Shown: positions 1-64,000 of the stretch, piece after piece
How the letters are laid out: each line of letters starts with the position of its first letter
How positions within the stretch are numbered: position 1 is the stretch's first letter
NCBI RefSeq assembly: GCF_900475755.1
Contig: NZ_LS483411.1
Coordinates: 1,426,001-1,490,000 of the forward strand
Length of the DNA stretch: 64,000 bases
Direction: 5' to 3'
Source of the DNA: Haemophilus influenzae
GTDB taxonomy: Bacteria > Pseudomonadota > Gammaproteobacteria > Enterobacterales > Pasteurellaceae
Made by a program: the position numbers and the translations under genes
Notes under the pieces: model-generated
The model's database searches: none
What the model saw: the letters and a program-made list of their open reading frames with translations, nothing else
Told to the model about the DNA's origin: nothing

Positions 1-676
1 AATTATCCCGTTCGGCAATCCCCAATCCGTTTTGCCCATAAACACCGATTGCGTGGGCTTCATCCACATAAAGATAAGTATTGGGAAACTGTTTTTTTAA
101 TTGGACAAGCTGTTTCAAATCCGCCACATCGCCGTCCATACTGAAAACAGATTCGGTAACGATAAAAGTGCGGTCAAATTTTCCGACGTTTTTTTCAAGC
201 AGATTTTTCAAATGTTCATAATCATTATGACGATAACGGAAAAACGCACACCGGCTCAAACGGATGCCGTCAATCATACTGGCGTGAACAAATTTATCTG
301 CCAAAATCAAACTTTTCGTCGTCGTCAAAGCAGGCAAAATACCGAGATTGGCGTGATAGCCGCTGTTGAACAATAACGCGCTTTCCCGTTTGAAACGTTG
401 TGCGACAAGCGCTTCCAAATCGGTATAAATAGGAAAGTTGCCCGTTAATAAACGCGATGAAGAACTGGTAAAAGAGGGAAAATTACCGCCGTATTGCTGC
501 AAAAAAGACCAGCGCAAATTTTCATCTGATGCCAAACCCAAATAATCATTAGACGACATATTTAGCATTTTGCGGTTTTCCCGTGTAATATACCGCCCTT
601 GATGAATCAAATCCGGAATCGAACGATATTGATTTTGTGCGCTAAGCTTTTCCAGTTGCTGTTTAAAAGCATCCAT
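1..676 (-). CDS. bioF: 8-amino-7-oxononanoate synthase, 3' part outside window
   Basis: PLP enzyme of biotin synthesis that condenses pimeloyl-ACP/CoA with alanine. About 225 N-terminal residues of a family usually near 380 are present; the frame runs open off the left edge, so the PLP lysine is not visible. Visible family motifs are SNDYLGLA near residue 43, [20 protein letters not shown] and [11 protein letters not shown] near the edge. The start ATG at 676 has an AGGAT ribosome site and lies 8 bp after the bioA stop, so the two are co-transcribed. No lesion is seen in the visible part. Confidence 0.93.
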
Positions 677-684
677 TTTTTATC

Positions 685-1977
685 CTAATGTTCATATTCC
701 TGTGTTAAAGCCAGAATCATGCCTTTTGTTAATTTCTGAAGTTCATCATCTTTAATCACAAACGGCGGCATAACATAAACCAATTTTCCGAAAGGTCTAA
801 TCCAAACACCTTGTTCCACAAAACGCGGAACTAAAGTTTTCATATTTACCGTACTTTTCATTTCAACCACCCCAATCGCCCCTAATACGCGAATTTCTTT
901 GACATAATCTTTTTCAGCTAAAGGCAAAAGCTGTTGTTTTAAGAAATGCTCAATTCGCTGAATATTTTGCTGCCAAGGGCTTTCTAACAATAAACGAATA
1001 GATTCCGCCGCAATCGCACAAGCCAACGGATTTGCCATAAAAGTGGGTCCGTGCATAAAGCATTTAGCCTCACCGCTACAAATAATTTGCGCAATTTCAG
1101 TGCTTGTAATGGTTGCCGATAAAGTTAAATAACCACCTGTTAAGGCTTTACCGATACACATAATATCTGGCGAAATGCCTGCGTGTTCGGCTGCAAATAG
1201 TTTCCCTGTGCGGCCAAAACCAGTGGCAATTTCATCAAAAATCAGCAAAACGCCATATTGTTTACAAAGTGCTTGCGCTTTCACTAAATAAGTTGGCGAA
1301 TAAAAATACATACCGCCTGCACCTTGCACAACAGGTTCTAAAATTAGTGCGGCAATTTCATTACCTTTTTCTCGAAGTAAATCAGCTAAAGGTTCAATCG
1401 CACAATCATTCCAAGATTCATTAAATGAAATATTAGGTTGAGGAAGAAAATACTGCACGGGCAGGCTTTGATGAAATAAATGATGCATCCCTGTGGTTGG
1501 ATCACACACTGACATCGCATTCCACGTATCGCCGTGATAACCTGAACGAATAGTGGCAAATTTTTGTCGTTGTGGTTCCCCTTTTGCGTGCTGATATTGA
1601 ATAGCCATTTTCATCGCCACTTCTACCGCAACTGAACCGCTATCGGCAAAAAAGATTTTATCCAGTCCATTGGGCAAAATTTGTACTAATAATTGAGCTA
1701 ATTCCACCGCTGGATCGTGGGTAAATCCACCAAACATAATATGGCTCATTTTTGCCAATTGATTCTGTGCAGCCGCATTTAAGCGTGGATGATTATAACC
1801 GTGCAACGCTGCCCACCAAGAAGACATACCATCAATCAAACGACGACCATCTTTTAAAGTTATCATCACGCCATCAGCACGTTCTACCGCATAAAGCGGC
1901 ATATCAGAAGAAACTGAAGAATAAGGATGCCAAATATGTTGTGTATCAAAAGCTAAAAGTGATTGTTCATCCATCAT
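685..1977 (-). CDS. bioA: adenosylmethionine-8-amino-7-oxononanoate aminotransferase
   Basis: Class III PLP aminotransferase that converts KAPA to DAPA in biotin synthesis with S-adenosylmethionine as amino donor. The 430 residues match the family length. Visible motifs: WHPYSS near the N terminus, [31 protein letters not shown], and [16 protein letters not shown] followed by [15 protein letters not shown], which holds the PLP-binding lysine. A second in-frame ATG follows the first, so the start could be one codon later. It precedes bioF, so a bioA-bioF operon is likely. Confidence 0.95.
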
Positions 1978-1994
1978 TCATTTACCATTAAAAC

Positions 1995-3176
1995 TTATTC
2001 ATATCGCAAGGCAGCGGCAGGTTCTACTTTCGCCGCACGATAAGCAGGGTAAAGTGTAGAAAGTAAAGAAAGCAACAGGGAAAATCCAATGACAAAAATC
2101 ATTTGAACAAAGGATAACTCTGTCGGTAAAAAAACACCTTGAGGATTTACCGCACTTACAATCTCTGTTAAGTTCAAGGTAACTAAAACACCCAAAATAG
2201 CACCGAGCAATGTGCCAACAAATCCCACCAGTAATCCTTGATAAATAAACACTGAACGAACTTGAGATTTTGTTAAGCCCTGAGTTTGCAAGATCGCAAT
2301 TTCCCCTTGTTTATCCACCACCATCAAACTTAACGAAGTGACAATATTGGAAATCGCCACGACAATAATCAAACTAATCAGCAATCCCATCATATTTTTT
2401 TCCATTCTCACCGCTTGGAAAAATTCGCCTTTTTGCACACGCCAATCCGTGATTTTTTGTGTTGGGAAATGTTGTGGGAGTTCTGTAATTTGGAACGGAT
2501 CATACAAAAATAAACGATAGCCCTGCACTTGCTGCGGTTGAATACGCATTAAGCGACCAATATCTGTAATATTAGCAAAGGCTTCATAACCCGATGCTTC
2601 GCTATAATCATAATAAATATCGCTAACAGTAAACAAACGCTGCATTGGCACGCGACCAAAGGGGGTATATTGGCTATTTTCCGTAATCATCAAACGGATT
2701 TTATCCCCAATATTCACGCCCAGTTTTTGCGCCAATTGATCGCCAATGACTAGTTTAAACTCCCCACTAGGCAAAATTTCATTAAATTTAGTCTGCTCAA
2801 AAGAATCAACCAAAGGATCATCAGAAAATGATTGAATACCTATAATTTGTCCTGCACTCACGCCTTTTGTCGTTTGATAAATTACATTTGTTGTATTGAT
2901 CGGCACGGCTTTTTGGACAAAGTGCGGTAAATTTTCTAGCGTTTTTTCCGTAGAAATAAGCTGATCTTCACTGACAATTGCGTGAGGAATGGAAGATAAC
3001 ACCTGTTGTTTTTGGTAATTCTCTAAACCATTCATCACAGAAAGCACAATGATCAATGCCATCACACCTAGCACAATCCCTAGGCTTGCAAGATTTGTGA
3101 CTAATCGCCCAAAACGATCCGCACTTTTCGCACGCCAATAACGTAGCGCAATATAAAAGGAAATAGGGAAATTCAT
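1995..3176 (-). CDS. lolC: LolC/LolE-family lipoprotein-releasing permease
   Basis: Inner-membrane subunit of the LolCDE ABC machine that hands lipoproteins to LolA. 393 residues with one N-terminal transmembrane helix (about 25-50), a large periplasmic domain, and three C-terminal helices (about 265-385), the MacB/FtsX layout. The N-terminal SFYIALRYWRAKSADRFGR segment is typical. Its start overlaps the upstream dehydrogenase stop as TAATG, implying translational coupling. Whether it is functionally LolC or LolE cannot be settled here, because the ATPase LolD is not in the window; Haemophilus carries a second paralogue elsewhere. Confidence 0.85.
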   Translation of the reverse strand: MNFPISFYIALRYWRAKSADRFGRLVTNLASLGIVLGVMALIIVLSVMNGLENYQKQQVLSSIPHAIVSEDQLISTEKTLENLPHFVQKAVPINTTNVIYQTTKGVSAGQIIGIQSFSDDPLVDSFEQTKFNEILPSGEFKLVIGDQLAQKLGVNIGDKIRLMITENSQYTPFGRVPMQRLFTVSDIYYDYSEASGYEAFANITDIGRLMRIQPQQVQGYRLFLYDPFQITELPQHFPTQKITDWRVQKGEFFQAVRMEKNMMGLLISLIIVVAISNIVTSLSLMVVDKQGEIAILQTQGLTKSQVRSVFIYQGLLVGFVGTLLGAILGVLVTLNLTEIVSAVNPQGVFLPTELSFVQMIFVIGFSLLLSLLSTLYPAYRAAKVEPAAALRYE

Positions 3177-4123
3177 TATTTTTGATTTAATTGTTGTACA
3201 AATTCTTCGATGTTTTGCATTACTTTGCCAACTAATGTTGTCACTGCACTATCGCTCGCCCAAGCAATATGTGGAGTGATAATTAAATTAGGCATCATTT
3301 TTGCGGCTAAAATTAACGGATTATCTTTTTCTGGTGGCTCTTTTACCATTACATCCAAAGCCGCTCCGCCTAAATGCCCCGTTTTTAACGCATCAACTAA
3401 GGCAAGTTCATCAATCAAAGGCCCACGCCCTGTATTAATCAAAAATGCACCTTTTTTCATTTTGGATAAGGTTTCTGCATTAATTAAATTCTTGGTTGTT
3501 TCCGTTAATGGACAATGCAACGTCACAATATCCGATTGTTTTAAGACTTCATCAAAAGGCGTATAACCTTCACGGCAAACAGTGGCATCTTTATGTTCTG
3601 CATAAAGCACTTTCATTCCCACGGCATTAGCTAAACGCCCTACTTCTGTCCCTAAGCAACCTTTACCAAATACGCCCAATGTGGAACCACGCACATCTGT
3701 AATGGGATAATCAAAATAACAAAATTGTTTACTTTCCGCCCATTTTGCTTCCCTTTGATCGCGTAACCAACCAGCCAAACTGTGTTTTAAAGAAAAAATC
3801 AGACCAATTACGTGTTCTGGCACAGTTGTACTGGAATAACCTGTCACATTACGCACGGCGATACCCATTTCTTCAGCAGCCGCAAGATCAACATTATTTG
3901 TACCTGTTGCAGTAATCGCAATCAACTTTAACTTAGGTAATTGTTTTAACGTTTCTCGATCAAAAATGACTTTGCTGGTAATAACAATATCAGCATCTTT
4001 CGCTCGTTCAATGGTTTCGGCAGAAGACGTATGATCATATTCAGTCCAAGTATGTTCAAAACTTGGGCGAGGAATTGAAATATGTTTAGGAATAGCCGTG
4101 CTATCTAAAAATACGATTTTCAT
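3176..4123 (-). CDS. hprA: D-isomer-specific 2-hydroxyacid dehydrogenase
   Basis: NAD-dependent 2-hydroxyacid dehydrogenase, annotated in H. influenzae as glycerate dehydrogenase. 315 residues. The sequence shows the lidless catalytic domain, a Rossmann segment LGVFGKGCLGTEVGRLANA near 150, the catalytic arginine in LINTGRGPLIDE near 235, a glutamate in KEPPEKDNPL, and histidine in ITPHIAWAS near 285. An AAAAGGAG ribosome site precedes the ATG. The gene lies between kdsA and lolC, sharing a TAATG junction with the latter. Substrate (hydroxypyruvate/glycerate) is inferred from family. Confidence 0.88.
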   Translation of the reverse strand: MKIVFLDSTAIPKHISIPRPSFEHTWTEYDHTSSAETIERAKDADIVITSKVIFDRETLKQLPKLKLIAITATGTNNVDLAAAEEMGIAVRNVTGYSSTTVPEHVIGLIFSLKHSLAGWLRDQREAKWAESKQFCYFDYPITDVRGSTLGVFGKGCLGTEVGRLANAVGMKVLYAEHKDATVCREGYTPFDEVLKQSDIVTLHCPLTETTKNLINAETLSKMKKGAFLINTGRGPLIDELALVDALKTGHLGGAALDVMVKEPPEKDNPLILAAKMMPNLIITPHIAWASDSAVTTLVGKVMQNIEEFVQQLNQK

Positions 4124-4144
4124 TAATTGCTCCTTTTTATATAC

Positions 4145-4172
4145 AAAGTGCGGTCAAAATTAACCGCACTTT
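4145..4172. terminator. inverted uptake-signal pair acting as terminator after kdsA
   Basis: AAAGTGCGGT and ACCGCACTTT form a 10-bp perfect stem with an 8-base loop, just past the kdsA stop on the minus strand. Paired inverted uptake sequences used as intrinsic terminators are well known in Haemophilus. The T-run is short, so termination may be partial. Confidence 0.65.
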
Positions 4173-4181
4173 TGATGAAAT

Positions 4182-5045
<864 letters not shown>

Positions 5046-5050
5046 TTAAA

Positions 5051-5854
5051 TTAATGGAGGGGAAAAGTATCTTTATTAATTTCGCCTTTAAGTTCTAAAA
5101 GTTGCGTGCGGATAAATGCTGCCGTTGGATCTTTTGGACAATGTTCCACAAAAAACTCTAAATCTTTCAATGCTGAAGGATAAGCCCCCATCTGAGCTAA
5201 AACCAAGCCACGGTCACGGATATGATAAGGATCTTCATTATTGCCAATCAGTAAATTCTCAATATAACGGTATGCCATATCATTATGTTCTTCACGAATT
5301 AACGCATTTTTCGCCAGTTGCTCAAAGCGAGAATAAAGTAAAGAAAGATCGGCTCTATCAAGTTCTTTGGGTTGAATTTTCGCCCCAAAGCCAAATGCAC
5401 CTTCATAAAGTTGCTGTAATTTTTCTTGCGAGATATAAGTGCCATCCCAAGGATCAATAAAAGCCACTTCATCTCTTACTTCAGCACGTAAAATGAGCTG
5501 CGTTGGAAAATTTACTGGATAAATCGGTAAATCCAATGCCTCAGCTAAATAAAGCACAATTGCCCCAAGAGTCACTGGCATTCCTTGACGATACTCGAGG
5601 ACATAGGGCAAATATAAATTACGTGCATAGAAATACGCTTCTGGATCGCAACAAAAGCCCCAATCGCCGTAAAATAGTTGTAGCAAATGATGAATCTGTT
5701 CTTCTTTCGACCAATCTGGCGAAATTTCTTTACGTGCTTTACGCACAAGCCCACCCATTTTTCCCCGAAGTTGTGCTTCTAAACTGCCATCATCAGAGAT
5801 AACAAGATAAAAATGCACAAATTTATCGTATAACGCACGTCGATAATATTTCAT
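5051..5854 (-). CDS. sirB1: SirB1 family transglutaminase-like/TPR protein
   Basis: About 267 residues. The N-terminal part resembles the transglutaminase-like SirB1 domain (YLPYVLEYRQGMPVTLGAIVL near 90), and the C-terminal part looks like TPR helices (IRDRGLVLAQMGAYPSALKDL). No biochemical role is firmly established for the family. I chose the ATG at 5854 rather than one 12 bp upstream because it forms the TAATG overlap with the prmC stop that also recurs elsewhere in this stretch. Order prmC-sirB1-kdsA is conserved in gammaproteobacteria. Confidence 0.82.
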   Translation of the reverse strand: MKYYRRALYDKFVHFYLVISDDGSLEAQLRGKMGGLVRKARKEISPDWSKEEQIHHLLQLFYGDWGFCCDPEAYFYARNLYLPYVLEYRQGMPVTLGAIVLYLAEALDLPIYPVNFPTQLILRAEVRDEVAFIDPWDGTYISQEKLQQLYEGAFGFGAKIQPKELDRADLSLLYSRFEQLAKNALIREEHNDMAYRYIENLLIGNNEDPYHIRDRGLVLAQMGAYPSALKDLEFFVEHCPKDPTAAFIRTQLLELKGEINKDTFPLH

Positions 5855-6732
5855 TACTTCTTCCAAAAACCTAAAGTGACGCGTTCATTGTCGCCATAAT
5901 CGCGTACAGTTTCAACCATTTCCCAATGATTTTCGAGGAAAATTGACCGCACTTTTTCGCCTTGTTGCCATCCGTGTTCAAGCAATAATGCGCCATTAGC
6001 ATTCAAATAACTTGGCGCTAATTCAATAATATGACGTAAATCAGCATAACCCTCATCATTCGCCACTAATGCAGAAAGAGGTTCAAAACGCACATCGCCT
6101 TGACATAAATGTTCATCTTGAACATCAATATAAGGTGGGTTGCTGACGATAAGATCAAACTGCCCTGTTATATTTCCAAACCAACGGCTCTGCAAAAATT
6201 CTACATTTAGCTGATTTCTTTCTGCATTAGATTGAGCTAACGCCACAACATCGGGCATAAGATCCACACCAATGATTTCTAATGAAATCTGTTGTTTTTG
6301 ACAAATAGAGAAAAGCTCCGAGGCTAATGCTAACGCGATAGCACCTGTGCCTGTGCCGAGATCAAGAATACGAAAGTGCGGTGGATTTTCTTCCAGTTTT
6401 TCTAACGCAATTTGTAATGCCTTTTCCACTAAAATTTCAGTATCTGGTCTTGGAATTAAGGTGACTTTTGAGACATTTAATGGCAATGACCAAAATTCTT
6501 TTTCGCCAAGAATATAAGCGATAGGTTCTCCGTTTAAACGGCGATCTAAAAGTGCGGTCAATTTTAACCGCACTTTTTCATCAATCTCGGTATCATCAAA
6601 AGCAAGGATTTGCGTACGCGGTTTGCCAGTAGCATATTGAAGAAGCACAAGCGCATCAATTTTACTATTTTCAGAGGGATTTTTTTGTGCTAAATCCGAC
6701 TCCGCTTGTGCCAGCCATTCTTTATAATTCAT
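5854..6732 (-). CDS. prmC: peptide chain release factor N5-glutamine methyltransferase
   Basis: Methylates the glutamine of the GGQ motif in RF1 and RF2. 292 residues. An N-terminal helical domain precedes the SAM fold, with the binding motif LDLGTGTGAIALALAS near 125 and the substrate-glutamine motif NPPYID near 195. It is translated from a TAATG overlap with the RDD gene. It sits two genes downstream of prfA, whose product is its substrate. The old name is hemK. An inverted uptake-signal pair lies inside the coding sequence at 6548-6577. Confidence 0.95.
   Translation of the reverse strand: MNYKEWLAQAESDLAQKNPSENSKIDALVLLQYATGKPRTQILAFDDTEIDEKVRLKLTALLDRRLNGEPIAYILGEKEFWSLPLNVSKVTLIPRPDTEILVEKALQIALEKLEENPPHFRILDLGTGTGAIALALASELFSICQKQQISLEIIGVDLMPDVVALAQSNAERNQLNVEFLQSRWFGNITGQFDLIVSNPPYIDVQDEHLCQGDVRFEPLSALVANDEGYADLRHIIELAPSYLNANGALLLEHGWQQGEKVRSIFLENHWEMVETVRDYGDNERVTLGFWKK
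6548..6577. repeat. inverted uptake-signal pair inside prmC
   Basis: AAAAGTGCGGT and ACCGCACTTTT face each other across an 8-base spacer, giving an 11-bp perfect stem within codons for the stretch KVRLKLTALLDR. Uptake-signal pairs with this geometry usually lie between genes, where they can terminate transcription. Inside a gene it could form an internal RNA hairpin. Confidence 0.7.
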
Positions 6733-7172
6733 TATTTTTCGTCTTTTAACACAATCGTGCCAGCCACTAAATCAGTTAAAGAGCGGCAGTCATCTCGCAC
6801 CAGTGCAACAATACCGCTAATAATCAATAAGAAACTCGTCCACGCCAATAAAATATCAATAATTTCGCGACCGATGTATTTACCAAATTCAACGGGTTGA
6901 TTGGTATGATAATTAAATACACGCAAGCCTAACCAGCGTTTTGCCATTGTTTGGCCATAAGTTTTCATAAAATATAACTGAAAACCAATATATACCATCG
7001 TCCCTAATACACCAGCAAAATCCCCCAATGCAAAACCAAGACCAACCATCACCCAAAGTACAAGCCCATTAATCATACTCGCAAGCCAGCGTTTAAAACG
7101 GCTGGCTTGAGTGGGTTGAGATGGCTGGAAAGCAGAAGAAAATTCAGCATCTTTTTGATTTTCAATGATCAT
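6732..7172 (-). CDS. RDD-family membrane protein
   Basis: 146 residues from the chosen ATG at 7172, which has AGGGA seven bases upstream; an ATG 30 bp further up has no ribosome site. The RDD family is defined by a conserved arginine and two aspartates. Here the first helix is preceded by RFKRWLASMINGL, and KTYGQTMAKRWLGLRV precedes a later helix. Three membrane helices are visible. Function is unknown; some RDD proteins act in Na+/H+ exchange. It lies between prfA and prmC, sharing a TAATG junction with prmC. Confidence 0.8.
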   Translation of the reverse strand: MIIENQKDAEFSSAFQPSQPTQASRFKRWLASMINGLVLWVMVGLGFALGDFAGVLGTMVYIGFQLYFMKTYGQTMAKRWLGLRVFNYHTNQPVEFGKYIGREIIDILLAWTSFLLIISGIVALVRDDCRSLTDLVAGTIVLKDEK

Positions 7173-7224
7173 AGTATTTCCCTGTAAAGTTAAAAAGGAC
7201 ATCTGAAATCAGACGCCCCTATCA

Positions 7225-8310
7225 TTAATTTTGTTCAGACAATGCCGCCAACTGATCCGCTTGATATTCAGTAATAATCGGCTGAATCAGTTCATCAATT
7301 TTACCATTCATTACTTCATCTAAACGGTAAATAGTGAGGTTAATACGATGATCTGTGACTCGACCTTGTGGATAATTATAAGTACGAATTTTATCAGAAC
7401 GATCGCCCGAACCTAATAAGTTACGGCGCGTATCTGCTTGCTCTTGCGCTAGTTTTTCCTGTTCTTGTTGAACTAAACGAGATGCCAAAACGGATAAAGC
7501 CTTTGCTTTATTTTTATGTTGTGAACGCTCATCCTGACATTCCACCACAATGCCTGTTGGAATATGTGTAATACGCACTGCTGAATCCGTTGTATTTACG
7601 TGCTGACCACCAGCGCCTGATGAGCGATAAGTATCAATACGCAAATCCGCAGGATTAATTTCTGGCATTTCAGATTCCGGCAATTCTGGCATTACCGCAA
7701 CGGTACAAGCAGAAGTGTGGATACGCCCTTGCGATTCAGTTTTTGGTACGCGTTGCACACGATGACCGCCAGACTCAAACTTCAACTGACCATACACGCC
7801 TTCTCCACTTACTTTTACGATCACTTCTTTATAGCCGCCTTGCTCACTTTCTTTAGCACTTAGCATTTCTACACGCCAGCGTTTACTTTCCGCATAACGG
7901 CTATACATACGGAATAAATCTCCCGCAAAAATGCCTGCTTCATCGCCGCCTGTTCCCGCACGAATTTCTAAATAGCAGTTATATTCATCATTAGGATCTT
8001 TCGGCAATAAAAGAATTTGAAGTTGTTGTTCCACTTCTTCAATTTCCGCTTTGGATTCTTCGATTTCCATTTGCGCCATTTCTTTCATTTCAGGATCGTC
8101 GAGCAATATTTCAGCTTCTTCAATATTTTGATTTAATTGCGTCCAACGATTAAAACATTTCACCACTTCTTCAAGTTGAGAATATTCTTTAGAATACGCA
8201 CGGAATTTATCCTGATCACTAATCACAGAAACATCACCCAATAAGGCTTCTAGCTCTTCATAACGTTCTTTTAAACTTTCTAATTTTGCAATAATGGAAT
8301 CTTTCATCAT
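7225..8310 (-). CDS. prfA: peptide chain release factor 1
   Basis: Recognises UAA and UAG and triggers peptide release on the ribosome. 361 residues. Domain 1 is coiled helices, and the core holds [13 protein letters not shown] near 118. The anticodon-like tripeptide region follows (a PxT in [14 protein letters not shown] near 190), then the catalytic GGQ in [16 protein letters not shown] near 232, the target of PrmC two genes downstream. Two adjacent ATGs exist; the second (8307) gives the usual MKDSI start. It is the first gene after a terminator-like hairpin. Confidence 0.98.
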
Positions 8311-8328
8311 TTGTAAGTCACCGAAAAT

Positions 8329-8354
8329 AAAATCGGCGTATTCTAGCCGATTTT
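8329..8354. terminator. hairpin separating prfA from the Sel1 gene group
   Basis: AAAATCGGC and GCCGATTTT form a 9-bp stem with an 8-base loop; the A/T ends give a short T-run in either direction. It lies between the 3' end of the Sel1 pseudogene and the prfA start, so it probably ends the Sel1 transcript. Confidence 0.6.
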
Positions 8355-8416
8355 AGGGAGAATTGACAGTGAAAAGGAGATTAAGAATTTCAGACGCTTT
8401 ATTTGTGATTTACCCA

Positions 8417-9446
8417 CTATTTATTGGTGTCTTGTTTTTGATTGAGCTCACGATATTTATCACACCCTTCTTGACTGCGTAAATCGCAAGCATCGCCAAA
8501 ATATTTTTTGGCTTTGGATTTATCTTTTTCCAACTCGCCTAGCTTAATTAACACTTTCGGATCTTTACTTAACACCAATTCTTCTTTAATCGCTTCGATT
8601 TTTTCTTGAAGATCAGGTTGATTTGGTAAATCATCACGACTAAGAATATTCAGTTTTAAATCGGTGGTATCGTTAATTTTTTTACCTTTACAACCTAGAT
8701 GGCGATTACATTTATTAATCAATTCCTCAACCATTTTTTCATTTTTTGACGTACCTAATCCCAATAAATAAAGCGTAGCTAAATTTTGGTAAATATCAAT
8801 GCTAAAGATGCTCAGAAAAATCAAATGTTACAAACACATCATCCGAATTATTGATGTTAATACTCCTATAAGTTTCACTATACCAGTAAAATGCTTTAGA
8901 CCAATCTTGCTGAACACCATCTCCATAAAAATAGGCTACAGCTAGATCTGCCTGTGAAGATGGATACCCTGCCTCAGCATTTTGATTTAGTAACATTATT
9001 GCACTTAGCTTATCTCCCTTTTCATATAAATCCCTAGCTTTCGAAGATTTCGCCTGATAACTTCCTAATAGAACAGCTTTTTCAAGGGATTCATCTTCTC
9101 TTTGCTTATCTAAATTGGATAATTGATAATAAGCCTCAGCATAATTCTGAGCTGCTGCTTTCTCATACCATTTTTTAGCAAATTCTTTTTGGTTATTACT
9201 TTCATATACTTGAGCCAACTGAAATTGTGCAACTGGATAACCTTTTTCAGCCAACACACGCAAACGTTCAGCAGGAAAGTTTTCTAATTCCTTTCTTGCC
9301 TTTACATCTGCATAATGCTGTTCACGCTCTAATAAACGTTCCAACTTTCGAATTTCTGCCTGTTCTGGGTAATATTAGGTAAAATACACCGATCCGCCAC
9401 CAATTACTGCCAATAATAAAACGGCTAAGGTTAATTTTTTCTTCAT
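8417..9446 (-). pseudogene. Sel1-repeat protein gene, broken by a stop and a frameshift
   Basis: Reading from the ATG at 9446 gives a signal-like segment MKKKLTLAVLLLAVIGGG, then an in-frame TAA at 9377-9375 (codon 24), after which the same frame continues without break through Sel1-like helices (RLRVLAEKGYPVAQFQLAQ) to about 8803. A one-base shift near 8800-8820, within CATCTTTAGC, then moves to the frame that ends with FGDACDLRSQEGCDKYRELNQ. That ending closely matches the ends of the two intact Sel1 paralogues nearby, so this was a third member. Its start overlaps the previous stop as TAATG. Confidence 0.82.
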
Positions 9447-10210
9447 TATTTTGTTCCTTGATTTAATTGTTTATACATCTCACAACCTTTTTGCTCTTTA
9501 TTATCACAAGCCTTGCCAAACCATTTTTTGGCAGTGGCAAAATTTTGCTTTACTCCTATTCCGCCCATATAAGCAAGACCAACTATTGCCTGCGCTCGAG
9601 AATTATTATTTTCTGCTGCTTTTTGATACCATTTTATGGCTTCAGTTTTATTTTCTTTTACTCCATCGCCATCATAATACATATCGCCCAATATCATTTG
9701 GGATTCAGTATCATTTTGATTTGCCGCTTTTTTCAACCATTTCACTGCTTCCGTATTATTCTGTTTTACGCCAACTCCATCTTTATACATCATTCCCACT
9801 TTAAATTGGGCATCAACATCATCTTGCTCCGCAGCTTCCTTCAATAATTTAAAGCCTTCTTGGTAATTTTGTTTTACACCCAAGCCGTTAATATACATAC
9901 CAGCTAAATCATATTGAGCGATACGTACACCTTGTTCAGCCGATTTTTTATACCATTTTATCGCTTCAAAATAATCTTGCTTTATGCCATCGCCATTTTT
10001 ATATAACACCGCTAACATCCCCTGTGCAATCCCATCTCCCTGCTCTGCTAAAGGACGAATAATTGCTAATGCGGACTTAAAATCTTTCTGTTCAAATAAA
10101 TGAATAATCTTATCAAATTGCTCCTCTTCCATTGCATAAACGGTTGATTGAAAAGAAAAGATAGAAGCACCTAAAAGTGCGGTGGTAAGAAGTGTTTTTG
10201 TGAGTTTCAT
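9446..10210 (-). CDS. exported Sel1-repeat protein
   Basis: 254 residues with a clear signal peptide (cleavage likely after STVYA near 26), so the product is periplasmic or exported. Five Sel1/TPR-like repeats of about 36 residues follow, each with the pattern A-x-x-x-L-G-x-M-Y-x-x-G-x-G-V-K-Q. A C-terminal cysteine pair lies in FGKACDNKEQKGCEMYKQLN, and a matching end is found in both paralogues here. Sel1 repeats mediate protein-protein contact; the partner is unknown. It lies 12 bp after the MBL hydrolase gene and shares a TAATG junction with the pseudogene that follows. Confidence 0.85.
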   Translation of the reverse strand: MKLTKTLLTTALLGASIFSFQSTVYAMEEEQFDKIIHLFEQKDFKSALAIIRPLAEQGDGIAQGMLAVLYKNGDGIKQDYFEAIKWYKKSAEQGVRIAQYDLAGMYINGLGVKQNYQEGFKLLKEAAEQDDVDAQFKVGMMYKDGVGVKQNNTEAVKWLKKAANQNDTESQMILGDMYYDGDGVKENKTEAIKWYQKAAENNNSRAQAIVGLAYMGGIGVKQNFATAKKWFGKACDNKEQKGCEMYKQLNQGTK

Positions 10211-10222
10211 TTTAATTTCCTA

Positions 10223-11434
10223 TTAAATTGAATGAATGGATAATCTTTTAGTTTTATTCACTAAAATTGGCGTATAAGTCGCAAAATCTTTAAGTACTTC
10301 TCCGTGTGGATGACCTTTTCTTCGTTGGCTATCGGCTGAAAATACACTAATACAAGGCGACAATATCTTCGCTAATCCTTGTTGCCAATTATGCTTTGAA
10401 CCGTGATGGGGAACTTGCAAGCAATAAATTCTCGCCATTCTCTCCGCACCTAATGATTGCGTTAAATCGGTTAATAATGGCAAATCATTTAAAAACGCAT
10501 CGCCGGTGTATAAAATGGCATTTTTTGTTTTATCCTTTGGAATAACCGCTATTTCATTTTCATTGTCTGTCGAAACATCAAAAATATGATTATTTCCCAT
10601 TCCCCAAAAAGAAGGGAGTTTTATATTTCGAATATATAAATATTGAGAAATAATATTTTTGTTTTTACTTCCATTTCCAAATGCGAGAGAGTAGAGTGTT
10701 TTTAAGGCTGGAGTTGGGTCTGTGGAATTAGACCGATGAGATTGAATAATTTGTTTAACCTGCTTTTGAAAAGCGGTCAAATTTGTTGGCACTTTTGCAA
10801 GCAAATGAAATGGCACATTATATAAAACAAATTCAAACTGCTCTTCGCCTTTTCTAAATAAAAGGGCTTTATTAGGATTAAGCCAATGTAAATTTTGTTC
10901 TGACTTATCAAATTCATTTGATAATTTTTCAGTAGTTTCAAAAGAAAGTACATCATCAAAATTACTTGGATCAAGACTTATCGAAATTTCACTCTCATTT
11001 TCTTTTGCAGGTAATAAGAGAAATTTGGTTTCGTTTAATTCTTCAGCAAAATCAGTTTTTAAATATTGAATAGGGTTCTGATAAAATGCCCATTCTTCAT
11101 CATCTGGCTGAATATCTAAAAGAGAAGCAATTACTAAGCGTTGCCATAAGGGATAATAAGGCACAACCCAGCGTTTTATTTTTCTCTTATTTTTGAGTAG
11201 TTCTTTTACACCACTAATATGATCTTTATCAAAATGCGAAAGCACTAATAAATCAATATCAGCATTATTTTCTTGCTGGTTATATTTTTGCACGGCATTT
11301 TGGATAAGTTTCTGACTTGAATTCGTGCCACAATCATAAACCCAATGAAAGGATGGGGCGTTTCCCATTTGAATACGCCCACTTGAAAATAATCCCTGCC
11401 CCACATTCCAAAATTCGCATTGTAAGATTGGCAT
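10223..11434 (-). CDS. MBL-fold metallohydrolase, ComEC C-terminal-domain-like
   Basis: 403 residues from the ATG at 11434, chosen because it forms TAATG with the preceding Sel1 stop; an ATG two codons upstream is possible. The metallo-beta-lactamase zinc motif is LVLSHFDKDHISGVKELL near 66-83, and a later histidine motif VPHHGSKHN lies near 345. The fold resembles the soluble hydrolase domain of ComEC/Rec2, but there are no membrane helices and no signal peptide, so it should be cytoplasmic. Substrate unknown; phosphodiester or nucleic acid is plausible by family. It is embedded between secreted Sel1 paralogues. Confidence 0.78.
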   Translation of the reverse strand: MPILQCEFWNVGQGLFSSGRIQMGNAPSFHWVYDCGTNSSQKLIQNAVQKYNQQENNADIDLLVLSHFDKDHISGVKELLKNKRKIKRWVVPYYPLWQRLVIASLLDIQPDDEEWAFYQNPIQYLKTDFAEELNETKFLLLPAKENESEISISLDPSNFDDVLSFETTEKLSNEFDKSEQNLHWLNPNKALLFRKGEEQFEFVLYNVPFHLLAKVPTNLTAFQKQVKQIIQSHRSNSTDPTPALKTLYSLAFGNGSKNKNIISQYLYIRNIKLPSFWGMGNNHIFDVSTDNENEIAVIPKDKTKNAILYTGDAFLNDLPLLTDLTQSLGAERMARIYCLQVPHHGSKHNWQQGLAKILSPCISVFSADSQRRKGHPHGEVLKDFATYTPILVNKTKRLSIHSI

Positions 11435-11985
11435 TAGCATTCCCCTCTATTTAGCTTACCGTAATATTCACACCCTATTTTCTCCCCATTATCACAAGCC
11501 TTACCAAACCATTCTTTGGCTAAAGCTTTATTGAGTTGAACACCTTTTCCTAAAAGATATTCTAATCCTAATAGAGCTTGAGCATTTGCATTTCCCTGCT
11601 CCGCCGCTTGGCGATACCATTTCACCGCTTCAACATCATCTTGTTTGACGCCGCGTCCCTTCTTATACATCACACCCAAATTAATTTGAGCATTTGCATA
11701 TCCCTGCTCCGCAGCTTTGCGAAACCATTTCACTGCTTCAAAATCATCTTGTTTGACGCCTTGTCCATTTATATACATCAAACCCAAATTAAATTGAGCA
11801 ATAGCATTCCCCTGTTCTGCCAAAGATAACCAAAGTTTAAAGGCGGTTTGATAGTCGCTTTGCTTATAAGCGGTTAAACCTTGTTGGAATTGCTGCGCAG
11901 GCGTATCTGCCCAAGCAGTATAATGAAAAGAAGCAAGTGAAAAGCCAAGAATAGCAGTAGTAATAAGTGTTTTTGAGAATTTCAT
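11434..11985 (-). CDS. exported Sel1-repeat protein
   Basis: 183 residues from the ATG at 11985, which has GGACGA seven bases upstream; an ATG 12 bp earlier lacks a ribosome site. The signal peptide ends near FHYTAWA. Three full Sel1 repeats follow (GLMYINGQGVKQDD, GVMYKKGRGVKQDD, GLEYLLGKGVQ), then the family ending FGKACDNGEKIGCEYYGKLN. It is the first gene of the Sel1-MBL-Sel1-Sel1 group and is preceded by two perfect dyads. Role unknown; probably a periplasmic scaffold. Confidence 0.83.
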   Translation of the reverse strand: MKFSKTLITTAILGFSLASFHYTAWADTPAQQFQQGLTAYKQSDYQTAFKLWLSLAEQGNAIAQFNLGLMYINGQGVKQDDFEAVKWFRKAAEQGYANAQINLGVMYKKGRGVKQDDVEAVKWYRQAAEQGNANAQALLGLEYLLGKGVQLNKALAKEWFGKACDNGEKIGCEYYGKLNRGEC

Positions 11986-12050
11986 AAAATCGTCCATTTA
12001 TTAATCAATAATTGAAACAACCAAACATTTTTTGTTTAGCAAGATGTTTT

Positions 12051-12096
12051 GTTGTACTCTCTTTACAGAGAGTACAACACCCAGTATACTGGGTGT
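12051..12096. promoter_or_regulatory. two adjacent perfect dyads upstream of the Sel1 group
   Basis: An 11-bp stem GTTGTACTCTC/GAGAGTACAAC with a 6-base loop (12051-12078) abuts a 20-bp perfect palindrome ACACCCAGTATACTGGGTGT (12077-12096). They lie about 65-110 bp upstream of the first Sel1 start, where an operator or 5' leader structure would be. They lack a long T-run, so they are not typical terminators. Confidence 0.5.
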
Positions 12097-12155
12097 GAAA
12101 TGATTAAAAATTGAACTATTTAATTAGGAGGGAATTGGGGGGATTAAGACTGAAA

Positions 12156-12179
12156 AAAGTGAGCCATTTTGCTCACTTT
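12156..12179. terminator. intrinsic terminator after epmC
   Basis: AAAGTGAGC and GCTCACTTT form a 9-bp stem with a 6-base loop; on the minus strand it ends in TTTTTT. It is placed 7 bp past the epmC stop. Confidence 0.8.
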
Positions 12180-12185
12180 CCGCTA

Positions 12186-12722
12186 TTAAATACGCGCGAC
12201 ATCAAACTTCGCTAAATCAATTTTATCTTCTGTGCCATAAAATACCACTAACGCCTTGCGTAACGTTTCAGCTCGTTTTGGTAAACCTTTTTCCGCATAG
12301 GTTTTCACTTGCTCATACACGGCTTGTTTAAAAGGCTGTGTATCGCCCGGATTGCCATTCAAATTATCCGCACTGGCAAAATAACGGAAACCTGCCGCTG
12401 TTGCTAAAATCCATTCTAATGCTTGCGGTTTAACTTCAACTTTTTCAAAATCACGCTGACGTTCTTCTGAACGTCCATCTGGCTCATACCAATAACCAAA
12501 ATCTTCTAGTTTACGGCGTTCTTTGCCTGCGACTAACCAATGGGCAATTTCATGCAATGCACTGCTGTAAAAGCCTAGCGCAAAATAAATCGCGTTATAA
12601 GGCACTTCATCATTTGCGGGTAAATAAATGGGCTCATCACCGCCTTTGACTAAGCGAGTGTTGTATTCCTCTTCAAAACATTGATTAAAAATTGCAATAA
12701 TATCTTCTAATTTATGTTCCAT
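12186..12722 (-). CDS. epmC: elongation factor P hydroxylase
   Basis: 178 residues, the length of EpmC (YfcM), which hydroxylates the beta-lysylated lysine of EF-P. A metal-binding HxxxH is visible in SSALHEIAHWLVAGKERRKLEDFGYWYEPDGR near 55-85, the family signature. A terminator follows directly. The upstream neighbour dinB is 32 bp away on the same strand. No lesion seen. Assignment rests on the family signature and length; the EF-P and EpmA/B genes are not in the window. Confidence 0.88.
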   Translation of the reverse strand: MEHKLEDIIAIFNQCFEEEYNTRLVKGGDEPIYLPANDEVPYNAIYFALGFYSSALHEIAHWLVAGKERRKLEDFGYWYEPDGRSEERQRDFEKVEVKPQALEWILATAAGFRYFASADNLNGNPGDTQPFKQAVYEQVKTYAEKGLPKRAETLRKALVVFYGTEDKIDLAKFDVARI

Positions 12723-12754
12723 TGTATCGACTCCTAAAAAACCGCGAAATTATA

Positions 12755-13822
12755 TCACCAGAGGCTCATTTGTTCTTGTTTATTTTCTTCGGGTAAATTG
12801 ACATGTAGCCCGATCAAACGAATCGATCGCCCTTTTGCTCGCATAAAAATTTGAGGAAGTAATTGCTGAAAACTCTCTAAAGAAAATGGCAAACCAGTTT
12901 TCTCTAAAGTAGTTACTTGAAAATCTTCAAATTTAAGCTTTACGCCAATTTTACGAAGTGCAGATAACGGTATATTACGGCTAACACGTTCAAGGCGACG
13001 AAGTAGTTCTTGATAAAGATTATTCAATAAGGCTGAAGCTTGCTCAATTGTGTGAATATTTTCAATCAACGTCTGTTCTACGCCGACTGATTTACGTTCA
13101 CGATGGGCTTGTACTTCACGCTCATCAATGCCGTGGCTAAAACCCCAAATACGTTTACCCGCCTTACCAAATTGGTTTAATAAGACGATTTGATCAAAGT
13201 TTTGAATGTCAGCACAAGTTTCTAATCCCATATCGAGTAATCGTTGTGATGTTACTTTACCCACACCAGGGATTTTATTTAAAGGTAAGGTTTTAATAAA
13301 TTCCTCGACTTCGTTCGGCTTAATCACAAATTGCCCATTAGGTTTATTCATATCCGAGGCAATTTTGGCAAGGAATTTTAAAGGCGCCACACCGGCGGAG
13401 GCAGTTAAATTCAACTCATCAAAAATTGCTTGGCGAATTTCTTGTGCGATCCAAGTGGCTGAGCTAGAACATTTTTGGCAGTGCGTGACATCTAAATAGG
13501 CTTCATCTAAAGAAAGTGGTTCAATAATATCGGTGTAACGCTGGAAGATTTGATGAATTTGTGCCGAAACTTGTTTATACAACGTCATATTCACAGGCAC
13601 AAGAATAAGATTAGGACACTTTTTTATGGCTTGAGCCGTAGGCATTGCGCTATGCAAACCAAATTTTCTCGCCTCATAATTACAAGTTGTTAATACACCA
13701 CGCTGACGAGAAGAACCACCTACAGCAACAGGCTTTCCCAGCAAATTAGGATTTTCACGAATCTCAATCGATGCGTAAAAACAATCCATATCAATGTGAA
13801 TAATTTTTTTATCTTGCAACAT
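12755..13822 (-). CDS. dinB: DNA polymerase IV (Y family)
   Basis: Translesion DNA polymerase. 355 residues from the ATG at 13822, which gives MLQDKKIIHIDMDCFYAS; an upstream in-frame ATG at 13858 is possible but adds a non-conserved extension. Catalytic motifs: IHIDMDCFYASIE near 7-19, and SLDEAYLDVT near 103 with the catalytic acidic pair. A helix-hairpin-helix segment LNKIPGVGKVTSQRLLDMG lies near 180. The C terminus QEQMSLW is a beta-clamp-binding motif. An uptake signal lies just upstream of the chosen start. It diverges from ssrA. Confidence 0.95.
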   Translation of the reverse strand: MLQDKKIIHIDMDCFYASIEIRENPNLLGKPVAVGGSSRQRGVLTTCNYEARKFGLHSAMPTAQAIKKCPNLILVPVNMTLYKQVSAQIHQIFQRYTDIIEPLSLDEAYLDVTHCQKCSSSATWIAQEIRQAIFDELNLTASAGVAPLKFLAKIASDMNKPNGQFVIKPNEVEEFIKTLPLNKIPGVGKVTSQRLLDMGLETCADIQNFDQIVLLNQFGKAGKRIWGFSHGIDEREVQAHRERKSVGVEQTLIENIHTIEQASALLNNLYQELLRRLERVSRNIPLSALRKIGVKLKFEDFQVTTLEKTGLPFSLESFQQLLPQIFMRAKGRSIRLIGLHVNLPEENKQEQMSLW

Positions 13823-13993
13823 AAAAAGTGCGGTTAAATTTTTTCTAATATTAATCAAGCAAACAACTGTTTAAATATACATTAAAATTAATAACCTAGC
13901 AATTTAATCTTTTATAAATGCCCTTTAACGCAGCAATTCAATCAATCTCAACTTTCCCTACCTTTCTTTTTTTGCTAGACTACGCATAATTTT

Positions 13994-14359
13994 GGGGCTG
14001 ATTCTGGATTCGACGGGATTAGCGAAGCCCAAGGTGCACGTCGAGGTGCGGTAGGCCTCGTAAATAAACCGCAAAAAAATAGTCGCAAACGACGAACAAT
14101 ACGCTTTAGCAGCTTAATAACCTGCATTTAGCCTTCGCGCCCTAGCTTCCGCTCGTAAGACGGGGATAACGCGGAGTCAAACCAAAACGAGATCGTGTGG
14201 AAGCCGCCGTTTGAGGATCGAAGCACTAAATTGAATCAAACTAGCTTAAGTTTAGCGTGTCTGTCCGCATGCTTAAGTGAAATTAAAGACGAGACTAAAC
14301 GTGTAGTACTAAAGGTAGAGTAATTTCGGACGGGGGTTCAACTCCCCCCAGCTCCACCA
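13994..14359 (+). ncRNA. ssrA: tmRNA (ssrA)
   Basis: It begins GGGGCTGATTCTGGATTCGA and ends with a T-arm-like GGTTCAACTCCCCCCAGCT followed by CCACCA, so the CCA is encoded. The tag frame at 14085-14117 reads ANDEQYALAA then TAA, the known Haemophilus tag. The RNA rescues stalled ribosomes with SmpB. Its 3' end is a classic integration site, and an integrase gene starts 183 bp downstream. A terminator hairpin follows at 14374. No second copy of the 3' end is seen in the window. Confidence 0.98.
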
Positions 14360-14373
14360 CTAAACAAGATCAC

Positions 14374-14414
14374 AAACGGTCAAATTTATTGAAAAATCAA
14401 TGGTTTGACCGTTT
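14374..14414 (+). terminator. ssrA terminator
   Basis: AAACGGTCAAA and TTTGACCGTTT form an 11-bp perfect stem with a 19-base loop followed by TTT. It lies 15 bp after the tmRNA CCA end and before the integrase. Confidence 0.75.
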
Positions 14415-14542
14415 TTATTTAGTGTCTTATAGGTATATAAAAGATCAGTGGATTTCACGAAATATCACAATTTTTTGTAGTAAAAATAGTAGTAAGAACT
14501 TACAATGCAAAAATCTTACTACCATTTTATGAAATTCCTACC

Positions 14543-15832
14543 ATGGCAAAAATCATCAAGCAGCTAACCATTGCACAGGTAAATAACGCCAAAGTGGCGG
14601 AAAAGATCTATTATTTATTTGACGGTGATGGGTTAAAACTCGTCGTCAAGCCAAACGGTGTGAAAACGTGGGTATTTAATTACAAACGCCCCTACACATT
14701 AAAACGTACTGAAAAAACTATCGGCACTTATCCAGCGGTATCGCTTAAATATGCACGTCAAAAAACGCTTAAATTTCGCCAACTTTTAGCCAATAAAATT
14801 GACCCACACGAATTTGAGCGAAAACAAGTCATAGACGCACTAAAAGAACAACAGAGTTTTTCCCATGTTGCAAATGAATGGTTGCTCTATCGTGCGAAAA
14901 TTGGCAAAGAACAAGGCAATTACACAGAAAAGACAAGAATTGATACAGAAAGACGCACGAACGCCGCTATTGACTTAATTGGTGGCGTGCCATTCAAAGA
15001 ATTGACTCTAAAACACGGTTTATCCGTGCTTGAACCTTATCGCCAATCTGGGGCAACGGCTGAATTGAAAAAGCGTTATTTGGTTTTAAAGTCAATCGCT
15101 GAGTATGCTGAACGTTTTGAATATTGGGAAATCAACAAATAGAAATATCTTGGTAATGATTTGCCTGCAGTGAACAAAAACAAACATCATCCTTCAATTC
15201 ATTACAAAACCTTACCAGAATTTATGATCAGCCTTGCTCGAGCCAACATATCACAAACTGTTCGCCTTGCGATTTTGTGGGGTTTGCTCAACGCTACAAG
15301 GGCGAGCGAAACCGTCAGTGCAAAATATTCTGACATCATTGAACACGAACATTTGCCCACTGGTAAAGTGTGGAAAGTGGAAGTTTCAAAAGGCGGGAAA
15401 GGGGATCGATTGCACCTTGTGCCGTTAAGTAAACAGGCAGAAACCTTGCTTTCATACATCAAGCAACACGCAAATAAGGAATATTTGTTCCCGTCCACTT
15501 TATCAAAGGCGAGAAATAAAAAGCATATCAACAGCCAAACACCGAATGAAGTGATTAAAACAATGGACGGCGGCAAATACAAAGGCACTATGACAAATCA
15601 CGGCATACGGTCGCTATTCAGTAGTTATTGCAATGATAATCGCCTAGAACTTGGCTTGGATAAGGAAATCATCGAAATTTGCCTAAGCCATTTGAATTCC
15701 GATGAAATAAGAAACGCCTATAATCGGGCTGAATATTTGCCTTACCGATTAAAGACGTTTCAAGAATGGGCAACCTATGTTGAAAAATGTGCAAATGGTC
15801 TATTTAAAGAAATTATCGCCGACAAGTCTTAA
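14543..15832 (+). pseudogene. tyrosine integrase, interrupted by an in-frame TAG
   Basis: A 429-codon reading frame of the P4-type integrase family is split by TAG at 15140-15142 with no frameshift. The first part (199 aa) holds the arm-binding domain (YYLFDGDGLKLVVKPNG, then KTIGTYPAVSLKYARQK) and the core-binding domain. The second part (from codon 201) holds the catalytic arginine in LLNATRASETVSAKY, the HxxR in NHGIRSLFSSY, and the tyrosine in IRNAYNRAEYLP. All catalytic residues are present, so a single nonsense change is the only visible defect. It adjoins ssrA, the probable attachment gene. Confidence 0.88.
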
Positions 15833-15980
15833 TGAATTCGTTCAAGTCGCTTTCCGCAATTTTACGGGAGCGACCGAATTTATAAGACTTTAACTTTCCA
15901 CTAGCAATCCAACGTTTCACTGTTGCTTCTGAACAAATCCCCGTCTGGGCAATCTCTTTGATTGAAAAGTATCGTTCCAT
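15813..15980 (-). CDS. AlpA/excisionase-like HTH protein
   Basis: 55 residues: MERYFSIKEIAQTGICSEAT then KRWIASGKLKSYKFGRSRKIAESDLNEFI, a winged-helix MerR/excisionase-type DNA-binding domain. The ATG at 15980 forms a TAATG overlap with the preceding gene. Its last 20 bp overlap the integrase 3' end in convergent orientation. By position next to int it is a candidate recombination directionality factor or AlpA-like activator of the integrase. Confidence 0.75.
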   Translation of the reverse strand: MERYFSIKEIAQTGICSEATVKRWIASGKLKSYKFGRSRKIAESDLNEFIKTCRR

Positions 15981-16348
15981 TAAACATCTCCCTCTCTCAC
16001 AAACACCCCATTCAACTGTGCCAAAATATCTTCTGTTGAATTTGTAACCCATAATCTGTTACTTCCTATGCATAATGCATTAAGGTCGGCTGGACAGGCG
16101 GCAAATTTATCTGGCACTAAGTCCCAAGTTCTCTCACAAACATAATCTATAAAATCAATTGCATCCTGTTTTATTATTAATGATGCAGCTGATATATCCC
16201 ATTTCTTACGCTCAACAAAGTCTGATAATTCTTCATCTTCATTGATATTTACTTCTTTTTCCACTGCAATAACATAATCGGAATTTAAAATAATCTCCTC
16301 TGTAAACAAATCAGCTCCAATTGCATTTAATTTCAAAAACTTACTCAT
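15980..16348 (-). CDS. hypothetical element protein
   Basis: 122 residues from the ATG at 16348, which has GAGG six bases upstream; a GTG further up would include that ribosome site and is rejected. An acidic stretch INEDEELSDFVERKKWDIS and a conserved-looking DFIDYVCERTWDLVPDKF are visible. No signal peptide or membrane segment. I do not recognise a family. It lies between the replication gene and the excisionase-like gene in the leftward early operon. Confidence 0.6.
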   Translation of the reverse strand: MSKFLKLNAIGADLFTEEIILNSDYVIAVEKEVNINEDEELSDFVERKKWDISAASLIIKQDAIDFIDYVCERTWDLVPDKFAACPADLNALCIGSNRLWVTNSTEDILAQLNGVFVREGDV

Positions 16349-16366
16349 TTTTAACCTCACTTTTAA

Positions 16367-18658
16367 TTAATTAACCCTAAAATCCCCCAAGCTCTCGCCC
16401 CAACCAAAGGCTTGAGCCAACGGAATTTTTTCTTCTTTAATGAAAACTTCATCGTTTTCACAACAAATCCACCGATAGTCATTAAGCCGTAACCGTCCAT
16501 GGCGCATTAAAAGGTCAATTTGTGACGGTTTTAATGGCGAACCAATAGGCAACATCAATAAATTAGCTTGCTGTTCAATTTTTGAACGGTTACAGTTATT
16601 GACACAAGTCCGAGCTGCGCTCGCTGGTAGAGGTTGAGCTACGCTCAACCAAAGATGGATTAAAGTCCTTAGGACGTTTTTTAATCTCCCATCTTTTGGT
16701 TCGCGAAATCACCCGCTTAAGGCTAAAGCGATTGGCTAAGCCAATAATCGCTTTGCGCTGTTCACCATACTTGTTTGCCGGTTTAGTTTCATAATCTAAT
16801 TTGATTGGCTGTTCTTCTCGTTTTGCCAGTGCACCCCCCTGAATTTCCATATAAGCGGCATAATCGTTCGCCACACCTGCTGCTTGCGCTTTATCAATGA
16901 GTTCATCATCGGCTTGACCGCTGATCAATCGGCGCAATTCACGCCAAACAGAAATGGATGCGCCACCGTAGAATTGGAACTGACGAATGCCCCAACGGCT
17001 CGCCCATGCACAAACGCGCAATGCGTTGTCGTGTAGGCTTAGTGTCGGGTCTTCATCTGACACTTCGCCAGCAAGGGCGAAACCGTCAATATTTTTCGCA
17101 ATGTATTTCGCAATGTAAGCCGTTGCGCTGCCTTTTGTTTTATCACATTCTTCCACTTTGCAACGGTGTTCTGCTGCGCCTTTTTCATTGCCGCTAACTC
17201 TAGAGCTTTTTGTTTAAATAAGCGGATGACTTCTTCTTTATGTTCTGCTGGCACATAAGCTAGCGCATGCCAGTGTGGTGTGCCGTCTTTGTGCGGCTCT
17301 GCCACTCGCATCCCGTAAAATTTAATATCACGTTTTGCTAACAAAGCACGGAATTGTTGCCACACTTTGTTTAGATAGTTTTGCGTATCTCTTGGATTCA
17401 CCCCCGACCATTTTTTATTGCCGTTTCCTGCATGGAATGATGATGGCGCAGTGAGGGTTAAAAATAAGGCTTCATTATTGTTTTCTTCTGCCCATTCTTC
17501 CAAGCCACGCAAGCGCACCATCATTTCATTACGACGTAATGCGGGGTTAGATGATGATTTTAAGAACATATCGAAAAGTTCGACCTGTTCTTCTGGATTG
17601 TCCACGTTTTGAATGATCATTGCGCATAAGTAATCATAGTTTTTACGCTGTTGCAGTTGCCATTCTTGGAAACTTTGATTGGAAATATAACTGGCAGCAT
17701 TGGCACGCACCTCGCCACAGGCAATAGCAACGTGTTCAACTATTCGGCGTTGTGTGGTGCGTATTTTCTTAAACCACCACTTTTCACAAACAAGACGGCT
17801 TAATGTGCTATCAACATATTCCCCTTTAATCGGTTTGTTTTGTTCAATTTTCTCCCAATGGGGAATTTGAAACCCCATTGCCAGTGCCATTTCACCGCAC
17901 TTTTTATAGAGCTCAAAAAAATGTTGATTGATGCTATCAGCCGTTTGTTTGGGATAATAATCCTTGATGTTTTTTATCGTTTCAAATTGGAATGATTCAA
18001 ACGCTGTGGCGATTTGATACGCCATCTTTTTGATCTTACGTTCAGTAAGCAAATAAAACGGTAATTTGGCATTTTTAGCTTGTTGCTTACCATATTGCTT
18101 AAAATTAAAGCCCATTTTGTGAAGTTCGTTATACTGCTCGGCAATTTCTTCACGTGTTGGCACGGTCATAAACTTAGCTTCAAAACGTGTTTCAAATTGG
18201 GTTTTAATGTCTTGTTTTATATCTTGCAACCATTTAGGCGTATTGATGAACGCTTGCAAAAAATCCATATTCACGTTGTATTGTGAAAAGACTTTTTTCA
18301 AGCGCACATCTAACACATCGCGCAAATAATCATTGGCATGGCGGCGTTGTTTATTGCCAAGGGCAAAGGCAATTGAACCGTCATCTTTGATGGAGCGATA
18401 GGCTTTTAAATAGAGCTTGCGGAAATGCTCACGCTGACGTTGGCGTGGGAGACTTTCTAATTTACGTTCAATAAAATCAAAGTCGATTGGATTAGCTGCG
18501 AACAACTCTAGCTGTAATGATGTGTATCTGCCATCATCAAAAGGCAGAGAAGTGCGGTCAACATTCACCGCACTTTGCATCATCACTGCACGTGCATCTG
18601 CCATCGCTTGCTCACGTTTGGCAAGATTGGCATTACACTCAAGTTCCCAGTTCATCAT
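16367..18658 (-). pseudogene. P2 gpA-type replication initiation protein, frameshifted
   Basis: A rolling-circle replication endonuclease of the P2/HP1 gpA family is spread over three frames. The first 500 or so residues end with RVAEPHKDGTPHWHALAYVP, the metal-binding HUH-like motif. At about 17148-17155, one missing A in GCAAAGTGG shifts the frame; the next frame resumes with [20 protein letters not shown], which holds the paired-tyrosine motif. A second shift near 16610-16640 leads to a frame with the family ending [12 protein letters not shown] 18658 has AAGGA upstream. An inverted uptake-signal pair lies at 18550-18575. Confidence 0.85.
18550..18575. repeat. inverted uptake-signal pair inside the replication gene
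   Basis: AAGTGCGGT and ACCGCACTT face each other across 8 bases, inside the 5' coding part of the gpA-like gene. This is the same geometry as the Haemophilus terminator pairs, here in an acquired element. Confidence 0.7.
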
Positions 18659-18667
18659 CAAGAATCC

Positions 18668-18976
18668 TTACATTGCTGTATTGGCTAAATATTCACTGTG
18701 ATATTCAAAATATTCTTTGATTTTGTTGTTGGTCGAATTCACTGCACTGACTAATTCTTCCAAACTCAACATTTCATATTGGGCTAAGTCATAACGGCGT
18801 ACTTCTTCAATTGCGCCCCAAATTGTGTTATGTAAATTGCCTACTGTTCTTGTTTTTTGTTTGCCATACCAACTATCTTGATCGCCCATCACTTCAACCA
18901 CTTGAAAGCGAGTGCCGATGGGTAAAATTTCTAGCGTTGCGCCACAATCTAGGGCGATACAAATATTGTTTTCCAT
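18668..18976 (-). CDS. hypothetical element protein
   Basis: 102 residues beginning MENNICIALDCGATLEILPI. The N-terminal half looks beta-rich (GTRFQVVEVMGDQDSWYGKQ), the C-terminal half helical (LSLEELVSAVNSTNNKIKEY). A GGAG ribosome site lies upstream. It sits directly upstream of the replication gene in the same operon (9-bp gap). No family recognised. Confidence 0.6.
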   Translation of the reverse strand: MENNICIALDCGATLEILPIGTRFQVVEVMGDQDSWYGKQKTRTVGNLHNTIWGAIEEVRRYDLAQYEMLSLEELVSAVNSTNNKIKEYFEYHSEYLANTAM

Positions 18977-18991
18977 TATTCTTTTTCTCCT

Positions 18992-19105
18992 TTACCAACG
19001 GCTATCTAGCACGTCCGTAATAAACTCAATTAATCCCATTACCGTCACAGCCACGCCAAGAACGGCAAACACCACCACGAAAAACATCACTAAACAACTT
19101 GTCAT
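18992..19105 (-). CDS. small single-helix membrane protein
   Basis: 37 residues: after MTSC, a long hydrophobic run (LVMFFVVVFAVLGVAVTVMG) and then a short charged tail ending DVLDSRW. The ATG overlaps the stop of the preceding gene as ATGA, supporting translation by coupling. No family recognised. Confidence 0.5.
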   Translation of the reverse strand: MTSCLVMFFVVVFAVLGVAVTVMGLIEFITDVLDSRW

Positions 19106-19344
19106 TTTCTTTTCTCTCTCCAGTCCGCCCATTCGGCGTGTTTTTTCATTAATTCTCGTTTCGCTTGAATTGCAATATCGCCCAAACGGATATATTCACT
19201 AAATGCCGTATTCGCTGATTGTTCATCGCCCTTATCTAAGTGGTAGAAATAAGCGAACAATTGTTCTTGTGCATTATCTAGCTTGTGATAAACATCTTTT
19301 GCACAAAAAGACAAAGCACCACGGCTTAAAATTATTGCTGCCAT
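19102..19344 (-). CDS. hypothetical element protein
   Basis: 80 residues, mostly helical, with a charged C terminus (LMKKHAEWADWREKRK) and a middle segment NAQEQLFAYFYHLDKGDEQS. It lies 3 bp after the preceding gene and overlaps the next by 4 bp, so it is embedded in a tight operon. No family recognised. Confidence 0.55.
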   Translation of the reverse strand: MAAIILSRGALSFCAKDVYHKLDNAQEQLFAYFYHLDKGDEQSANTAFSEYIRLGDIAIQAKRELMKKHAEWADWREKRK

Positions 19345-19347
19345 TTG

Positions 19348-19728
19348 TTATTCCCCTATCGTTTTATCAATTTGAGTAAATTCCCGCTCTGTTACGCCTT
19401 GTGAAAACATTCCCGAAAGTAACCGCATTTTACGTAGTGCACGGGCTATTTTGCGTTGTCCTTGTTCTGTGTAGTGATGGAGCTTAGTGCCTGTTAAATG
19501 CCCTGCACGTAAATCTGAAAAATCTAAATCGGCTAATTCCAACAGCATTTCTCGAAAGCCTTGTTGTAAACCGTCAAACTCTCGTTCTACACGGAATTGG
19601 CTTTTGCTTAACGAGTGCAGCACATCATCAAAACTTCGGATTTCAGGCACCTTTACTTGATTTACACGGCACCATTTTTCAGCGGCAGATTCCATTTCAT
19701 CGTCAAAGCAATAAGGCATTAAGACCAT
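19348..19728 (-). CDS. hypothetical element protein
   Basis: About 126 residues; the exact start is uncertain among ATG 19728, ATG 19719 and a GTG at 19731, with a G-rich ribosome site including a G7 run just upstream. Helical and charged, with FDDVLHSLSKSQFRVEREFD and GQRKIARALRKMRLLSGMFS. It resembles small uncharacterised proteins of Pasteurellaceae P2-like prophages in character, but I cannot name a family. Confidence 0.55.
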   Translation of the reverse strand: MVLMPYCFDDEMESAAEKWCRVNQVKVPEIRSFDDVLHSLSKSQFRVEREFDGLQQGFREMLLELADLDFSDLRAGHLTGTKLHHYTEQGQRKIARALRKMRLLSGMFSQGVTEREFTQIDKTIGE

Positions 19729-19745
19729 CACTCCCCCCCATTCAT

Positions 19746-20009
19746 TTATTTACGGAACCACCGTGTAACGCATTGGAAAATGCTTTGTTCACGTTTCCAC
19801 TGTGCTTTTTCAAGTAATGCAATGCGATCGCTTAATGATTCATTCAGCAAAACTTGCTGGGCATTCACACCTGCTTGGTGCGAAATAGCTCGTTGTAAAA
19901 GTAAAATATGGCGCGTTTGTTCATTCAATTTTTGTTGCAACTGCCACACATTCACACGGCTATGAGGCGTGTTTTTTTCTTTGCTGTACACATATTTTTT
20001 TCTTGTCAT
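19746..20009 (-). CDS. hypothetical coiled-coil element protein
   Basis: 87 residues, basic at both ends. A glutamine- and leucine-rich central helix (VNVWQLQQKLNEQTRHILLL) suggests a coiled coil. AGGAG lies nine bases before the ATG. It follows the Ogr-like gene by about 90 bp. No family recognised. Confidence 0.5.
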   Translation of the reverse strand: MTRKKYVYSKEKNTPHSRVNVWQLQQKLNEQTRHILLLQRAISHQAGVNAQQVLLNESLSDRIALLEKAQWKREQSIFQCVTRWFRK

Positions 20010-20100
20010 TTGCTCAAACTCCTAAATTTTGGTTGCAAAAATCCTGTCGAATGAATTTCTTCAAACGACGGCGGTTAAATTACTGTTGGAAAATTAAGAA

Positions 20101-20358
20101 TTAACCCGTAGGGATTTCGACTTGGCGAGTATCCGTTTCGTCTAACGGCTTACTGCCTAACATTGCTTGCTGATTGGTTTCAAAGCTTGCTGTTTCGACT
20201 TCTACAATCTCACTAATCACTTTAAAGCGACATTCACGACATCCACTACAATAACCAAATGAACGCGTGCTTAACTTAGATAACCGTTCAGAGGTGCGAA
20301 CAAAAACATTTTCAGAACCGCACTTCGGACATTTAACATGAACTTTCACTTTCACCAC
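20101..20358 (-). CDS. Ogr/Delta-like zinc-finger transcription activator
   Basis: 85 residues. Cysteines in CPKCGS (10, 13) and in YCSGCRECRF (37, 40, 43), with the conserved RTSERLS between, closely follow the Ogr/Delta pattern (CPKC, then RTS, then a second cysteine cluster and an aromatic). In P2 and P4 these proteins activate late promoters. The start is a GTG with AAAAGG upstream. No late genes are visible in this element, so any target would be elsewhere or lost. Confidence 0.72.
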   Translation of the reverse strand: MVKVKVHVKCPKCGSENVFVRTSERLSKLSTRSFGYCSGCRECRFKVISEIVEVETASFETNQQAMLGSKPLDETDTRQVEIPTG

Positions 20359-20402
20359 CTTTTGTTATACTCAACTCCATCTTGATTAAACGGAGCTATT
20401 CT

Positions 20403-20681
20403 ATGTATTCAACTTACCCTAAATTTTCTTTACCAAAATTCGATCGGCATATTTCCGCATTTATTGATACCTTTGAAATAGATACCGATGCTTGCCCACG
20501 GTTTGATAAAGAATTTGTTGTTGGCATTCAATGCCGCGGATTTATTTACCGACATATTCATTGTCAAAATATTGCTGAGCTTGACGCATTGGCAAATTAT
20601 CTTGACTACTGTGGCGATTTTCGTCAGGAACTTCCGCCGAAAGGCGTAGATCGACTCTGGGTTCTTTTGGACGAAAGGTAA
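20403..20681 (+). CDS. hypothetical element protein
   Basis: 92 residues beginning MYSTYPKFSLPKFDRHISAF; the ATG has GGAG seven bases upstream. It diverges from the Ogr-like gene across 44 bp. The last 140 bp run opposite to the 3' half of the next minus-strand gene; both frames look protein-like. No family recognised. Confidence 0.5.
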   Translation: MYSTYPKFSLPKFDRHISAFIDTFEIDTDACPRFDKEFVVGIQCRGFIYRHIHCQNIAELDALANYLDYCGDFRQELPPKGVDRLWVLLDER

Positions 20682-20898
20682 AAGAGCGAGAAAGTTTAAT
20701 ATTGCCGTCATTTACCACACCTTGCTCAAGGGCAAGGTTCATCCATTCTTCTAATTTTTCCATTGAATAGCGTTCACGAAAGCCGTCTTGGCTTTCCAGC
20801 CATAAGGAATATTCGCCATATTGATTTTGCAACAACAAAAAACGCCCTTTGCCTAAGGTTTCCCATTCTGTTCCGCCAGTATTATTTTTTTCACTCAT
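20542..20898 (-). CDS. hypothetical element protein
   Basis: 118 residues from the ATG at 20898 (AAGG upstream). The N-terminal half has KGRFLLLQNQYGEYSLWLES; the C-terminal half is charged (FTFRPKEPRVDLRLSAEVPD). It overlaps a plus-strand gene by 140 bp tail to tail. No family recognised. Confidence 0.5.
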   Translation of the reverse strand: MSEKNNTGGTEWETLGKGRFLLLQNQYGEYSLWLESQDGFRERYSMEKLEEWMNLALEQGVVNDGNIKLSRSFTFRPKEPRVDLRLSAEVPDENRHSSQDNLPMRQAQQYFDNEYVGK

Positions 20899-21023
20899 AC
20901 ACACCTTCTTTTTTGTTCTACGCTCTCCACATTCCCCAATATGGATTGCACAGTTATTAAAATTAAAAGATAATCAACACCATAAACCACGACACCATTG
21001 AAAATAACGCCACGAGGTATGCC

Positions 21024-21119
21024 ATGCTGACTCGATTTTTACGATTTCTCATATTTATCCTTAACTGGTCTATTGTTGCTGGAATCGTTTGGATTAATGT
21101 CATCTTACTGACTGATTAA
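21024..21119 (+). CDS. small membrane peptide
   Basis: 31 residues, MLTRFLRFLIFILNWSIVAG and onward, one hydrophobic helix. GAGG lies six bases before the ATG. Its 3' end overlaps the convergent ribbon-helix-helix gene by 4 bp. It could be a small prophage membrane peptide; function unknown. Confidence 0.4.
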   Translation: MLTRFLRFLIFILNWSIVAGIVWINVILLTD

Positions 21120-21271
21120 TTAATACATTCTTCCAATTTCAAACGAATAAAATCATTCAATTCCCGTTTATCCGCTTGAGCCATTTCTTGTAACTTTTCT
21201 TTAAAACTTGCCGTCACACGAAATGCAATAATTTCAGATTTTAGTTCGCGTTTTTTTTCTGTTTTCGCCAT
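21116..21271 (-). CDS. ribbon-helix-helix DNA-binding protein
   Basis: 51 residues. After a lysine-rich start come the beta strand KSEIIAFRVTASFKEKLQEM and a second helix (KRELNDFIRLKLEE), the Arc/CopG fold. An AAGG ribosome site lies upstream. It is a likely small repressor controlling the element's early genes, and lies about 520 bp from the dyad-rich region before the repressor gene. Confidence 0.68.
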   Translation of the reverse strand: MAKTEKKRELKSEIIAFRVTASFKEKLQEMAQADKRELNDFIRLKLEECIN

Positions 21272-21316
21272 ACCCTTTTCCTTGTTGTTGTTTTTGTTTA
21301 CTTTGTTATACTTCTA

Positions 21317-21514
21317 CTATCTAAAAAATTGGAATGCACAGAACGTTCCTATTACAGCGCAGATAAAACATAAAACTGGTAAATGGTTATGGTGATCATG
21401 GTATTGCTGTCCCAGTTCGTCTATTCTTTGCTTGGTTTGTTTTTCCTGTTCTTTCAAGGTTTGTTCAAGTTCTAATATGCGAACCCATAATTGTTCATCC
21501 ACTTTTTTTGCCAT
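21317..21514 (-). CDS. coiled-coil membrane-anchored small protein
   Basis: 65 residues. A charged N-terminal coiled coil (VRILELEQTLKEQEKQTKQR) precedes a C-terminal hydrophobic helix (LPVLCFICAVIGTFCAFQFF). It diverges from the plus-strand gene at 21550 across only 35 bp. No family recognised. Confidence 0.5.
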   Translation of the reverse strand: MAKKVDEQLWVRILELEQTLKEQEKQTKQRIDELGQQYHDHHNHLPVLCFICAVIGTFCAFQFFR

Positions 21515-21549
21515 AAAGCACTCCCATGTTTAAAAAATAAGGAACTCCC

Positions 21550-21792
21550 ATGACTGACGAAACACTAGTTATCCCCATTGACGTTGATTCACCGCTCAAC
21601 ATCACTTTCCATGCCGAGACAGGAGAAATGACGGTGGAATATTTTCAGTTTGTTTCAGGTGCGCCACAGGCGAAGATGACTTTTCGCTATACACCGCAGG
21701 CAACACAAGAAATGCTGCGGGCGCTTGCGATTTTCCAAGAGAAACTCGGTACAACATTTTTAACGCAAGCCACGCCACATAACGTGCAATAG
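21550..21792 (+). CDS. hypothetical element protein
   Basis: 80 residues beginning MTDETLVIPIDVDSPLNITF; AAGGAA lies upstream of the ATG. Predominantly beta in the first half, helical in the second (QATQEMLRALAIFQEKLGTT). No signal peptide or membrane segment. It precedes the operator-like region of the repressor gene. No family recognised. Confidence 0.6.
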   Translation: MTDETLVIPIDVDSPLNITFHAETGEMTVEYFQFVSGAPQAKMTFRYTPQATQEMLRALAIFQEKLGTTFLTQATPHNVQ

Positions 21793-21793
21793 A

Positions 21794-21894
21794 TTGTTTA
21801 CATTGAGAAAGCATTGCCTTTTGTGTTTGTTTACATTGTTTGAGATATCATAACTAAATCTTTTTTAAATCAATATGTGATTTAAAAAAGATTT
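21794..21894. promoter_or_regulatory. operator-like direct repeats and a 17-bp perfect dyad
   Basis: TTGTTTACATTG occurs twice in direct orientation (21794-21805 and 21827-21838), 33 bp apart, about three helical turns. A perfect 17-bp inverted repeat AAATCTTTTTTAAATCA / TGATTTAAAAAAGATTT (21856-21872, 21878-21894) ends 25 bp before the repressor start. Likely operators for the element's immunity switch; the dyad could also terminate transcription from the left. Confidence 0.55.
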
Positions 21895-21919
21895 AAAAAA
21901 TCTTATGAGGAAATCAAAA

Positions 21920-22583
21920 ATGAAAGAATGGTACTCGGCATAAGAGTTAGAAGGGCTAGATGGATTGCCTGCTCAAGCAACAAATATCACTCGCAAGGCA
22001 AAAAATGAAAATTGGAAAATGCGCGAAGCCAAAGGTATAAAAGGCGGTGCGTTTGAATATCATATAAGTTCATTTCCTGATGTAACGAAAAATGCATTGG
22101 GCTTTACTGACGACACGGTGTGCGTCGTTAATCTGCATGAACCTTTGGCAAAAAAACACTATCCGAGTAGAAATTTTGGATATTGAAGCCAGTGCAGGAA
22201 ATGGCACGTTTTTAACCCGTACAGAACAGGGCTTATTGGCGCAAGAGTTCGACTTGGATTTCTTCCGTCGCCAATTTGGGCGCACCGATGCTAAAAATTT
22301 AAAAATTATTGCGGTGAAAGGCGATAGCATGGCGCCGACATTAGAAAACGGCGATTTACTTTATGTCGATGTATCAGAAAATTATTTCAGTGCCGATGGG
22401 CTTTATGTGTTCACGTTTGATGATCACACATTCATTAAACGCTTGCAAAAACGTGGCCGTGAAATGTGGGCGATTTCTAATAATAAAGAAGAGTATAAAG
22501 AGTGGGAGATAAAACAGGATGATCCTGTCTATATTCACGAACGCGTGGTGTTTAGTTTGCCGATGAAGATGAAGAAGTGGTGA
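21920..22583 (+). pseudogene. Mu-HTH/S24 phage repressor, stop plus frameshift
   Basis: From the ATG at 21920 the frame reads MKEWYSA then TAA at 21941-21943 (probably lysine AAA in the ancestor), then ELEGLDGLPAQATNITRKAK, a Mu-type winged DNA-binding domain. In the A7 run near 22148-22155 the frame shifts; the next frame carries the S24/LexA-like self-cleavage domain, with KGDSMAPTLENGDLLYVD and KRLQKRGREMWAISNN. Both lesions would inactivate a single CI-like repressor of roughly 220 residues. Confidence 0.83.
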
Positions 22584-22587
22584 TAAA

Positions 22588-22767
22588 ATGACGGGATTTC
22601 TAGCATTTTTAGTTTTTGTAGCAGCGACTTACGGCTTTTATTATATTTTCCGCCTAAAAGCCGAATGAACTCGATTGGCTTCAGCGCCTCCTGCGGTGAT
22701 TCTTGGTTGGTTAGCCACGGGGTTGTTTTATGCCTTAGCCACAACAGAGCATTATTTTAGGGGCTGA
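22588..22767 (+). pseudogene. small membrane protein, in-frame stop and IS truncation
   Basis: MTGFLAFLVFVAATYGFYYI and a short tail end at TGA 22666-22668, but the same frame continues with RLASAPPAVILGWLATGLFY into the left end of the IS element, where the next stop lies. The continuing hydrophobic frame suggests a two-helix protein cut by a stop and then by IS insertion. The first 26 codons could still be expressed alone. Confidence 0.35.
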
Positions 22768-23429
22768 CGTAGATTAGCAAGTGTGCTAGTCTATAAAAAT
22801 AAATATAACTCATTGTAAATTAAAGAAATTTATACAAATAAGCTCCTTGAGTTTTTTGTATTAGAAATTACAGCCTGAGCAGCGGCTGATTTACTCGGTA
22901 TCCAAGCCAATTCAGCGATTTTGTTTTACCGAAAAATTCGTGAAGTCATTAGCTATCATTTAGCCCTTGAAGCCGATGAGGTTGTTGATGGTCAAATTGA
23001 GCTTGATGAAAGCTATTTTGGCGGTCATCGTAAAGGAAAACGAGGTCGAGGCACAGCAGGAAAAATTGCCGTATTTGGTTTGTTAAAACGACAAGGAAAA
23101 GTATTTACGGTAGTGGTAGAAAATACCAAAACAGAGACATTAATGCCTGTTATTGTGAGGAAAATCAAGCCTGACAACTGGGTTTATACCGATACTTATC
23201 GAAACTATGATGCCCTTGATGTGAGCAAATTTCACCACGAACGAATCAATCATTCCGAACTATTTGCGGTGAAACAAAACCACATAAATGGAATAGAAAA
23301 TTTCTGGAGTCAGGCGAAGAGAATCCTCCGAAAATATAATAGCATCGACCAAAAAACTTTCCTTTATTCTTGAAGGAATGTGAATTTCGGTTTAACTTTG
23401 GATCACCAAAAGAATAACTTAAAACATTG
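22760..23429 (+). mobile_element. IS1016-type element copy 1, defective and 3'-truncated
   Basis: The left end GGGGCTGACGTAGATTAGC is identical to that of copy 2 at 33257, and the body is nearly identical. The transposase (ISXO2-like DDE domain, DGQIELDESYFGG) has at least three lesions relative to copy 2: one fewer A near 22836, a TGA at 22876-22878 where copy 2 has CAA, and a missing base near 23350. The right inverted repeat is absent: identity ends about 23429, where the aquaporin gene begins. The element is therefore non-autonomous. Confidence 0.9.
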
Positions 23430-24130
23430 CTTTGCATAACCAAGCAGCTAACATTGCGCCAATTACAGACCTCAAGACAGGAACCCAAGCGTAATCGAAA
23501 TTGGAACTACCTTTATTTTTAATTGGCATGATAGCGTGAACAAGACGCGGCATAAAATCACGTGTTGGGTTGATTGCATAACTTGTTAATCCACCAAAGG
23601 ACATAACACCACCAGCTACTCCCGTAAAAACAAAGAACATTGCAACACCATTAGTAGGTTGTTGATGATTTAGTGCGAATAAAATAAATAACAATGAAAA
23701 TGTGGTGACAATTTCAGAAAGTAAATTGCGTAAGTTATTAGAGTTTGTTGCAATAGTGGTAAAAGAACCTAATTGACAATTTTGATTGTCTTCTTCATCT
23801 AAATGATCTTTAAATAATAGCCATACAATCAGAGCACCAATAAACGCACCGATACATTGAGCAATAATATAGACTAACACAAGTTCTGTTGGAAATTTAC
23901 CTACCGCCCAAAAATCAATAGTAACAGCAGGATTTACATGATCACCGGTGAGTGGTCCAAAAATAACAGCAATGGACACCATTGATAACCCCAACCACAA
24001 GCGGCAAGTAAACCACCGCTCCCATACATTCCTGATTTTTTAAGGAAATATTGGCACAAACGCCAAGTCCTAACACCATAAAAAATGCTGTTCCCACAAG
24101 TTCACCAAGATAAAGGTTGATATTTTCCAT
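23419..24130 (-). pseudogene. aquaporin/glycerol facilitator (MIP) gene, frameshifted
   Basis: The start MENINLYLGELVGTAFFMVL is MIP-like, but after KNQECMGAVV the frame is lost and resumes elsewhere near 24000 as LSMVSIAVIFGPLTGDHVNP, with the first NPA (NPAVTI). The second half has INPTRDFMPRLVHAI, where the second NPA box reads NPT. Probably two indels lie in 24000-24050. The 3' end runs into IS1016 copy 1, so the last residues come from the junction. It belongs at the end of the tetronate cluster (HI1017 in Rd, from memory). Confidence 0.78.
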
Positions 24131-24157
24131 AATCTTCATTCCTATCTAGATATAAAA

Positions 24158-24183
24158 GAGTGCTAGAGATAACCCTAGCACTC
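24158..24183. terminator. terminator between cyclase and aquaporin genes
   Basis: GAGTGCTAG and CTAGCACTC form a 9-bp stem with an 8-base loop; the minus-strand transcript continues TTTTATA. It lies 3 bp after the cyclase stop and probably ends the tetronate operon transcript. Confidence 0.75.
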
Positions 24184-24185
24184 CA

Positions 24186-24875
24186 TCATTTATTCAATTT
24201 CAGCAATACAAGTTGGCTTGAATCTAGCCCGACAATGCGTAATGGCGCATTGATAAATTGCTTAATTTTGGCCCCTTTAGGAAGTTCAGAAAGATGCATA
24301 TCTTCAATCACTGTGGTAAAACGCCCACTGTGATAACCTAAGATCGCTTGGTGATAATTTTTCGGATTTTCTGTATCAGGAACACGAGAAGAAGGCGAAC
24401 CAAGTGCAAGGAAATCAATACCTACTCCTTTTAAATTAGGATAGTTATCGGATAAATATTTTCCCGCACTCGTCGCAATATATGGTCCTTCATTTTGATA
24501 AATTAACGGATTCTCAGTTCTGTATTTCTCAAACCCTGTGCGTAAGAAAGCAAAGGATACTTGCGCTAAAATATCCGCATAAGGCTCTAAATCTTCTTTC
24601 GTAATCCCTTCCGCTTCGTCTTTTGGAACCTCAAGTAATACAACATCCTTATGGCAAAAATACTCAATTGGCAATTCATTGATACTTAAACCATCTTTTA
24701 CAAAGTAGCGTGCCGCATCCATATGTGTACCGCAATGATTTGGTATTTTAGAGATAAAACTGCTAAATGGTGTTATCTCATTTATATCAGTACAACGTAT
24801 TACTTCAACGACAGGTTCGTCAGGTCAATCTAAATCATTTGGATCTAATGGGTGTGATAAATATATAAACATCAT
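24186..24875 (-). pseudogene. metal-dependent cyclase/hydrolase (kynurenine formamidase family), nonsense codon
   Basis: Translation from ATG 24875 (AAGGA upstream) gives MMFIYLSHPLDPNDLD then TGA at 24827-24825, likely a former TGG, then PDEPVVEVIRCTDINEITPF without frameshift. The cyclase-family metal motif HCGTHMDAARYF follows and the rest is intact to the stop. An internal ATG could restart translation just at the motif, but it would lack the N-terminal strand. It follows the esterase gene by 8 bp in the tetronate operon. Confidence 0.82.
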
Positions 24876-24883
24876 TGATTTCC

Positions 24884-26227
24884 TTATCTACGTTTTTGGT
24901 GTAATAACCATTGTATCACTTCAGGGCTGTTAAATACCGCATCCCATGTATTATGCGCATTATCATTTGCAATACCATTGTCACCCACTTTTTCTGTAGT
25001 AAATTCAGTATATTTGACATTTGGTGCATGAAGCTCTTTCAGGATGTTTACGTTAATTCGTGAGCCTTCAACTGGAGAGATTTTATCTTCTTTGCTGTGG
25101 AAGAACCACATAGGGATATCCTTAATGGAAGAAAGATTTTCTTTTGTTGCATTACCATCGACCCATTCATACGTATAAGCTTCACGCCCACTCATTAATA
25201 ATGCACCAGCAAAAAAGTGCGGTCGAGTTAATAAGAGTTTTACTGCACCTTCAGAACCACGAGATAATCCCACTAAATAAATACGTGTTTTATCAATTTG
25301 TGGATATTGCATTAAAGTTTCATCAATTATTTTTAATACAAGATCTCGACGGTTTTCCGTTTGCCAATGGATACCACCTTGATGCCCTTTTGTAATATCA
25401 TCAAAAGGATCAAAAACACTTTGATATTGCGGTGCTAACACGACACCTTCTTCATATTGTAAGGTTGAAATAGCGCCCTTACTTGAAAGCAAATGTGCTA
25501 TATTATCTGACCCTACTTGCCCTGAACCATGAAGAAAAATGGTTAAAGGATAAGTTTTTTCTGTTTCAAAATGTGGTGTAAAAATTCTGTAATTTAGAAA
25601 ATTAGCTTTATCTTTCAAATAAACACTTTTCACTGCAAATTGATCAAGCCAAGGTGTTTTAACATGCTCAAAAATAGCAGGTTGCATTAGCTGGATTTTA
25701 TCTAAGGTTTTACCATTAGTCAGTTTCAAATACCCAATTTGATTAATTTGATAAATTAACTTTTCACCATAATATTGAGGGACTTTGTTGATTTGTTTTT
25801 TCTCAATCACAATCACATTACCATCTTTATCTCTTCCTTTGAATTGCATAGATTGATTATTTTCAGTCTTAAGGCTATAAAGATCGGCATTCTTGTCTTG
25901 ATTATCTAATTCAATAATGACAAATTTACCTATTTTAGGTTGAGCAGATAATGTTGGTTCATTATTTACATAAGCACGTAAAATAGTACGTGGTATAAAT
26001 TCTTCTCCATTAAGTGCGGTAGAAATTTGATAAGTTTTTCGAAGATCAGAACCTGAAAGTATATTATCTTCATATTCTAATGCTACAGCATTAACCTTTT
26101 GACCTTGTGCGGTGATTTCAGCTAAAAGTGTTACTTGAATTGGTTTTATATTTTTAAAAACCTTATCTTGAGCCAAAACATGAAATGCTGCTAGAAGAGA
26201 AAGTAGAATGCATATTTTTTTTAACAT
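24884..26227 (-). CDS. exported alpha/beta hydrolase (esterase/S9-like)
   Basis: About 447 residues from ATG 26227 (GGAG six bases upstream; ATG 26230 is also possible). A signal peptide, MLKKICILLSLLAAFHVLAQ, targets it out of the cytoplasm. The N-terminal 200 residues are beta-rich, like the Ig-like domain of some esterases; the hydrolase domain has the oxyanion region TIFLHGSGQVGSDN, the nucleophile motif YLVGLSRGSEGAV, and a late histidine in NDNAHNTWDAVF. Substrate unknown. It lies downstream of gntP, so it may release a substrate for the pathway. Confidence 0.75.
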   Translation of the reverse strand: MLKKICILLSLLAAFHVLAQDKVFKNIKPIQVTLLAEITAQGQKVNAVALEYEDNILSGSDLRKTYQISTALNGEEFIPRTILRAYVNNEPTLSAQPKIGKFVIIELDNQDKNADLYSLKTENNQSMQFKGRDKDGNVIVIEKKQINKVPQYYGEKLIYQINQIGYLKLTNGKTLDKIQLMQPAIFEHVKTPWLDQFAVKSVYLKDKANFLNYRIFTPHFETEKTYPLTIFLHGSGQVGSDNIAHLLSSKGAISTLQYEEGVVLAPQYQSVFDPFDDITKGHQGGIHWQTENRRDLVLKIIDETLMQYPQIDKTRIYLVGLSRGSEGAVKLLLTRPHFFAGALLMSGREAYTYEWVDGNATKENLSSIKDIPMWFFHSKEDKISPVEGSRINVNILKELHAPNVKYTEFTTEKVGDNGIANDNAHNTWDAVFNSPEVIQWLLHQKRR

Positions 26228-26247
26228 CATATTCTCCTTAAAATGAA

Positions 26248-26275
26248 ATCCCCATAATATTTTTATCATGGGGAT
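26248..26275. terminator. hairpin between gntP and the esterase gene
   Basis: ATCCCCAT and ATGGGGAT pair as an 8-bp stem with a 12-base loop, 11 bp after the gntP stop. The minus-strand tail is TTCATTTT rather than a pure T-run, so termination is probably partial and may lower esterase expression. Confidence 0.45.
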
Positions 26276-26285
26276 ATTTTCTGGC

Positions 26286-27752
26286 TTAGAGATTTTTATT
26301 CTGAAGTTTGATATAGAATAAAATGCTAGCTAACATGACAATAGGGAAAAGTAGATCAAATACAGAGCCATCGTTGCCAAAAATCAAGTTAGCAAGAATT
26401 ACTGAAATACCACCAATCCCCCAAGCAATCGTGGTTGGTACAGACCAAACGACCATTTGTTTTTTCACATCATTAATTCCCATCATACGGTTAACCACCC
26501 AGAATAAACTATCATTGAAATAACCAAAGAAAAGCGATCCCATGGTAGCAGCTTGAGCGGCTAATAGCATATTGACACCGGGTATTTGCGCAAGGATTGG
26601 GGCTGAAATTGAAGCAGCTGTAATCATTGCAACCGTACCTGAACCTTGAATAAAACGCACTAAAGTCGATACGATAAATGGAATTAAAATTGGTGAAATA
26701 GGTAAGTTTGCGATCTGTTCTGCTAATTGTTTTCCAGCACCACTATCGCGTAATACCGCACCTAATGCACCACCCGCACCTGTTACTAATAAGATAATAC
26801 CAGCTGTTTTAACACCTTCTTCAAGATGAAGTGCAGTCGTATTTTTATCGGCTTTTGGTAATAATGTGTAAACAGAAATTAATACGCTTAATGCTAAAGC
26901 AATAACAGGGTGACCAAGGAATGAAACGATTTGATAAGGTATACTTGTCAATGCTTCAGGTACATCTTTAACGAATAAATGTACAACTGCTTTAATAAAG
27001 ATTAATATTATTGGTAATACAATTGGTAGTAAAGAAAGCCCTAAACTAGGAAGTTCTTTTTTCTCACGACTTTCAATATAACTATCATATTTTTGTTTTA
27101 ATTCTTCTTCCGTGAACACTTCTTGATTAAAGTTAGGGTATTTTTTATCTAACCATTTAGCATACAGAACTATTCCTACAACAGGCAAGACAGCCATACA
27201 CACTCCAGTGAGTAACATTGCACCAATATCTACACCAAATAACCCAGCTACTCCCAATGGACCTGGTGTTGGTGGAACGGTGTGGTGTGTCACAACCAAG
27301 CCACCAGCCAAAGCAACGCCTAGAGTTAATAATGAGCGTTTACCATTTTTTGCGAGAGCTTTTGCTACTGGATAAAGGATAACAAATGCAGAATCTACGA
27401 AAATTGGAATACTCACTACGTAACCTGTAATGGCTAATGCCCATTCTTCTTTTTTCTGACCTAGCATTTTGATAAAACTATATGCCATTTTTTCTGCCGC
27501 ACCAGAAACTTCTAAGACGCTACCCATCATTACACCAAGTCCGATAACAATCCCAATACTACCTAGTGTGCCACCAAATCCTTTTGTGATGGAATTTAAG
27601 GTTTCATCAGCTGACATACCACCTACTAAACCTGCAATTGAAGCTGCAATTAGCATTGCGATGAAAGCATGAACTCGCGTTCTTAAGACGAGAAAAACGA
27701 GAACAAATACAGCGATTAATAATCCAATAATTGGAATAGGTAAGCCAAACAT
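26286..27752 (-). CDS. gntP: GntP-family permease
   Basis: Gluconate/sugar-acid:H+ symporter family, 488 residues with about 12-14 membrane helices. Typical segments are VSIPIFVDSAFVILYPVAKA near 115 and VRFIQGSGTVAMITAASISA near 365. In this cluster the expected cargo is L-threonate, D-erythronate or a related tetronate, inferred from neighbours rather than from sequence. GGAGG lies before the ATG. It lies 8 bp after the denD stop, so it is co-transcribed. Confidence 0.9.
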   Translation of the reverse strand: MFGLPIPIIGLLIAVFVLVFLVLRTRVHAFIAMLIAASIAGLVGGMSADETLNSITKGFGGTLGSIGIVIGLGVMMGSVLEVSGAAEKMAYSFIKMLGQKKEEWALAITGYVVSIPIFVDSAFVILYPVAKALAKNGKRSLLTLGVALAGGLVVTHHTVPPTPGPLGVAGLFGVDIGAMLLTGVCMAVLPVVGIVLYAKWLDKKYPNFNQEVFTEEELKQKYDSYIESREKKELPSLGLSLLPIVLPIILIFIKAVVHLFVKDVPEALTSIPYQIVSFLGHPVIALALSVLISVYTLLPKADKNTTALHLEEGVKTAGIILLVTGAGGALGAVLRDSGAGKQLAEQIANLPISPILIPFIVSTLVRFIQGSGTVAMITAASISAPILAQIPGVNMLLAAQAATMGSLFFGYFNDSLFWVVNRMMGINDVKKQMVVWSVPTTIAWGIGGISVILANLIFGNDGSVFDLLFPIVMLASILFYIKLQNKNL

Positions 27753-27760
27753 AGTGCCTC

Positions 27761-28708
27761 CTACATATCATATTCAATAAACTGTTGGATAACATTTTGG
27801 AAATTGCTATCCACTTTGAAACCAAGAGCTAATGCCTGGGTGTTATCAATTCTTGCAGGCCAACTAGCAACGATATTGTTAATGCTTTCATCAAACTCAA
27901 ATTTAATATGTTCTAAAATTGCTTCACCTTTTACTTGAGTGAGATCAGATAACATTTGTTTTACGGTAACACTAAACCCTGGAAGATTAATAGTATGCCA
28001 ACTACGCAATGGAAGTGATGGAAGTTGTAAAGCATGAATAAAGTTTGCAACTACTGTATTTGGGCTAGATAACCATAAACGTAATTCTTCCGATACGGGA
28101 CACACAGCATCCTCCCCATGTAGAGGTTCACGCATAATACTGCTAACAAATGAGGATGCAGCTTTGTTTGGTTTGCCTGGTCGAATACAAATGGTTGGTA
28201 AACGAATAACAATACCATCTACAAAACCTTTTCGTGAGTAATCATTAATCAGCAATTCACACATTGCTTTTTGTGTACCATAGGTAGATTGCGGTGTGAA
28301 TGCTGTACTGTCTAAAATAGTTTCAGGTAGTTCTCCACCAAATATGGCTAAAGAACTAGAGAAAATAAACCGCACTTTAGGATTATTTTTGCGACAAATT
28401 TCAAGGATATTTCGTGTTGCTAAGAAATTAATTTCATAACCTAAATCAGGATCTTGTTCTGCATGACTACTTACGATAGCTGCTAAATGAAAAATAGCAT
28501 CCGTTTCTTCAGTAATTAATTCATCTAATCCTGTTGGATAACGTAAATCCATTTCATAACATCGAACACGAGGATCATTATTTGGCGCAATAGGCTTAAC
28601 AACATCAATTAAAATTAAATCATCAATATGAACATCATTCTGGGCTAATAGCGTTTTGGCTAAACGTTGTCCTAAGAACCCTTGTCCACCAGTAATTACA
28701 ACTTTCAT
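27761..28708 (-). CDS. denD: D-erythronate dehydrogenase (SDR epimerase-like)
   Basis: Extended short-chain dehydrogenase, 315 residues. The NAD-binding GGQGFLGQRLA lies at 7-17, FHLAAIVSSHAEQDPDLGYE near 72, and the catalytic YxxxK in STYGTQKAMCE near 142. The H. influenzae homologue (HI1014) has been characterised as D-erythronate dehydrogenase feeding the tetronate pathway; I assign by gene order and family from memory. A strong AAGGAGG ribosome site is present. It is expressed with otnI, otnC and otnK. Confidence 0.85.
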   Translation of the reverse strand: MKVVITGGQGFLGQRLAKTLLAQNDVHIDDLILIDVVKPIAPNNDPRVRCYEMDLRYPTGLDELITEETDAIFHLAAIVSSHAEQDPDLGYEINFLATRNILEICRKNNPKVRFIFSSSLAIFGGELPETILDSTAFTPQSTYGTQKAMCELLINDYSRKGFVDGIVIRLPTICIRPGKPNKAASSFVSSIMREPLHGEDAVCPVSEELRLWLSSPNTVVANFIHALQLPSLPLRSWHTINLPGFSVTVKQMLSDLTQVKGEAILEHIKFEFDESINNIVASWPARIDNTQALALGFKVDSNFQNVIQQFIEYDM

Positions 28709-28763
28709 TGTATCCTCCTTAGATAATATATGTTTTTAAAACCGCAGTTAAATTTAAGAATAT

Positions 28764-29540
28764 TTATTTATACTTCTGAAACCAATCCAATCCCGCTACG
28801 GTTTCACCACGTGGTTTATATTCACAGCCAACATAGCCTGTATAACCGATTTCATCTAGTTTATCGAAGATATATTGGTAGTTAATTTCACCTTCGTCTG
28901 GTTCGTGGCGTGCTGGTACGGAAGCGATTTGTACATGGGCAAATTTACCGTTTAACTTATCGGTTAAACGAGAGAGATTACCGTCAACATTTTGGGCATG
29001 GAAGTAATCCAGTTGAACAAAAACGTTATCGCGATCTACCAATTCTACGATGTCCAACGTGTCATATTGGCTTTTTAAGAAATAGTTAGGTTTAACTTCA
29101 GGACTTAACGCTTCCAAACAAATATTAATACCGTGTGGTTTGAATTTTTCAGCAGCATAACGAATGTTTTCTACAAAGGTCTGTTTGTAATCTTCACGAT
29201 TTGCACCTTCGGGAACAACTGCCGCCATAATATGAACTGTTGGGCAGTTTAAAGTAATGGCATACTCAAGGGCTTGATCAATATGTTGACGAGCTTCAGC
29301 TTCGCGTCCGGGAGTCGCCGCAATGCCCCATTCGCCTTTGGTCACATCGCCTGCAGAAGTATTAAATAATACTTGGGTCAAACCATATTGATCGAGTTTG
29401 GCTTTTAATTCTTTAGCGGGGTAATCATAAGGCCATAAATATTCCACGTATTTAAATCCAGCGTTAGCAGCAACTTCAAATCGCTCTAAAAATGGTACTT
29501 CATTAAACATCATGGTTAAATTAGCTGCAAATTTAGGCAT
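28764..29540 (-). CDS. otnI: 2-oxo-tetronate isomerase (hydroxypyruvate isomerase family)
   Basis: 258-residue TIM-barrel protein of the Hyi family. Metal and catalytic positions lie in VAANAGFKYVEYLWPYDYPA near 22-40, NICLEALSPEVKPNYF near 140, QLDYFHAQNVDGNLSR near 180 and GCEYKPRGETVAGLDW near the end. In the tetronate pathway it interconverts 2-oxo- and 3-oxo-tetronate. GAGG precedes the ATG. It follows otnC by 2 bp. Confidence 0.88.
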   Translation of the reverse strand: MPKFAANLTMMFNEVPFLERFEVAANAGFKYVEYLWPYDYPAKELKAKLDQYGLTQVLFNTSAGDVTKGEWGIAATPGREAEARQHIDQALEYAITLNCPTVHIMAAVVPEGANREDYKQTFVENIRYAAEKFKPHGINICLEALSPEVKPNYFLKSQYDTLDIVELVDRDNVFVQLDYFHAQNVDGNLSRLTDKLNGKFAHVQIASVPARHEPDEGEINYQYIFDKLDEIGYTGYVGCEYKPRGETVAGLDWFQKYK

Positions 29541-29542
29541 AA

Positions 29543-30175
29543 TTATTTTCCTCTGTGTTCCAAATCTTTAATTTCGTCATCTGTGAGATAACGGATTTTT
29601 TGTCCTTTCAATATGAAGAATAATTTTGCGGTTTCTTCTAACTCTTCTGTATTATCTGCCGCATCAAGCAAGTCTGAGCCAGTGACAACAACACCATGAT
29701 TAGCGAGTAAGAAGGCTTTGCCTGTTAAAGCTCTGTTACTTAATTCTTCTGCAATCTTTGGTGAACCCGGTCTATAGTAGGGAATAACTTGCATTTTTCC
29801 CACGCGCATTACGTAATATGGTGTAAATGGCTCTATAGCATTATTAGGATCCAAATTATCTAAGCAAGAAAGTGCGGTCAAATAGGTACTATGTAAATGC
29901 ACAATGGCTTTGCACTCAGGATTTTTCTTGTACATAGCCAAATGAAATACTGCTTCTTTCGATGGTTTATCGCCCCCTAAAAGATTACCTTCCATATCCA
30001 ATACAGATAAACGTTCTACACTTAACCGACCGAGTGAAGAACCTGTAGGGGTCACTAACACACGATTGTCATCTAAGCGAACTGATAAATTACCTGCACC
30101 GCCCACGGTGTAACCTCGCTCATAAAAAGAACGTCCGAGCTGCACCATTAATTCTTTTTGTGCTAAATCCGTCAT
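29543..30175 (-). CDS. otnC: 3-oxo-tetronate 4-phosphate decarboxylase (class II aldolase family)
   Basis: 210 residues. Class II aldolase/adducin fold with GNLSVRLDDNRVLVTPTGSS near 22, the proton-donor region PSKEAVFHLAMYKKNP near 70, and zinc histidines in AIVHLHSTYLTAL near 90 and LLANHGVVVTG near 160. It converts 3-oxo-tetronate 4-phosphate to dihydroxyacetone phosphate and CO2 in the established pathway. Its ATG overlaps the otnK stop as ATGA. Confidence 0.9.
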   Translation of the reverse strand: MTDLAQKELMVQLGRSFYERGYTVGGAGNLSVRLDDNRVLVTPTGSSLGRLSVERLSVLDMEGNLLGGDKPSKEAVFHLAMYKKNPECKAIVHLHSTYLTALSCLDNLDPNNAIEPFTPYYVMRVGKMQVIPYYRPGSPKIAEELSNRALTGKAFLLANHGVVVTGSDLLDAADNTEELEETAKLFFILKGQKIRYLTDDEIKDLEHRGK

Positions 30176-31413
30176 AGGAACATTCCTTGTGCATATTCAA
30201 AAAAGTCTTCTTTGCCGAAATTGCCTGATTTAAGCGCAAGGAAAATATCTTCTTCTACCGCTTTTAACCAAGGCACACCCGGGGCAATTTGTTTACCAAT
30301 ATGGAACCCAGTAAAACCAAGTTCTTGCACCACAATACTTGAGGTTTCACCACCAGCAGTAATAAAGTTGACCACGCCGGCTTGTTTTAATTTAGCGGCA
30401 AGTTTGGCAAAAATGCTTTCAATGGCATGGCTGGCTTGATCCACCCCAAATTGATGTTGAATAGCTTTTAATACATCTGGTTGCACTGTTGCATAGACTA
30501 TCGGGGCAAATTCGCTATCGAGATTTGCTATCACCCACTGATAAAGTTGTTCTACATAATTTTCATTATGGATGGCTTGCTCAACATCGAGTTGAAAGTG
30601 CGGTGCTTTTTCACGATATTTTTCCACTTGTTTATTGGTCATTACTGAGCAAGATCCTGACAATACAACTGTTTTGCCTTTATTCGGGGTAAAAGCGTTC
30701 ACACCTTTTTTACCACCACTTAAACGCGCCGCCATATATGCTGCTAAACCAGAACCGCCTGTCACCAATTTGAAATCCGCCACTGCTTCAGCAAGTACCT
30801 CCAACTGCGAATTATCCACGGCATCAACAACCGCATAACGGTAGCCTTGTGCTTTTAATTCCGCAAAACGCTCTTGCACACGCGAAGCCCCTTTAATCAC
30901 ATCAGAATACGCCACCAAACCAGTTTTACCTTTGGCTTGTGCATCCATTAAACGCATTAAATTAGCATCAGTCATTGGCGTAATCGGATGATTTTTCATG
31001 CCTGATTCACTTAAGAGCAGATCACTTACAAATAAATAACCATTAAAAATGGTGCGACCATTCACTGGAAGTGCCGGTGTAATAACGGTGAAATCTTCAT
31101 TTAATTCATCTAATAAAGCATCCGTGACAGGACCGATATTGCCTTTCGCTGTGCTGTCAAAGGTGGAACAATATTTAAAATAAAATTGTGTACAACCATT
31201 TTCCTTTAACCATTGATAAGCCCTCAATGACTGTTCAATGGCTTGATTCACAGGGTTGGAACGTGATTTTAGACTGATCACAATGGCATTTACTTTGCTG
31301 TTTAACGATTGTGTTGGAACACCGTTCATTTGCACCGTACTTAAGCCATTTTCAACCAAAAAACTGGCGATATCGCTTGCGCCTGTAAAATCATCTGCAA
31401 TAACACCCAACAT
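30172..31413 (-). CDS. otnK: 3-oxo-tetronate 4-kinase (DUF1537 family)
   Basis: 413 residues of the four-carbon acid sugar kinase family. The N-terminal substrate domain starts MLGVIADDFTGASDIASFLV with the DDFTGA motif, and FKYCSTFDSTAKGNIGPVTD lies near 99. The C-terminal nucleotide domain has TVVLSGSCSVMTNKQV near 250 and FITAGGETSSIVVQELG near 350. It phosphorylates 3-oxo-tetronate at the 4 position. It couples to otnC by a 4-bp overlap and follows ltnD by 2 bp. Confidence 0.9.
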   Translation of the reverse strand: MLGVIADDFTGASDIASFLVENGLSTVQMNGVPTQSLNSKVNAIVISLKSRSNPVNQAIEQSLRAYQWLKENGCTQFYFKYCSTFDSTAKGNIGPVTDALLDELNEDFTVITPALPVNGRTIFNGYLFVSDLLLSESGMKNHPITPMTDANLMRLMDAQAKGKTGLVAYSDVIKGASRVQERFAELKAQGYRYAVVDAVDNSQLEVLAEAVADFKLVTGGSGLAAYMAARLSGGKKGVNAFTPNKGKTVVLSGSCSVMTNKQVEKYREKAPHFQLDVEQAIHNENYVEQLYQWVIANLDSEFAPIVYATVQPDVLKAIQHQFGVDQASHAIESIFAKLAAKLKQAGVVNFITAGGETSSIVVQELGFTGFHIGKQIAPGVPWLKAVEEDIFLALKSGNFGKEDFFEYAQGMFL

Positions 31414-31415
31414 CG

Positions 31416-32321
31416 CTACGCTCCTTTTTTCGGTAAGTTAACACCACTAAAAATTTTAATCACTGCACTATCATCTTCTTTACCATAACCCGCATTGCTT
31501 GCCTCAGTGAACATAGAATAGGCTGTGCTTGCCAAATGAAGTGGGAAATGAAGTGATTTTGCAGTGTCATTAACTAAGCCTAAATCTTTCACAAAAATAT
31601 CAACCATAGAAAGCGGCGTATAGTCACCTTCTACTACGTGTTTCATCCGGTTTTCAAACATCCAAGAGTTACCAGCTGCATTGGTCACAACATCATACAT
31701 AACATCAAGTGGAATACCCGCTTTTGAGGCAAGAGCCATAGCTTCCGCACCTGCTGCAATATGTACGCCGGCTAATAATTGATGGACAATTTTCACCGTT
31801 GCACCTAAACCAATTTCTTCACCAATGTTATAAACTTTTGCCGCAGTGGCATCTAAAACAGGTTGTAACAACTCAAATGCTTGTTTTGAACCCGATGCCA
31901 TAACAGTCATTTCACCTTTTAATGCTTTAGCTGCACCACCAGAAACAGGCGCATCTAACATAATCAAACCTAATTCTGTTAATTTTTGTGAAATTATTTG
32001 AGCATCTTGAGCCGCCATGGTAGAAGAAACCATCACCGCTGTACCTGCTTTTAATTTTTTAGCAATACCATTTTCGCCAAATAATACTGCGTTAGCTTGG
32101 GCTGCATTAACCACTAAAATCACTACAGCATCAAGTTCGTGAGCAAAGTCATAGCCATTTGCCGCTACAGCTTTTGCACCTGCCGCTTTTAGTTTTTCAA
32201 GTGCAACTGGGTTTAAATCAATACCATAGGTCGTTAATCCTGCATTAATGCAAGATACCGCTGCGCCCATACCCATAGAACCAAGACCAATTACTGCGAC
32301 TGAATAATTTTGATTTTCCAT
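31416..32321 (-). CDS. ltnD: L-threonate dehydrogenase (beta-hydroxyacid dehydrogenase)
   Basis: 301 residues. The NAD-binding GLGSMGMGAAVSCINAGL lies at 12-29, the substrate motif DAPVSGGAAKALKGEMTV near 119, and the catalytic lysine in GLGATVKIVHQLLAGVH near 172. It oxidises L-threonate to 2-oxo-tetronate in the characterised pathway. First gene of the operon, with GGGAG upstream. The divergent promoter region holds a CRP-like site and dyads. Confidence 0.9.
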   Translation of the reverse strand: MENQNYSVAVIGLGSMGMGAAVSCINAGLTTYGIDLNPVALEKLKAAGAKAVAANGYDFAHELDAVVILVVNAAQANAVLFGENGIAKKLKAGTAVMVSSTMAAQDAQIISQKLTELGLIMLDAPVSGGAAKALKGEMTVMASGSKQAFELLQPVLDATAAKVYNIGEEIGLGATVKIVHQLLAGVHIAAGAEAMALASKAGIPLDVMYDVVTNAAGNSWMFENRMKHVVEGDYTPLSMVDIFVKDLGLVNDTAKSLHFPLHLASTAYSMFTEASNAGYGKEDDSAVIKIFSGVNLPKKGA

Positions 32322-32386
32322 TTTTAATCTCCCAATAGATCTTAACTAAATTTATCTGTATATTAGCCGATACAATAAATTAAATC

Positions 32387-32402
32387 TGAGATCTAGATCA
32401 CA
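32387..32402. promoter_or_regulatory. CRP-like binding site
   Basis: TGAGATCTAGATCACA matches the CRP consensus TGTGA-N6-TCACA except for one base in the left arm, with the correct spacing. It lies about 66 bp upstream of ltnD and 90 bp upstream of the divergent regulator. Suggests catabolite control of the tetronate operon. Confidence 0.65.
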
Positions 32403-32447
32403 GAATGATAAAAAATGTTATTTTTTGTTAATTTTGGTGATAAAACG

Positions 32448-32477
32448 TTATGAGCTCATAATCTGATTTGAAATCAG
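32448..32477. promoter_or_regulatory. tandem dyads upstream of the DeoR regulator
   Basis: A 14-bp perfect palindrome TTATGAGCTCATAA (32448-32461) is followed by CTGATTT-g-AAATCAG (32463-32477), which ends 14 bp before the regulator start codon. Candidate autoregulatory operators of the DeoR-family protein or its leader structure. Confidence 0.45.
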
Positions 32478-32491
32478 GTATGGAGAAAAAG

Positions 32492-33250
32492 ATGATTCCT
32501 GCTGAACGGCAAAAGACATTATTAAACTTAATTAGTAAACAAGGCGTTATTAGTATAAATAACTTAGTCAATATCTTAGGCGTATCGCATATGACCGTAC
32601 GTCGTGATATACAAAAGCTCGAAGAGGATGGAAAAGTCATCTCTGTTTCGGGGGGGGTTCAATTACTTGAACGTTTATCCAGTGAACCAACACATGACGA
32701 TAAATCATTACTAGCAACGACTGAAAAGACGGCTATTAGTAAAAAAGCAGTTGAGTTAATACAAGAACATTCCACTATATATCTAGATGCTGGCACGACA
32801 ACACTTGAAATCGCAAAACAAATCGCTAATCGAAACGATCTACTTGTAATTACTAATGATTTTGTTATTGCCCATTATTTAATGGTCAATAGCCAATGTA
32901 ATATTATGCATACTGGTGGGCTCATTAATAAATCAAATCGTTCCTCTGTGGGAGAATTTGCTGCCCAATTTCTACATCAAATTTCAGTTGACATTGCGTT
33001 CATCTCGACTTCATCTTGGAATTTAAAAGGGCTAACCACGCCTGATGAGCAAAAAATTCCTGTCAAAAAGGCTATTATCCAATTTAGTCAAAAAAATATC
33101 CTTGTTACTGATTCATCCAAATATGGCAAAGTAGCAACATTTCTACTATATCCACTTAGTTCACTAGATACGATTATCTGTGATAAAGGATTACCCGAAA
33201 ATGCTCAAGCTAGAATCGCTGAAATGAATGTTGAATTATTTTTAGTATAA
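32492..33250 (+). CDS. DeoR-family transcription regulator of the tetronate cluster
   Basis: 252 residues from ATG 32492 (GGAG six bases upstream); two upstream in-frame starts (32468, 32480) have poorer context. The N-terminal HTH has AERQKTLLNLISKQGVISIN and VSHMTVRRDIQKLEEDGKV, and the sugar-phosphate sensing domain has IYLDAGTTTLEIAKQI and NILVTDSSKYGKVATF. Divergent from ltnD. A run of eight G (32650-32657) sits in codons 53-56, a possible slippage point. IS1016 copy 2 begins 7 bp after the stop. Confidence 0.88.
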   Translation: MIPAERQKTLLNLISKQGVISINNLVNILGVSHMTVRRDIQKLEEDGKVISVSGGVQLLERLSSEPTHDDKSLLATTEKTAISKKAVELIQEHSTIYLDAGTTTLEIAKQIANRNDLLVITNDFVIAHYLMVNSQCNIMHTGGLINKSNRSSVGEFAAQFLHQISVDIAFISTSSWNLKGLTTPDEQKIPVKKAIIQFSQKNILVTDSSKYGKVATFLLYPLSSLDTIICDKGLPENAQARIAEMNVELFLV

Positions 33251-33256
33251 AATAAA

Positions 33257-33970
33257 GGGGCTGACGTAGATTAGCAAGTGTGCTAGTCTATAAAATGAAT
33301 ATAACTCATTGTAAATTAAAGAAATCTATACAAAATAAGCTCCTTGAATTTTTTGTATTAGAAATTACAGCCCAAGCAGCGGCTGATTTACTCGGTATCC
33401 AAGCCAATTCAGCGATTTTGTTTTACCGAAAAATTCGTGAAGTCATTAGCTATCTCATTTAGCCCTTGAAGCCGATGAGGTTGTTGATGGTCAAATTGAG
33501 CTTGATGAAAGCTATTTTGGCGGTCATCGTAAAGGAAAACGAGGTCGAGGCGCAGCAGGAAAAGTTGCCGTATTTGGTTTGTTAAAACGACAAGGAAAAG
33601 TATTTACGGTAGTGGTAGAAAATACCAAAACAGAGACATTAATGCCTGTTATTGTGAGGAAAATCAAGCCTGACAGCTGGGTTTATACCGATACTTATCG
33701 AAGCTATGATGCCCTTGATGTGAGCAAATTTCACCACGAACGAATCAATCATTCCGAACTATTTGCGGTGAAACAAAACCACATAAATGGAATAGAAAAT
33801 TTCTGGAGTCAGGCGAGGAGAATCCTCCGAAAATATAATGGAATCGACCGAAAAAACTTTCCTTTATTCTTGAAGGAATGTAAATTTCGGTTTAACTTTG
33901 GAGCACCAAAAGAACAGCTTAAAATATTGAGAAAATGGCGTGGTATTTAGGGCTAATCTACGTCAGCCCC
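33257..33970 (+). mobile_element. IS1016-type element copy 2, 714 bp, defective transposase
   Basis: Perfect 19-bp terminal inverted repeats: GGGGCTGACGTAGATTAGC and GCTAATCTACGTCAGCCCC. The transposase frame is broken by a 2-bp insertion near 33453-33456 relative to copy 1 (CTATCTCATTT versus CTATCATTT); otherwise it runs to LKILRKWRGI and stop, with the DDE ISXO2-like domain (DESYFGGHRKGKRG, WVYTDTYRSYDA, NHINGIENFWSQ). The flanks (TATAAAATAAA on the left, TTACATTATC on the right) show no target duplication, so the two flanks probably come from different insertions joined by recombination. Confidence 0.92.
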
Positions 33971-33980
33971 TTACATTATC

Positions 33981-34838
33981 TTGGCAAAGGGTATCATTGG
34001 TGGGATTGAACGTTCGGTAAAATATTTAATGCCACTGCTATTTATCTTCTTAATTGGAATGGTTATTCGCAACGTAACATTACCGGGCGCAATGGAAGGC
34101 ATTACATTCTATTTAAAACCAGATTTCAGCAAAATTACGCCACAATTATTTATCTTCGTTTTAGGTCAAGTCTTCTTCGCATTAAGTCTTGGTTTTGGTG
34201 TATTAATTACCCTTTCCAGTTACCTCAATAAAGAAGAAAACTTAATCCATACTGCAGTGATTACAGGTTTCACCAACACAATTATCGCCGTACTTGCTGG
34301 CTTTATGATTTTCCCCTCACTTTTCACTTTTGGAATTGAACCAAACGCAGGGCCAACATTAGTATTCCAAAGTTTACCTATCGTATTTTCTCACTTATGG
34401 GCAGGTAAATTCTTTGCAATTATTTTCTTCGGCTTATTATTAATTGCTGCGCTAACGACTTCTATCACAATTTATGAAGTAATCATCACGGCATTGCAAG
34501 AAAAACTCAGAATGCGTCGTGGTAAAGCCATTATTTTTACGCTTGGAGGGATCTTTCTATTAGGCAATATCCCTGCAATTTTAGGGGGTAATCTATGGAA
34601 AAGCGTAACCATCTTCGGCAAAAGCATTTTTGATTTCTACGATTACGCCAGTGGAAATATTCTCTTTATGCTGACCGCACTTGGCTGTGCTATTTTCGTG
34701 GGTTTCGTATTAAAAGATGAAGCTAAAAAAGAACTTTCTTCAACAAAATATTCAACTTTTATCAAAATTTGGTTTAACTACGTGAAATTTGTTGTCCCCG
34801 TGATCATCTTAGTGATTTTTATTAGCAACCTGTTCTAA
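33981..34838 (+). pseudogene. sodium-dependent (SNF family) transporter, N-terminus lost at IS1016
   Basis: 285 codons of the C-terminal part of a neurotransmitter:sodium symporter family protein: GIERSVKYLMPLLFIFLIGM, FFALSLGFGVLITLSSYLNK (the conserved loop with the SLGxG motif) and about seven helices. Full members are near 450-500 residues, so helices 1-5 and the sodium site at the start are missing. The frame opens directly beyond the IS right end with a TTG, with no ribosome site. In Rd a homologue lies next to modC, as I recall, which fits the next block. Confidence 0.85.
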
Positions 34839-34845
34839 AAAAGAA

Positions 34846-34869
34846 AAAACCGAGTAAATGCTCGGTTTT
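34846..34869 (+). terminator. intrinsic terminator after the truncated transporter
   Basis: AAAACCGAG and CTCGGTTTT form a 9-bp stem with a TAAATG loop, followed by CTTTTTTTTT. Placed directly after the transporter stop. Confidence 0.88.
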
Positions 34870-35001
34870 CTTTTTTTTTAATTCCTACAAAAATATTATT
34901 ACTTTTAAGCTAATCCCTTGTCTTTCTTTTATTACATTTTCTAACCGCACTTTATTATGCTTGTTTTAACTGGGTTATTAATATGACAACATAAATCCAA
35001 T

Positions 35002-35144
35002 GTAGGGTGGGCGTAAGCCCACGCATTTGACTTAAATAATTATCCTTAGTCATATTTATTTTATCGTGAGCGTAAGCCCACTCATTTAACTCAAATAATT
35101 ATCCTTGTCATATTTATTTTTTCGTGGGCTTACGCCCACCCTAC
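35002..35144. repeat. intergenic dyad repeats downstream of hifE
   Basis: Three copies of the dyad unit built on GTGGGCGTAAGCCCAC lie here: 35002-35023 forward, a degenerate copy at 35065-35082, and 35123-35144 inverted. The stem GTGGGC/GCCCAC encloses GTAA, a GNRA-type tetraloop in plus-strand RNA. The intervening DNA is itself a partial duplication (AATTATCCTT then TCATATTTATTTT, twice). Similar dyads flank hif genes in other Haemophilus, as I recall. They may help stop hifE transcription. Confidence 0.8.
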
Positions 35145-35152
35145 GGACTTGG

Positions 35153-36391
35153 TTATTGATATGACAAGGTATAAGTTGCGCGACCTTCTAATTCTCCACC
35201 TTCAATTTTTTTGGAATTATCCAATTTAATTAATTCGGGAGTAAAGCTAATAATGTATGTATTTTGCTGTGGAAATTCTTTGGTTAATTTAATTTGGTTT
35301 TGAGTGCCTTTTTTAGGGCTGTCAGGTCCGAAGCTGATGTAATTACCATTTTTTTGTTTCAGTTTTATGCCAACATTGGCAGTTTGCGCGCCGTTATTTT
35401 TGTAAATCATTTTAAGTGTATCACTTCTGTTGCCAAGATTATTTGCATCGGTAAATACAATCCACGGGTTAATATAAGCGTTTGAACCGCAGTTTACACG
35501 AATATCTACATCACTTGTTTTAATAGGCGTGGTAATGTCTGAACTCTTTTTCGTGCCGAAATCTCGAGTATAATCTGCCACTCCTTTAATATTACAGGTT
35601 ACTGCAGTAAGGCGTATTGTTACGTTACTGCCGTTGATTGCTGTCCCAGCATCTTCGGTAACTACTGGTTTCGGTCCTGAACGACTGTATCCATTTAAAG
35701 AAAATGCCCCGAAATACGAGTTTTGTAATTTGAGATCAATATCTCCGCTTGGAAATTGAAAGCCATGTACTAAATGACTAAGATCAATCGGTGTAATTTC
35801 CATTATCGGTGTTATACGTAACTCTTCTCCTGTAAATCCACAACCACTTCTAAATGTATAAAAATAATCATTTATATTATGCCAATCTTGAAGCCTAGTA
35901 TTTTCCCCAACCCTTGCAGGCTGACCTGATAATCTAGTTTTAATTCTAAAAGTAAAGCCTAAATAAGGGAATTCTTTTAGCTGAAAAATAGTCGGAGATG
36001 TATTAGGAATCTTATTCCAAATAAATTCATCTAAACGTAACTCAGAGGCAAAACAGGAATTATTTCTTGAGCTTGATTTTTTGGGGATCTTATAAGTTTC
36101 CATTGTAATTTCGTGTTTACCTAAAGCTTGGATCAGTTTTTCCATATTAATAGGTTTTAAAGTCAAACTAGGATTATCTCGTGGAAAAAGATAACGCTCT
36201 GTTAATACTGGTCCTTTAGGATAATGTACTACAGACTGCCCACCGGGAAAACGAATACACCCGTGATTTCCTCCTGTATCACACTCATTATGCCACACTC
36301 CTTGCTTATCCGCCTGCACCTCTTGAGGTATAGCATTGAGAATAATAAAAAGAGCGGTCAATTTTTGAAATGTTTTTACAAATTTATTCAT
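35153..36391 (-). CDS. hifE: pilus tip adhesin
   Basis: 412 residues from ATG 36391, which overlaps the end of the preceding pilin gene by 8 bp; GAGG lies upstream. The signal peptide ends near QEVQA. A large N-terminal domain (about 30-240) with paired cysteines, then a pilin-like domain ending GRATYTLSYQ, give the two-domain layout of chaperone-usher tip adhesins. The terminal beta-strand ends in SYQ, resembling the pilin C-terminal chaperone-binding motif. Receptor unknown; HifE is linked to haemagglutination and epithelial binding in H. influenzae. Confidence 0.82.
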   Translation of the reverse strand: MNKFVKTFQKLTALFIILNAIPQEVQADKQGVWHNECDTGGNHGCIRFPGGQSVVHYPKGPVLTERYLFPRDNPSLTLKPINMEKLIQALGKHEITMETYKIPKKSSSRNNSCFASELRLDEFIWNKIPNTSPTIFQLKEFPYLGFTFRIKTRLSGQPARVGENTRLQDWHNINDYFYTFRSGCGFTGEELRITPIMEITPIDLSHLVHGFQFPSGDIDLKLQNSYFGAFSLNGYSRSGPKPVVTEDAGTAINGSNVTIRLTAVTCNIKGVADYTRDFGTKKSSDITTPIKTSDVDIRVNCGSNAYINPWIVFTDANNLGNRSDTLKMIYKNNGAQTANVGIKLKQKNGNYISFGPDSPKKGTQNQIKLTKEFPQQNTYIISFTPELIKLDNSKKIEGGELEGRATYTLSYQ

Positions 36392-37016
36392 AGAATACCT
36401 CAAAGGTCATTTCGCTGGCGACTTTGCCAGCTTTGTCTGAAGATCCAGCTGTTACAGCATAGAATTTGGCTGTCAGGGTAATGTCAAAAGTGTCTCCATT
36501 TGCTTTTGCCCCAAGTTGAGTGCCAGTATATCCACTACTAGCGGAATTATCTGTCGGTAAGGTTTGTTTTGTTACTTTAATCACTTTTCCAGCCTCACTG
36601 CCACTTGTGGCAAAAATTTGGATACCAACACTATCTTTATTGCCTGAATTCTGCACCGTATTTTTTAAATAGTATTGCACGTTCAATCCATTAGTTGTAA
36701 TAACCTTAAGTTCAGCATAAGGCGAAACAAAATAATATTTCAAGCGATTTGCGTTTTTCGTATTCGGCATTTCGCCACAATTTCTTACAGAAAGAGTAAA
36801 GTCTGTTCCGCCAACAGTGGTTCCTTCTCCTGTAAACTGATGGCTTCTTACCCGCCCTAAATCGACGGTTTTTCCCGCGGTTTCGGTGGTAATATTACAT
36901 AATCTAGCTGCAAGCACCTTGCCTGAAAAAGTCACTTTACCGTGATTTGCAGCATAGCCTTGTGGCAAGCCGAATAGCAAAAATAGCACGCCTGCCCATA
37001 AGCTCGTTTTTCTCAT
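36384..37016 (-). CDS. minor pilin, second HifD-like copy
   Basis: 210 residues from ATG 37016 (AAGGAG upstream). The signal peptide ends near PQGYAA. Pilin features are a cysteine pair (ARLCNIT and VRNCGEM), a donor-strand region and the C-terminal MTFEVFYE. It is clearly a paralogue of the next upstream gene: both contain NKDSVGVQ/NKDSVGIQ and KARFYAITNG/TAKFYAVTAG and end in FYE. Canonical hif clusters have one hifD, so this is an extra minor subunit. Confidence 0.82.
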   Translation of the reverse strand: MRKTSLWAGVLFLLFGLPQGYAANHGKVTFSGKVLAARLCNITTETAGKTVDLGRVRSHQFTGEGTTVGGTDFTLSVRNCGEMPNTKNANRLKYYFVSPYAELKVITTNGLNVQYYLKNTVQNSGNKDSVGIQIFATSGSEAGKVIKVTKQTLPTDNSASSGYTGTQLGAKANGDTFDITLTAKFYAVTAGSSDKAGKVASEMTFEVFYE

Positions 37017-37029
37017 TTTAACTCCTTGC

Positions 37030-37650
37030 TTATTCATAAAAGGCAGCAAAAATCACTTCTGCTCGCACATCGCCTGCTTTATCATCTTTGCCATTTGTAA
37101 TGGCATAAAAGCGTGCTTTTAAAGGCAATTTAAAAGCGTGCTTTTTCCCTATTACAACCTCTGCCCCGAGAGTATTCCCATTCGGGCTTAAAACAAGTGT
37201 TTCAGTGGGAGATGACGAGGCATTGTATTTTATTTCAACAGGATTACCTTGTTTGGTTAATAATTGCACGCCAACGCTATCTTTATTGGCACCTGTTTCA
37301 AGATTTGGTAACACACCTTTGGCTAATAAATCAGTCTTGTTTGTGGTATTCATTAACACAAATTTCAGTTTATTGGTTTCATTGATTAAATCGCCGCATT
37401 CTTCCACCCAAAGATCGAAATCTTTTTCGCCTGCGGTTTGGTTGGCTGTGCTAAGTTCATTGGCATACACTGTGCCGAGATCAACTTGTTTATTTTCATA
37501 GCCACTATGCACTTGGCAAGTGCCACCATTTTTAATCGTTACGGTAAATTTTACCCAACCATCAGATGCAGAGCTAAAAGGTGCCACAAATAACAAGCTG
37601 AATAAGCCTATTATTTGGCGGAATAAACCCTGCTTTTTCAATTTTTTCAT
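37030..37650 (-). CDS. hifD: minor pilin subunit
   Basis: 206 residues from ATG 37650 (GGAGG eight bases upstream; an ATG 15 bp earlier contains that site and is rejected). The signal peptide ends near FSSAS. Disulfide cysteines lie in GGTCQVHSG and VEECGDLIN; the C terminus VIFAAFYE is the chaperone/donor strand with penultimate tyrosine. In hif systems HifD joins the shaft to the tip adhesin. It lies 15 bp after the usher stop. Confidence 0.85.
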   Translation of the reverse strand: MKKLKKQGLFRQIIGLFSLLFVAPFSSASDGWVKFTVTIKNGGTCQVHSGYENKQVDLGTVYANELSTANQTAGEKDFDLWVEECGDLINETNKLKFVLMNTTNKTDLLAKGVLPNLETGANKDSVGVQLLTKQGNPVEIKYNASSSPTETLVLSPNGNTLGAEVVIGKKHAFKLPLKARFYAITNGKDDKAGDVRAEVIFAAFYE

Positions 37651-37665
37651 TGGTTTATCCTCCAT

Positions 37666-40248
37666 TTATTGACACACTTTTTCATATTGTTGCATTTGGG
37701 TGGCATTCTCTAAATTCACGCTGTAATCAAAATGGCATTGGTTTTGCTCGCCATTTCCCCAGCTGACTTTGATTGTGCCTTTTGGCTGTTGTAAACCACC
37801 AGCGAACAGCACACCATTTTGCACCACATAGCCGACAAATTGCCCTTGTTCATCATAAGCTTCGGATGCCATTGGCAATAATTCGCCGTTCGTACGGGTT
37901 AAGTTAAACAATACGAGGCGATTACGTTTGGTTTCAAAATCAATCACGTGAATACTATTGGCTCGCGGAATAATTTTTTTCTCCGTACCATCAAATTCAA
38001 TATTTAGCGGTAAATTTTGCGGATCGATACCAATTTCATTAATGCGATAAGGCTGAGTGTAAGGCACAATGGCATTACCGAACCAATCCAACATTTGCCC
38101 TTGTCCGCTATTCACTTCCGCACCAGCTGCACCATCTGCATGCACCACCGCAAAACTGTCGCCAACAGATTCGCCAAAAGTTAATCCATGGCGATGTGCA
38201 ACCACTACACCAGATAAATTAGAACTCATTTGACGAGATCCACGATTATCTCTAGAGGCGGAAGCATCAAAGTCGAAATAAGAATTACGATAACTCATAT
38301 TTGCTGACATATTGCGATATCCCTCTTGTCCTGAGTTGCCATATACGCCATAACTCCATTGACTATTTTTACCAAAACTTCCATTGATACCAATTTGGCT
38401 ACTGCTATTACCTGCCGAATTACGTGCGTAATTAGACGAAAGTGAATGGTTATGACCTAACGGCACACTCATACTCAAATAAATTTGGTTATCACGCTGC
38501 CCACTTTGTCGATCAATCGTTTGTGAAAAGCCGATTTGATAACTTAGCCATTTAAAACGATTCGCATAAGAGAGTTGATATTGATGATAACTGCCTGATT
38601 TATTCCAATAATTACGTGTTGCGCCAACTAAATATAAACTTCCCCATTTATCAAAATCTTGAATAATGGATAGTTGATACTGATTTTTAGGGCGAGGCGA
38701 TAACACAGAAAAAAAGCTTTTCCCAATGACATGATTCGCATTAATCACGTCACTTAAACTATAAAAATCACGAGAAGAATAACGATAAGCTGCTAGCGTA
38801 ATATTGGTGCGAGTGCGGTTAAAATTAATACTGTAATTACCATGTAAACTATAACCTTTTCTCACGCTTGGCTGTGTGTTCATTGCACCATTTTCATCCA
38901 CAAGACTGTGCGGCAAAAAGGTACTACGAGTCCAAGTACTATCTACAGAAAACGCACCAATCGGGGTATTCAATCCTAACCCTAACGCACCTGACAAGTA
39001 ATTTTTACTATAAGTCACACCCGTATTAATAGTGATATTATTATATAAACCATATTGCAACATACTTTGTGCGACATTATCAGGATAGATTTCTTCCCCG
39101 CTGCGATAACGCCCTGCAGCGAGTTGATAGCGGAATTGTCCCATTCTAATCAGTGGGGCAACATTAGAAAACGGCACGATAAATGACCGCACTTTTCCGT
39201 CTGCCTCTTTGATTTCCACCGTGAGATCGCCGTTATAGCCACTAGAATAAAGATCATCGATCACAAAAGGCCCAGGCGTGACATTAGTTTGATAAATGAT
39301 ATTGCCATTTTGATAAATGCTCACTACGGCATTACTATTTGCAATACCTTGCACACGAGGCGCAAAACCAAGTTGTGATGGCGAGAGCATTCGATCATCA
39401 GAAGAGATATCAATACCACGTAATGCAAACCCTTCAACAACTTGTCCAGATGTATAAAAATCGCCTAAAGTAACCAGCCCACGAATCGGTGCAAAATCTC
39501 TCTGTACATAGGTTTCGTAAGTTTGGTATGGCGTATTGTAGCTTTGACCTTCACTTTGGCTCCAACTTTTTGAACCAGAATGACGAAATGCCCAGTTACC
39601 TAAATTAACCCCTGTTCGCAAATTTAAAAACATTTGCGAAGATTGCGAACCTTGGTTTGCATAACGACTGTGGTTAATATTGTAATCAGCAAACGCTGCC
39701 ACATCGCCTGTTTGCCAACGGCTTGGCGCAATGTAATCGCGAGGACGATTAATTGTTAAGGCTTGTGCAATCGTAAATTCTAAACGCTGTTGCCCTGTAT
39801 TAAATACCGCTTTCCCATCAGGAATTGCTTCTTGAATAAACACGCACTCATTCTCACTTGGGGAGCGTTTGATAGCAGCTGATTCTAAATCCAACAAGGC
39901 TTCTAATTCAGGGGTAAAACAAAGCTGTGCAAAAGGTATATTTGCATTTTCATTATCACGAAAACGCAATGTCATTTCGCCTTTTTCTTTGCCATTTACC
40001 CAAACAGCAGCGGGGTATTCTCCAGGTAATACGCTGTTTTTTTGTTGAAAACGTGCAACATCAATGTTAGAACCATTACCGCCCATATTCAAAAAGCCAG
40101 CACTAAATTCCACATCTTCATCTTCTACATTCAAGCTTTCTTTTGGTGTATTTGGTACGTTTTCCGCCTTTGTATACAAGGGGAAAAAAGCCAATCCAAT
40201 TAAAAAACCAATTAGACTTAAATGCGGATTAAAAGAAAATTCTCTCAT
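37666..40248 (-). CDS. hifC: outer-membrane usher
   Basis: 860 residues, the usual usher length. Signal peptide near residues 1-28. The N-terminal chaperone-binding domain has FSAGFLNMGGNGSNIDVARF near 48. The 24-strand barrel follows with its plug (GFAPRVQGIANSNAVVSIYQ near 290, NAPGPF-like VTPGPFVIDDLYSSGYNGDL). The C-terminal domains end FDYSVNLENATQMQQYEKVC with a terminal cysteine. It secretes and assembles pilin-chaperone complexes. GAGG precedes the ATG. A 430-bp repeat-filled gap separates it from hifB. Confidence 0.93.
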   Translation of the reverse strand: MREFSFNPHLSLIGFLIGLAFFPLYTKAENVPNTPKESLNVEDEDVEFSAGFLNMGGNGSNIDVARFQQKNSVLPGEYPAAVWVNGKEKGEMTLRFRDNENANIPFAQLCFTPELEALLDLESAAIKRSPSENECVFIQEAIPDGKAVFNTGQQRLEFTIAQALTINRPRDYIAPSRWQTGDVAAFADYNINHSRYANQGSQSSQMFLNLRTGVNLGNWAFRHSGSKSWSQSEGQSYNTPYQTYETYVQRDFAPIRGLVTLGDFYTSGQVVEGFALRGIDISSDDRMLSPSQLGFAPRVQGIANSNAVVSIYQNGNIIYQTNVTPGPFVIDDLYSSGYNGDLTVEIKEADGKVRSFIVPFSNVAPLIRMGQFRYQLAAGRYRSGEEIYPDNVAQSMLQYGLYNNITINTGVTYSKNYLSGALGLGLNTPIGAFSVDSTWTRSTFLPHSLVDENGAMNTQPSVRKGYSLHGNYSINFNRTRTNITLAAYRYSSRDFYSLSDVINANHVIGKSFFSVLSPRPKNQYQLSIIQDFDKWGSLYLVGATRNYWNKSGSYHQYQLSYANRFKWLSYQIGFSQTIDRQSGQRDNQIYLSMSVPLGHNHSLSSNYARNSAGNSSSQIGINGSFGKNSQWSYGVYGNSGQEGYRNMSANMSYRNSYFDFDASASRDNRGSRQMSSNLSGVVVAHRHGLTFGESVGDSFAVVHADGAAGAEVNSGQGQMLDWFGNAIVPYTQPYRINEIGIDPQNLPLNIEFDGTEKKIIPRANSIHVIDFETKRNRLVLFNLTRTNGELLPMASEAYDEQGQFVGYVVQNGVLFAGGLQQPKGTIKVSWGNGEQNQCHFDYSVNLENATQMQQYEKVCQ

Positions 40249-40267
40249 AATACCTCGTTAATAATTA

Positions 40268-40347
40268 CGTGGCTTACGCTCACGATAAAATGAATATAAC
40301 CAACGATAACAATTTGAATTAAACGCGTGGGCTCACGCCCACCCTAC
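40268..40347. repeat. two dyad copies upstream of hifC
   Basis: A degenerate copy (CGTGGCTTACGCTCACG, 40268-40284) and a fuller one (40326-40347, with GTGGGCTCACGCCCAC) lie in the opposite orientation to the tandem array that follows. They sit in the hifC leader. Between them the DNA is AT-rich with no gene. Confidence 0.65.
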
Positions 40348-40392
40348 ATTAATCACTCTCACAACATTAAATATTGTGCGTATCCATTACTT

Positions 40393-40677
40393 GAATATAT
40401 TTCATCGCATCGCCCCAACACCTCGTAGGGTGGGCGTAAGCCCATGGTAAAATGAATATATTTCATCGCATCCCCAAAAACCTCGTAGGGTGGGCGTAAG
40501 CCCACGGTAAAATGAATATATTTCATCGCATCGCCCAAAGCCTCGTAGGGTGGGCGTAAGCCCACGGTAAAATGAATGTATTTCATCGCATCCCCAAAAA
40601 CCTCGTAGGGTGGGCGTAAGCCCACGGTAAAATGAATATATTTCATCGCATCGCCCCAAAACCTGTAGGGGGCATAC
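40393..40677. repeat. 60-bp tandem repeat array carrying the dyad
   Basis: Four full units start at 40393, 40453, 40513 and 40573, and a degenerate fifth starts at 40633. The period is exactly 60 bp. Each unit holds AATATATTTCATCGCAT, then CCTCGTAGGGTGGGCGTAAG and CCCACGGTAAAATG. Units differ at a few bases (CGCCCCAACA, CCCCAAAAA and CGCCCAAAG variants alternate). In RNA each unit forms a short hairpin. The array lies between the chaperone stop and usher start of one operon. It is not a CRISPR array: there are no unique spacers. Confidence 0.9.
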
Positions 40678-40679
40678 GG

Positions 40680-41387
40680 TTAATTAATGGTTGATTCGCC
40701 TGCTACGTCGCCGCCATAATCATTAATTAACGACCATTTCACTTTTTGTCCGTTATTTACACCTTTTACGTCAAATTCTCCTTGGCTAAAAGGGGCGACC
40801 ATCACAGCTTCAGGGGCGGATTTACCACCAACTGTGGCTTGTGTAAAAGTTAAATAATAAGGTGTTGGATTATCTGCCCAAAGTTTGCCGCCTTTGGCTT
40901 GCCAAGACACTTTTTTGTAGGCTTCTGCTGGTGGATAAGGCAAATTGCTTGGGCGGTAAAAGAGTTTTAAACGGCTACGCACCGAAAACTGCAAATAATT
41001 CGGGTTGTCTTTTAAATAGGCTTTACTTGGTTTAGGTGGAATATCCAATAAGTTAAAATAATAAAGCGATTCGCGATCTTGTGGTAAAGCTTGTGTGCCA
41101 GTAAAGGTGATACGCAAGGTTTGCCCTTGATTCCCCTCCACACGCGTGACGGGTGGCGTAATAATAAATGGCACCTGTGCTTGGCTGCCTTGTTTGTCTT
41201 CAATCCAGCTTTGCACCAAAGCAGGGGAAGAATCTTGATTATTCAATTGCACATTGAGACTGCTTTGATTCCCTGGGTAAATTAAACGCGTACCCAGAAT
41301 AATCACACTAGCGTGAGCGGAAAAGGTGGCAAATAAACAGGATAAAATCGCAGAAATAAAAATAGATTTTTTAGAAAAGGACAACAT
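40680..41387 (-). CDS. hifB: periplasmic pilus chaperone
   Basis: 235 residues. The signal peptide ends near FSAHA. PapD-like features: TRLIYPGNQSSLNVQLNNQD with the conserved arginine near 33, ESLYYFNLLDIPP near 115, and the lysine in RSRLKLFYRPSNLP near 140 that anchors the pilin C terminus. It caps pilins before delivery to HifC. In typical hif clusters it is divergent from hifA; here both point the same way, with a hairpin between them. Confidence 0.93.
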   Translation of the reverse strand: MLSFSKKSIFISAILSCLFATFSAHASVIILGTRLIYPGNQSSLNVQLNNQDSSPALVQSWIEDKQGSQAQVPFIITPPVTRVEGNQGQTLRITFTGTQALPQDRESLYYFNLLDIPPKPSKAYLKDNPNYLQFSVRSRLKLFYRPSNLPYPPAEAYKKVSWQAKGGKLWADNPTPYYLTFTQATVGGKSAPEAVMVAPFSQGEFDVKGVNNGQKVKWSLINDYGGDVAGESTIN

Positions 41388-41423
41388 ACATCACTCTCTT
41401 AGCATAAATAATGATACCGAAAA

Positions 41424-41441
41424 GCCCACCAAAAGGTGGGC
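41424..41441 (-). terminator. hairpin between hifA and hifB
   Basis: GCCCACC and GGTGGGC form a 7-bp GC-rich stem with an AAAA loop, followed on the minus strand by TTTT. It lies 25 bp past the hifA stop. It may act as a leaky terminator, giving much pilin message and less chaperone/usher message. Confidence 0.6.
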
Positions 41442-41465
41442 AAGGGAATAAACGTAATATTTTGA

Positions 41466-42071
41466 TTACTCGTATGCTAAGTCTAATTCAGCTTCTGCTT
41501 TTACTTTACCTGCTTGAGATTGGCCTGTTGCGTAGTAACGGGCAAGGAAGTTTATCGCTGGCGTTGTAGAAAGATCAGTTACGCTTAATTTAGCATCAGC
41601 ATCATTTTGTCCAATTTTTAATCCATTGCCGTTAATATTAGCAAATTGAATATTAACATTTGTAGCTGGATCATTAGTCTCAATATTTTTTAATGTAAAC
41701 TGATTAGCAGTATCTACTTTTTCAGTATGGTTAAAAGTAACAGAGACTTTATTTTGAGTAGTTTGATGAACTGTACCTACATGTGGAGTATGAACGCCAT
41801 TTGTAACGGTACAGTTTTCTAAATGAATAGTAACTAATTGTTGAGCTGCCACGTTACCTGTTTGTTTTAAACTATTTGTGCCTACTTTATCCAAAGTGAC
41901 AACTTTATTTCTATCATTTGTAGAAATTTCACAAGTTTGAGTCACAACTTCACCATTAACGGTAATTTTTGCATGAGTTGCGGGTTGGTTTTGTGTTGTT
42001 ACCGCCGTTGCAAACGCACTATTAGCACCAACCACCCCTAATGCTAATAAAGCTAAGATTGTTTTTTTCAT
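41466..42071 (-). CDS. hifA: major pilin
   Basis: 201 residues from ATG 42071, chosen for its AGGATG ribosome site and clean signal peptide MKKTILALLALGVVGANSAF; longer upstream starts add a non-signal extension. Mature features: cysteine pair in QTCEIST and ENCTVTN, a threonine/asparagine-rich body, and a C-terminal AELDLAYE with penultimate tyrosine. It forms the pilus shaft. The T17 tract of its promoter lies about 97 bp upstream of the start. Confidence 0.88.
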   Translation of the reverse strand: MKKTILALLALGVVGANSAFATAVTTQNQPATHAKITVNGEVVTQTCEISTNDRNKVVTLDKVGTNSLKQTGNVAAQQLVTIHLENCTVTNGVHTPHVGTVHQTTQNKVSVTFNHTEKVDTANQFTLKNIETNDPATNVNIQFANINGNGLKIGQNDADAKLSVTDLSTTPAINFLARYYATGQSQAGKVKAEAELDLAYE

Positions 42072-42163
42072 TTTAAACATCCTATATAAAAACTTTAGAA
42101 TAAATTTCATCCTAGATTGGATGACCACGTTTAAACCCGATAATTTAGAGTGAAAACTTACCT

Positions 42164-42190
42164 ATTCTAAAAAAAAAAAAAAAAATGCAA
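42164..42190 (-). promoter_or_regulatory. hifA promoter with homopolymer spacer
   Basis: On the minus strand, TTGCAT (42190-42185) and TAGAAT (42169-42164) resemble -35 and -10 hexamers, and the 15 bases between them are all T. The whole T run is 17 (42169-42185). A spacer of 15 is shorter than the optimum of 17, so this copy number would be weak; slippage by two bases would restore it. This is inference from sequence; no start site was mapped. Confidence 0.6.
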
Positions 42191-42253
42191 TCTGTATAAA
42201 TATCAGGGTAATTTAATAAATTTCTTTATTTTTCTAGATATTAAGCAAAAAAA

Positions 42254-42280
42254 AACGCTTGTAATATAACTACAAGCGTT
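42254..42280. terminator. terminator of the modABC operon
   Basis: AACGCTTGTA and TACAAGCGTT form a 10-bp stem with a 7-base loop, flanked by A9 and T6 runs, so it can act on either strand. It lies 45 bp after the modC stop and just upstream of the hifA promoter. Confidence 0.9.
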
Positions 42281-42324
42281 TTTTATATTATGTCGTATTA
42301 GTGTTTTATTCAGTAAAGCGTTTA

Positions 42325-43380
42325 CTACATCACCGACACCGCTTTAATCTGAACATAAACATCTTGCCCAACAGCAAAACGCAGTTCATTTTGCGCCCAT
42401 TTACTGATGCTTGCCCAAATCTTATGCCCTTCCACTAATACGGCAAGATCCACTCGAGAATCTTGTATCTCAATTTGTGTAATTTTGCCACGTAAAATAT
42501 TACGAATGCTTGTTTGTTCTGGCTTTTGCAGTGTAATAGAAACATCTGAACTATAAATACAAACTCGCACTCGTTCGCTTACATTCGCGGGCACTTGATG
42601 AATCCAAAGTGCTTGTTCGCCTAACGAAAGTGCGGTCATTTTATAAGGTGGATTATGCAAATAAACAGGCAAGGCAAGTACACTACTCTGTTCGCTTTCC
42701 CCTTTCCAAGGGGCAAAAATAGCACTATTCCAAATTTTTTCTACGCTGTCATAGGCTTTCACAATGCCGTTTTCCATCAGCACAACGCGATCAGCTAAAC
42801 GCAACAATTCGTCCAAGCTATGTGTAACATATAAAATCGGGATATTAATTTCTTTAGAAAGACGTTCCAAATATTGCATTAGCTCGCGTTTGCGGGGAAC
42901 ATCAAGGGCTGAAAGAGGTTCGTCCATGAGCAAAATATCTGGATCAGTCAGCAACGCGCGCCCGATTGCCACACGTTGTTTCTCTCCACCAGAAAGCGTG
43001 AGCGGATAACGCTTTAATAAATGAGTAATGCCGAGAAGATCGACAATATAGTTAAAATCATCTTGCGAGACATTTTTCATGCCATAACGCAAATTGCCTT
43101 TCACACTGTAGTGAGGAAATAAGCGCGCATCTTGGAACACATAGCCAATTTTACGCAAGTGGGTCGGCAAGCATTCTTGGCTTTCCATATCCACTAAAGT
43201 GCGGTCATTTAAACGGATAAATCCTTCGTCTGGTTGTATCAAACCACTGACAAGATTAATCAGCGACGTTTTGCCAGAGCCAGACAAACCGAAAATAGCT
43301 GTCACGCCTTGATCTGGTACTTGTATATTCGCTTGCAAGGCAAGTTGCCCGAGCTGTTTTTTCACATTAATCTGCAACAT
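42325..43380 (-). CDS. modC: molybdate ABC transporter ATP-binding protein
   Basis: 351 residues. Walker [17 protein letters not shown] near 30-45, signature [16 protein letters not shown] near 127, Walker [13 protein letters not shown] near 150, H-loop [12 protein letters not shown]. The C-terminal Mop-like domain (about 285-345) binds molybdate. It energises ModB. The start overlaps the modB stop by 14 bp. Terminator 45 bp downstream. Confidence 0.95.
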
Positions 43381-44056
43381 TTCCTTGTCCTAATTTTTTC
43401 TGCATTCGCTTGCTCAACCACTCTGACAATAGCAAAGAAATCAATGAAAGAATGATGGCCAATAAACATAAGCGAGCGGTTTGTTCTTCTGCACTAGGTG
43501 TTTGAATAAAAGAATACATCGCAAGGGGAATGGTCTGAGTTTCGCCTGCAATATTCGATACAAACGTAATAGTCGCGCCAAATTCTCCTAATGATCGTGC
43601 AAAACCAAGCACTAGCCCAGCTAAAACTCCTGGTAAAGAAAGTGGCAAGGTTATTGTAAAAAATACACGCCAAGCGGAAGCACCCAATGTTTGCGCTGCT
43701 TGCTCCAATTTAATATCAATATTTTCTAAAGAAAGTCGAATCGCGCGAACTACCAATGGAAAAGCAACCACTGCAGAGGAAAGCACCGCACCTTTCCAAC
43801 TAAAACCAAAAGATAAGCCAAACCACTGATATAAATACTTGCCAATGAAACCATTGCGCCCCATTGCCACAAGCAATAGATAACCGATAACCACAGGTGG
43901 CAATACTAAAGGCAAATGAATTACGCCAGTAATCAGGGATTTTCCATAGAAGTTTTTGCGCGCTAAAAGCCACGCAACAAAAATGGCTAACGGCAAACTC
44001 CAAAGCATAGAACTGACGGCGACACTCAAACTTAAATTAATCGCTGAGATTTCCAT
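43367..44056 (-). CDS. modB: molybdate ABC transporter permease
   Basis: 229 residues from ATG 44056, which aligns with E. coli ModB; longer upstream starts lack support. Five or six helices; the EAA loop that contacts ModC is [20 protein letters not shown] near 134. Typical segments: [20 protein letters not shown] near 50 and [17 protein letters not shown] near 175. It lies 161 bp after modA and overlaps modC, so the three are one operon. Confidence 0.92.
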
Positions 44057-44217
44057 TGGCGTCAAATTGAAAAATGAAAAAAATTGGGTAATCAAATAAA
44101 TAGCCTCTCTGTTTAAATACCTGATTGATGGGAAAAATCCCACATTTACGAGAGATATAATAACGCGAATAACAAAGGGCAGAAATATCTGCCCTTAATA
44201 AATGTTAAAATGCCATC

Positions 44218-44982
44218 TTATTTTGCAGAGAAACCATATCCCACAAGCACTTTCTTCGCAGCATCTGATTCTAAATATTTCAAGAAATCGCGAGAATCCG
44301 AATTATCATGACCTTTTACAATAGAAACAGGATAAACAACGGGTTTATGGCTATCCGCAGGGAAAACACCAACTGTTTTAACTTGTTGGCTCACTTTTGA
44401 GTCAGTGCTGTACACAATACCGTAAGGTGCTTCTGCACGTTCAACTAAAGCTAATGCACCACGCACATCTTTTCCACGCGCTAAACGATCTTTTACCTTA
44501 TCCCATAAATTTAATTTGGTTAATGCTTCTTCTGCATATTGACCAGCAGGCACGTGTGCAGGATCGCCAACAGATAAATAGCTATCTTTTAGTGCGTTAA
44601 TCCATTCGCCTTTTGCAATATCCACAGAATTTACCGCACTTTTTGCTGGTGCGATTAAGACTAAATCATTACCCACTAAAACTTTTTCGGTTTCTTTCAC
44701 AGTTAAGTCTTTTTCAGAAAGATATTTCATCCATTTATTGCTTGCAGAGACAAAAATATCTGCTGGCGCGCCTTCTTCAATTTGTTTTGCTAAAGTTGAA
44801 GAAGAAGCAAAAGAAAACACTACTTCATTTTTCGGGTTTTGTTTTGCGTAATCTTTTGCAACTTGTTGTAAAGCATCTGTCATTGAAGCCGCTGCAAATA
44901 CAGTCACTTTAGCAGATGCCGCAAAAGAAAATCCTAATCCTGCGATTAAAAGTGCGGTTGAAATTTTCGTTAATTTTTTCAT
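44218..44982 (-). CDS. modA: molybdate-binding periplasmic protein
   Basis: 254 residues with a signal peptide ending near FAASA. Ligand-binding segments typical of ModA: FAAASMTDALQQVAKDYA near 29, FSFASSSTLAKQIEEGAPAD near 60, GDPAHVPAGQYAEEAL near 138 and ERAEAPYGIVYSTD near 180. It delivers molybdate to ModBC. Divergent from modE across 137 bp that holds an inverted repeat. Confidence 0.95.
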   Translation of the reverse strand: MKKLTKISTALLIAGLGFSFAASAKVTVFAAASMTDALQQVAKDYAKQNPKNEVVFSFASSSTLAKQIEEGAPADIFVSASNKWMKYLSEKDLTVKETEKVLVGNDLVLIAPAKSAVNSVDIAKGEWINALKDSYLSVGDPAHVPAGQYAEEALTKLNLWDKVKDRLARGKDVRGALALVERAEAPYGIVYSTDSKVSQQVKTVGVFPADSHKPVVYPVSIVKGHDNSDSRDFLKYLESDAAKKVLVGYGFSAK

Positions 44983-45004
44983 AAATCATCTCCTATGATT
45001 GAAC

Positions 45005-45038
45005 GTTATTTACTTAATTATATATTGAAATAAATAAC
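45005..45038. promoter_or_regulatory. inverted repeat between modA and modE, candidate ModE operator
   Basis: GTTATTTA (45005-45012) and TAAATAAC (45031-45038) are exact inverse complements with an 18-bp AT-rich gap. ModE boxes in other bacteria are also GTTAT/ATAAC-type dyads with an AT-rich centre. It lies 23-56 bp upstream of the modA start, a repressor position. Confidence 0.5.
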
Positions 45039-45119
45039 AATCATATAGCAAAAGAAAAATTATTTAGTAAAATATATAACGCTTAGGCTTACCACTTAGG
45101 ATTACTTAGGAACAGCAAA

Positions 45120-45887
45120 ATGAAAAACACCGAAATTTTACTCACGATTAAACTTCAACAAGCACTTTTTATCGATCCAAAACGAGTACGTTTACTCAAA
45201 GAAATTCAACAATGCGGTTCGATAAATCAAGCAGCGAAAAATGCAAAAGTGAGCTATAAAAGTGCGTGGGATCATTTAGAAGCGATGAATAAAATCAGCC
45301 CTCGCCCATTGCTTGAACGAAATACAGGTGGAAAAAATGGCGGAGGCACGGCACTTACCACTTATGCAGAGCGTTTGCTACAGCTTTATGATTTATTAGA
45401 ACGTACGCAAGAACACGCTTTTCATATCCTACAAGATGAATCCGTGCCGTTAGATAGTTTGATCACGGCAACTGCACGTTTTTCTTTACAAAGTAGCGCA
45501 CGCAATCAATTTTTTGGGCGAGTGGCACAACAGAGAATTATTGACGCCCGTTGTGTCGTGGATGTGAATGTGCAAGGCTTGCCAACACCGTTGCAAGTTT
45601 CTATTACCACCAAAAGCTCGGCGCGTTTGAAACTGATTACAGAAAAAGAAGTGATGCTGATGTTCAAAGCACCTTGGGTAAAAATCAGTGAACAACCATT
45701 AGCAAATCAACCGAACCAGTTCCCCGTAAATATCAAATCACTTAATGAAGAAGAAGCCATCTTTCAATTTGCTGAAAGCGATATTGAATTTTGTGCCACC
45801 GTCCATCAGCCAAATCAATGGCAAATCGGACAACAGGTTTGGATTTATATTGACCAAGAGCAAATTATATTGGCAACGCTGGGGTAA
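45120..45887 (+). CDS. modE: molybdate-responsive regulator ModE
   Basis: 255 residues. The N-terminal LysR-like HTH has RVRLLKEIQQCGSINQAAKN and VSYKSAWDHLEAMNK, and the ModE signature ERNTGGKNGGGTALTTYAER. Two C-terminal Mop domains (about 125-190 and 195-255, NQFFGRVAQQRIIDARCVVD) bind molybdate. It represses modABC when molybdate is plentiful. Divergent from modA; followed by an inverted-repeat element before lsgF. Confidence 0.92.
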   Translation: MKNTEILLTIKLQQALFIDPKRVRLLKEIQQCGSINQAAKNAKVSYKSAWDHLEAMNKISPRPLLERNTGGKNGGGTALTTYAERLLQLYDLLERTQEHAFHILQDESVPLDSLITATARFSLQSSARNQFFGRVAQQRIIDARCVVDVNVQGLPTPLQVSITTKSSARLKLITEKEVMLMFKAPWVKISEQPLANQPNQFPVNIKSLNEEEAIFQFAESDIEFCATVHQPNQWQIGQQVWIYIDQEQIILATLG

Positions 45888-45902
45888 TTCCGATGTATAA
45901 CA

Positions 45903-46023
45903 CATAAATTTAATACTTATATTTTGCATTGAGAATTTTCACTTTAATATTATTATTTATCAGATTAGGTCTAATCTATTCTGCAAACATTCCAATACTC
46001 AATGCAAAATAATTAAATTTATG
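45903..46023. repeat. 121-bp inverted-repeat element between modE and lsgF
   Basis: Outer arms CATAAATTTAAT (45903-45914) and ATTAAATTTATG (46012-46023), and inner arms ATTTTGCATTGAG (45921-45933) and CTCAATGCAAAAT (45998-46010), pair over about 25 bp; the left arm has five extra bases. A small dyad GATTAG-gt-CTAATC lies in the middle. No ORF. It is placed between convergent genes, without a T-run. It could be a MITE-like insertion or a bidirectional RNA structure. Confidence 0.7.
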
Positions 46024-46118
46024 CCAATCTTTAAAAGAACATATTTATTGTTTTCTGAACTAAAATAACCTCAAATCAAACAAAATTTTAAATACTATAT
46101 TCAATTTCATCGGATTTC

Positions 46119-46922
46119 CTATTTACGTAAAAAAGTTTGATAAAGTTTTTTCAATAACGAGGTTGGCAATAAACGAGAACCAAAACGCAATGCGAAAGTA
46201 AATAATCCAGCTAACAATCCTTGAATACCCAAACGATATTTTAATTTGAACAAACGCCATTCTGCTTTGGCTTGATTGACGCCACGGCGGCGACTCACCA
46301 TGCCATTTCCGACTCGTGCATAAACTAAAATATCTGGCAAATTCGCCACATATAAACCTTGTGCGACAAGTTTTATCCACAAATAATAATCTTCTTGAAG
46401 ATCTTCATATCCACCACAATTAATGACCGCACTTTTTTGATATGCCACCGTCATATGATTGAATGGACAACGTTTTTGCGTGAATTTGATAATTTCTTGA
46501 GCCGACGTTGGCACATTACGATATGCCACAATATCATTTACATTTTCACCAAATTCAGCAATTTGCCCGCCAAAAATGATGGTTTCAGGATACTTTTCAA
46601 TAAACGCCACTTGCTTTTCAAAACGATCAGGCACGCAAATATCATCGGTATCCATACGGAAAACCCAGTCATAAGCACAATGCAATAAACCTTCGTTCAA
46701 GGCTTTGCCTAAGCCTCGATTTTGCGGCAATTTAACTAATTTTAATGGCAGTTTTGTTTCAAATTCTGTCACAACGGATTCTAATTCTGGTGTTACTACG
46801 CCATCAAAAACCAATACAATTTCATCTGCTTGACGAGTTTGTGCAACAAGACTTTCAAAACATTCACGCAAGAATTGAGGATTTTCCTTAATATATAAGG
46901 ACATTAGGACTGAAAATTTCAT
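46119..46922 (-). CDS. lsgF: LOS glycosyltransferase, GT2 family
   Basis: 267 residues. GT-A fold with FSVLMSLYIKENPQFLRECF at the start, EIVLVFDGVVTPELE near 35, and the metal-binding DxD in DWVFRMDTDDICVPDRFEKQ near 90. It is a cytoplasmic transferase adding a hexose to the lipooligosaccharide side chain. Last gene of the lsg operon. Acceptor not deducible. The lsg locus order is as I recall from H. influenzae. Confidence 0.85.
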   Translation of the reverse strand: MKFSVLMSLYIKENPQFLRECFESLVAQTRQADEIVLVFDGVVTPELESVVTEFETKLPLKLVKLPQNRGLGKALNEGLLHCAYDWVFRMDTDDICVPDRFEKQVAFIEKYPETIIFGGQIAEFGENVNDIVAYRNVPTSAQEIIKFTQKRCPFNHMTVAYQKSAVINCGGYEDLQEDYYLWIKLVAQGLYVANLPDILVYARVGNGMVSRRRGVNQAKAEWRLFKLKYRLGIQGLLAGLFTFALRFGSRLLPTSLLKKLYQTFLRK

Positions 46923-46936
46923 TTTATTTTACTTTC

Positions 46937-47818
46937 CTACATAAACCGTTTTAAATTAATGGCTAATTTTGGCGAAATTAAAATAACCAAAGTAATAATA
47001 AATTGCTTAATGCTTTTTGTTTTCTTAAAAATATCAAAATAATATTTTGCCGCTTTACGCGATAAATTCATGATATAGGGATAAGCCAAAATATAACTCG
47101 CATTAATATCAAAATTACGAGCTTGCTCTACCGTTTTCACATAATGCTCACGAATATAATCAATGGCTTTTTGCGTATTAGTAGTATCCGTAGACACACT
47201 TGAACGTTTAGTATGGAAAGTACAATAAGTCAGTGGTTCATTAATTTTATAAGGTTTAAAACTCGGCTCTTGTAGTAGTTTTAATAAGAAATCATAGTCT
47301 TCCAAAGAACGAAGTGCGGTGGATAATCCACCTATTTTTAGAAACATCTCTTTTTTAATTGCAACCATTGGCATGCCACCAATCTTATTGGCTAACAAAA
47401 TACGTTCTGTCGAGATTTCTTGCGGTTCAATCGGTTGAGTCACATAAGTAAACCCTTCATTGACCATTTCACACTTAGCTGGATGATAAATAAAATTAAT
47501 GTCTGGATTTTGCTCAATCACTTGTAATATTTTTTCACATTTTTCTGGCATAAACCGATCATCATCATCGAGAAAAAGCAACCAATCTCCCTTTGATGCA
47601 CGCGCACCAATATTGCGACTTTCCGCTGCACCTTGATTGGTTTCGTTGCGGATGACCTTTACCACAAATGGATAAGATTGTGTCACTTCAACGGGGTCTT
47701 TTGAGCAATCATCCACAATAATCACTTCAAAATTACTCGATGTTTGTTGAGTTAAACTTTCTAATAAAGCTGGCACTTCTGCTTTTCGATTATAAGAAGG
47801 CACAATAATGCTTAACAT
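46937..47818 (-). CDS. lsgE: LOS glycosyltransferase, GT2 family
   Basis: 293 residues. LSIIVPSYNRKAEVPALLES at the start, FEVIIVDDCSKDP near 34, and the DxD-type motif DWLLFLDDDDRFMPEKCEK near 84. The C-terminal 60 residues are basic (KAAKYYFDIFKKTKSIKQFI), perhaps a membrane-associating helix. Co-transcribed with lsgD (11 bp) and lsgF (14 bp). Sugar specificity unknown. Confidence 0.85.
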   Translation of the reverse strand: MLSIIVPSYNRKAEVPALLESLTQQTSSNFEVIIVDDCSKDPVEVTQSYPFVVKVIRNETNQGAAESRNIGARASKGDWLLFLDDDDRFMPEKCEKILQVIEQNPDINFIYHPAKCEMVNEGFTYVTQPIEPQEISTERILLANKIGGMPMVAIKKEMFLKIGGLSTALRSLEDYDFLLKLLQEPSFKPYKINEPLTYCTFHTKRSSVSTDTTNTQKAIDYIREHYVKTVEQARNFDINASYILAYPYIMNLSRKAAKYYFDIFKKTKSIKQFIITLVILISPKLAINLKRFM

Positions 47819-47829
47819 AATTCCCTCCT

Positions 47830-48603
47830 TTAATTAGCCAAATTTCTCTTAATCGCAAAGATTTTTTTCAATGGATATTTCATTAATTTTTTAAATAAAT
47901 TATTGGATAAAGATCCTCGAACACTTTCTAAATTGCTTATCAATACAGGATTTTCAATGACCATAAGAGGGCGAACCACTTTATTTTTTATATTAAAATC
48001 CTGTTCAAAGAGTAAAAAATCATCTGCTAACCAAAATGGTTTATTTTGAGAAATTTGCTGGATAAATCTTCTTGTGGCTGATTTTTTAATAAGATAGCCC
48101 ACCGTGCCAGCAAAATAACTTTTATAAGGAAAAGCGTAATTTACATTGCCTGTTTTTTTGCATAAAAAAGAAAAAGTTGTGGGATAATTAATTTCTAAAT
48201 CGTAATTATTAAAATCATTAATTTTGGACTGTCCAAGCAATATAATTTCAGCCTCAAGTTTTTCTGATAAAAGTGCGGTTAAATTTTGCTGAAAATTTGG
48301 GTGGAATAAAACATCATCTTCACAGACTAGTGCATAGCTATCTTCAGCGATTTCGTTGTCTTCAATAATTTTTTGGTACACAGAAAGATGGCTTAATGTA
48401 CAGCCAATTTCGCCCTTAGTGACATCACGACCATAATGTACTTTAAATTGTTCAATATTAAAAATATCAGCTAATTCATCCCAATCTTTTTGCATGGTAT
48501 TAATGGCAGAAAATACTTGGAAATCCTCAGTGTTTTTTTGAGAAAAGAATAATTCCCGACGTTGAATATCTTTATCTAAAGAGATCAAATATTTTTTTAA
48601 CAT
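47830..48603 (-). CDS. lsgD: LOS glycosyltransferase, GT25 family
   Basis: 257 residues from ATG 48603 with AAGGAA upstream; an earlier start would overlap lsgC further. GT25 features: [20 protein letters not shown] near the start, [20 protein letters not shown] near 63, and [15 protein letters not shown] near 88 with the EDD motif. Family members are usually beta-galactosyltransferases of LOS, like LgtB or Lic2A; this one probably adds galactose. No phase-variable tetranucleotide repeats are seen. Confidence 0.85.
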
Positions 48604-48614
48604 AAAATTATTCC

Positions 48615-49676
48615 TTATAAAATCACTTTCCATTCTTCAATAATTTTCTCAATGCCATAATCTTCACTGATTACACGAGATTTTTCTGACATCTGTTGAT
48701 AAAGTTCAGGATTATTGATTAATAAATCTAAAGCATTAACCATTTCTTCAATATTATTTTTTTCACAAAGAAAACCATTTTTTTTATTTTCAACTAATTG
48801 CTTTACGCCTGATGAACAATTAAAGGCAACAATAGGTAAACCAAATGCCATCGCCTCAATAAGCACTAGAGGCAAGCCCTCTGTTTGTGAGGGTAAACAA
48901 TAAATTGAACTATTTTCATAATAAAAAGAAACATCATTAGTACGAGGAATAAAATTAACTAAATCTTCAATATCCAATGCTTTAGCAAGATTTTTTAAAT
49001 TATCTTCTTCCTCGCCAGAACCCACTATTTTTAAATTCCAATCTGGATATTTTTTTGCCAAAACTTGCCAGACTTTTAATAAATAATCAAAACCTTTATA
49101 AGAAAATAAATGCCCTACAGATAAAATGGTTTTATTTTCCCATTTTGCTAATTTATTCTTTGGCAAAAGCGTATTTGGATTAGCAATACTGATTATATTG
49201 TTCTTTTTAAATTTTTCTTGCCATAGTGTTTTTTCTGCTTCTGTCAATGTAACTATTTTATCGCAAGTTGTTACAGCTAAATATTTACCGAGTGTGCGAA
49301 CGAGACGATTTCCCGTAAAATTAAAAGAATAATGCTCCCATAAAATATGCTTTATATTTAAATTAACCAACGCCAAAGCAGAAAAAAGCATAATCGCACC
49401 ATCAACCACAATTAAGGTATCTAGCTGTAATTCTTTAACCCATTTTCTTAATTTTCTTGTAATAGAAAAATAATCTTTTTTCAATGAATAGGGCAATTTA
49501 TTCATTGCATAAATATTAATTTTTTCATCGACTTGGAAAAAAGGCTTATTACCACCAATGCTAATAAAATAAACATCATATCCCTGTTTAGCGAGAGCAT
49601 TGGCAACATTAATGGAAACGCGCTCCGTTCCCCCCGTACTTTCGATATTCATAATAAAGAAACCAATTTTTTTCAT
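48615..49676 (-). CDS. lsgC: LOS glycosyltransferase, GT4 family
   Basis: 353 residues, GT-B fold. The N terminus [20 protein letters not shown] has the glycine-rich acceptor loop; the C-terminal domain has [20 protein letters not shown] near 190 and the EX7E region [20 protein letters not shown] near 262. It follows lsgB by 1-4 bp. A retaining transferase; sugar unknown. Confidence 0.85.
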
Positions 49677-49677
49677 C

Positions 49678-50592
49678 TTAAATTTCCTTATAAATCGTTA
49701 ATCCAAGGTCTAGAAATGAATCGTAACAGAATTGCCATCTTGGAATACTCGTTCTAATAAAACGAATTTCTACATTAGGATGACTTAATAAATTAAATGC
49801 AACAGAACTGAAGAACGTGTAAATAATTACTTTTTTATTTGATAAATGTTTAAATACGTAATCTTCAAAAATTAATTCAGATTCAACATAATTTACCCCA
49901 TCCACTCGATAATCTTCTGCTGGATGAGGGAAATAATAGTCAAAAGGAATCTGATCTTTTAATTTTTTAATTAATGATACATTTTCCTCTTTTGTATTTA
50001 ACAATGGTTGCCCTATAAAAAATGAAACTTCGCCATCTATCTCACCATCTACTTTATTATCCCATAAGGAAATTGGTTCAATATTAGGAACAATATTTTT
50101 ATAATTAGGATAAACCGTATAATGTTTTTTTATTTTTTTAAATAATTTATGCACACTATATCTATCGCCAATAAAGACTTTAATCAGTTTATATTTAAAT
50201 GTATCAGGCTCTCTCAATAAATTAGGATGTGGAAAAATATTATCCGAGCCATCATCAAAGGTATAAAGCTCTTTAAATGAAACATGACTAAGATAAGTTT
50301 GTAGCCATAATGAATTAAGATTAGCGAGAAAAACCTTATCAAAACTTTTATACGTAATTTTATTCTTTAACTGACGCATTAATTTTAAGGAGTCAAAACC
50401 TTTTAGATCTTTTCCCGTATCAATATTTACAGCATTACAACAAACCTCCGCTAATTTACTCGCATACAAGGTTCTTTTTTTATCCCATACACCACCAAAC
50501 ATGACGCCAAAGAATTGCTCGTTAGGATGTAATTCAATGATTTTTCTCGCAATTAATACTTGCAATGGTGTGCAACAAAGAATAAGGTTCAT
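49678..50592 (-). CDS. lsgB: LOS sialyltransferase, GT52 family
   Basis: 304 residues. The N terminus [20 protein letters not shown] matches the Lst/LsgB family; [19 protein letters not shown] near 120 holds the DDG motif, and the late segment [20 protein letters not shown] holds the conserved serine pair. It transfers sialic acid from CMP-Neu5Ac to terminal galactose of LOS; the CMP-sialate synthase gene neuA lies 2.2 kb away. Its ATG overlaps the lsgA stop as ATGA. Confidence 0.85.
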
Positions 50593-51794
50593 AGGGTTTT
50601 ACTCACTTTAGATGTCATAAAATAAAGAATAGGAATAATGGAAAGCGAACCAATAATTCCAGCATAAGGGATATATTTAATTTCTGTAAAAGTTAAAGCC
50701 ACAAGGCTTGCCACATAAATTATTGTAGATAAAACGGAACATTGGGAAATCAGTTTATTTTTTCCATAATAGAAAAGATAATTAACTAAAATCAAATAAG
50801 GAATACTTAATGTGGTCGAAATTAAAAATAAAATAAAATAATATTTCGTTCCAACAAATTGGCTACCTAAAATCCAAACTAACACATCCTCAGGAATAAT
50901 CCACATTATTAAGGCAGGAATAGGTATCAGCAAAAAGGAAAATAACGCCCATTTATGTAATTGTTGAATTACTAATTTTTTTTGTTTCAAGGCTTCATAA
51001 AAATAGGGAATAATAGCTTTATTAAGTGCTTGAATTGCAATAGAAAAGATTAAAGCAAGTTGAGCCCCCATGGCATAAAGCCCTAAATCTGTTTCACTGA
51101 ATTTGTGATAAATAAAAATACGGTCTAACTGCCCTTTTAAGAAAAAACTTGCATAATGTAAAATAAGCGGTAATCCAAATCCTAAAATATAAAATAATGC
51201 GGATTGATAATGTTTAAATTGATATTTTTTAGATGTTGCACTCTTTCTGTAAAGAAAATAAGAAAAAAACCAAACGACTAAATTACTCAATAAAATTGCC
51301 AAAATTCTTTTTTCAACAAGGTCATTTTGATAATACTCGAGCAATGCGACGGTAAATACCGCACCAGTAACAGTGAGTGAAAATTGAATAAAAGCATAAG
51401 ACCAAGCCTTTTTCTGGCATTGTCTTACACTTAGCTGTACATTTAAAAAAGACTGAAAAATTGAGGAAAGTGCGGCATAAAATAATATTTCAGACTGAGC
51501 AATCCAACAACCCATTAAAATAATACTGCCAATTATCGTGGTATAAGCATAGCCAGTATTTACCACTAAATTTAATGAACGTTTTCCGTAAAAATAAAAA
51601 TAACGGGAAATTGCGCCCTCTTGAGTTAAAGAAACCACAATCAAAAATAAACTTAAAAAAGTTTGATAATAAGAAAGTGAGCCATACCCTTCTACGCCTA
51701 ATTTACGCGATAAATAAGGCAAAAGTAAAAAAGGAACTAACTTTGACGATAATTCCCCAACAAGGTAAATGACACTATCTTTAAAAACTTTCAT
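50589..51794 (-). CDS. lsgA: Wzx-like polysaccharide flippase
   Basis: 401 residues from ATG 51794 ([20 protein letters not shown]). About 12 membrane helices of the PST/MATE-like family; the N terminus with [20 protein letters not shown] is typical of O-unit flippases. It would move a lipid-linked saccharide across the inner membrane. Start of the lsg operon; lsgA-lsgB are overlapping. Low GC and A/T-rich codons, as in the rest of the locus. Confidence 0.85.
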
Positions 51795-51928
51795 AAATAT
51801 CACCGCACTTTTGATGAATTTAGGCGTTTGTTTATCAAAAAATAAGGGGGCTTATTTTAACAAAATCAACATGGACAAGCTATGACTAATCATTATAATG
51901 AAACCGCTCTATATCAAGGATCTTATCT

Positions 51929-52672
51929 ATGTTAGAACTAGGAAAACTTCTTACCGCACTTATCGCACCACCTTTTAATACCTTTGTATTACTTATTATT
52001 GCAGCGATTCTTTATCTTGTTCATTTCAAAAAATTAGCCAAATTTATTGCGCTTATCAGTTTCACTTGGCTTTATATCATAAGCACACCTTTTACTGGTT
52101 TATTGCTAACAGATAATGATGACACTCCAGCCCTTACCCTAGATGACTATAAACAAGCTCAAGCTATTGTCATATTAGGCGGTGGATCTTACCCAACCAA
52201 AGAACTGTATGCAGAAACAACTTCTGGCGCACCGCAACTAGAACGTTTACGTTATGCGGCATTTTTACAAAAAGAAACGGGCTTGCCTATTTTAACTACT
52301 GGCTATTCTTTGATAGGCATTTCTGAAGGCGACTTAATGGCAAAAGAACTTAACCAATTCTTTAATGTACCAACACAATGGATCGAAAATAAAGCCCGTA
52401 ATACGGAAGAAAATGCCAGTTTCACTAAAAATATTTTAGTTAAAGATCATATTCAAAAAATTATTTTAGTAACAAATCAATGGCATATGAAACGAGCCAA
52501 ATACCTTTTTGAAAAACAAGGATTTGATGTTTTTCCTGCTGCAGCGGCAAGCTATGGCAGCAAAAGAAATCTCTCTGCAAAATCTTTTATTCCTGACTTA
52601 GGCGCATTAAATAGCAATATGATTTTATTAAAAGAGTGGATTGGTTATTGGAAAGCCTATTACGTAGAATAA
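51929..52672 (+). CDS. DUF218 membrane protein, ElyC/YdcF-like
   Basis: 247 residues. Two N-terminal membrane helices (about 8-30 and 36-56) then the DUF218 domain: AQAIVILGGGSYPTKELYAE near 78, PILTTGYSLIGISEGDLMAK near 120 and ILVTNQWHMKRAKYLFEKQG near 173. In E. coli, ElyC affects lipid-carrier use and peptidoglycan assembly; the family may act on undecaprenyl-linked intermediates. Lies beside lsgA, which also uses lipid carriers. Name not certain. Confidence 0.8.
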   Translation: MLELGKLLTALIAPPFNTFVLLIIAAILYLVHFKKLAKFIALISFTWLYIISTPFTGLLLTDNDDTPALTLDDYKQAQAIVILGGGSYPTKELYAETTSGAPQLERLRYAAFLQKETGLPILTTGYSLIGISEGDLMAKELNQFFNVPTQWIENKARNTEENASFTKNILVKDHIQKIILVTNQWHMKRAKYLFEKQGFDVFPAAAASYGSKRNLSAKSFIPDLGALNSNMILLKEWIGYWKAYYVE

Positions 52673-52728
52673 TTTGCTTATAAAAATCCTCTTTTCTAAA
52701 TGTAAATAAACAAAATAGACATAAAAAA

Positions 52729-52745
52729 GACCGCAAAGTGCGGTC
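52729..52745. terminator. terminator of neuA
   Basis: GACCGC and GCGGTC form a 6-bp stem with an AAAGT loop flanked by A6 and a T7 run; the right arm contains an uptake signal core. It lies 8 bp past the neuA stop and also 57 bp past the elyC-like stop, so it can serve both convergent genes. Confidence 0.85.
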
Positions 52746-52752
52746 AATTTTT

Positions 52753-53439
<687 letters not shown>

Positions 53440-53541
53440 CTATGATAGAAATGCTAACTATTTTAGAACCTTTCCCTTGCTTTAGCAAAAACTAATCTTT
53501 AGTATGGCGACGCATTTTTGTTTAAAAAAAGAGGAAATAAA

Positions 53542-54204
53542 ATGACTCAACTTACTCGTGAACAAGTTCTGGAACTCTTCCATCAACGTAGCTCAACACG
53601 TTATTACGACCCAAACAAAAAAATTAGTGATGAAGATTTTGAATGTATTTTAGAGTGCGGTCGATTATCGCCGAGTTCTGTAGGCTCTGAACCTTGGAAA
53701 TATTTAGTGATTCAAAATAAAACCCTGCGCGAAAAAATTAAGCCTTTCAGTTGGGGAATGCTAAATCAGCTTGATAATTGCAGTCATCTTGTGGTAATTC
53801 TCGCGAAGAAAAATGCCCGTTATGACAGCCTATTTTTTGAGGATGTAATGGAGCGCAAAGGCTTGAACGCAGAGCAACAACAAGCTGCCCTCGCCAAATA
53901 TAAAACCTTTCAAGAAGAAGATATGAAATTACTCGAAAGCGACCGCACTTTATTTGATTGGTGCAGTAAACAAACTTATATCGCCCTTGCAAATATGCTC
54001 ACTGGCGCTGCCGCCCTTGGCATCGATTCTTGCCCAATTGAAGGTTTTCATTACGACAAAATGAATGAATGTCTCGCCGAAGAAGGATTATTTGATCCTC
54101 AAGAATATGCGGTTTCTGTCGCCGCAACCTTTGGTTACCGTTCACGCGATATTGCGAAAAAATCGCGTAAAGCGTTAGATGAAGTAGTGAGATGGGTGGA
54201 GTAA
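53542..54204 (+). CDS. nitroreductase family protein
   Basis: 220 residues from ATG 53542 (GGAAATAAA upstream); an upstream in-frame start is not supported. FMN-binding motif HQRSSTRYYDPNKKISDEDF near 13, RLSPSSVGSEPWKYLVIQN near 40, and ALGIDSCPIEGFHYDKMNE near 160. NAD(P)H-dependent, FMN-containing; substrate unknown (nitroaromatics or quinones by family). Convergent with mrp, with a shared terminator. Confidence 0.88.
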   Translation: MTQLTREQVLELFHQRSSTRYYDPNKKISDEDFECILECGRLSPSSVGSEPWKYLVIQNKTLREKIKPFSWGMLNQLDNCSHLVVILAKKNARYDSLFFEDVMERKGLNAEQQQAALAKYKTFQEEDMKLLESDRTLFDWCSKQTYIALANMLTGAAALGIDSCPIEGFHYDKMNECLAEEGLFDPQEYAVSVAATFGYRSRDIAKKSRKALDEVVRWVE

Positions 54205-54220
54205 AAATCCCATTAAAAAA

Positions 54221-54239
54221 GGGCTGCATATGCAGCCCT
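54221..54239. terminator. shared terminator of nitroreductase and mrp genes
   Basis: GGGCTGCATATGCAGCCC is a perfect palindrome, flanked by A6 and a T-rich tail TATCTTTTTTT. It sits between the two convergent stops. Confidence 0.92.
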
Positions 54240-54251
54240 ATCTTTTTTTGA

Positions 54252-55364
54252 TTATTTTACTTCTTTAAATAGAATCTCACTTGGGATTACGGAACCTTGC
54301 CAGTAAAGTTCTGTAGAGACTTTTTCTGCAAGTTGTAGGAATGCTTGTGAAATTTCATTTTCAGGCACTCGCACAACAGTTGGGTTGCCTGCATCTAAAT
54401 CTTCACGGATACGAATGTGTAAAGGAAGTTGAGCTAATACTTTCACATTGTATTTTTCAGCCATTTTCTCTGCACCGCCTGTGCCAAAAATCGCTTCATG
54501 GTGACCGCACTCGCTACAAATGTGCATAGACATATTTTCCACAATACCCAATACCGGCACGGATACTCGCTCAAACATTGAAATACCTTTCACAGCATCA
54601 AGCAGAGCAATATCTTGCGGAGTTGTCACTACCACTGCGCCAGTCACAGGAATTTGTTGTGATAAGGTAAGTTGAATATCGCCAGTGCCTGGGGGCATAT
54701 CGATAACAAGATAATCTAAACTATCCCATAAGGTTTCATTTAATAATTGGCTTAATGCGCTGCTCGCCATTGGGCCACGCCAAATTGTTGCGCTATCTTC
54801 ATTCATTAAAAAGCCAATGGAATTTGCAGATAAACCATGTGCTTTAATTGGGGTGATGTGTTGATTATCTGGCGAAGTTGGACGTTGATCCGCTGCGCCT
54901 AACATATGTGGAATAGAAGGCCCATAAATATCCGCGTCTAAAATTCCAACACGTGCCCCTTGTGCTTGTAATGCTAAAGCGAGATTAACGGAAACCGATG
55001 ATTTCCCTACGCCGCCTTTGCCAGAACTAACCGCAATAATATTTTTCACACCTTTTACGGCGGGTTGATTATTCGCACGTTTAAGTGTGGCGATTTGATA
55101 AGTCACCGCCCATTTAATTGCGTTGCAATCTGTTGTTTTCAATAACGAATCTGAAACCGCTTGTTTTAATTGTTCTGCACCTGAATTCCACGCAAAAGGT
55201 AATTGCAATTCAATGCGTAAAGTATCGCCGCCCTTTTCCACTTTTTTCAAAGTATTAAGCACAATCAGATCCTTTTGCAGGGTTGGATGTTGAAATTGTT
55301 GAATAATCTGCTGAACTTGATTTTGCTGCTCGGCAGTCAAATTATCAGAAAAGTAGGTTGCCAT
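54252..55364 (-). CDS. mrp: Mrp/NBP35-type iron-sulfur cluster carrier ATPase
   Basis: 370 residues from ATG 55364 (AGGAAG upstream); longer starts lack a ribosome site. The deviant Walker A is ISSGKGGVGKSS-type (AVSSGKGGVGKSSVSVNLAL near 113-132), with DADIYGPSIPHML after it and IDMPPGTGDIQLTLSQ near 220. The cluster-binding CxxC lies in MHICSECGHHEA near 292. An Fe-S scaffold or carrier. Divergent from metG. Confidence 0.95.
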   Translation of the reverse strand: MATYFSDNLTAEQQNQVQQIIQQFQHPTLQKDLIVLNTLKKVEKGGDTLRIELQLPFAWNSGAEQLKQAVSDSLLKTTDCNAIKWAVTYQIATLKRANNQPAVKGVKNIIAVSSGKGGVGKSSVSVNLALALQAQGARVGILDADIYGPSIPHMLGAADQRPTSPDNQHITPIKAHGLSANSIGFLMNEDSATIWRGPMASSALSQLLNETLWDSLDYLVIDMPPGTGDIQLTLSQQIPVTGAVVVTTPQDIALLDAVKGISMFERVSVPVLGIVENMSMHICSECGHHEAIFGTGGAEKMAEKYNVKVLAQLPLHIRIREDLDAGNPTVVRVPENEISQAFLQLAEKVSTELYWQGSVIPSEILFKEVK

Positions 55365-55512
55365 AATAACTTCCTGTTTAGTAGAGTAAATTTGTCGGGC
55401 ATATTTAATCACGGAAAGTGCGGTATGTTAAGTTAAAGTTTTTCAAACTAGAAAAAATCCCCTATTTAAAGTAAGATAAGCACAATTTTTGTATGCTAAA
55501 AAGAGAATAAAA

Positions 55513-57561
55513 ATGACAACTCAACCCCGTAAAATTTTAGTCACTTGCGCCTTGCCTTATGCCAATGGGGCAATCCATTTAGGCCATATGTTAGAACATA
55601 TCCAAGCGGATATTTGGGTGCGTTTTCAACGTATGCGTGGCAATAAAATCCATTTTGTCTGTGCAGATGATGCGCACGGCACACCGATTATGCTGAATGC
55701 CGATAAACTTGGCATTACACCTGAAGAATTAATTGCTAAAGCAAAAGCCGATCACATGCGTGATTTTGCAGGTTTCAATATTAGTTTTGATAACTATCAT
55801 TCCACTCACAGCGAAGAAAACAAAGAGCTCACCGCAGAAATTTACAATAAACTCAAAGCCAATGGCTTTATTAAGAGTAAAGTTATTTCTCAGTTATTCG
55901 ACCCTGAAAAAAATATGTTCTTGCCTGATCGTTTTGTGAAAGGCACTTGCCCGAAATGTAAAGCAGAAGATCAATATGGCGATAACTGCGAAGTGTGTGC
56001 ATCTACTTACAGCCCAATGGATTTAATTAATCCTCGTTCAGCTGTTTCTGGCGCAACACCTATCGTAAAAGAATCTGAACACTTTTTCTTTGACTTACCT
56101 GCATTTGAAGGGATGTTAAAAGAATGGACTCGTTCTGGCTCACTTCAATCTGAAATTGCGAACAAAATGCAAGAATGGTTTGAGAGTGGTTTACAACAAT
56201 GGGATATTTCACGCGATGCGCCTTATTTCGGTTTTGAAATTCCGGGCGCAAAAGATAAATTCTTCTATGTTTGGTTAGATGCACCAATCGGCTATATGGC
56301 TTCATTCAAAAATCTATGCAATCGTGAAGGCATTGATTTCAATGAATTTTGGGCGGAAGGCAGTGATGCGGAACTTTATCATTTCATCGGTAAAGACATC
56401 GTTTATTTCCACAGTCTATTCTGGCCAGCAATGCTTGAAGGCAGTGGCTACCGTAAACCGACTAATGTATTCACTCACGGCTACGTCACGGTGGATGGGG
56501 CGAAGATGTCAAAATCTCGCGGCACTTTCATTCAAGCCAGCACTTATTTAAATCATATCGATCCTGAATGTTTGCGTTATTACTATGCGGCAAAATTAAA
56601 TGATCGCATTGAAGATTTAGACTTTAATCTTGAAGATTTCGTACAACGTGTCAATACGGATATTGTAAACAAATTAGTGAATTTAGCTTCACGCAATGCT
56701 GGCTTTATTGCGAAACGCTTTGAAGGCAAACTTGCGGATAAACTGGAAGACGAAGCATTATTTGCAGAATTTACCGCCCAAGCCGAGCAAATCGCCGCTT
56801 ATTACGAAAGCCGTGAATACAATAAAGCCATTCGTGAAATTATGGCATTAACGGATAAAGCCAATAAATACATTGATGAAAAAGCCCCTTGGGTGATTGC
56901 AAAAGAAGAAGGCAAAGAGGCAGAATTGCAAGCCGTATGTTCAATGGGAATTGAGCTTTTCCGCGTGCTGATGTCTTACTTAAAACCTGTTCTTCCAAAA
57001 CTGGCAGAACGTGCAGAAGCCTTCTTACAAGCTGAATTACGTTGGGATAATATTCATCAACCATTACTTGGTCATACCCTTGCACCGTTCACAGCCTTAT
57101 TCTCTCGTTTAGAGAAAAAACAAATTGATGCCGTTGTGGAAGAAACTAAAGCCTTATTTGCAGCAGCCAATAAAGCAGCAGAAAAAACTGAAGCAAAACC
57201 AACCGCACTTTCTGCTGTTGAACCTATTGCTGAAACCATCACCATTGATGATTTCGCTAAACTTGATATGCGTGTAGCAAAAGTATTGAAATGCGAAGCA
57301 GTGCCAGAATCTAATAAACTTTTACGTTTTGAATTGGATCTTGGCGATCATACTCGTCAAGTCTTCTCTGGCATTAAAGCGGCTTATAATAAGCCTGAAG
57401 AATTAGAAGGTCGTTTTGTGATTATGGTGGCAAACCTTGCACCACGTAAAATGAAATTCGGCGTATCTGAGGGAATGATTCTATCCGCAGGAACAGGCGG
57501 TAGTGATTTATTCTTGTTATCTGCCGATAGTGGTGTTACCGCAGGTATGCAAGTAAAATAA
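55513..57561 (+). CDS. metG: methionyl-tRNA synthetase
   Basis: 682 residues from ATG 55513. HIGH motif as HLGH in [17 protein letters not shown] near 20, zinc knuckle [17 protein letters not shown] near 146-162, KMSKS in [16 protein letters not shown] near 333. The C-terminal tRNA-binding OB domain (about 577-682, [20 protein letters not shown]) is present, giving the long dimeric form. Terminator 15 bp past the stop. Confidence 0.97.
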
Positions 57562-57576
57562 TCAATTCTATTAATT

Positions 57577-57597
57577 AGGGCAACATTACGTTGCCCT
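57577..57597 (+). terminator. metG terminator
   Basis: AGGGCAAC and GTTGCCCT form an 8-bp stem with an ATTAC loop followed by TTTATTTTC. Confidence 0.85.
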
Positions 57598-57671
57598 TTT
57601 ATTTTCTTGTTGAAAATAGGTGACTTATAACCTACTATAACACTCAACTATTTATCTGTTTGGAGAATATT

Positions 57672-58532
57672 ATGAAAAACGAATTAATTTGCTATAAACA
57701 AATGCCAGTGTGGACAAAAGACAAGTTGCCACAAATGTTCCAAGAAAAGCACAACACAAAAGTCGGCACTTGGGGAAAATTAACTGTATTAAAAGGTAAG
57801 CTCAAATTTTATGAGCTAACCGAAAATGGCGATGTCATTGCTGAGCATATTTTCACCCCAGAAAGCGAGATTCCTTTTGTTGAACCTCAAGCATGGCATC
57901 GTGTTGAAGCGCTTTCTGATGATTTAGAATGCACCCTAGGTTTCTATTGCAAAAAAGAAGATTATTTCAGTAAAAAATACAACATGACAGCCACTCACGG
58001 TGATGTAGTGGATGCAGCAAAAATTATCTCGCCTTGTAAAGTATTAGATTTAGGTTGTGGACAAGGGCGTAATTCACTTTATTTAAGTTTATTAGGCCAT
58101 GATGTAACCTCTTGGGATCACAATGAAAACAGCATTGCCTTTTTAAATGAAACCAAAGAGAAAGAAAACCTTAATATTTCTACCGCACTTTACGACATTA
58201 ATTCCGCCAACATTCAAGAAAACTACGATTTTATTGTTTCAACGGTAGTGTTTATGTTCTTAAATCGTGAACGTGTGCCGTCAATCATTAAAAATATGCA
58301 AGAACACACCAATGTTGGCGGGTATAACTTAATCGTTGCCGCTATGTCTACTGATGATATGCCTTGCCCACTTCCGTTCTCTTTCACTTTTGCTGAAAAT
58401 GAATTAAAAGAATATTACAAAGATTGGGAATTCTTAGAATATAACGAAAATATGGGCGAATTACACAAAACCGATGAAAACGGCAATCGCATTAAAATGA
58501 AATTTGCCACGATGTTAGCAAAAAAGAAATAA
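57672..58532 (+). CDS. tehB: tellurite-resistance methyltransferase TehB
   Basis: 286 residues from ATG 57672 (GGAG six bases upstream). The N-terminal cupin-like domain (about 1-90, VEPQAWHRVEALSDDLECTL) precedes the SAM-binding domain with VLDLGCGQGRNSLYLSLLG near 118. The two-domain form is that of the Haemophilus TehB; it methylates tellurite and related oxyanions. It lies between metG and gloB. Native role probably in oxyanion or oxidative stress. Confidence 0.93.
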   Translation: MKNELICYKQMPVWTKDKLPQMFQEKHNTKVGTWGKLTVLKGKLKFYELTENGDVIAEHIFTPESEIPFVEPQAWHRVEALSDDLECTLGFYCKKEDYFSKKYNMTATHGDVVDAAKIISPCKVLDLGCGQGRNSLYLSLLGHDVTSWDHNENSIAFLNETKEKENLNISTALYDINSANIQENYDFIVSTVVFMFLNRERVPSIIKNMQEHTNVGGYNLIVAAMSTDDMPCPLPFSFTFAENELKEYYKDWEFLEYNENMGELHKTDENGNRIKMKFATMLAKKK

Positions 58533-58581
58533 TCTGCTAATTTAAAAAATCACCGCACTTTGCCTCAATAAAAAAGATCAC

Positions 58582-59283
58582 TTAGAAAATATCTTTGGCC
58601 TTGCGAAGTGCGGTAAATTCTTCAAGTCTTTTTGCTTGTAAAAACGGATTAATTTCTCGCTCTAGTTTTAATGTTGTCGGCAAACTTGGTTTATTTTCAG
58701 CTCGCTGTTTTTCAACAAAAACACGCTGCTTTTCTACCGCACTTTTTTCCACCAGCACAATTTCCGCAAATGCTAAATTTCCCAATGTATATTCGTGAGC
58801 AGGGCAAACAATCGTCTCGTCAGGCAATGCATTCAAACGCTGTAAACCTTCAAACATCTGCGCATAATTACCTGTGAAAACACGTCCGCAACCTGCAGAA
58901 AATAACGCATCGCCACAAAACAAATGATTATCCACTAAAAAACTAACGTGCTGTTTAGTGTGTCCACCCGTCGGAATGACATCAATTTGATAATGTGTGG
59001 TAAGGATCTTCCCTTCGTTCACAATTTGAGTTGCACCTTTTTTCTCACATTCTTGCGACCCATAAATCGGCACTGTTGGATAACGTTTTTTAAATGCCGA
59101 CACACCTTGTGTATGATCATCGTGTTCGTGAGTAAGCAACACCGCTTCAATGTTTACATTTTGTTTATCTAACCACGCAAACAGCTTGTCCGTTTCAGGC
59201 AAATCTACAATAATAAGAGGCAGATTTTCTCGTTGATAAAGCCAAATGTAGTTATCATTCAGCGCAGGCAAAGCAAATAACAT
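58582..59283 (-). CDS. gloB: hydroxyacylglutathione hydrolase (glyoxalase II)
   Basis: 233 residues from ATG 59283 (AAGGACG upstream). Binuclear zinc motif [16 protein letters not shown] near 54, further histidine [11 protein letters not shown] near 108, [18 protein letters not shown] near 124, and [15 protein letters not shown] near 163. It hydrolyses S-lactoylglutathione in methylglyoxal detoxification. Confidence 0.95.
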
Positions 59284-59451
59284 AATCGTCCTTTTCATTT
59301 GTGATGGAGGAATAAAATGATTGTAAACTGGAATGCCAACGCGACCAAATTTTTCTTTTTTGAGTTATCCTAGATAACAACTAAAAATTTGATTTAGGCT
59401 AAAATAACCAAATGAAGAAAAGTCGCCTAAGCCACTAGAAATAAAATAAAC

Positions 59452-59526
59452 TTATTTTACCGCAGTTAAAGCCTCGATTGCAGCTTCTGGCGCAGTTTCA
59501 ACAGTATGAATTTGAAATTTAGACAT
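59452..59526 (-). pseudogene. 24-codon ORF, AhpD-like N-terminal fragment
   Basis: Begins MSKFQIHTVETAPEAAIEAL and stops four residues later. AGGAG lies seven bases before the ATG. The sequence matches the start of AhpD-type (carboxymuconolactone decarboxylase) proteins, whose next residues normally include the catalytic CxxC further on; these are missing. Either a remnant of a deleted gene, or a small peptide still translated. It diverges from ycaO across 170 bp. Confidence 0.5.
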
Positions 59527-59696
59527 TATGTTTCTCCTAAATAAATATAAATAGATATGTTTTGTGTGAGAAATAATACGAAGGTTTTTCAATAAATAAA
59601 AAGAAATAAAATGCACTTTATAGATTAGAAAGTTATAACTAACGATCAAATTTTGCTAGAATACGGCAATTTTTAACGATATTAATAAGGTACTTT

Positions 59697-61460
59697 ATGT
59701 CTGAACAAACATTTATCCTTGGCAAAGATGCCGCATTGGAAGATAGCATTGCAAAATTTCAGCAAAAATTGACCGCACTTGGTTTTAATATTGAAGAGGC
59801 ATCTTGGTTGAATCCAGTGCCAAATGTGTGGTCTGTACATATTCGCGATAAAGACTGCCCACAGTGTTTTTCAAATGGTAAAGGGGCAAGCAAAAAAGCG
59901 GCGTTAGCCTCTGCCCTTGGCGAATATTTTGAGCGTCTTTCCACTAATTATTTCTTTGCTGATTTCTATTTAGGGCAAGAGATTGCAAACAGCGATTTTG
60001 TGCATTATCCCAATGAAAAATGGTTCCCGATTGAAGATGATGCTTTACTGCCTAATGGCATTTTAGATGATTATTTATTGGATTATTTTGATCCTAATGC
60101 CGAGCTTACGCCTGAATTATTAGTCGATTTACAATCTGGCAATTATGATCGTGGGATCGTGGCGATGCCTTATGTTCGGCAATCAGACGAGCAAACCGTT
60201 TACATTCCACAAAGTATTATTGCCAACCTTTATGTCTCAAATGGCATGTCTGCAGGCAATACAAAATTTGAAGCACGCGTGCAAGGCTTGTCAGAAGTCT
60301 TTGAGCGTTATGTGAAAAACAAAATTATCGCTGAAGCAATCAGTCTGCCAGAAATTCTAAAATCTGTGATGGATCGCTATCCATCTATTCAGGCTTCCAT
60401 TGCAAAATTAGAGGAAGAAGGCTTCCCAATTTATGCTTTTGATGCTTCACTCGGCGGAAAATACCCTGTTATTTGCGTGGTGCTACTCAATCCAAATAAC
60501 GGCACTTGCTTTGCCTCTTTTGGTGCACATCCAAATTTCCAAGTGGCATTAGAACGTACGGTGACTGAACTTTTACAAGGTCGCAGTTTGAAAGATTTAG
60601 ATGTTTTCTCTCCGCCATCTTTCAATAACGATGATGTGGCTGAACACGCTAATTTAGAAACCCACTTTATTGATTCGAGCGGTTTAATTTCTTGGGATTT
60701 ATTTAAACAAACACCAGATTATGAATTTGCTGATTGGGATTTCAGCGGTACAACACAAGAAGAATACAATAATTTAATGGCGATTTTCCATGCGGATGAA
60801 AAAGAAGTTTACGTAATGGATTACAACCATTTAGATGTATATGCGTGCCGTATTATTGTGCCAGGTATGTCTGATATTTATCCTGCAGACGATTTAATTT
60901 ACGCCAACAACAATATGGGCATGGACTGGCGCGAAATTTTACTCGATTTACCAAACTGGCATCACGATGCTGAAACCTATCAAGAGTTATTAGAAGAATT
61001 AGACGGACAAGATATTGACGATGCAACTCGCGTGCGTGAATTTATCGGTATCGTTGCACCTAAAAATAGCGGCTGGACAACCTTACGCGTGGGCGAATTA
61101 AAATCTATGCTTCACCTTGCATTAGGCGAATTAGAACAAGCATTAGATTGGGCAAACTGGACGCTTAATATGAACAGCTCCGTATTCACCACAGAACGTG
61201 TGAATTATTACCGTGCATTAATTTCCATCATTGAATTACATTTAGATCAAAATCGTGACCCAGCGCAATATCGTTCAGTGTTTGAGAAAATGTATGGCAA
61301 AGATGCAGTTAAACAAGCTTGGGTTGCTGTCTCTGAAGGGGGTAATCCGTTCTACAATCTTCCTGCAAGTGATGAAAATTTGGAAAACTTTAAGGAGCAT
61401 CAAGCGTTGCTAAAGGCTTATGGGAAGTTGCAGAAAGCGAAGCGAACACATCAAAAATAA
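59697..61460 (+). CDS. ycaO: YcaO-domain protein, RimO-associated type
   Basis: 587 residues, the length of E. coli YcaO, with the same ordered segments: FILGKDAALEDSIAKFQQKL, SWLNPVPNVWSVHIRDKDCP, ALGEYFERLSTNYFFADFYL, GNTKFEARVQGLSEVFERYV (ATP/Mg site), and TVTELLQGRSLKDLDVFSPP. The C-terminal tail (about 440-587) is the TPR-like extension of this subclass. In E. coli it assists RimO in methylthiolation of ribosomal protein S12. It is a housekeeping gene, not a RiPP cyclase by its close match. Confidence 0.92.
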   Translation: MSEQTFILGKDAALEDSIAKFQQKLTALGFNIEEASWLNPVPNVWSVHIRDKDCPQCFSNGKGASKKAALASALGEYFERLSTNYFFADFYLGQEIANSDFVHYPNEKWFPIEDDALLPNGILDDYLLDYFDPNAELTPELLVDLQSGNYDRGIVAMPYVRQSDEQTVYIPQSIIANLYVSNGMSAGNTKFEARVQGLSEVFERYVKNKIIAEAISLPEILKSVMDRYPSIQASIAKLEEEGFPIYAFDASLGGKYPVICVVLLNPNNGTCFASFGAHPNFQVALERTVTELLQGRSLKDLDVFSPPSFNNDDVAEHANLETHFIDSSGLISWDLFKQTPDYEFADWDFSGTTQEEYNNLMAIFHADEKEVYVMDYNHLDVYACRIIVPGMSDIYPADDLIYANNNMGMDWREILLDLPNWHHDAETYQELLEELDGQDIDDATRVREFIGIVAPKNSGWTTLRVGELKSMLHLALGELEQALDWANWTLNMNSSVFTTERVNYYRALISIIELHLDQNRDPAQYRSVFEKMYGKDAVKQAWVAVSEGGNPFYNLPASDENLENFKEHQALLKAYGKLQKAKRTHQK

Positions 61461-61474
61461 ATTAGGCTTATTTC

Positions 61475-61968
61475 GTACTTTCAATTCTTGAAAGTACGAC
61501 CTACTTTTCTTTGTTTCGCCAAAGAAAATTAGGCAAAAGAAAAGCGCCCCTGCTTTTCCTTATTTCCTTCGTTTCATACAATTTGCTTAACGGAAATTTT
61601 CTGAACTCGCCGCAAACGGCTCAAACAGACGAAAATTTCCTACAAATTCTATGAAACAAAGGCGGAAAAGAAGGGACCCCATTTAATTCTACCTACAAAT
61701 AAAACGACCTATAAAAATCTCCCTAAAACCAACCGCACTTTTTAAATGATCCTCCGATAAACTCGGGCCCCATATAAATCGCCTTTGCGACTTTCAATTT
61801 TTAGGCAATTTTCGTCTGTTTGAGCAACGTAGTTGCGAGTTTAGAAAATTGCCGTAAAGAAAATTGAAACAAAGCAAAGATCAGCGATTTAACTGGGGCA
61901 CTTTTCTTTGCTTACTTTCTTTTGTACAAGCAAAAGAAAGTAAGTCGCCATTAGGCGAAATCCTAATG
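61475..61968. repeat. long imperfect inverted-repeat element upstream of gyrA
   Basis: No gene in 61461-62027. Two arms of about 165-170 bp face each other: roughly 61504-61673 and 61779-61944. Shared blocks include CTCAAACAGACGAAAATT and the inverse AATTTTCGTCTGTTTGAG, GTTTCA/TGAAAC and CTTTTCTTTG. Each arm has its own hairpins: CGTACTTTC/GAAAGTACG (61475-61499), TTTTCTTTG/CAAAGAAAA (61506-61529), a hairpin near 61911-61944, and CATTAGG/CCTAATG (61949-61968). An uptake signal lies at about 61730. Probably a miniature, non-coding element. Confidence 0.7.
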
Positions 61969-61988
61969 TAAAAAACATACCTTTATGC

Positions 61989-61994
61989 TATAAT
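61989..61994 (+). promoter_or_regulatory. gyrA -10 element
   Basis: TATAAT 34 bp upstream of the gyrA ATG; the -35 region around 61966-61971 is weak. gyrA promoters are often supercoiling-sensitive. Confidence 0.5.
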
Positions 61995-62027
61995 CCGCCA
62001 CAATTTTTGATCAAAAAAGGAATACCA

Positions 62028-64000
62028 ATGACGGATTCAATCCAATCATCTATCACCCCTGTCAATATTGAAGAAGAACTCAAATCTTCCTACCTTGACT
62101 ACGCGATGTCGGTTATCGTTGGGCGTGCATTACCTGACGTTAGAGATGGTTTAAAACCTGTTCACCGCCGCGTGTTGTTCTCAATGGATCGCGAAGGCAA
62201 TACCGCCAATAAAAAATACGTAAAATCAGCGCGTGTTGTGGGGGATGTAATCGGTAAATATCATCCTCACGGCGATTCCGCTGTGTACGATACAATCGTT
62301 CGTATGGCGCAACCATTCTCACTTCGCTATATGTTAGTTGATGGGCAAGGTAACTTTGGTTCAATTGACGGCGATGCACCCGCTGCAATGCGTTATACCG
62401 AAGTACGTATGCAAAAAATTACGCAAGCATTGCTCACTGATTTGGATAAAGAAACCGTCAATTTCTCGCCAAACTATGATGGCGAATTAATGATTCCAGA
62501 TGTATTACCGACTCGTATTCCAGCACTTTTAGCAAATGGTTCTTCTGGTATTGCGGTGGGGATGGCAACTAATATTCCTCCTCACAACTTAAATGAAGTA
62601 TTAAATGGTTGTTTGGCTTATATCGACAACAATGAAATTACCATTGATGAATTAATGCAACATATTCCAGGCCCAGACTTTCCAACCGCGGCATTAATTA
62701 ATGGTCGTAAAGGAATTGAAGAAGCCTATCGCACTGGTCGTGGCAAAGTGTATGTTCGCGCTCGAGCAACGGTAGAAACCAACGAAAAAGGACGCGAGCA
62801 AATTATCGTGTCTGAATTGCCATACCAAGTAAATAAAGCAAAATTAGTCGAGAAAATTGCCGAATTAATTCGCGAGAAAAAAATCGAAGGTATCAGCAAT
62901 ATTACTGACCTTTCAAACAAAGAAGGGATTCGTATTGAAATTGATATTAAACGTGAGGCAGTAGGGGAAGTGGTATTAAACCATCTTTACTCGCTTACTC
63001 AAATGCAAGTGACCTTTGGTATCAATATGGTAGCATTGGATCACGGTCAGCCACGTTTATTTAATCTTAAAGAAATCATTGAATCCTTTGTGTTACACCG
63101 CCGTGAAGTCGTTACACGTCGTTCTATCTTTGAGCTTCGCAAAGCACGTGAACGTACGCATATTTTGGAAGGTTTAGCGGTTGCTCGTTCTAATATCGAT
63201 GAAATGATTGCGATTATTCGTAACTCTAAAAACCGTGAAGAAGCTGCAACAACAATCAGTTCACGCTCTTGGACATTACATAGCGATATTATTAATCTTC
63301 TTGATGTTTCTGCTCGTCCTGATGATTTAGAAGAAAATCTTGGTATTCAAGGTGAACAATATTACTTATCGCCAGCGCAAGTAAACGCAATTCTAGAACT
63401 TCGTTTACACCGTTTAACGGGCATTGCCTTTGAAGAAGTTGTAAAAGAATATGAAGAATTATTAGTTAAAATTGCAGATCTTCTTCATATTTTAAGTAGC
63501 GCAGAACGTTTAATGGAAGTGATTCGTGAAGAATTGGAAGAAGTGAAAGCACAATTCGGCGATGATCGTTTAACTGAAATTACCACCGCATCTGGCGATA
63601 TTGATTTAGAGGATTTAATCGCACAAGAAGACGTAGTTGTAACGCTTTCTCATGAAGGTTATGTGAAGTACCAACCACTAACTGACTATGAAGCACAACG
63701 TCGTGGCGGTAAAGGTAAATCTGCGACGAAGATGAAAGAAGAAGATTTCATCGAAAAATTACTGGTGGCAAATACTCACGATACGATCCTCTGCTTCTCT
63801 AGCCGTGGCCGTTTATATTGGTTGAAAGTATATCAACTTCCGCAAGCAAGCCGTGGCGCACGCGGTCGTCCAATTGTAAATATTCTTCCATTACAAGAAA
63901 ACGAACGTATTACTGCAATCTTACCAGTTTCTGCTTACGAAGAAGATAAATTCGTGGTCATGGCAACTGCTGGCGGTATTGTGAAGAAAATCGCCTTAAC
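62028..64000 (+). CDS. gyrA: DNA gyrase subunit A, 3' part outside window
   Basis: 657 codons, open to the window edge; the full protein is about 880. ATG 62028 has AAAGGA upstream. The N-terminal breakage-reunion domain has the quinolone region [18 protein letters not shown] with Ser84 and Asp88 as in susceptible strains, and the catalytic tyrosine (Tyr123) in [10 protein letters not shown]. The C-terminal beta-pinwheel begins near residue 535 with the GyrA-box [18 protein letters not shown]. Confidence 0.97.

Follow-up and report, generated by a model that had tools for sequence, protein, structure and literature searches.

The aef3 operon beside modC

The stretch of Haemophilus influenzae DNA analysed here (the window, 64,000 nucleotides) carries a fimbrial operon of six genes, all on the minus strand; the initial annotation likewise called the cluster co-directional. 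The first gene, aef3A (41466..42071, Pfam Fimbrial), encodes the major fimbrial subunit and starts with an ATG at 42071, about 8 nt downstream of an AGGA-like site. It is followed by aef3B (40680..41387), encoding a chaperone with PapD_N and PapD_C, and aef3C (37666..40248), encoding an usher with Usher, PapC_N and PapC_C. The fimbrial subunit genes aef3D (37030..37665) and aef3E (36384..37049) both match Pfam Fimbrial, and the last gene, aef3F (35153..36403), encodes a fimbrial adhesin-like subunit in which the C-terminal part matches the same family. The upstream flank is modC (42325..43380, minus; NCBIfam ModC). Downstream lie an ORF for a sodium-dependent transporter lacking the N-terminal part of the profile (33981..34838, plus; NCBIfam Na_transp 140-419 of 419) and a transposase piece (33579..33950, plus; profile 103-214 of 215) of the IS1595 family, to which IS1016 presumably belongs.

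The gap between the chaperone and usher genes measures 431 bp in this genome, and 520, 252, 234 and 20 bp in the genomes G006, G008, G001 and G007. Between these genes, 40392-40670 holds a tandem array of 4.6 copies of a 60-bp unit, with an inverted repeat, GTGGGC..GCCCAC, and a second array, with a 59-bp unit in 2.3 copies, lies downstream of aef3F (35007-35139).

The operon is aef3, not hif, and its first gene is therefore aef3A rather than the hifA of the initial annotation. The name follows from the layout of modC, transporter gene and transposase, which matches aef3 of strains KR494 and F3047, and from the presence of a hif-like remnant elsewhere in the source genome. In KR494 (type f), six genes likewise stand between modC and a sodium-dependent transporter gene with an IS1016 transposase adjoining, and the cluster is again a second fimbrial locus, the other being a hif locus that lacks hifB; the gene order in F3047 (biogroup aegyptius) is described as identical, and the word “phase” does not occur in the main text of that report (PMC3928620). 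The assignment is set by location, gene order and repeat, the KR494 and F3047 clusters being known by description: the operon lies between modC and the transporter gene, comprises six co-directional genes (pilin, chaperone, usher and three further fimbrial proteins) and carries a mononucleotide repeat, T17, in the aefA promoter. In the genome G004, modC and the transporter gene are 23 bases apart and zero fimbrial genes lie between them.

A hif identity was considered and rejected. The hifA and hifB genes are divergent with TA repeats between them, whereas the genes here are co-directional, follow a T tract and adjoin modC, not the purE-pepN interval that holds the hif-like locus. In the source genome this locus is a decayed remnant (G000:C1:1172000-1181500; L077:2917-5490). 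Only the later part of its pilin frame is open, its usher is a fragment, it has a single further subunit, and (TA)5 separates its divergent frames; a search of the remnant for a chaperone ORF of 100 aa found none.

Anatomy of the putative aef3 promoter

The region upstream of aef3A holds a -35 element, TTGCAT (42185..42190, minus), and a -10 element, TAGAAT (42164..42169, minus), exactly 15 T apart within a T17 tract (42169..42185, minus), the 15-bp spacer (42170-42184) lying wholly inside the tract. This part of the initial annotation is confirmed by the sequence. The -10 element is followed by AGGTAAGTTTT (42153..42163, minus), a post--10 element that recurs in the tract flanks of similar promoters in the family. 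Transcription of aef3A would start at about 42159-42157. A scan for consensus promoters with spacers of 16–18 bp did not return this promoter. Upstream, a predicted intrinsic terminator of modC (42250..42284, minus) parts modC from aef3.

The putative 5′ leader contains a small hairpin, TCATCC-AATCTA-GGATGA (42107..42124, minus), also present in four relatives. A leader CATCC can pair either with GGATG of the hairpin or with GGATG of the ribosome site near 42082, and is conserved in the same four relatives. By eye, no compensating changes occur in the 42107-42124 pairing across them, and the 99-nt aef3A leader does not fold better than shuffled sequences (z -0.97).

The T17 tract is the longest homopolymer of the window, the next longest having 9 bases. 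An 11-T search of both strands of the whole 1,834,484-base genome gives 54 overlapping matches, which reduce to two runs, T17 and a T57. The T57 run (G000:C1:1051631-1051687; L076:1132-1188) lies 120 bp upstream of an ORF that by eye is trimeric-autotransporter-like; the scanned piece of this ORF has zero NCBIfam matches. Tracts of 20–49 bp have been described at a comparable position before Hsf-like genes (PMC2651432, available text).

The aef3 promoter in relatives

A pilin search of 61 genomes matched eight, the source genome included. Among 10 genomes of the genus searched by DNA, five have the whole promoter region, four give short matches only and one gives none. The positions of TTG, tract and -10 element are constant in the source genome and four relatives, and TTGCAT is present in all five; in G008 the -10 element reads TATAAT. 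Tract length differs, with 17 T in the source genome (G000), G006 and G008, 14 in G001 and 19 in G007, which gives spacers of 15, 15, 15, 12 and 17 bp, as read from assemblies in which homopolymer errors are possible.

The T tract fills the spacer between the -35 and -10 elements and varies in length from one relative to another, which makes switching by slippage likely. The proposal in the initial annotation that pilin expression should phase-vary by slippage is borne out as far as the spacer and the differing lengths are concerned; switching within a strain and the change in expression would be its predicted consequences, the comparison being one between genomes with the source strain represented by a single genome.

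The DNA identity between G000 and G006 is 99.8% for aefA and 99.3% for aefB, against 93.6% for modC, which points to recent transfer of the aef3 cluster.

A recurring promoter layout in Pasteurellaceae

The layout of the aef3 promoter recurs across Pasteurellaceae, which is the new observation of this work. In the DNA search of the genus, short matches covering the tract and the sequence that follows the -10 element were also found ahead of other genes: a second fimbrial cluster in G007, a lipoprotein gene next to a Slam gene in G002 and, in G001, a lipoprotein gene similar to it. A pattern built from these matches, TTG-NN-T7 or more-gap-ANAAT-NNG-NAAGTTTT, gives 25 matches in 22 of 140 genomes of the family and in 10 of 43 genera; the backwards control gives 0. 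A pure T tract of 9-24 is present in 24 of the 25, the odd one (G019) having no tract. A looser pattern that drops the TTG requirement matches 40 of the 140 genomes, with a backwards control that is not empty, and those of its matches that lack a tract appear to be chance hits.

The layout is concentrated in this family. Of 394 genomes sampled across the order, 5 match; all of these are among the 34 Pasteurellaceae in the sample, and none is among the 360 others. An exact scan of one genome per species in 84,980 species, in which records near the window's own may be omitted, returned 28 stretches, 26 from Pasteurellaceae (by title) and two others; the former include Haemophilus, Actinobacillus, Rodentibacter, Gallibacterium, Ursidibacter, Bibersteinia and “Pasteurella atlantica”.

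The same layout emerges from a listing that was not fitted to the pattern, namely the tracts of at least 12 T followed by another base in the 140 genomes, leaving aside those with G at the pattern's last letter. One genome, G070, has 53 such matches, on one strand only, compared with 0–6 in each of the other 139, which is probably an assembly artefact; G070 was left out of the tract counts, and 117 rows remain. The base after the tract is A in 73, G in 35 and C in 9, and the 44 tracts followed by G or C misfit the promoter layout. A.A[AC]T stands directly after the tract in 64 of the 117, and A[AG]G[TA]TT occupies positions 10-15 in 56. The A-following tracts have 65 distinct flanks, of which 56 are -10-like (shuffles: mean 3.1, maximum 9) and 50 carry A[AG]G[TA]TT (shuffles: mean 0.25, maximum 3).

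AAGTTT was also considered as a general promoter feature of the 140 genomes, and this was rejected. Among 123 matches joining a -10 to AAGTTT, 41 have, by eye, a T tract of at least 9 and 82 have none, compared with 56 in the backwards control. Because the 82 are not far above this control, AAGTTT is tied mainly to T tracts, although some of the 82 may be real. An ordinary sigma70 promoter does not account for the element, which calls for explanation.

Two genomes stand out for carrying several copies of the module. G141 (L188-L194) has at least seven copies, with tracts of T9, T9, T11, T12, T17, T17 and T17, most of them before autotransporter-like ORFs. In G035 (L217), a stretch of 3.2 kb ahead of a Methyltransf_9 gene holds three copies, and for two of these no separate ORF is obvious.

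Spacer length

Spacer length was read in 80 stretches, hand-picked for a -10-like flank from the tract listing, the looser pattern and the AAGTTT matches, and in 8 further loci, which gave 90 tracts; six were dropped (one without upstream DNA, one without TTG and four with a CAATAGG flank), leaving 84 sites. As the -35 position, the TTG closest to the tract was used, up to a distance of 14 nt. The 84 sites come from 46 genomes and 18 genera and include related copies; the sample excludes A-following tracts without a -10-like flank and the 44 tracts followed by G or C.

The commonest spacer is 15 bp, at 36 sites in 27 genomes and 14 genera. Spacers of 16 bp occur at 13 sites, 14 bp at 10, 17 bp at 3 and 20 bp at one, and 21 sites have fewer than 14 bp (minimum 5). 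Tract length compensates for the distance between TTG and tract: where TTG touches the tract, T19 is found in 14 of 25; with two bases between them, T17 in 11 of 27; and with seven, T11-T14 in 10 of 10. The slope of tract length on TTG-to-tract distance is -0.71, and -0.78 when each combination of genus and distance contributes a single point (n=38), where 16 of the 38 values are exactly 15. When tract lengths were shuffled among sites, 0 of 20,000 permutations gave an equally narrow distribution. Shorter tracts thus offset extra bases between TTG and tract, and this compensation argues strongly that the tract serves as a promoter spacer.

Judging by the peak, the selected spacer length is probably 15 rather than 17 bp, and 15 bp would be the “on” length. 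The view in the initial annotation that a promoter with 15 T should be weak disagrees with these comparative data, in which a spacer of 15 bp is found most often (36 of 84) and one of 17 bp seldom (3 of 84). As judged from spacer lengths, the reading for the source genome shifts from a weak aef3 promoter to one that is probably on.

Genes downstream of the tracts

The ORFs downstream of the 84 sites comprise 20 that are lipoprotein-like, 14 trimeric autotransporters, 7 Bap- or GA-repeat adhesins, 6 chaperone–usher pilins, 4 Flp pilins, 4 TerC proteins, 3 CmoB-like methyltransferases (Pfam Methyltransf_9), 2 secreted coiled-coil proteins and 15 others; for the remaining 9 sites, the next 330 nt hold no ORF of 75 aa. 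These classes were assigned from text patterns, and Pfam was run on 19 of the ORFs and one Slam gene. Among the 19, Pfam matches bear out the assignments to autotransporters, adhesins, Flp, TerC and methyltransferases. No Pfam family was found in the four lipoprotein ORFs scanned, one of which adjoins the gene with Slam domains. Some labels are to be read with care: the “lipoprotein” L177 is probably a membrane protein, the “other” L072 is a lipoprotein with too early a start, and the “autotransporter” label of L193 comes from the text pattern alone.

Surface genes lie downstream at about 51 of the 84 sites. A purely surface role is disfavoured because a minority of sites precede non-surface genes. 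Within gene classes the spacer varies (5, 15, 15 and 20 bp before Flp genes; 7 to 16 bp before trimeric autotransporters), as expected for a hypermutable tract.

Relation to known switches

Homopolymeric spacers between -35 and -10 elements control surface genes in several bacteria, such as the poly-G or poly-C of porA and opc in Neisseria and the poly-A of vlp in Mycoplasma. These differ from the aef3 promoter in phylum or tract base, and to our knowledge they do not form a single sequence class common to many unrelated genes within a family.

The aef3 locus and the idea of a mononucleotide switch are already known. In the aef1–aef4 clusters of H. influenzae biogroup aegyptius, which are of the same kind, mononucleotide repeats of 10-17 nt occur in the putative promoter upstream of aefA in aef1, aef3 and aef4, and phase variation via promoter efficiency has been proposed for them (PMC3309571). 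Tracts of A17, A12 and T12 have been reported 63-93 bp ahead of “hifA” genes that lack hifB; they were regarded as candidate switches, the authors noting that the promoter was unmapped (PMC2651432, section 3.18, Table 7). The mononucleotide version that the initial annotation presented as a different design was therefore in print for this cluster. The available texts of both reports do not give the -35/-10 layout, the 15-bp set point, the post--10 motif, the family-wide class or expression measurements (PMC3309571, PMC2651432). The (TA)n repeat of the hifA/hifB promoter is likewise proposed to change the -35/-10 spacing and so to switch fimbriae, but it is a dinucleotide repeat serving two divergent genes at a different locus (PMC2651432).

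In the open-licence papers searched, as far as their texts were available, no description of a family-wide promoter class set at 15 bp was recognised, which is weak evidence of absence. The available text on spaced motifs in A. pleuropneumoniae and H. influenzae gives terminator motifs (PMC5217627), the available text on the flp operon does not mention a T tract (PMC2175527), and the available parts of four other papers hold nothing about a T-tract promoter (PMC4299563, PMC6211672, PMC9820224, PMC11868660).

Proposed mechanism and alternatives

The reading that we favour, and hold with some confidence, is that T17 is the spacer of a switching aef3 promoter that belongs to a Pasteurellaceae class and is most likely active at 15 bp. 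In this reading, the class consists of TTG, a T-rich spacer set at 15 bp, TANAAT and N-RG-N-AAG-TTT, and is used ahead of many surface genes that are unrelated to one another. RNA polymerase would bind TTGCAT and TAGAAT; replication slippage would lengthen or shorten the T tract and shift TTGCAT relative to TAGAAT; and the changed distance would turn the aef3 operon up or down in single cells. The sequenced state, with 15 bp, would most likely be the active one, and clearly shorter spacers would be off.

The same promoter and switch might instead be on at 17 bp (T19) and weak or off at 15 bp, which we consider unlikely. The spacer optimum of sigma70 is 17 bp, and 15 bp could be the off state because it is short by this textbook rule; moreover, the aef3 relative G007 has T19 and a spacer of 17 bp, and laboratory growth of isolates may favour off states. 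Against this stands the rarity of 17 bp (3 of 84 sites) beside the 36 sites with 15 bp in 27 genomes and 14 genera, since off states would be expected to scatter, not to peak at a single value across unrelated genes. Rather more doubtful is the idea of a special promoter class in which the tract has a fixed structural role, as a rigid A-tract spacer or a site for a DNA-binding protein, and its length differences reflect neutral drift. The sharp peak at 15 and the recurring post--10 element do suggest a geometric demand, but the wide ranges within single gene classes (Flp 5-20, trimeric autotransporters 7-16) argue against it.

It is very improbable that T17 is a chance run, or forms the tail of an intrinsic terminator, with the real aef3A promoter elsewhere. 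T tracts do follow terminators, and the one predicted for modC is located some 65 bp upstream; however, that terminator has a T run of its own (42247-42255), and the T17 promoter is conserved, shows length compensation and recurs in the family. The scan shows no stem before T17, and the terminator reading was rejected on this ground.

The favoured reading, of a switch most likely active at 15 bp, extends to a broader proposal for which the balance is about even. The Pasteurellaceae would share this one class, with its 15-bp T-rich spacer, and employ it as a common, hypermutable switch ahead of unrelated surface genes, including those for lipoproteins, trimeric autotransporters, Bap-like adhesins, and Flp and chaperone–usher pilins. 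It would be active at 15 and not 17 bp, possibly through the geometry of the A-tract, which would position the elements, or through a partner protein that reads the post--10 element. A-tract DNA has a tighter twist. If the proposal is true, dozens of phase-variable surface genes across a family of animal and human bacteria could be predicted by a single rule from sequence alone, and the sharp 15-bp peak would be a directly testable claim on how RNA polymerase reads a pure A-tract spacer.

A possible C-tract analogue of the T-tract promoters is seen in fimbrial-gene regions of G022, where by eye C17 (L074:6429-6445), C10 (L075:5416-5425) and C8 (L078:5240-5247) lie between a TTG and a -10-like site.
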